A stretch of 21,819 bases of DNA from a virus, in IMG/VR virus record IMGVR_UViG_3300032288_002518, positions 1 through 21,819 of that record; one strand, given 5' to 3'. The position numbers and the translations under genes are program-made. A model generated the notes under the pieces. That model saw nothing but the letters and a program-made list of their open reading frames with translations, did no database searches and was not told the origin of the DNA. Below, in pieces: positions 1-21,819 of this stretch. Every line of letters starts with the position of its first letter. Positions within the stretch are counted from its first letter, which is position 1.

Positions 1-300
1 CCCCGCGTCCCCTTCGCCTGGGCAGGCTGGAACGATGCCCGCGAAGGTAAGCCCTTGGATTACTACCTGCTGGACCGCGCCCCCACCCCAGCCTGCGCAC
101 AAGCTTATGAAACAGCCCGCCTGCGCGTCATGGCGCTGCGGGATGCCGGGCTGACCGTGCCACGCTGGAACAGGATGGGGGCGGTGCCTCCAGGCATCCA
201 TGCCGCGTTGTCTCTGACCAACAGCTTGAACGTCATGAACCTTAAAGAAGGCACAGGATATTGGCCTTCAGGCCCCAATTTTTGGAGGGAAGCAGCATGA
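1..300 (+). CDS. C-terminal part of an unknown phage protein (truncated by window edge)
   Basis: The frame is open from base 1 to the TGA at 298-300 and gives 99 residues, so the start lies outside the window. A TTG at 55 could serve as a start, but the reading frame upstream of it encodes normal-looking protein (PRVPFAWAGWNDAREGKPL), so truncation is more likely. The segment has many Trp, Pro and Tyr residues and no membrane segment or motif that I recognise. Its stop overlaps the next start in an ATGA at 297-300, so the two genes are probably translationally coupled. Function unknown. Confidence 0.6.
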   Translation, partial: PRVPFAWAGWNDAREGKPLDYYLLDRAPTPACAQAYETARLRVMALRDAGLTVPRWNRMGAVPPGIHAALSLTNSLNVMNLKEGTGYWPSGPNFWREAA

Positions 301-617
301 AGGTAGGTGAAATCTATGTCCCCCAGACCTTTTGGGGGCGCATCAAAACAGCATGGCTTGAGCTGCGGCACATGCGCCTGACCATAAACACATTGCACTG
401 GCACAACATGGCAAAGGCATATGAACGCATCTCAATCGAAAATACCAAACATCATTTTGAAGCGCTGCATTTGAGCAAAGAGGATGTCGATCAGGAAATG
501 CAAATGAGGCTCAACGAAGTGCGCCGCGAGAACGAAAAGCTGCGCGCATCAATCTCAAGACTGATTGGCGAAAATGAAACGCTGCGTCAGCAATTGTTTG
601 AAAGGAAAGCGCCATGA
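297..617 (+). CDS. small coiled-coil protein, unknown function
   Basis: This encodes 106 residues. I chose ATG 297 because GGAGGGA lies at 284-290, six bases upstream, and the ATGA overlap with the preceding gene repeats the pattern of this cluster. A TTG at 261 in the same frame has no such support. Roughly residues 65-103 (ending in a stretch like NEVRRENEKLRASISRLIGE) form a charged heptad pattern with Leu and Ile at regular spacing, as in a coiled coil or leucine zipper. The N-terminal half is rich in Trp and His. It ends in another ATGA overlap at 614-617. It may dimerise or work with the helix-turn-helix protein encoded next, but that is inference. I do not recognise the family. Confidence 0.7.
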   Translation: MKVGEIYVPQTFWGRIKTAWLELRHMRLTINTLHWHNMAKAYERISIENTKHHFEALHLSKEDVDQEMQMRLNEVRRENEKLRASISRLIGENETLRQQLFERKAP

Positions 618-817
618 TCACCACCCGGATCGACACCACCTCAAAAAACCTTGTCAGGCTGCTGGACGCCCTCGACCTTCACACCGAGGATTTCGCCCAC
701 ATAGCAGGCGTACACCGCGCCACAGCATTCCGCTGGATCGGCGCCCAGGCCCCCGTGCCGGTATCAGTCATCCGCATGCTGGAACTGATGTTGGAAAAGA
801 AGGAGAAAGCAGCATGA
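614..817 (+). CDS. small helix-turn-helix DNA-binding protein (XRE-like)
   Basis: This encodes 67 residues. Residues about 21-58 read LHTEDFAHIAGVHRATAFRW followed by a short turn and VPVSVIRMLELM. This is the layout of small Cro/CI-type proteins, in which a first helix leads into a turn at AGV, a recognition helix (HRATAFRW) and then a hydrophobic helix. In such families the protein binds operator DNA as a dimer. The gene overlaps both neighbours by ATGA, so it is made together with them. A likely role is regulation of early phage genes; the target is unknown. The dyad at 17587-17614 is one candidate operator in the window, but nothing links the two directly. Confidence 0.72.
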   Translation: MITTRIDTTSKNLVRLLDALDLHTEDFAHIAGVHRATAFRWIGAQAPVPVSVIRMLELMLEKKEKAA

Positions 818-1071
818 GCGAAAATGAAAAATCTGCTGAAGAAATTTATCTGTTCGCAGTAGCCGTCACTGAACAGGTGGCACGGATAGCCGACAACAGA
901 GGCTTCTGCCCCGCCGAAACCACCCTGGTGATGGCACAGGCTCTGGCCATGACAATCGAGAAAAACGGCAAGACCGGATATCGAAAAAATATCGCCACCG
1001 ACATGGCGGCCATCGTGGCCGCATACCCACCAATCAGCGATGATCAACCCATGAGCGAGGCCGTACACTGA
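814..1071 (+). CDS. hypothetical protein, 85 residues
   Basis: ATG 814 is preceded by AAGGAG at 800-805 and overlaps the previous stop as ATGA. The same frame extends upstream to 565, but that extension is Arg/His/Pro-rich and overlaps two better genes, so it is rejected. The protein begins MSENEKSAEEIYLF and looks largely helical, with alternating Ala, Val and Met (AVAVTEQVARIAD, TTLVMAQALAMTIEK). No catalytic motif is visible. The TGA at 1069-1071 overlaps the next ATG (TGATG). I do not recognise the family. Confidence 0.65.
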   Translation: MSENEKSAEEIYLFAVAVTEQVARIADNRGFCPAETTLVMAQALAMTIEKNGKTGYRKNIATDMAAIVAAYPPISDDQPMSEAVH

Positions 1072-1232
1072 TGAGCAACGAACCAGAATGGGGCTATTGG
1101 CTGGATCAGCCGGGTGGCACATGGATCATGCTGCCCAAGCTGCCGCTGATCCGGGCTGGCTTCACAACTCCACCCTTCACCGTCACCCGGCCTGACGGCA
1201 AGGTGCTGAACGTGGTGGAGCGTCAGCCATGA
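1071..1232 (+). CDS. hypothetical protein, 53 residues
   Basis: This short gene runs from the ATG at 1071 to the TGA at 1230-1232. It starts MSNEPEWGYWLDQPGGTWIM and ends with KVLNVVERQP. It fills exactly the gap between two neighbours, with a TGATG overlap at its start and an ATGA overlap at its end. Codon use matches the cluster, with G or C mostly at third positions. The short, Trp- and Gly-rich N-terminus followed by a beta-like TPPFTVTRPDGKVLNVV stretch suggests a small beta-rich fold. No family is recognised. Support comes mainly from the coupling at both ends. Confidence 0.55.
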   Translation: MSNEPEWGYWLDQPGGTWIMLPKLPLIRAGFTTPPFTVTRPDGKVLNVVERQP

Positions 1233-1948
1233 TCCCCAACATCGTGCATTTCATCTACCCGGTGAACAGCAAAACCCGCCCTTTCAGCAGCCTGAACATC
1301 CAGGCCGTGAAACGTGCAGCCACAATCCAGAAGCCCGACACCATCCGCTTCTGGACCAACGCCAAGCCCGGCGACATCGCAGGATGGGGCGAGATCGCCA
1401 GCACGGTCGATCTGATCCCCACCATCATGCCCGAGCATGAATGGCCACAATACCAGTCAGACACGCTGCGCCTGAATATCCTGTATGACCAGGGTGGCAT
1501 CTACATGGACACGGACCTGCTGACGCTGCAACCGCTGCCGATGTGGGATGATAGCCTGATCATTTCATGGGAAAGCGAAAAACGCGAGTCGATCTGCAAT
1601 GCATTGATGATCTCTGACTCCAAAGTGCCTTTCATAGCAGAATGGATGCGCAGGCTTCCTGAAGCACAAAGCTCATCCACCTGGGCATATGGCGGTGTCG
1701 TGCTGCCTGCTGAAATGCTGCACAATCCAGATATAGATACCTTTTGCGTCTATGATATGCCGCCCGGCTTCTGCTGCCCTCTGGACCTCTCCAAGGCATG
1801 GCTGACCGAACCTGAGCTGAAAGACCAAGCCCAGCAAAAAGTGAAAGATGCCAAATCTCACGCCATCCACTGCTTTGAGACATTCTGGCGCCACCGGCTG
1901 CCAGGATGGGAGCAGCGCGATTGCCTGCTGCGCGATCTGGCGATCTGA
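1229..1948 (+). CDS. GT32-like glycosyltransferase (DXD sugar-binding family)
   Basis: This 239-residue protein starts MIPNIVHFIY, the beta-strand opening typical of OCH1/GT32-type transferases ('IPKIIHFIW' style). Residues 77-96 contain SDTLRLNILYDQGG followed by IYMDTD. This carries the family's conserved Arg/Asp-containing helix and the DXD pair D94/D96, which binds a metal and the nucleotide sugar. AIHCFETFW at 212-220 is the usual late His/Trp region. The protein has no membrane segment, so it should act in the cytoplasm, moving a sugar from a nucleotide donor to an unknown acceptor. Possible acceptors are host surface glycans, a virion protein or modified DNA. It is the last gene of the overlapping cluster and shares an ATGA with the preceding gene. 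Confidence 0.85.
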   Translation: MIPNIVHFIYPVNSKTRPFSSLNIQAVKRAATIQKPDTIRFWTNAKPGDIAGWGEIASTVDLIPTIMPEHEWPQYQSDTLRLNILYDQGGIYMDTDLLTLQPLPMWDDSLIISWESEKRESICNALMISDSKVPFIAEWMRRLPEAQSSSTWAYGGVVLPAEMLHNPDIDTFCVYDMPPGFCCPLDLSKAWLTEPELKDQAQQKVKDAKSHAIHCFETFWRHRLPGWEQRDCLLRDLAI

Positions 1949-1978
1949 ACCCCCAAAATATCCCCCAAAAACAGCATA

Positions 1979-2009
1979 GCGCACACATTTCAGGGGGTTT
2001 TGTGTGCGC
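1979..2009 (+). terminator. hairpin after the glycosyltransferase gene, possible terminator
   Basis: GCGCACACA (1979-1987) and TGTGTGCGC (2001-2009) form a perfect nine-pair stem with a 13-base loop that contains a G5 run. It lies 31 bases after the stop of the first gene cluster. No T-tract follows directly, so intrinsic termination is uncertain. The C5 runs at 1950-1954 and 1961-1965 could instead pair with the loop G5. Confidence 0.45.
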
Positions 2010-2080
2010 GATATTTCCTAATTAAATCAACGCCCTAAAAAATAGATGCACTTTTTTTGAAGATTTTTCCAAAATTGTAG

Positions 2081-2109
2081 TTGCGTTGCTTGTCGCATAT
2101 CGCTACAAG
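2081..2109 (+). promoter_or_regulatory. possible sigma-70-type promoter
   Basis: TTGCGT (2081-2086) and TACAAG (2104-2109) are separated by 17 bases. They lie in the locally AT-rich part of the 202-base non-coding gap 1949-2150, ahead of the small-gene cluster at 2151-3211. The -10 match is moderate. The placement after a hairpin and before a new gene run supports it, but there is no direct evidence. Confidence 0.35.
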
Positions 2110-2150
2110 ATGTCTCAGGCAATGACGCCGATTGAGATGGAGATACGGAA

Positions 2151-2288
2151 ATGACCTACACCGCAAACACCCGCGCAGAAGCCCGCAGCATCGCCGCCGA
2201 TTTCCGCCGCATCTTCCCCGGCTTCCTCGTTACTATCTCTGCCCCTCTCTTTGACGGTGACCTCTACCGCATCAGCTGCAATCCTTGA
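2151..2288 (+). CDS. hypothetical protein, 45 residues
   Basis: This short gene runs from ATG 2151 to TGA 2286-2288. A purine-rich GATGGAGATACGGAA leader precedes it and resembles the GGAGATATTGA leaders of the next genes. The product begins MTYTANTRAEARSIAADFRR and ends GDLYRISCNP. The first half is a probable helix and the second half is beta-like. I do not recognise the family, but the shared leader style and the hairpin that follows support it as a real gene of the small-gene cluster. Confidence 0.55.
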   Translation: MTYTANTRAEARSIAADFRRIFPGFLVTISAPLFDGDLYRISCNP

Positions 2289-2298
2289 TCTGAAAACA

Positions 2299-2314
2299 GG
2301 GGGCTACGGCCCCC
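2299..2314 (+). terminator. G5C/GC5 hairpin with UACG tetraloop
   Basis: GGGGGC (2299-2304), loop TACG and GCCCCC (2309-2314) form a six-pair stem closed by a stable UNCG-type tetraloop. It sits 11 bases after one stop and 21 bases before the next ATG. There is no T-run after it, so it may stabilise or separate messages rather than terminate. The same element recurs at 2896, 17627 and 20181. Confidence 0.6.
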
Positions 2315-2344
2315 GCCTTCCCTGGAGATATTGAGATGATCAAA
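2299..2344 (+). repeat. hairpin-leader-start module, copy 1
   Basis: This 46-base unit covers the hairpin, the TTCCCT spacer, the GGAGATATTGAG ribosome-binding leader and the first three codons (ATGATCAAA). It matches 2896-2941 with five differences, two of them in the loop. The two downstream proteins share only MIK, so the regulatory block was copied or exchanged without the gene. Confidence 0.75.
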
Positions 2345-2566
2345 GTTACCATTTACTGCGAAAATGAATTTTCCTGCGAAGGTATTACTTGGCTCGGGAA
2401 GATTTATGATTGCATCGATAAACTGCCTGAAGCAGCTTATGACGCAATTCAGGAAAACATCCTTAACGCTGATGCTACTGAAGGCACTGTGAAGGTCGAT
2501 GGCCTCACATACGATTGGTACTTGCGCGACCAACGCAAGCAGGAATGGACCATCAGGAGATATTGA
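2336..2566 (+). CDS. hypothetical protein, 76 residues
   Basis: ATG 2336 follows GGAGATATTGAG, a good ribosome-binding leader. The protein starts MIKVTIYCENEFSCEGITWL and continues with KIYDCIDKLPEAAYDAIQEN and a C-terminal TVKVDGLTYDWYLRDQRKQE. It has alternating beta strands and one helix, is mildly acidic, and contains three Cys residues, but no metal-binding spacing is evident. It is the second gene of the small cluster, between the hairpin at 2299 and the next gene's leader, which begins inside its 3' end. The family is not recognised. Confidence 0.68.
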   Translation: MIKVTIYCENEFSCEGITWLGKIYDCIDKLPEAAYDAIQENILNADATEGTVKVDGLTYDWYLRDQRKQEWTIRRY

Positions 2567-2567
2567 T

Positions 2568-2888
2568 ATGACCTTCAACTTCGCAAACCACCTCGGCTAC
2601 TCTGACGTAAACCCCTACGAAATCGTGCGCCGCGTCAGCGACCGCACCATCGAAATCCGCGAAATGAACGCAGAGCGCTCCAATCCCGCCGAAGACATGG
2701 GTTTCCAGCCCGGCGGCTTCGTGGGCCACTTCAGCGACCAGGAAAAGCAGCGCTGGACCATCACCAGCAACCCAGAAGCCCGCGTGATCCGCATCCGCCT
2801 GCAAAAGGATGGCAAGTGGCGCTGCAAGCATGGTGAACGCTATGCCCTGGCCGATAAGCCCCACAAGTTTTACGATTACAACTTCTGA
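2568..2888 (+). CDS. conserved phage hypothetical protein, 106 residues
   Basis: I chose ATG 2568 because AGGAGATATTGAT lies just upstream, one base after the preceding stop. An extension to 2499 overlaps the preceding gene and has no leader. The protein starts MTFNFANHLGYSDVNPYEIV and contains VSDRTIEIREMNAE, a Gly/Phe segment (GFQPGGFVGHFSDQEKQRW), then NPEARVIRIRLQKDGKWRCK and a terminal FYDYNF. I recall close relatives of this pattern (YSDV.PYE.V..VSDKTIEIREM) as uncharacterised proteins in many phages and plasmids. It is predicted to be mainly beta. No function can be given. Confidence 0.75.
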   Translation: MTFNFANHLGYSDVNPYEIVRRVSDRTIEIREMNAERSNPAEDMGFQPGGFVGHFSDQEKQRWTITSNPEARVIRIRLQKDGKWRCKHGERYALADKPHKFYDYNF

Positions 2889-2895
2889 GGCTTAC

Positions 2896-2911
2896 GGGGG
2901 CTCAGGCCCCC
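2896..2911 (+). terminator. G5C/GC5 hairpin with UCAG tetraloop
   Basis: GGGGGC (2896-2901), loop TCAG and GCCCCC (2906-2911) form the second copy of the hairpin seen at 2299. It lies seven bases after the preceding stop and 21 bases before the next ATG. CTTTCCC follows, which is only a weak pyrimidine tail. Confidence 0.6.
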
Positions 2912-2941
2912 GCTTTCCCTAAAGATATTGAGATGATCAAA
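2896..2941 (+). repeat. hairpin-leader-start module, copy 2
   Basis: This is the partner of 2299-2344, with 41 of 46 bases the same. The leader reads AAAGATATTGAG instead of GGAGATATTGAG, which weakens the Shine-Dalgarno match and may lower translation of the gene at 2933. Confidence 0.75.
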
Positions 2942-3211
2942 ATGACCGAACAACAAAAACTTACCGCTGCTGAAATCACCTTTTTCAATCGCGCAATTCC
3001 CTACATTGAACAGGGGATGAGCATGGAGGAAGCCTTGCAGGCTGTTCTTTCCCGCGATCAGGAAATTGCCGACATCTCTCTAGCAAAAACTCGCACAGGT
3101 GAGGCAGTCCGAAGGGGTCTTGCCGCCCAGGTATATTACGAAGTCAGGGGGCGGGATGCTATGGCCCGAGCAGTAGATAGCGCCGCAGATAGCGACCTAA
3201 ACTGGCGCTAA
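2933..3211 (+). CDS. hypothetical protein, 92 residues
   Basis: The product begins MIKMTEQQKLTAAEITFFNR. ATG 2933 matches the start of module copy 2; a second in-frame ATG at 2942 (MTEQQ...) is also possible and lies nearer to the usual length of such openings. The rest is largely helical (YIEQGMSMEEALQAVLSRDQ, then TGEAVRRGLAAQVYYEVRGR), with an Ala- and Asp-rich tail. The MSMEEALQAVL segment resembles a short helix-turn-helix-like pair of helices but is too short to assign. It ends the small-gene cluster and is followed by the stem at 3229-3255. Confidence 0.65.
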   Translation: MIKMTEQQKLTAAEITFFNRAIPYIEQGMSMEEALQAVLSRDQEIADISLAKTRTGEAVRRGLAAQVYYEVRGRDAMARAVDSAADSDLNWR

Positions 3212-3228
3212 AAAATATGATCCCAAAG

Positions 3229-3255
3229 AACCCGCTGGAACCATCCAGCGGGTTT
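3229..3255 (+). terminator. strong intrinsic-terminator-like stem-loop
   Basis: AACCCGCTGGA (3229-3239), loop ACCA and TCCAGCGGGTT (3244-3254) form a perfect 11-pair stem followed by one further T. It lies just after the stop at 3211 and before the packaging genes, so it most likely separates the two transcription units. The T-run is short. Confidence 0.7.
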
Positions 3256-3281
3256 CACTATATTCAGGGCAGGAGGCCATC

Positions 3282-3848
3282 ATGCCACGCCCCAAGAAGA
3301 TACAGCCTGAAGCTGAAGCCGAAGCCGCGCCCGTATCCAAATACCGGCGCAAAGGCGTTGACGCTCTCGGCAACCCAATCAAGCCGCAGCCTGTTGGCAG
3401 GCCGACCGTGTACACTCCAGAGATTGCCAAAGAGATCATTGACCGCCTGCTGAACGGCGAAAGCCTTGTGAAAATCGCCGAAGATGAGCGGATGCCTTCG
3501 CGCGTCACCATCTACAACTGGATGGATCGCGACCTCGATTTTTGTACAAAGTGCGCGCGGGCCAGAGAGGGCCTTGCCGACTATCTTGTTGATGAGATTG
3601 AGAAATTAGCCAAAAGCGCGACCAAAGACAACATCGAAGTGGTCAAGCTTCAGATCAGCGTGGCCCAGTGGCGGGCCATGAAGATGGCGCCCAGGCAGTA
3701 TGGCGACCGCCGCACGACTGAGCTGACCGGCAAGGACGGTGGCCCGATCCAGACCGAAGCCAAGGTTGCCATCGACGCCTCCAAGCTTGATCCTGACGCC
3801 CGTGAGGCCCTGCGCGCGGCAGCTCTGGCGGTTCTGGACAAGGGCTGA
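3282..3848 (+). CDS. terS: terminase small subunit-like protein
   Basis: This encodes 188 residues. AGGAGG at 3271-3276 supports ATG 3282. The N-terminus is Lys/Pro/Glu-rich and disordered (MPRPKKIQPEAEAEAAPVSK). Residues about 45-85 contain GRPTVYTPEIAKEIIDRLLN and then the helix-turn-helix-like ESLVKIAEDERMPSRVTIYN, as in phage small terminases that bind the packaging site. A central helical part (YLVDEIEKLAKSATKDNIEV) likely drives ring assembly, and QYGDRRTTELTGKDGG is a frequent C-terminal motif in this group. The small subunit recognises viral DNA and regulates the large-subunit motor. The stop lies three bases ahead of the large-subunit GTG start, as expected for this pair. Confidence 0.85.
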   Translation: MPRPKKIQPEAEAEAAPVSKYRRKGVDALGNPIKPQPVGRPTVYTPEIAKEIIDRLLNGESLVKIAEDERMPSRVTIYNWMDRDLDFCTKCARAREGLADYLVDEIEKLAKSATKDNIEVVKLQISVAQWRAMKMAPRQYGDRRTTELTGKDGGPIQTEAKVAIDASKLDPDAREALRAAALAVLDKG

Positions 3849-3851
3849 TCT

Positions 3852-5459
3852 GTGTCCCTGATCCGGTTGAATGGGGGCGTAATTGGCGCCCAGGACATCC
3901 TGAACGAGCTTGACCGGGTTGAGTGTGAAGAGAACCTTTACGACTTCCTGATGTCGGGCTGGCAGTACATCGACCCCTCTCCCTTCACGCCCGGCTGGGT
4001 GATCGAGGCCGTTGCAGAGCATTTGCAAGCCGTCTGTGACGGCGAGATCAGGCGCCTGCTGGTCAACATCCCACCGCGCTGCTCCAAGTCCTCCCTGACC
4101 TCTGTAGCCTTCCCTGCGTGGGTCTGGGCGCAGCGCCATCGCAGCCCCACCAGCGGCCCTGGCGTCCAATTCCTGCATGCATCCTATGCTCAGAGCCTGA
4201 GCCTTCGCGACAGCGTGAAGTGCCGCAGGCTGATCGAATCGCCCTGGTATCAGCGCCTCTGGGGCGACCGCTTCCAACTGACCAGCGACCAGAACACCAA
4301 GACCCGTTTTGATAATACGGTGGGCGGCAGCCGCCTCTCCACCTCTGTGGGATCAGCGCTGACCGGCGAAGGCGGGTCAATCATAGTGGTGGATGATCCC
4401 AACGCTGCCCAGGAAGCTTTCAGCGAGGCAACCATTGAGGCCACCATTGAATGGTGGGACGGCGCCCTCAGCACCCGTCTGAACGATCCCAAAACCGGCG
4501 CCTTCATTGTCATTCAGCAAAGATTATCTGAAGAAGACCTGACCGGCCATATCCTCAGCAAAGACGCTGACAACTGGACGCACCTCTGCCTGCCCATGCG
4601 GTATGAGCCTGACCGCTCATTCGTCACCAGCATTGGCTGGCAAGACCCGCGCGTTGAGCAGGGCGAGCTGCTGTGGCCTGAGCGCTTTGGCGAGCCCGAA
4701 GTGGCCACCCTGGAAAAGCAGATGGGGCCATGGACCGCTGCCGGGCAGCTTCAGCAGCGCCCTGAGCCCAAGGGCGGTGGGATCATCAAGCGCGACTGGT
4801 GGCAGCTTTGGACCGAAGATGCCTACCCGGCCATGGACTATATCGTGGCCAGCCTGGACACGGCCTACACCACCAAGACTGAAAACGACTTCTCTGCCAT
4901 GACCGTCTGGGGCGTCTTCAGCGGCGATGTTGTGGCCCAGGCCGCCAAGACCGAGGATGGCGTTGAGCGCAGCTACAGCCAGCAGCACCCGCGCGTGATG
5001 CTGATGAACGCCTGGGCCGAGCGCCTGGAGCTTCATGATCTGGTCGAGAAGGTGGCTTCCACCTGCCGCCGCATGCGCGTGGATAAGCTGATCATCGAAA
5101 ACAAGGCCGCCGGGCATTCCGTGGCCCAGGAGCTGCGCCGCCTGTTTGGGCATGAGGATTGGGGCGTTCAACTTCTGGACCCCAAGGGCCAGGACAAGCT
5201 TGCCCGGCTGTATTCAGTCCAGCACCTGTTTGCCGAAGGCATGGTCTATTCGCCCGACCGATCCTGGGCCGATCAGGTGATCACCCAGGTCGGCACCTTC
5301 CCCAAGGGCAAGAACGATGACCTTGTGGATACGGTGAGCCAAGCCATCAGGCACATGCGTGATCTGGGCCTGCTGACCCGTGGCCCCGAATGGACCGCCG
5401 CTGTGCAGGAGGGTATGCAGCATCAGGGCGCAGGCCCTGGGCCTTTATATCCTGTCTAA
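3852..5459 (+). CDS. terL: terminase large subunit (packaging ATPase and nuclease)
   Basis: This 535-residue protein has the full two-domain layout. The ATPase half shows a Walker A-type loop at 71-82 (VNIPPRCSKSSL) and a Walker B at 176-182 (SIIVVDD). The RNase H-like nuclease half shows acidic residues at D336 (ASLDTAY), E416 (LIIENKAAG) and D489/D490/D493 (KNDDLVD). The protein cuts concatemeric DNA and drives it through the portal into the prohead. The start is GTG 3852, three bases after the small-subunit stop, with AAGGGC at 3840-3845 as a modest ribosome-binding site. The Cys in RCSKS, where RHGKS is commoner, is a known variant as far as I recall. Length is normal and the reading frame is intact. 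Confidence 0.95.
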   Translation: MSLIRLNGGVIGAQDILNELDRVECEENLYDFLMSGWQYIDPSPFTPGWVIEAVAEHLQAVCDGEIRRLLVNIPPRCSKSSLTSVAFPAWVWAQRHRSPTSGPGVQFLHASYAQSLSLRDSVKCRRLIESPWYQRLWGDRFQLTSDQNTKTRFDNTVGGSRLSTSVGSALTGEGGSIIVVDDPNAAQEAFSEATIEATIEWWDGALSTRLNDPKTGAFIVIQQRLSEEDLTGHILSKDADNWTHLCLPMRYEPDRSFVTSIGWQDPRVEQGELLWPERFGEPEVATLEKQMGPWTAAGQLQQRPEPKGGGIIKRDWWQLWTEDAYPAMDYIVASLDTAYTTKTENDFSAMTVWGVFSGDVVAQAAKTEDGVERSYSQQHPRVMLMNAWAERLELHDLVEKVASTCRRMRVDKLIIENKAAGHSVAQELRRLFGHEDWGVQLLDPKGQDKLARLYSVQHLFAEGMVYSPDRSWADQVITQVGTFPKGKNDDLVDTVSQAIRHMRDLGLLTRGPEWTAAVQEGMQHQGAGPGPLYPV

Positions 5460-5513
5460 TCTGTTGCGACTGCGTGGCCACATGTGCAATATGGCCCGCG
5501 AGAGGGAGTGACC

Positions 5514-7850
5514 ATGCCACTTGTCCCTGGCCTTAGCCCGTCAATCCGTGAGCCCGCCCCCGAGGCGCCTGAGCTGCCGCCCGGCGAAGAGGTTGTGATC
5601 ATGGAGGCCGATGAGGCCGCCGATCAGCCGCAGACCGATGACAGCGGCAACATCCTCTCCATTGAGCATCCCGATGGCAGCATCACGGTGCGGATTGATG
5701 GCCAGCCTCTGGAGCCTGCCGGTGGCAAGAAAGAAACCGGGTGGTTTGATAACCTCGTTGATCAAATCCCGCAGGCAGAGCTTTCACGCATTAGCGAAGA
5801 CCTGTTGCGCGGCATCCGCGATGATCTGCAAAGCCGCAGCGAGTGGATTGAAGATCGCGCCACTGGCTTGAAGCTGCTTGGCCTGAAGATTGAAATCCCC
5901 AGCCTTGCTGGTGCTGCTGACGGCGCGCCGGTTGAAGGCATGTCAAAGGTGCGGCACCCGCTGCTGCTGGAAGCAGTGCTGCGCTTCCAAGCCAATGCGC
6001 GGTCTGAGCTGCTGCCCACTGATGGGCCGGTGAAAATCCGTAATGACGATAATGATCCCAGCCTGCAAGAAGATGAGCTGGCAAATGCGCTGGAGCGTGA
6101 TCTTAATCACTACCTGACGGCGGTGGCGACCGAGTATTACCCAGACACTGACCGCATGTTGCTGATGCTCGGCTTCGGCGGTTCTGCGTTTAAGAAGGTG
6201 TACTACTGCCCGCTGCGCAATCGTCCCGTTTCCGAAACGGTTGATGCCGATGATCTGATCGTGAACAACGGCGCGACTGATTTGCAGAATGCAAAGCGTG
6301 TCACGCACCGCACGTTTCTGAAGCCCAGTATGGTGAAGCGCCTGCAAATCCTGGGCGTGTATCAAGACACCGATCTCAGCACACCAAACCCGCACAGCCT
6401 TGATAGCCTTCAGCGTGAGGAGAAGACGCAGGAAGGCATCTCGCCAGATGTCATGAACCCTGATGACCGGGATCGTGAAATCTATGAGTGCTACTGCGAG
6501 CTGAACATCCAGGGCTTTGAGCATACCTACAAAGGTAAAGAAACTGGCCTGGAAATTCCGTATCGCGTGACCATTGATGCATCGTCAAAGAAGATACTTT
6601 CGGTGGTGCGCAACTATGATGAAGACACTGCCGAGCTTCCTGAAGCCCGCAGTAATTTCGTCAAGTACACCTTCATGCCCGGCTTCGGCTTCTACGACAT
6701 CGGGCTGCTTCATATCCTTGGCAACACGACAAACGCGGTGACGGCTGCATGGCGTGAATTGTTGGACGCTGGGATGTACGCAAACTTTCCGGGCTTCCTG
6801 TTCGCAGACGCAGGCGCGAGGCAAAACACAAACATCTTCCGTGTGCCTCCGGGCGGCGGTGCCTTGGTGAAGACCAACGGCATGCCGATTCAGCAGGCGA
6901 TCATGCCGCTGCCGTACAAGGAGCCAAGCGGCGCGCTAATGCAGCTTGTGCAGAACATCGTTGAGACTGGGCAGCGCATTGGTGGCGTGAGTGAGATGAT
7001 GGTTGGCGAGGGCCGCGCTGACGCGCCGGTTGGCACCACGCTGGCGATGATTGAGCAGGCGCAGAAGATTCTGAATTCCGTCCACAAGCGCATGCATGCT
7101 GCCCAGGCGCAGGAATTCCAATTGCTGGCGGAATGCTTTCGTGAGAACCCAGAGAGCTTTTGGCAGCGCAAGCGCAAGAATGCCTATCCGTGGGATGAGC
7201 AGCGTTTCTTGCAGGCTCTGGACAATGCAGAGCTGGTGCCGCAGGCCGATCCCAACACTGCCAGCCACACGCAGCGCCTGATGAAGATCATGGCACTGAA
7301 GCAGCTTCAGCAAGCGCAGCCGGGGCTGTATGACCCGATTGCGATTGATACGGCGGCCTTGCAGGCTATTGGCTGGAATAACCCTGAGCAATTCTTTGCG
7401 CCGCCTGACGCGCAGGGCAAGCCGCCGCCTGAGCTGATGAAGGCGCAGGCTGAGATGCAGATTAAGAAGCAGGACGCCGACACGAAGGCTATGGAAGCCC
7501 AGGCGCGGGCGCAGAAGATGCAGGCCGACACGGCGCTGGAGGCCCAGCAGTTTGAGGCCAATCAGGCCATGCATGAGCAGCGCATGGGCTTGGATGTTTC
7601 TAAATTCCAAGTGCAGACTGGCCTTGAAGAGCGGGCCATGGGGGCCAAGACCGATGAAGCTATCGCCCGTGAACGCCTACAGCTCATTGACTTGGCGCAG
7701 AACCTTGCAGTGCATCCAGAGAGCGCGCCGGTTGTGGCGCCGCTTGTGCGGCCTGCCTTCCAGGCTGTCACGGAGCGCGAGCTAGAGGAGAGGGCGCGGC
7801 GCGGTAATCTGCCGCCGCTGCCAGGGCTTGGGGGAGCGCTGCCGCAATGA
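5514..7850 (+). CDS. portal protein, podovirus type
   Basis: ATG 5514 is chosen because GAGGGAG at 5502-5508 sits ahead of it. A GTG at 5484 would add ten residues without a good leader. The product has 778 residues, long as in P22-like portals. A disordered acidic N-terminus leads to the core (LEAVLRFQANARSELLPTDG; MLLMLGFGGSAFKKVYYCPL). Near residue 492 is EMMVGEGRADAPVGTTLAMI, a signature of podovirus portals. Residues about 637-735 form a long Ala/Gln/Lys/Glu helix (KAQAEMQIKKQDADTKAMEA...), matching the C-terminal barrel helix of the P22 portal. It forms a twelve-subunit ring at the capsid vertex that conducts DNA and holds the tail. It overlaps the next gene by ATGA. Confidence 0.9.
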   Translation: MPLVPGLSPSIREPAPEAPELPPGEEVVIMEADEAADQPQTDDSGNILSIEHPDGSITVRIDGQPLEPAGGKKETGWFDNLVDQIPQAELSRISEDLLRGIRDDLQSRSEWIEDRATGLKLLGLKIEIPSLAGAADGAPVEGMSKVRHPLLLEAVLRFQANARSELLPTDGPVKIRNDDNDPSLQEDELANALERDLNHYLTAVATEYYPDTDRMLLMLGFGGSAFKKVYYCPLRNRPVSETVDADDLIVNNGATDLQNAKRVTHRTFLKPSMVKRLQILGVYQDTDLSTPNPHSLDSLQREEKTQEGISPDVMNPDDRDREIYECYCELNIQGFEHTYKGKETGLEIPYRVTIDASSKKILSVVRNYDEDTAELPEARSNFVKYTFMPGFGFYDIGLLHILGNTTNAVTAAWRELLDAGMYANFPGFLFADAGARQNTNIFRVPPGGGALVKTNGMPIQQAIMPLPYKEPSGALMQLVQNIVETGQRIGGVSEMMVGEGRADAPVGTTLAMIEQAQKILNSVHKRMHAAQAQEFQLLAECFRENPESFWQRKRKNAYPWDEQRFLQALDNAELVPQADPNTASHTQRLMKIMALKQLQQAQPGLYDPIAIDTAALQAIGWNNPEQFFAPPDAQGKPPPELMKAQAEMQIKKQDADTKAMEAQARAQKMQADTALEAQQFEANQAMHEQRMGLDVSKFQVQTGLEERAMGAKTDEAIARERLQLIDLAQNLAVHPESAPVVAPLVRPAFQAVTERELEERARRGNLPPLPGLGGALPQ

Positions 7851-10800
7851 ACCACGATCCGCGCAAGGCTATTCGGCAGGCTATGATGATTGCGCGGCGC
7901 GAGGTGACTGCGCCGAATAAGGCTTCAATTGGTGGTCAGCGGCATATGCTGGCTTACATCACGCCTTATGAGGCAGAGCTTCTGATGCGGCGAGGTGGCT
8001 CTGGCCGCCTGACTGAATATGGTGTGCCTGCGTTTGATGATGGTAATGGCAATGGCCCTGGCGGTGGTCCTGGTAATGACTCCAATACAGACACTGCGAT
8101 GTCTGATCCAAATACGCAAACAGCTACATCAGGAAATGAAGGCACTGGCGCGGGGCCTACAGGGGCTGGTGCTGGGGGTATTGGAGAGACTGGCCCTGAC
8201 GAAACTGACGCCAATTTAAGTGGGCCTGTTGCCGCACCTGTGCCTACTGCGCCGACCGCTACTGTGCCATTTGGCACTCCTCCTTTTGGCCAAGCGCCTT
8301 CAGCTTTAGGTCTGGGCCTTATTGGCGGTCTTGCCGGGCTTGGTTTTGGTGTGCCGGGTCTTGGTACTGCGGCAGCAGGGATTGGCGCGGCTATTGATGC
8401 CAACAACCTGAATGAGCAGCTTGGCATGATGGGCTTGGAACAAAATATTGATGCTCAGTTGGCCGCAGTAAATGCTATGACCATGGGCGCATTTGGCAGG
8501 GGTGCAGCGGAACAATTTGGGCAAACGCTGGGCTTTGATGCGCTTGCAGAAGCGCCGATGTCTGCGTTTAGCCCGCCGCAAGACCTTCCTGGTCCTCCTG
8601 CTGATACGAGTAACTCACCCCCTTATTATGTTGATGTGAAGGCTCCGAAACAGCCGGTTATGCAAGCGGATGAAGAAGCGCAACGTGATTTGCTTTCCGC
8701 GCGCAATCCGATGCAGCAGCCTCTGATGTATGCTGACGGCGGGGCTGTTGGTTATGCCGATGGCGGCATGCCGGGCGATGATCCCACGGTGCAGCAGGCG
8801 CTGCGCCTATCTAGCCGGGTCACTGATAAGCGCACCCCGCAGCTTCAGGATGCCGCTGATCTGGTTGCTGCTGGGCAGATGACGCCGGAAGAATATCATG
8901 CCCTGGTGGGCCAGTATAAGCCCGTGCAGCCCTATACCAACGTGCCACCGATGGCTTCAGAGGCTGACTTGTTCCGTGGCTTGAGCGAAGATAAGCACGG
9001 CAAGGTTGGAGCAGAAAAGAATATTCCAGAAGGGCATCCGGTAGGATTGCGGCTTGATATCCCCGCCTATGATCGGCACGGCGTCTGGGCGCCTACCATC
9101 CATGATGGGCATGGCGATAAAGCCAAAGCAATTGCCCATGCACCCTTTGCCCATGTTTCTGATCCCGTCTTTAGTGTGTCCGAAAACAAGGCGCTGAATG
9201 TTGCTAGAGGCACAGCCAAATCGCCGTTTGCCAAGATCAATGGCTTTTGGAAACCAACATCTCCCGAAGATGCGCAGGCGATGGCGCAGGAATATCTATA
9301 TCATCCTGAATGGCGGCAGGTTGGCATGGACCCAGAGCGGCATAGTTTCTTCTATGATCGCGAAACCCGGCAGCCGATTGTAAGCGCAGAGGAAGCCTTG
9401 CAGGTAGGACCGTTGGTGCTGGCAAAGAACCCTCAATACGGCAAGGTAACTGATTACAAATATGCCGATGGTGGCGGCATTGATGATCCCACGGTGCAGC
9501 AGGCGCTTTCCTATACCAGGAAAGTAACCCCGATGGGGTTTTACAGTCATGCTGCTGATGTTGCTGCCAATCTGCCGCAGCAAAAAGGCACACCGCAGCA
9601 GATGCTTTCAATGCTGACCGCGCGTGGCGTTAAGCCGGATGAAATCAATAATTCCGGCGCGCAAGACTCATTTGGAAATCAAAAAACCGTGGCCAAGCAG
9701 GATTTGGTCGCGCATTTCCAGCAAAACATGCCTGACATTCAGGAGAAAAAATTTATACCCAGGCCGTCATGGGGGCGTTTGGCGGCATCAAATCATGACC
9801 CAGAAATTTATGCGGCTGCTGCTTTTCCAGCTAAATTTTTTGAATGGACAACGGCTTATATGGAGGATAAAAATCCAGAAGATATTGATTATCGTGAAAT
9901 ATTGCTTCATTCGCAGCCCAATTGGAATGAAAATGCAATAAATGATTGGCTTGAAACTCAAGCTTACAATAAAGCGTCTGATTTTGGCGCCATAAGCTCA
10001 ACAGACGATTGGAATAATCTTCCTGAAAATGAAAAAAATAAATTCACAAAGGACGCAGAACAAAGACTTAATTATCTAAAAACTACACTAGACTTCAAAA
10101 ATAGGAGCGAAAGAAGTGCGCTTTTAGACCCGGATAAAAATTTCTTCAGCACCCATTGGGCTGTGCCAAATGTAATTGGCCACATTCGCATGCATGACAG
10201 GGATGGTGAGGATACGCTGCACGTTGAAGAATTGCAGAGTGATTGGGGGCAGGCCAAGCGTAATGGTGAGGATGTTCCTGAGCATCCGTTGATCAACAAC
10301 ACAAACACCTGGACCGATCTTTTGCTAAAGCGCGTTTTGCGTGAGGCGGCTCGTCGCGGGTATAAGCGTATTGCTTGGACACCAGGGCAGGAGCAGGCGG
10401 AAAGGTACGATCTGAGCCAACAAATTCATCAATTAAATTATGACCCAGAAGACAAAGTGCTTTCCTATTATCACAAGGATCGCGGATGGGATGATCTTCC
10501 ACAGCGCGTTAATCCTGATGAAATACAAAAATATGTTGGGAAAGAGATTGCTAAAAATCTGCTTTCACAACCACCAAGCCCATTGAATGGGAGCCATTCC
10601 CTAGAAATAAACACGCAAGTCGGCGGCGAAGGCATGAGGGCCTATTACGACAAAATCGTTCCCGCGCGCATGACGGAAATAACGAAAAAGCTTGGCGCCC
10701 CGGTTAAGGTAGAGCCGTACAAAATAAATACCCGAGATGGCGAAAAAACATTACATTCAATTGTGGTGACGCCGGAGCTAAAATCTGCGGTGCTGAAGGG

Positions 10801-13198
10801 CATGCCAGTGTACAAAGATGGCGGGACTATTGGCTATGCTGATGGCGGTATGCCGGGCGATGATCCAACGGTGCAGCGGGCGCTAAATGTGACGCGCGAA
10901 TATCAAGACCCCCCGACGAAGCATATTGACGATTGGGCGTGGAAATCTCTTTCTGACGTTCAAAATCGCCTAGGCAATTTTCGCGAAATTCCATCTCATG
11001 TTCAGGCTTTTGGAAGCTACATGGATGAAATTGCCAAGCGCGCTGCCAATGAAGGGCTTTCTGCTCGCGATTTGATTAAGGCCTACACGATCACGCGGGC
11101 AAGTATTCAGCGCCGAGCCAATGATGTGGACCGTGTGCGCGCCGCCGGGCTTGATCTCCCCAAAAGCTTCACCGGTAAAATCCGTCCCGAAGGCGCCTTC
11201 GGTGAATGGCTGCACACCCGCGCTGGCCAGGACTATCTGAACAGCGCTGAACGTGGCGAGGTTAATGAGGATGCAATTGCCAATGCCGTCAAGATAATGA
11301 CGCCATTCGGCAAGCATGAGAAAGACATCCCTGACGCGCTGCGCTGGGCCGCAAACAATCTGCCCGGCAAAGAGCAGGAAATCTCCACTCTTGTTGCCAA
11401 TGCTATGCGTGGCGCCAGCGAACCCGCTGAGTGGCGCGCAATGGCCAAGGATGTGCGCGGCGTTGGCCCAAGCAAGGCAGGCTTCCTTGCCTCTCTGATG
11501 GGCCGTGGCGACCAACCCACGCTGGATGCCCGGCAGATTATAGAGCATACCGGCAGGCCAACATCTGAGGCCCAGGCATATCTGCGGCGCAAGGGCGGTG
11601 AAGGCGCGACCGAAGCCGTTGAGCGCCTTTCTGCCCGGCAGCAGGCCATGGATTTGCAATTGCCGGAAGAATTGAGGCCGTACTATCAGCATCTCGCCCA
11701 CCATGCTGTGTGGGATAAGGCCGCCGATGAAGTCACAACGCATGAAGATGTGATGAGCGCCATGCGTGGTGCGGCGCATGGTGGGGAAATTGATGAGGCG
11801 TCAATTCTCTCCCATCCGGTTGTGCATGCGCTACGGCTGGCTGGGCTGCCTAAGTTGGGTGATCCCCCGCGTGAGGGGTTGCGGGGCGGCGGTTCTCCTG
11901 ATGACGATGTTGTGCGTCAAGCATTGCAGCGTGTTGCAACACCATTCAGCGAAGACCCAGAGGTTGTGCAGCAAGCTTTACGGATTGCTTCATCATTGAA
12001 GGTGCCGCAAGGCGCAGAGTTTGGCACGGGGAGTTTTTATTCCGTAAAGCAGCCTATGGCTGTTTCTGACGTATCAACACAAATAGAGCCGTTGCCCGGC
12101 GTTGAGCTTGCTGCAAAGAACCCACTCTCTTGGGAAGGCTTTTACAAGCAAGGTAAGGGCGGCACGATATTAAATGTGGGCGGCGACCGCTCAAACCTTG
12201 GCCGCCTCACCCACATCAACAACAAAGAATTGGCGTGGCCTGTGGATTTGCATGCTGGCCCAAAATACATGATGGAGCCCAATCCAGGCGCCGTCTGGGC
12301 AAACAATCCATCCCACGCAACGGCACTTCGGAAGAAAATACTTGAGGCTGCGGAGAAGGGGCCTGTTTACGGTGTCTATGCCCCAATGGGTGCGCAAGCC
12401 GTTGATTCATCCCACAACATGTTTGATGCCGTGATGGCTCAAATACCTAAAGCTGGCGTTTCAAAGAAGGATGCTAAAGAGTTTGATGATGCCATCATGA
12501 ATGGCCTTCATGTGAAAGGTAATGACCCCAAGAATGTTGCTTTGCGTGAAAACGCAAAGAAAGAGCTTGAGGGATGGCCCGGCATTTTGAATGCCAAGGA
12601 AGCCAGTGAATATGCGCGCAATATGCCCGGCGGCCATCGTTCCGCGATTGTCAAATTCATGGATTCCAAAAAATGGCGCGACATGAATTTCCCAGCAATT
12701 GGGATCACGCGGGTCGCCATCACTGATCCTGAATTGAAGGCTGCGGCAGGCAATATGCTCGGCCATCGGATTGTGGAATTTGATCCGCAGAAAATTGCAG
12801 AAGAAACTAAGTTTCAGCATTCCACTTATACGTCACCCACAAGTGGTCGGTATGTGGGGGATGTGCCTTTGGTTCAACGGCATTATGCTATGCCGGATGT
12901 TGTTGAGCGCCTTCTTCAAAAGCCGACTGTTTCGGGGCAGGTTGTTCACCCATATTCCATGGACCCGCTTGGACGCTCCACGGCCCGCAAGCTTTTTGAA
13001 GAGCAGAAGCAGCTTCAGCCCATCAATGAGCGGATGATCAATACGATTGGTGAAGGCTTGGAGCGCCAAAAGGAATACGGTTTAAAAAAGGGTGGCACTG
13101 TTGTTGACCAAGCCCTTAGAATGACCGCACCAGACCGGCCTATGGTTGCCTTGGCCGACCTCTTTCAAAGGCAACTGCGGGGACGCCCGCCCTCCTAG
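7847..13198 (+). CDS. giant modular 'polyvalent'-type phage protein, 1783 residues
   Basis: This is the largest gene in the window and its start overlaps the portal stop by ATGA. Residues 1-70 look folded. Residues 70-150 are Gly/Pro/Thr-rich, and 151-185 form a Gly/Ala hydrophobic stretch ([14 protein letters not shown]). Four unlike globular parts then follow: A (about 399-535), B (559-988), C (1026-1316) and D (1390-1735). Before or between them lies a recurring linker of the form GG plus DDPTVQQAL, at 295-319, 539-554, 989-1013 and, more degenerate, 1312-1329, 1347-1378 and 1749-1757. Parts A, B and D resemble domains known to me from large polyvalent phage proteins, which are thought to enter the host with the DNA and act on it. 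The position between portal and head genes fits a virion-packed protein. Exact activities are unknown. Confidence 0.8.
8300..8401 (+). other. Gly/Ala hydrophobic segment (glycine-zipper-like) in the giant protein
   Basis: Residues 151-185 read like [19 protein letters not shown] and then [13 protein letters not shown]. There are no charges over about 33 residues, and Gly recurs every three to four positions. Such stretches can insert in membranes, and ejected head proteins of podoviruses often carry them. A membrane role is inferred. Confidence 0.5.
8753..8802 (+). repeat. linker repeat, copy 1 ([14 protein letters not shown])
   Basis: This 50-base unit encodes [16 protein letters not shown] plus the first bases of the next codon. 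It matches 10835-10884 at 46 of 50 bases, and its last 26 bases are the same as 9482-9507. An extra YADGG lies just upstream at residues 295-299. Confidence 0.85.
9041..9450 (+). other. domain A of the giant protein
   Basis: Residues 399-535 start [20 protein letters not shown] and end in [20 protein letters not shown] followed by PLVLAKN. I recall the same pattern (LDIPAY...H.VGM.P.RHSYFYD...P...[11 protein letters not shown]) in uncharacterised parts of large phage proteins. It looks alpha/beta, with conserved Tyr, Asp, Arg and His. Activity is unknown. Confidence 0.6.
9461..9507 (+). repeat. linker repeat, copy 2 ([14 protein letters not shown])
   Basis: This 47-base unit encodes [16 protein letters not shown] at residues 539-554. 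It is one codon shorter than copy 1 in the glycine-methionine-proline part. Its last 26 bases are the same as those ending copy 1. Confidence 0.85.
9521..10810 (+). other. domain B of the giant protein, AT-rich inside
   Basis: Residues 559-988 begin [20 protein letters not shown] with a following [15 protein letters not shown]. They continue with [15 protein letters not shown] (around residue 792) and [18 protein letters not shown] (around 842), and end [14 protein letters not shown]...[16 protein letters not shown]. This series is familiar from large phage proteins, including MuF-linked ones, but has no known reaction. Bases about 9770-10150 and 10400-10780 are clearly richer in A and T than the flanks. 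Confidence 0.65.
10835..10884 (+). repeat. linker repeat, copy 3 ([14 protein letters not shown])
   Basis: This unit encodes residues 997-1013, preceded by a YKDGGTIG variant at 989-996. It differs from copy 1 at four of 50 bases; three are silent and one changes Gln to Arg. Confidence 0.85.
10922..11794 (+). other. domain C of the giant protein, helical with HhH-like motif
   Basis: Residues 1026-1316 are almost all helical. At 1202-1229 they contain [16 protein letters not shown], then [13 protein letters not shown]. The GVGPSKA hairpin followed by an Asp about 18 residues later (D1227) recalls the helix-hairpin-helix and catalytic Asp of HhH-GPD DNA glycosylases. The order and spacing fit, but overall similarity cannot be tested by eye. 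Confidence 0.5.
12011..13060 (+). other. domain D of the giant protein
   Basis: Residues 1389-1738 start [16 protein letters not shown]. They include [20 protein letters not shown] with FDAVMAQIP (around 1514) and, later, [20 protein letters not shown] and [12 protein letters not shown] know this MGxxAxDxxxxMxDAxxxQI pattern from other large phage proteins, always without a known function. It is followed by a C-terminal tail with [12 protein letters not shown], the last linker-like motif. Confidence 0.55.
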
Positions 13199-13211
13199 GA
13201 GATCAAGTGCT

Positions 13212-15299
13212 ATGAGTGAAACCAGCGCAAAGTCCATTAGGGCAGCCCGCGAAGCCAAGGCAAAGCGCCTTGGTTCTGCCGGTGATCCCAAGCAGAAAGT
13301 GGATGCCTCCACCTGGACGCCGCCTGAGATGATGAACACGAATGCCAAGACCGGGCTGCGGCCTGTGTCCCGGCGCGCGTTCAAGCGTGGCGGCAAGGTG
13401 GGCATGGAGGCTGAAGGCTCCTGCGGCCCGACCCGTGCTGACCGCAAGCCGCGCAAGAGCGGCGGCGAGGCCAAGGCTTGGATGGCTGCCAAGATTAACC
13501 GCGATGTGAAGGAAGCCAACGCTGAGCTTGGCAAGCCGCATGTTGGGGGCATGAAGAAGGGTGGCCGGGCGAAGAAGCAAGGTGGCGGCAGCACGGCTGA
13601 CGATAACAGGCCGTTGATGGACCGTTCTGTGAAAGAGTACATTGATGCCATTAATGCGGAACGCGCCACGGGCATGACCGAGGGCGAGCGGATGGGAGCT
13701 ACTGCGCGCCGGGCGCCTGCGCCTGCGCGTGAAGCGCCGCTGATGGATCGCACGGTGCCGCAGTATATTGATGCGCGGAACCGTGAAGAGTTGATAAAGC
13801 AGCAGATGGAACGCGCTACCCCAAATCAGCGCAAGGCCGGTGGCCGCGCCAAGAAGCAAATGGGCGGCATGTCCGGTGATCCGCGTCAGGGCGCCGCTGC
13901 GATGATGCAGAAGGCCGCTGCCATGGGTAACGTGCCGCAAGATCGCATGGGCTTCAGCCGCCTCCAGAAGGGTCGTGCGGCCATGATGGCTGGGCTGAAG
14001 AAGGGCGGTAAGGTCAGCCACCAGGAGTGGGAGCATTCCAAGGCTGATCTGAAGCAGGACAAGAAGCTGGCCAAGAAGCATGGCATGAGCATGGAGAAGT
14101 GGGAGAAATCCGCTCTCGATGCGAAGCATGACAAGCAGCAGTCCACCAAAGGCCTGAAGAAGGGTGGCCGGGTTGGTAAATATTACGGCGGCCCTGCTGG
14201 TGTTATGCAGGATGTGGATCGTGAGCCAGATATGCCAGAGCCGCGTCCAATGCGTGGCCCAGCCTCTGCTGGGTATTTCAATGAGGCCGGTGGTTTCACA
14301 CCCACAAATGCCCCTGTGGAAGACATTCGGTATCCGTCTGATTATGCTGCATATCCCGTAAGGCGCGGCGCTGGTGCTTCTTTTGCTGAAACGGCTCCGA
14401 CAATGGATGAGTCTTATGTTCCCGCGCCTACGGCGCGCGGTGCCGGGCCTTCTTTTGTTGAAACGGTTGAAGCGGCGCCACGCCCAGCGCCGCGTCCTGC
14501 ACCACGCCCGGCGCCTCGGCGCGCAGCAGCGTCTGAAGCTGATGCACTAAATCAGCGTGAATTGGACCGTATTGCTCTTGGCACCGCTTTGGGTGACATG
14601 ATGCAGGGCGGTGATATTCAGCCCAGGCGCGGTTTCTTTGAGCGCCTAGGCCTGCGCCGCACCAATGAGACTGGCGAAGGCGCTCCCAGCACCGGCAGCC
14701 TGTCTGGCGATCTTCGCGCGCTTGGCCGTACCCTTGGCTTCAAAAAGGGCGGTAAGGTGATGGAAGGCAACTACACGGGCGGCACCCGCCCGACTGGTGG
14801 CCGGATTGCGAAGAAGGCTGGTGGTCGCGCCAAGGGCAAGACCAACATCATCATCTCGATCAATCCGGGTGCCGGTGCTGCCCAACAGCAGGGTATGATG
14901 CCGCCGGGCAACCTGCCGCCGGGTGCTGGCATGCGTCCTGGCGCTGGCGCTATGCCGGTGCCTGTTGCTGGCCCTCCTGGGGCTGGTGCGCCGCCTCCGA
15001 TGCCGATGCCTGTTCCTGTGCCTATGCCTATGGGCGCAGGCGCTGGCGGGCCTCCTATGCCGCCTCCTGGCGCGATGCCGCGCAAGGCCGGTGGCCGCGC
15101 GTATCGTTCCTACAAGGACATGGATGCGGGTGCCGGTAGTGGGCTTGGCCGTCTGGAAAAGACCGAAATCCAAGAACACAAGCGCGGTGAGCGTAAAGCC
15201 GGTGGCCGCACCTACCGTTCTTACAAGGACATGGATGCCGGTGCTGGCAGCGGGCTTGGCCGGTTAGAGAAAACCGAAATCCAAGCGCGCAAGAGGTGA
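13212..15299 (+). CDS. basic, low-complexity repeat protein with KxGG motifs
   Basis: ATG 13212 follows AGGAG at 13197-13201; an extension to 13146 overlaps the giant gene. The 695 residues are rich in Lys, Arg, Gly, Ala, Pro and Met and mostly disordered. About ten copies of a K/R-x-GG-K/R motif occur ([37 protein letters not shown] and others). [13 protein letters not shown] and [13 protein letters not shown] form an internal pair, and a [10 protein letters not shown] run and a Met/Pro/Gly tract follow. A 37-residue unit is repeated in tandem at the C-terminus. The charge suggests DNA contact or charge balancing inside the head. It lies between the giant gene and the capsid assembly genes. 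No family is recognised. Confidence 0.78.
15081..15296 (+). repeat. tandem 111-base repeat, two copies
   Basis: Copies begin at 15081 and 15192. Each encodes [20 protein letters not shown] and then [11 protein letters not shown] and a short basic tail. The protein copies differ at only a few positions (Ala/Thr near the start, different tails). The second copy ends at the stop codon. Confidence 0.9.
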
Positions 15300-15340
15300 G
15301 GTAGGTAGGGTCAGCGCGGCGAAGTCTGAATGCCTATCTC

Positions 15341-15374
15341 GGGCGGCAGTGTCACCCCTCTGACGCTGCCGCCC
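15341..15374 (+). terminator. long GC hairpin, possible terminator
   Basis: GGGCGGCAGTGTC (15341-15353) pairs with GACGCTGCCGCCC (15362-15374) over 13 positions, one of them a G-U pair, with an eight-base loop. It fills the middle of the 109-base gap 15300-15408, between the repeat protein and the next gene. There is no T-run after it. Confidence 0.6.
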
Positions 15375-15408
15375 TCCTATCCACAAGAGGGGCAGACGAG
15401 GGGGTCTG

Positions 15409-15618
15409 ATGTTGACGAATGCAGCGCTCTTTGAGCGCGAATTGAAGCTATTGATCGCTGAAGAGATTGAGCGATTGAAAGAGAATTTGACTACCACGCC
15501 AAGAAACATGGAAGGCGCCGGTAGCATCACCTACCTCCAGGGGGGAATCGCTTCCCTGCGAGGGTTAGATGATCTGATGGAAATCGCAAAGACCAAATCA
15601 GATCAGCGTTCACGGTAA
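15409..15618 (+). CDS. hypothetical phage protein, 69 residues
   Basis: ATG 15409 follows GAGGGGG at 15398-15404. The product begins MLTNAALFERELKLLIAEEI, a long amphipathic helix with a Leu/Glu/Arg pattern, and continues ERLKENLTTTPRNMEGAGSI. It then has TYLQGGIASLRGLDDLMEIA, which resembles small phage proteins found next to head genes. The length and helix pattern suggest a small coiled-coil assembly factor, but this is inference. It sits 18 bases ahead of the GroES-like gene and is probably in the same transcript. Confidence 0.68.
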   Translation: MLTNAALFERELKLLIAEEIERLKENLTTTPRNMEGAGSITYLQGGIASLRGLDDLMEIAKTKSDQRSR

Positions 15619-15636
15619 AAGAGAGGGGAAAACTCA

Positions 15637-16029
15637 ATGCCGTTTATGATTATGGAACACGCAACAGACCCAAAGCAGAAATTGCTGGATGATATCGGCG
15701 ATATTTCTGCCTTTGAGATTTTCAACAATCAAATCCTGATTGCGATCTACATCAGGCCCAACAAAACCAAGTCTGGCATCTACCTCAGCGATCAATCGCG
15801 TGAGGAAGACAAGGTGCAGGGCAAGGTTGGCCTTGTGGTGAAGAAAGGCCCGGCTGCTTTTGTTGATGACACCAGCGAATGGTTCAAAGACATCTCGGTT
15901 GAAGTGAATGATTGGGTGGTAATTCGTCCATCTGATGGCTGGGCCATTACGGTGAACAATGTTCTGTGCCGAATTGTCGATGACACTGCGGTACGGGGCA
16001 AGATTGATGTGCCAGATCGCGTTTGGTGA
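15637..16029 (+). CDS. GroES-like co-chaperonin-fold phage protein
   Basis: This encodes 130 residues, with GAGAGGGGAA at 15621-15630 before the ATG. After a 27-residue N-terminal extension (MPFMIMEHATDPKQKLLDDI), residues about 28-120 follow the GroES pattern: strand QILIAIYIRP, loop NKTKSGIYLSDQSREEDK, strand GKVGLVVKKGP, strand VEVNDWVVIRPSDGW and VLCRIVDDTAVRG. SGIYL at 46-50 sits where the GroES mobile loop carries Gly-Gly-Ile-Val-Leu, the part that docks on GroEL. Phages often carry such proteins to fold capsid subunits. The gene lies between small head genes and the scaffold, which fits. Whether it truly binds GroEL is unproven; a structural role is the alternative. Confidence 0.8.
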   Translation: MPFMIMEHATDPKQKLLDDIGDISAFEIFNNQILIAIYIRPNKTKSGIYLSDQSREEDKVQGKVGLVVKKGPAAFVDDTSEWFKDISVEVNDWVVIRPSDGWAITVNNVLCRIVDDTAVRGKIDVPDRVW

Positions 16030-16040
16030 GGTGAAAAACC

Positions 16041-16952
16041 ATGTCAGAAACTGAAAAAGAGATCGAAATCGACTTCGATGCAGTAGAAAAAGCTGCAAAA
16101 GAGCCTGAGATCAAGATTGAAGAGCCAAAAGAAGAGGCTCCAGCCGAAATTTCTCCTGAAGACGGCATCGAAACGCTAAAAAAACGCTTTGAAGAAGAGC
16201 GTTTGGCGCGAATTGAAGCCGAAAGGCGGGCTGATGCAGCTTCTAGGGCTGCGAATGAAGCCCGTGGGCAGGTGGATGAAGGCAATTTGCAGCTTGTAAC
16301 CAGCGCAATTGACACGCTGAAGCGCGAAACCGACATCCTGAAGGCCAATTTGCGGGCTGCAATGGCTTCTGGGGATTATTCTGCTGCGGCAGATGCCCAG
16401 GAAGCCATGGCGGATGCCAAAGCCAAGCTTCTTCAGCTTGAAAATGGCCGTGCGGCCTTGCAGGAGCAGGCCAAAAACCCGCGAATTCATCCACAGCAAA
16501 TCCCGGCTTACGATCCTGTGGAAACGCTGGCTTCGCAGCTTTCCCCCAGGTCTGCTGCGTGGGTTCGCGCCCACCCTGAGTTCGCCCGCAATGAGCGGCT
16601 GACCCAGAAGATGGTCGCGGCGCACAATCTGGTCACGGCGGATGGCGTACAGCCGGATACCGATGAGTATTTTGAGACTGTTGAGCGCATCCTTGGGGTG
16701 CAGGCCCCTGCGGCCTCTGTGGCTGCCGCTGAGGCCCCTATGTCTGCGGCGGCGGCGCCAGCCCAGCGTCGATCTTCCCCGGCTGCTGCGCCTGTCAGCA
16801 GGTCTGGGACAGGCACTGGTGGCGGCAGTCCGAATGTGGTGCGCCTGTCTGCTGATGAGCGTGAAATGGCCAAGATGATGGGCATGACCGCTGAAGAGTA
16901 TGCTCGCAACAAGCTTGCCCTGATCAAAGACGGCAAGCTGACCAAGCATTGA
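16041..16952 (+). CDS. capsid scaffolding protein (predicted)
   Basis: This encodes 303 residues, with GAGGTG ahead of ATG 16041. The N-terminus is very acidic (MSETEKEIEIDFDAVEKAAK, then EPEIKIEEPKEEAPAE). A coiled coil follows at roughly 45-150 (LKKRFEEERLARIEAERRAD and onwards). A shorter ordered part (LASQLSPRSAAWVRAHPEFA; DEYFETVERILG) comes next, then an Ala/Pro/Gly linker and a C-terminal helix (LSADEREMAKMMGMTAEEYA). An acidic coiled-coil protein with a disordered linker just upstream of capsid genes is the usual scaffold signature. It is probably present in proheads and removed before the head matures. No catalytic site is visible, so it does not look like a protease. Confidence 0.75.
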   Translation: MSETEKEIEIDFDAVEKAAKEPEIKIEEPKEEAPAEISPEDGIETLKKRFEEERLARIEAERRADAASRAANEARGQVDEGNLQLVTSAIDTLKRETDILKANLRAAMASGDYSAAADAQEAMADAKAKLLQLENGRAALQEQAKNPRIHPQQIPAYDPVETLASQLSPRSAAWVRAHPEFARNERLTQKMVAAHNLVTADGVQPDTDEYFETVERILGVQAPAASVAAAEAPMSAAAAPAQRRSSPAAAPVSRSGTGTGGGSPNVVRLSADEREMAKMMGMTAEEYARNKLALIKDGKLTKH

Positions 16953-16966
16953 GAAAGGATTGAACA

Positions 16967-17581
16967 ATGGAAAACGTACCGATGCGCCGTGGTCGGCGCC
17001 CCCGCATGGCGAAGCCCGAGCTTGCCGCCCAGGTTGAAGGTGAAACGCCGGATGTGGACGCCGTGGCTGAAGCCCCGGTAACGCCCGCCAGGGTGCTGCG
17101 CCCGCCCATGCGCAAGGATTACTCCCTAGCCTCTGCGGAAAGCCGCACGGCTGAAATCCTGGGCCATGTTGGCACGGTGGCTGAAGGGGTTGATGAATTC
17201 TACATTGACCGCTCCAGGCTGCCGCCGGGCTGGGATGCCGAATGGAAGACCAAGACGGTGATGGGGGCTGAAGACCCCGCGCAGATGGTTTCCTATGCCC
17301 GCATGGGCTGGGAACCTGCGCCGCTGGATATGTTCCCTGAAATGATGCCGCAGGGCTGGAAGGGTAACACCATTGAGCGCAAGGGCATGATCCTGATGAT
17401 CCGCCCCAAGAAGATCACCGATATGGTGCGGCAGGCTGATGCGCGAAAGGCGCGGGAGCAGATCAGGGCTAAGGAAGCGCAGCTTTCCTCGGCGCCGGAT
17501 GGGCAGTTTACCCGCGACCATGCCCAGGTGAAGCCAAAGATCAATAAGGGCTTTGAGCCCATGCCGATTCCGCAGGATTGA
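16967..17581 (+). CDS. conserved phage hypothetical protein, 204 residues
   Basis: ATG 16967 has AAAGGAT at 16954-16960. The N-terminus is basic and disordered (MENVPMRRGRRPRMAKPELA). The central part includes RLPPGWDAEWKTKTVMGAED, YARMGWEPAPLDMFPEMMPQ and TIERKGMILMIRPKKITDMV, with conserved Trp, Pro and Met. It ends in a charged helix (QADARKAREQIRAKEAQLSS). I recall the pattern PPGW..EWK.K...G.EDP......MGW.P......PEMMP as a family of unknown function in podovirus head modules. Position after the scaffold suggests a head component. It ends at the regulatory gap. Confidence 0.72.
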   Translation: MENVPMRRGRRPRMAKPELAAQVEGETPDVDAVAEAPVTPARVLRPPMRKDYSLASAESRTAEILGHVGTVAEGVDEFYIDRSRLPPGWDAEWKTKTVMGAEDPAQMVSYARMGWEPAPLDMFPEMMPQGWKGNTIERKGMILMIRPKKITDMVRQADARKAREQIRAKEAQLSSAPDGQFTRDHAQVKPKINKGFEPMPIPQD

Positions 17582-17586
17582 TCCTG

Positions 17587-17614
17587 ACCATTTTCCTGAT
17601 GTCAGGAAAATGGT
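17587..17614. promoter_or_regulatory. perfect 13-base dyad, possible operator or hairpin
   Basis: ACCATTTTCCTGA and its exact complement TCAGGAAAATGGT are separated only by TG. The dyad starts six bases after the preceding stop. The two-base centre makes an RNA hairpin with a tight loop less natural than a dimer-binding DNA site. It runs into TTGACA (17614-17619). Confidence 0.6.
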
Positions 17615-17626
17615 TGACACAAACTG

Positions 17627-17647
17627 AAGGGGGCTTAGGCCCCCTTT
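17627..17647 (+). terminator. G5C/GC5 hairpin with UUAG loop and T-tail
   Basis: AAGGGGGC (17627-17634), loop TTAG and GCCCCCTT (17639-17646) form an eight-pair stem followed by a T and ACCCC. This is the third copy of the hairpin family and the one most like an intrinsic terminator. It separates the assembly genes from the capsid genes. Confidence 0.7.
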
Positions 17648-17663
17648 ACCCCTATAAAATGTG

Positions 17664-17693
17664 TTGATATTTTGGGGGGTGTGGGCGTATGGT
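17664..17693 (+). promoter_or_regulatory. possible promoter for the capsid gene run
   Basis: TTGATA (17664-17669) and TATGGT (17688-17693) are 18 bases apart, after the terminator-like stem and about 100 bases ahead of the GTG at 17792. The rest of the gap holds a weak stem CCTTCC/GGAAGG (17702-17707, 17716-17721) in the would-be leader. A TATAAA at 17653 is a rival -10 element without a good -35. Confidence 0.35.
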
Positions 17694-17791
17694 CCACATT
17701 GCCTTCCCCCGGTGTGGAAGGTTTGAGCCTCTTTCTGCTCCCTAGCCGCCCCGGTGCGCGGTAACGGCGCTTTCAATCGGAGGACCGATTC

Positions 17792-18421
17792 GTGGCAAAC
17801 ACGAATACCCCCTTCGGCTTTGCGCAGTACCAAGGCGGCGCTGGTGGGGCTCCCACCTTCGCTCAGACGGCACGGCGCATTGCCTCTTCAAATACCACGG
17901 CGATCTATTTCGGCGATCCCGTCATGCCGGTGGTCAGCACGGCCAACGGTTACATCACCCAGGCTTCTCCCGGCACCACGACCCTCGCGGGTATCTTCGT
18001 GGGCTGCCAGTATTTGTCCACCAGCCAAAAGCGCACGGTGTGGTCGAATTACTGGCCGGGTGCTGACGCTACGGGCGATGTGATTGCCTATGTCATTGAC
18101 GATCCGAATAGCCGTTTCGTCGTGATGGGCAACAGCACGACCTTCAACATCTCTGGCACCCTTTCCGCATATGGCTCTTCGCCGATTGGCAAGTACGCTC
18201 AGTTTGCGATTGGGACTGGCAACACCACCAGCGGTATTTCCGGTGCGTACCTCAACTCTGTTGGTACGACTGTGACGTTCCCGTTTGTTGTGGTTGACCT
18301 GATCACTGCTCCTCCGGGTGCGAATGGTGCCGATCCGACGACCGCTTACAATCATGTGGTTGTTGGGTTCAACAACGAGTGGCTGCGCAGCAATGGCGCT
18401 GGCCCGACCGGCATCTCGTAA
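17792..18421 (+). CDS. structural protein, likely capsid decoration or head protein
   Basis: This 209-residue protein has a GTG start with GGAGGA at 17779-17784. It begins MANTNTPFGFAQYQGGAGGA. It is rich in Gly, Thr, Ser and Ala with a beta-strand pattern (YFGDPVMPVVSTANGYITQA, LAGIFVGCQYL, GDVIAYVIDDPNSRFVVMGN, VTFPFVVVDLITAPPG). Low Lys/Glu content and many small residues are typical of virion proteins made in many copies. It sits directly before the major capsid gene, where decoration or stabilisation proteins often lie. It is separated from that gene by 14 bases, with AAGGAGG overlapping its stop. The exact role is not shown by sequence. Confidence 0.72.
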   Translation: MANTNTPFGFAQYQGGAGGAPTFAQTARRIASSNTTAIYFGDPVMPVVSTANGYITQASPGTTTLAGIFVGCQYLSTSQKRTVWSNYWPGADATGDVIAYVIDDPNSRFVVMGNSTTFNISGTLSAYGSSPIGKYAQFAIGTGNTTSGISGAYLNSVGTTVTFPFVVVDLITAPPGANGADPTTAYNHVVVGFNNEWLRSNGAGPTGIS

Positions 18422-18435
18422 GGAGGGCATGAACC

Positions 18436-19350
18436 ATGGCTGTAAATCTTTCGGCTATTAAAGACCTGCTCCTCCCCGGTCTGCGTGGTGTTGAAGGCAA
18501 GTACGAGATGATCCCATCTCAGTACGACAAAATCTTCACCAAGCATGACTCCAAGATGGCGCTCGAACGTACCGCTGAAATGCGTTACCTCGGCCTTGCC
18601 CAGCTCAAGACCGAAGGCGGCCAGACCGCTTTTGATAACGGCGCGGGTGAGCGTTTCGTCTATAACCAGGAGCATACGGAAATTGCGTTGGGTTACGCGA
18701 TCACCCGCAAGGCGATTGACGATAACCTGTACAAGACGCAGTTCCATCCGTCGAACCTCGGCCTGATTGAATCCTTTCAGCAGACCAAGGAAATCTACGG
18801 CGCGAACATCCTGAACACGGCGACGACCTACAATGCTTCCATCGGCGGTGACGGCGTGGCGCTTTGCTCCACCTCTCACCCGATTGATGGTGGCACGGTG
18901 GCGAACCGCCCGACCACGGATGTTGGCCTGAACGAAGCGACCCTGCTGAACGCGATGATTTCCGTGCGTACCAACTTCAAGGACCAAGCGGGCCTGAAGG
19001 TGTTTGCGCGGGCGCGTAAGCTGATCGTTCCGCCGCAGCTTGAACCGACCGCGATCCGTCTGACGAAGACTGAGCTGCGGCCCGGCACTGCCGACAACGA
19101 TGTCAATGCCATTATGATGACGGCGGGTGGTCTGCCGGAATCCTATATGGTCAACGACTTCTTGACCTCGCAGTATGCTTGGTTCCTGCTGACGAACATT
19201 GATGGCCTCTCCTACATGGAGCGCATCAAGTTTGAAACGGATATGCAGGTCGATTTCGTGACCGACAACCTCCTGGTCAAGGGCTATGAGCGGTACTCTT
19301 TCGGGTACTACAACTGGCGCTCGATCTTCGGTTCGTTCCCGACTTCGTGA
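18436..19350 (+). CDS. major capsid protein (HK97-fold, Mu gpT-like)
   Basis: This 304-residue protein is preceded by AAGGAGGGC (18420-18428). It begins MAVNLSAIKDLLLPGLRGVE and runs on with SKMALERTAEMRYLGLAQLK and YNQEHTEIALGYAITRKAID. The middle has ANILNTATTYNASIGGDGVA and LCSTSHP, a pattern of Mu gpT-like capsid proteins. The end, YAWFLLTNIDGLSYMERIKF and later KGYERYSFGYYNWRSIFGS, matches the gpT-like C-terminus that I recall (Arg-Tyr-Ser-Phe-Gly...Asp/Asn-Trp-Arg). It is the main shell subunit. The short length, with no N-terminal delta domain, fits use of a separate scaffold, which is encoded at 16041. It is probably very highly expressed. Confidence 0.88.
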   Translation: MAVNLSAIKDLLLPGLRGVEGKYEMIPSQYDKIFTKHDSKMALERTAEMRYLGLAQLKTEGGQTAFDNGAGERFVYNQEHTEIALGYAITRKAIDDNLYKTQFHPSNLGLIESFQQTKEIYGANILNTATTYNASIGGDGVALCSTSHPIDGGTVANRPTTDVGLNEATLLNAMISVRTNFKDQAGLKVFARARKLIVPPQLEPTAIRLTKTELRPGTADNDVNAIMMTAGGLPESYMVNDFLTSQYAWFLLTNIDGLSYMERIKFETDMQVDFVTDNLLVKGYERYSFGYYNWRSIFGSFPTS

Positions 19351-19360
19351 TCCCCGTAAC

Positions 19361-19387
19361 GGCCCCCTGGCATTGTGTCAGGGGGCT
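19361..19387 (+). terminator. hairpin after the major capsid gene
   Basis: GCCCCCTG (19362-19369) pairs with CAGGGGGC (19379-19386) with a nine-base loop, and a G-U pair extends it. It lies 11 bases after the capsid stop and has no T-run. It could lower expression of the downstream genes relative to the capsid gene. Confidence 0.6.
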
Positions 19388-19407
19388 AACTCAGGAAAGG
19401 GCTAAAA

Positions 19408-19860
19408 ATGGGTGCTACTCACTTTAGCGGTCCTGTTGTTTCGGGGACTTTGCAGCAGGGTGAAACCGATGGTCCTAACCAGGGCTTTTCGGTTCTTTCC
19501 CAGTCTACTTCGATCACCCAAAACAGCACGACTGCTGTTTCTTCCACGCTGTACATCCCGGCTGGCTCTCGGATCGTTGATTTCAACATTGACGTTCTGA
19601 CGGCGTACAACTCTGCCACTTCTGCGACCCTGACCATCGGCACTGCTGCCGCTGGTACGCAGTATGTTGGCAGCATTGACGCCAAGACTGCCGGGCGCGC
19701 TGCGATCACCTACACGGCGGCGCAGCTTGCAGCAATGAATGGCGTCAGCGTCCTTGGTGTCGCTGCGCCTACCACTGCTCCGGTAGTGATCACTGTAACC
19801 CCGGTCGGCGCGACATCTGCTGGATATGTCGTGGTGACTGTTCTTTATGTCCAGCAGTAA
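19408..19860 (+). CDS. small virion structural protein, 150 residues
   Basis: AGGAAAGGG lies before ATG 19408. The product begins MGATHFSGPVVSGTLQQGET. It is almost all Gly, Ser, Thr, Ala and Val in beta-strand patterns (TSITQNSTTAVSSTLYIPAG, RIVDFNIDVLTAYNSATSAT, VVITVTPVGATSAGYVVVTV), with very few charges. This fits a jelly-roll or immunoglobulin-like decoration protein on the capsid surface. The FSGPVVSG opening resembles short phage structural proteins encoded next to capsid genes. Exact role unknown. Its stop overlaps the AAGGAGGA leader of the next gene. Confidence 0.7.
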   Translation: MGATHFSGPVVSGTLQQGETDGPNQGFSVLSQSTSITQNSTTAVSSTLYIPAGSRIVDFNIDVLTAYNSATSATLTIGTAAAGTQYVGSIDAKTAGRAAITYTAAQLAAMNGVSVLGVAAPTTAPVVITVTPVGATSAGYVVVTVLYVQQ

Positions 19861-19871
19861 GGAGGACCGCT

Positions 19872-20177
19872 ATGAAGGGTCGTAAGGGTCGCGCGGCTGG
19901 TGGTGAGTCCCCGGCTGCTGGCACGAAGGATTGGGAACAGGATATCTCTTCCAAGCCTACGCGCCGTGTGAACGCTCCCAGCATCATGAATGCTGCTGAA
20001 GAGCGCAAGCGTGGTGGTAAGGCCATGGGCAAAATCCATGGCGCTGCTGCCAAGATGCATGCTGGCCGCAAGGCTCGCAAGGCTGGTGGTAAGGTGGGTT
20101 CCAACATGAACCCGCTTTCCAGCGCGCATGCTGGCACCCCTGCCAAGGGCCGCAAGCTCGATAGCATGGGTCAGTGA
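19872..20177 (+). CDS. small basic KxGG protein, 101 residues
   Basis: AAGGAGGA (19859-19866) precedes ATG 19872. The product starts MKGRKGRAAGGESPAAGTKD and is strongly basic and disordered, with many Ala and Gly. KRGGKAMGKIHGAAAKMHAG is followed closely by RKARKAGGKVGSN. The same KxGG signature occurs about ten times in the protein at 13212-15299 and in the giant protein's tail, which suggests a shared origin or job. Condensing or neutralising packaged DNA is one option. It is followed by the UUCG hairpin. No known family. Confidence 0.65.
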   Translation: MKGRKGRAAGGESPAAGTKDWEQDISSKPTRRVNAPSIMNAAEERKRGGKAMGKIHGAAAKMHAGRKARKAGGKVGSNMNPLSSAHAGTPAKGRKLDSMGQ

Positions 20178-20180
20178 TTG

Positions 20181-20200
20181 GTGGGGGCTTCGGCCCCCAT
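20181..20200 (+). terminator. G5C/GC5 hairpin with UUCG tetraloop
   Basis: GTGGGGGC (20181-20188), loop TTCG and GCCCCCAT (20193-20200) form a stem of seven to eight pairs with a UUCG loop. This is copy four of the hairpin family, four bases after a stop and 20 bases before the next ATG. Confidence 0.65.
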
Positions 20201-20219
20201 CTTTCCTTTGGAGGGGATC

Positions 20220-20483
20220 ATGGCTGGAGCTTGGACGCGCAAGGAAGGGAAGAACCCTGAAGGCGGCCTGAATGCAAAGGGTCGCGCGTCACTGCGCGCA
20301 GAAGGTCGTGATATCAAGCCGCCTGTTTCACGGGAAACAGCGCAGAAGAGTGAAATGGCAGCCGCACGGCGCCGCAGTTTTTGTAGCCGGATGGAAGGCA
20401 TGAAGGCCAAGCTGACCTCTGCCGCCACCGCGCGTGATCCTGACAGCAGGATCAATAAATCGCTTCGGAAGTGGGATTGCTGA
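20220..20483 (+). CDS. small conserved phage protein (WTRKEGKNPEGGLN family)
   Basis: GGAGGGG at 20210-20216 supports ATG 20220; an upstream TTG at 20178 would run through the hairpin. The 87 residues begin MAGAWTRKEGKNPEGGLNAK, then GRASLRAEGRDIKPP. They end SFCSRMEGMKAKLTSAATAR and DPDSRINKSLRKWDC. I recall this pattern, including SFC.RM.GM...LTS and RINK.LRKW.C, from many marine phage genomes, where it is a domain of unknown function. It is basic, with two Cys. It opens a set of three small genes spaced by one base and then an overlap. Function unknown. Confidence 0.78.
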   Translation: MAGAWTRKEGKNPEGGLNAKGRASLRAEGRDIKPPVSRETAQKSEMAAARRRSFCSRMEGMKAKLTSAATARDPDSRINKSLRKWDC

Positions 20484-20484
20484 C

Positions 20485-20655
20485 ATGAGCAAAGCCATTC
20501 CTGAAAATCCGCGCCTCTGGGCTTCGGTGAAAACCCAGGCCAAGAAGAAGTTTGATGTTTACCCCTCTGCCTATGCCAATGCCTGGGCTTCGAAGGAATA
20601 CAAAGCCAAAGGCGGCAAGTGGAGCGGCGCTGACAATAGGGTCAGCAAGAAATGA
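20485..20655 (+). CDS. small conserved phage protein (YPSAYANAWASKEYK family)
   Basis: ATG 20485 starts one base after the preceding stop; the in-frame extension to 20434 overlaps that gene. The 56 residues are MSKAIPENPRLWASVKTQAK, then KKFDVYPSAYANAWASKEYK and KGGKWSGADNRVSKK at the end. The NP.LW...K..AK.KF.VYPSAYAN.WA.KEYK pattern is a short domain that I know from phages and some large viruses, with unknown function. It is basic and helical in the middle. Its stop overlaps the next ATG (ATGA at 20652-20655), so the two are translated together. Confidence 0.75.
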   Translation: MSKAIPENPRLWASVKTQAKKKFDVYPSAYANAWASKEYKAKGGKWSGADNRVSKK

Positions 20656-20879
20656 AGGGTGGCCTGGGCAAGTGGTTTGGCGAGAATTGGCGTGACATCA
20701 AGACCGGCGAGGAATGTGGTCGCAGCGGGTCTGAGAAAGCCAAGAGGGCCTACCCTGCCTGCCGCCCGGCTGCTGCGGCTTCTCGCATGACATCAAGCCA
20801 GAAGGTGATGATGTCGGCCAAGAAGACCGGATCAGCAAGGCAATCTTGGCCCGTGACACCAACGGGTAAAAAGAAGTAA
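20652..20879 (+). CDS. small conserved phage protein (GLGKWF..CGR..YPACRP family)
   Basis: This encodes 75 residues, with a start in an ATGA overlap. They begin MKGGLGKWFGENWRDIKTGE and contain ECGRSGSEKAKRAYPACRPA, then a Ser/Lys/Thr-rich tail ending TPTGKKK. The GLGKWF...W.DIK....CGR....K..YP.CRP signature is one that I recall as widespread in marine phages, often beside the two preceding families. Two Cys near the centre could bind metal only by pairing with another chain, and that is a guess. It is probably virion-associated or an assembly factor. No function is known. Confidence 0.75.
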   Translation: MKGGLGKWFGENWRDIKTGEECGRSGSEKAKRAYPACRPAAAASRMTSSQKVMMSAKKTGSARQSWPVTPTGKKK

Positions 20880-20915
20880 AATGCCGCGAGGCGTTATGAA
20901 GAAGGAACGCAACTG

Positions 20916-21554
20916 ATGCAGCCTACTGTTGTTTCTGTTGGCCCCCTTGACGCGGCTGCTGCTGATGCGATTGCTGCCGCTCAAACTTTGGCCAGCGCTG
21001 GTAATCTTACCTTGACTGCCACCCCATATGTTTTGGATGCCCCTCGCCGCGTTATCATTACCTCTGTGGGGGATGATAGCGGTGTGATTTTCACAATCAC
21101 AGGCACCACGTTTGGAGGGCATACGGTTTCTGAAGAAGTTACCGGCGCCAATGCTGGTATCGCTTCCTCAACGATTGATTTTGCCACCGTCACAAGCATT
21201 TCTGCTGATGGTGCTACTGCCGATGACGTAGAAGCTGGCACCAGTGAAGTTGCTGGAAGCTCTTGGGTGCGTATGGATAGCTGGGCTGCGGCGCAGTCTG
21301 CTGTGCAAGTAAATGTGACCGGAACGGTCAATTACAGCATTCAGACCACGATGGATGATCCAAATGATCCCAGCAATCCCACTGACATCCTTGATGTTGT
21401 TTGGCTGGATGCTCTTGATGCCAATTTGGTTTCTGAAAGCACAGCCAAGTCTGGCTATTTCAATCAAACGCCGACCTTTGTGCGTCTTTTGCTGAACAGT
21501 GGCACTGGATCAGCCAAAGCGACTATTGCGCAATTTGGCAACGCAACCTACTGA
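20916..21554 (+). CDS. virion structural protein, 212 residues
   Basis: ATG 20916 is preceded by GAAGAAGGAACG. The protein begins MQPTVVSVGPLDAAAADAIA and is rich in Thr, Ser, Ala, Val and Asp in alternating strands (LTLTATPYVLDAPRRVIITS, DSGVIFTITGTTFGGHTVSE, VQVNVTGTVNYSIQTTMDDP). The pattern APRRVIITS...DDS...FTITGT...G....E is one that I know from podovirus structural genes just before the neck connector. It is mostly beta, with no Cys cluster and no signal peptide. It likely belongs to the head surface or neck. It is followed eight bases later by the connector gene. Confidence 0.75.
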   Translation: MQPTVVSVGPLDAAAADAIAAAQTLASAGNLTLTATPYVLDAPRRVIITSVGDDSGVIFTITGTTFGGHTVSEEVTGANAGIASSTIDFATVTSISADGATADDVEAGTSEVAGSSWVRMDSWAAAQSAVQVNVTGTVNYSIQTTMDDPNDPSNPTDILDVVWLDALDANLVSESTAKSGYFNQTPTFVRLLLNSGTGSAKATIAQFGNATY

Positions 21555-21562
21555 GGTAAGCC

Positions 21563-21819
21563 ATGACCACGAGCGGGACATATGCGTTTGATCCATCGCT
21601 CGGCGAGATTGTTTTGTATGCCTATAATCTGATTGGCATACGCAACACCTCATTAACGCAGGAACACATGGAAGCCGCTCGCATGGCTTCCAACATGGTG
21701 CTTGCGAATTGGTCAAACAAAGGTGTGAACCTCTGGACCGTTGATTTGCAGACGGTGACGCTGATTGCCGGGCAGGCCACTTATACCGTGCCTGAAAACA
21801 CGGTGATCATGCTGGATGC
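21563..21819 (+). CDS. head-tail connector / tail accessory factor, P22 gp4-like (N-terminal part)
   Basis: ATG 21563, with GAGGTAAG upstream, opens a frame that runs off the window; 85 complete codons are visible. It begins MTTSGTYAFDPSLGEIVLYA and continues YNLIGIRNTSLTQEHMEAAR, MASNMVLANWSNKGVNLWTV and DLQTVTLIAGQATYTVPENT. The helical GEIV..A.NLIGIR....TQEHM..AR..AN..L..W opening, followed by a VNLW.V and Y.VP strand pair, is the pattern of P22 gp4-type connector proteins. These form the ring below the portal and close the DNA-filled head. Only the N-terminal part is seen. Confidence 0.8.
   Translation, partial: MTTSGTYAFDPSLGEIVLYAYNLIGIRNTSLTQEHMEAARMASNMVLANWSNKGVNLWTVDLQTVTLIAGQATYTVPENTVIMLD

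Follow-up and report, generated by a model that had tools for sequence, protein, structure and literature searches.

Our analyses indicate that three small linked viral genes, here called g1, g2 and g3, probably encode basic protein modules that become part of the prohead and are kept inside the capsid, most likely on the packaged DNA, and that are perhaps ejected with it. The genes lie in a linear IMG/VR virus record of 21,819 bases, the whole of which we refer to as the window. Relevant features of the window are as follows:

18436..19350, + strand: major capsid protein gene (phrog_371; product shares 37% identity with the capsid protein of DSL-LC04)
19408..19860, + strand: gene for a cement-like protein (31% identical to the annotated DSL-LC04 cement protein)
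19872..20177, + strand: gene for a neighboring small basic protein (101 amino acids, pI 11.3, charge +14.8)
20210..20216, + strand: ribosome binding site GGAGGGG before g1, read directly from the sequence
20220..20483, + strand: g1, open reading frame for a basic DUF6321 protein of 87 amino acids (PF19846, 68.9 bits; model pLDDT 94.1)
20485..20655, + strand: g2, open reading frame with its ATG at 20485, for a basic protein of 56 amino acids, the predicted first module of DUF5872 (PF19197 positions 1-41)
20652..20655, + strand: ATGA overlap of the g2 stop and g3 start, read directly from the sequence
20652..20879, + strand: g3, open reading frame for a basic protein of 75 amino acids with two cysteines, the predicted second module of DUF5872 (PF19197 positions 53-100)
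21563..21817, + strand: start of a head-tail adaptor gene (product 39% identical to the annotated DSL-LC04 adaptor)

The tight linkage and basic character originally described for these genes are borne out. A single base separates the end of g1 (20483) from the start of g2 (20485), and g2 and g3 share the ATGA at 20652-20655; the same -4 spacing is found in 81 of the 163 g2-g3 pairs examined, a set that was not dereplicated. The g1, g2 and g3 proteins have isoelectric points of 10.7, 10.1 and 10.5 and charges of +10.5, +8.5 and +11.5, and their masses are 6.3-9.6 kDa; small size and basic character are features that they share with T4-type internal head proteins. The sequence signatures first noticed in each gene are kept in relatives. 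Codon changes relative to eight related loci are mostly synonymous in all three genes (for example, 29 synonymous and 2 nonsynonymous codons in g1, 17 and 3 in g2, and 29 and 13 in g3, in the comparison with locus L012). The exception is g1 of loci L005, L010 and L011, which has 15-16 nonsynonymous codons relative to the window. We observed that the C-terminal half of DUF6321 in these three loci is sharply different while the adjacent g2 is still close, a pattern that suggests recombination inside g1.

Pfam searches assign g1 to DUF6321 (PF19846): it scores 68.9 bits, against a gathering score of 28.5, and covers positions 1-72 of the 72-position profile. Taken alone, g2 and g3 score 26.7 and 25.2 bits against DUF5872 (PF19197) – each below the gathering score of 27.5, so that neither single window protein reaches it – and each matches about half of the 116-position profile (1-41 and 53-100, respectively). 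A search of the whole record placed profile positions 1-44 and 46-100 side by side and in order on the + strand, and two g2-g3 fusions in relatives exceed the DUF5872 cut-off with 45.2 and 46.3 bits. The window genes had no match in NCBIfam. The original view of three separate families thus needs amending: g2 and g3 belong to one Pfam family, though its halves act as separate modules.

The modules are found as separate genes, as pair fusions in either order, and as three-in-one open reading frames (loci L256, L257 and L283). The predicted structure of DUF5872 has a pLDDT of 79.6 and a pTM of 0.48, and is least confident in the linker and at the C-terminus. The low-confidence linker and the occurrence of the reversed g3-g2 order argue that DUF5872 may be better described as two modules than as one domain. 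Public annotation omits or mis-calls g3 in the phages DSL-LC04 (L295:5179-5388) and CRP-207 (L001:4702-4911).

We examined how often the modules occur together. Using tblastn, we found relatives of g1 in 504 of 50,697 phage records searched, mostly cyanophages, relatives of g2 in 13 phage records (E up to 0.1), and relatives of g3 in 4. Among 58 g3 loci, g2 lies just upstream of g3 in 57 (within 20 nt in 56, at 170 nt in L062); in the remaining one, g3 lies about 80 bases from the start of the contig. g1 is present on 48 of the 58 stretches with g3, at distances from 9 bases to 4.7 kb. Because the underlying short stretches were chosen by best match, the counts in a larger set of 231 dereplicated loci (289 before collapsing) are not unbiased frequencies: the gap between g2 and g3 is up to 60 nt in 112, 61-300 nt in 3 and larger in 8; the two share one open reading frame in 19 (10 in the order g2-g3 and 9, in longer frames, in the order g3-g2); g2 alone is found in 11, g3 alone in 1, g3 before g2 in another frame in 1, and neither in 76. 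Of 79 measured distances between g1 and g2, 44 do not exceed 60 nt. DUF6321 is present in 12 of the 15 long records with g2 or g3. Conversely, profile models A1, A3 and A7, which recovered three of three positive controls, detected g2 or g3 in none of 12 long records with g1 only. On these counts (57 of 58, 12 of 15 and 0 of 12), g2 and g3 are a near-obligate pair and g1 is a frequent but independent companion – co-occurrence as originally proposed for g2 and g3, and in one direction only for g1.

Fold searches matched neither g1 nor DUF5872 to a DNA-binding fold. The DUF6321 model (five helices; pLDDT 94.1, pTM 0.77) gave 4 matches against the PDB at E values of 7-10, and a second look gave a best Z of 3.4 over 43 residues; the DUF5872 model gave one match at E 9.5. 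Sequence searches with single g1 and g3 queries and with g1 and g2/g3 profiles returned no convincing relative of solved structure, the best matches being a PARN chain (E 0.014) and Rv2827c (E 0.17). A confident predicted model that lacks a solved-structure match does not prove a new fold. A BFVD search gave 22 matches at E ≤ 0.001: DUF6321 proteins, the S-SCSM1 'Virion protein', a single protein labelled 'AAA domain containing', and unnamed entries.

T4-like cyanophages carry the same modules in chained form. The 517-amino-acid S-SCSM1_29 contains a g3 module (E 1.5e-8), a g2 module (domain E 8.8e-5), and a g1 module (E 1.1e-34), and S-BM3 SBM3_00185 contains g1 and g2 modules plus a stretch resembling g3 whose match is not significant (E 0.29). 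A search for papers on T4-GC 119, the group to which these proteins belong, found nothing. We observed a small cysteine-containing segment, C-W-x-G-Y ... N-C-V, that recurs between the DUF modules of S-SCSM1_29, SBM3_00185 and the S-E7 T4-GC119 protein (L298, L294 and L301), and that by eye looks like a further bead in the sequence.

The T4 prohead protease cuts after L/I-X-E, according to the available text of PMC9026906. In the chained form, phi-x-E motifs that resemble prohead-protease sites are enriched shortly before the modules. Across 455 loci, considering modules that lie 80 or more residues inside an open reading frame and motifs within 10 residues upstream, [LIVMF]xE precedes 51 of 84 g1, 31 of 39 g2 and 32 of 58 g3 modules, against means of 16.1, 8.5 and 11.4 for random positions in the same frames. 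In loci with T4-like neighbors, whose contexts are less than 50% identical but which are related by descent, so that counts are not independent, the figures are 30 of 42, 10 of 11 and 23 of 27 (random 6.8, 1.6 and 4.2). The strict T4 motif [LI]xE is less enriched in these loci, at 11 of 42, 8 of 11 and 3 of 27 (random 3.2, 0.7 and 1.8). Replacing E with D, K or S gave no enrichment upstream of the modules in the T4-neighbor loci, and [LIVMF]xQ is in excess there before g1 alone (10 versus 3.2 random). Loci without recognized T4 neighbors, a mix of unlabelled T4-like contigs and read-through upstream of stand-alone genes, gave 7 of 23 for g1, 12 of 18 for g2 and 6 of 15 for g3 (random 2.6, 3.0 and 2.4). 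From this sequence pattern we infer that the prohead protease would cut at the cyanophage phi-x-E sites.

Virion proteomics provides a further line of evidence. S-SCSM1_29 is named 'virion protein' in a record that tags tail proteins, and not the terminase, in this way. The available portion of the S-SCSM1 paper reports 45 virion proteins identified by mass spectrometry (MS), and we read the tag, from record and paper together, as denoting MS detection. In the accessible part of the S-CREM2 MS table, the DUF6321 protein ORF137 is represented by 4 unique peptides (4.1% coverage, with coverage of the module itself not established) and ORF160, a weak g2 match (E 5.9e-4), by 7 peptides (13.1% coverage). 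The DUF6321 protein of S-SZBM1 (SSZBM1_192) is absent from the available text and table of the S-SZBM1 MS paper, and the accessible portion of a P-SSP7 scale-up paper contains no virion proteomics; the P-SSP7 genome itself has no g1, g2 or g3 module by our module models.

Gene placement links the modules to head assembly in several phages. The lake phage genome DSL-LC04, whose adaptor carries a Pam1-type annotation, has the same order as the window (capsid, cement, g1, g2, g3, adaptor), with g3 unannotated. The T7-like P-SCSP2 has g2, g3 and g1 between its scaffold and capsid genes, and in P-SCSP1u a DUF6321 gene directly follows the capsid gene. Locus L283 encodes a single protein, between portal and capsid-type genes, that has a head maturation protease domain (phrog_9427, E 4.7e-49) at its N-terminus, followed by all three modules; the contigs of loci L272 and L289 have DUF6321 fused to the same type of protease. 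Placement outside the head cluster also occurs: beside holin and tail genes in MinM2, in a run of small genes in Greip, and, for g2 and g3, between lysozyme and terminase genes in CRP-207. The gene before g2 in CRP-207 was considered as a DUF6321 gene and rejected using the module models. Four of the 455 loci (L257:5069-5557, L086:5503-5946, L278 and L279) have a Dps/ferritin-like gene that either immediately precedes the modules or lies no more than about 1 kb from them; tested on L257, this gene matches both PF00210 and phrog_3636, a DNA binding protein family. The joint virion or assembly role originally proposed from the linkage and position of the genes gains support from the shared open reading frames in L256, L257 and L283, the protease fusion in L283, and the tagged T4-like protein.

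The modules could instead aid the terminase or portal during DNA packaging and not be retained in the head. In P-HM2 and S-BM3, the small and large terminase genes flank that for T4-GC119, g2-g3 is a few genes upstream of the terminase in CRP-207, and in C72C1 g2-g3 precedes a 1.4-kb gene upstream of the portal gene, all of which would fit such a role. We nevertheless regard it as unlikely: proteins with these modules appear in virion MS lists while the terminase subunits of S-CREM2 are absent from the available list, modules are fused to a head maturation protease, and those of the window, DSL-LC04 and P-SCSP2 sit in the capsid/adaptor interval.

It is similarly improbable that the modules are early DNA- or RNA-binding proteins made in the cell for host take-over, with their proximity to head genes incidental. 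Their small size, basic character and variable placement (MinM2, Greip) fit this idea, as does the frequent occurrence of DUF6321 without the other two modules, but the chains with phi-x-E sites, the protease fusions and the virion MS data speak against it. Modules carried inside the capsid could still act in take-over once ejected.

The position of the genes between cement-like and adaptor genes raises the prospect of ordered structural parts of the capsid or neck, such as cement, decoration or connector proteins. This seems very unlikely given that g1-g3 are strongly basic while the window's capsid, cement and 20916 proteins are acidic, and that a P-SCSP1u cryo-EM paper, in its available text, models only the capsid, portal, adaptor, nozzle and fibre – with no DUF6321 protein among them, despite the DUF6321 gene adjoining the capsid gene. 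The annotation 'Gp114 RecA-like recombination protein' on the DUF6321 proteins of MinM2 (L003:5986-6231) and Greip (L296:3876-4127) is almost certainly wrong and we reject it, as the module has only about 80 residues and no RecA family is among the Pfam (E up to 1) or PHROG (E up to 0.1) matches; because S-RIM8 names its chained homologue gp114, the label looks like a transfer error.

We return to the reading of g1-g3 as modules of the capsid interior. The modules would enter the prohead during assembly, remain within the capsid, most likely on the packaged DNA, and might leave the head together with the DNA at ejection, thus working like the internal proteins of T4. The window would make the beads as separate genes, and T4-like phages as one chain cut during head maturation. 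Entry of the window's stand-alone proteins into the head is our inference, and DNA association and ejection are suggested by their charge and the analogy to T4. The window has no recognized prohead protease.

The 19872..20177 protein, which has no family match in Pfam or PHROGs, is possibly part of the same cassette as g1-g3. We observed short repeated linkers ending in GG (such as YADGG and KKGG) in the window at 7847-13195, 13146-15296 and 19872-20174, with 11, 17 and 6 pattern matches, respectively, versus shuffle means of 1.5, 2.5 and 0.6; the pattern is absent from the portal, large terminase, capsid and 16041-16949 proteins. In loci L077 and L103, DUF6321 follows such a linker. In phages of this type, the motif may delimit the beads.

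A broader proposal, which we advance tentatively, is that aquatic phages draw on a common small alphabet of interchangeable modules for the capsid interior. DUF5872 extends to an algal giant virus: the available part of PMC12085832 lists one DUF5872 gene (71,244-71,759) in the algal virus CpV-BQ1. Free genes, or chains cut between beads by the prohead protease, might then constitute a polyprotein strategy that provides the head with DNA-associated proteins in a defined mixture. DUF6321 is a very common aquatic phage family without an assigned function – a literature search found no paper naming it and one naming DUF5872 – and the bead model would supply a role. It would also explain why cyanophages encode long proteins between their terminase genes, and point to a way in which phages could fill heads with mixtures of small proteins.

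Comparison with characterized and annotated systems clarifies what is distinctive about the window. DUF6321 is a stand-alone gene here, but in the T4-like phages examined it forms a C-terminal or internal part of larger proteins. DUF5872, split into two overlapping genes in the window, is elsewhere one chain or occurs as reversed halves with linkers. The T4-GC119 proteins S-SCSM1_29 and SBM3_00185 have the same modules as the window, but in one chain with phi-x-E sites before the modules. The internal head proteins of T4 are described in the available text of PMC9026906 as basic, 8-20 kDa in size, and DNA-bound at low salt; IPI, IPII and IPIII are, like g1-g3, small and basic, and they reside in the head and mature through cleavage after Glu by a protease (PMC9026906, available text). 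Each T4 internal protein has one N-terminal propeptide, whereas the g1-g3 modules come as several beads per chain or as free genes.
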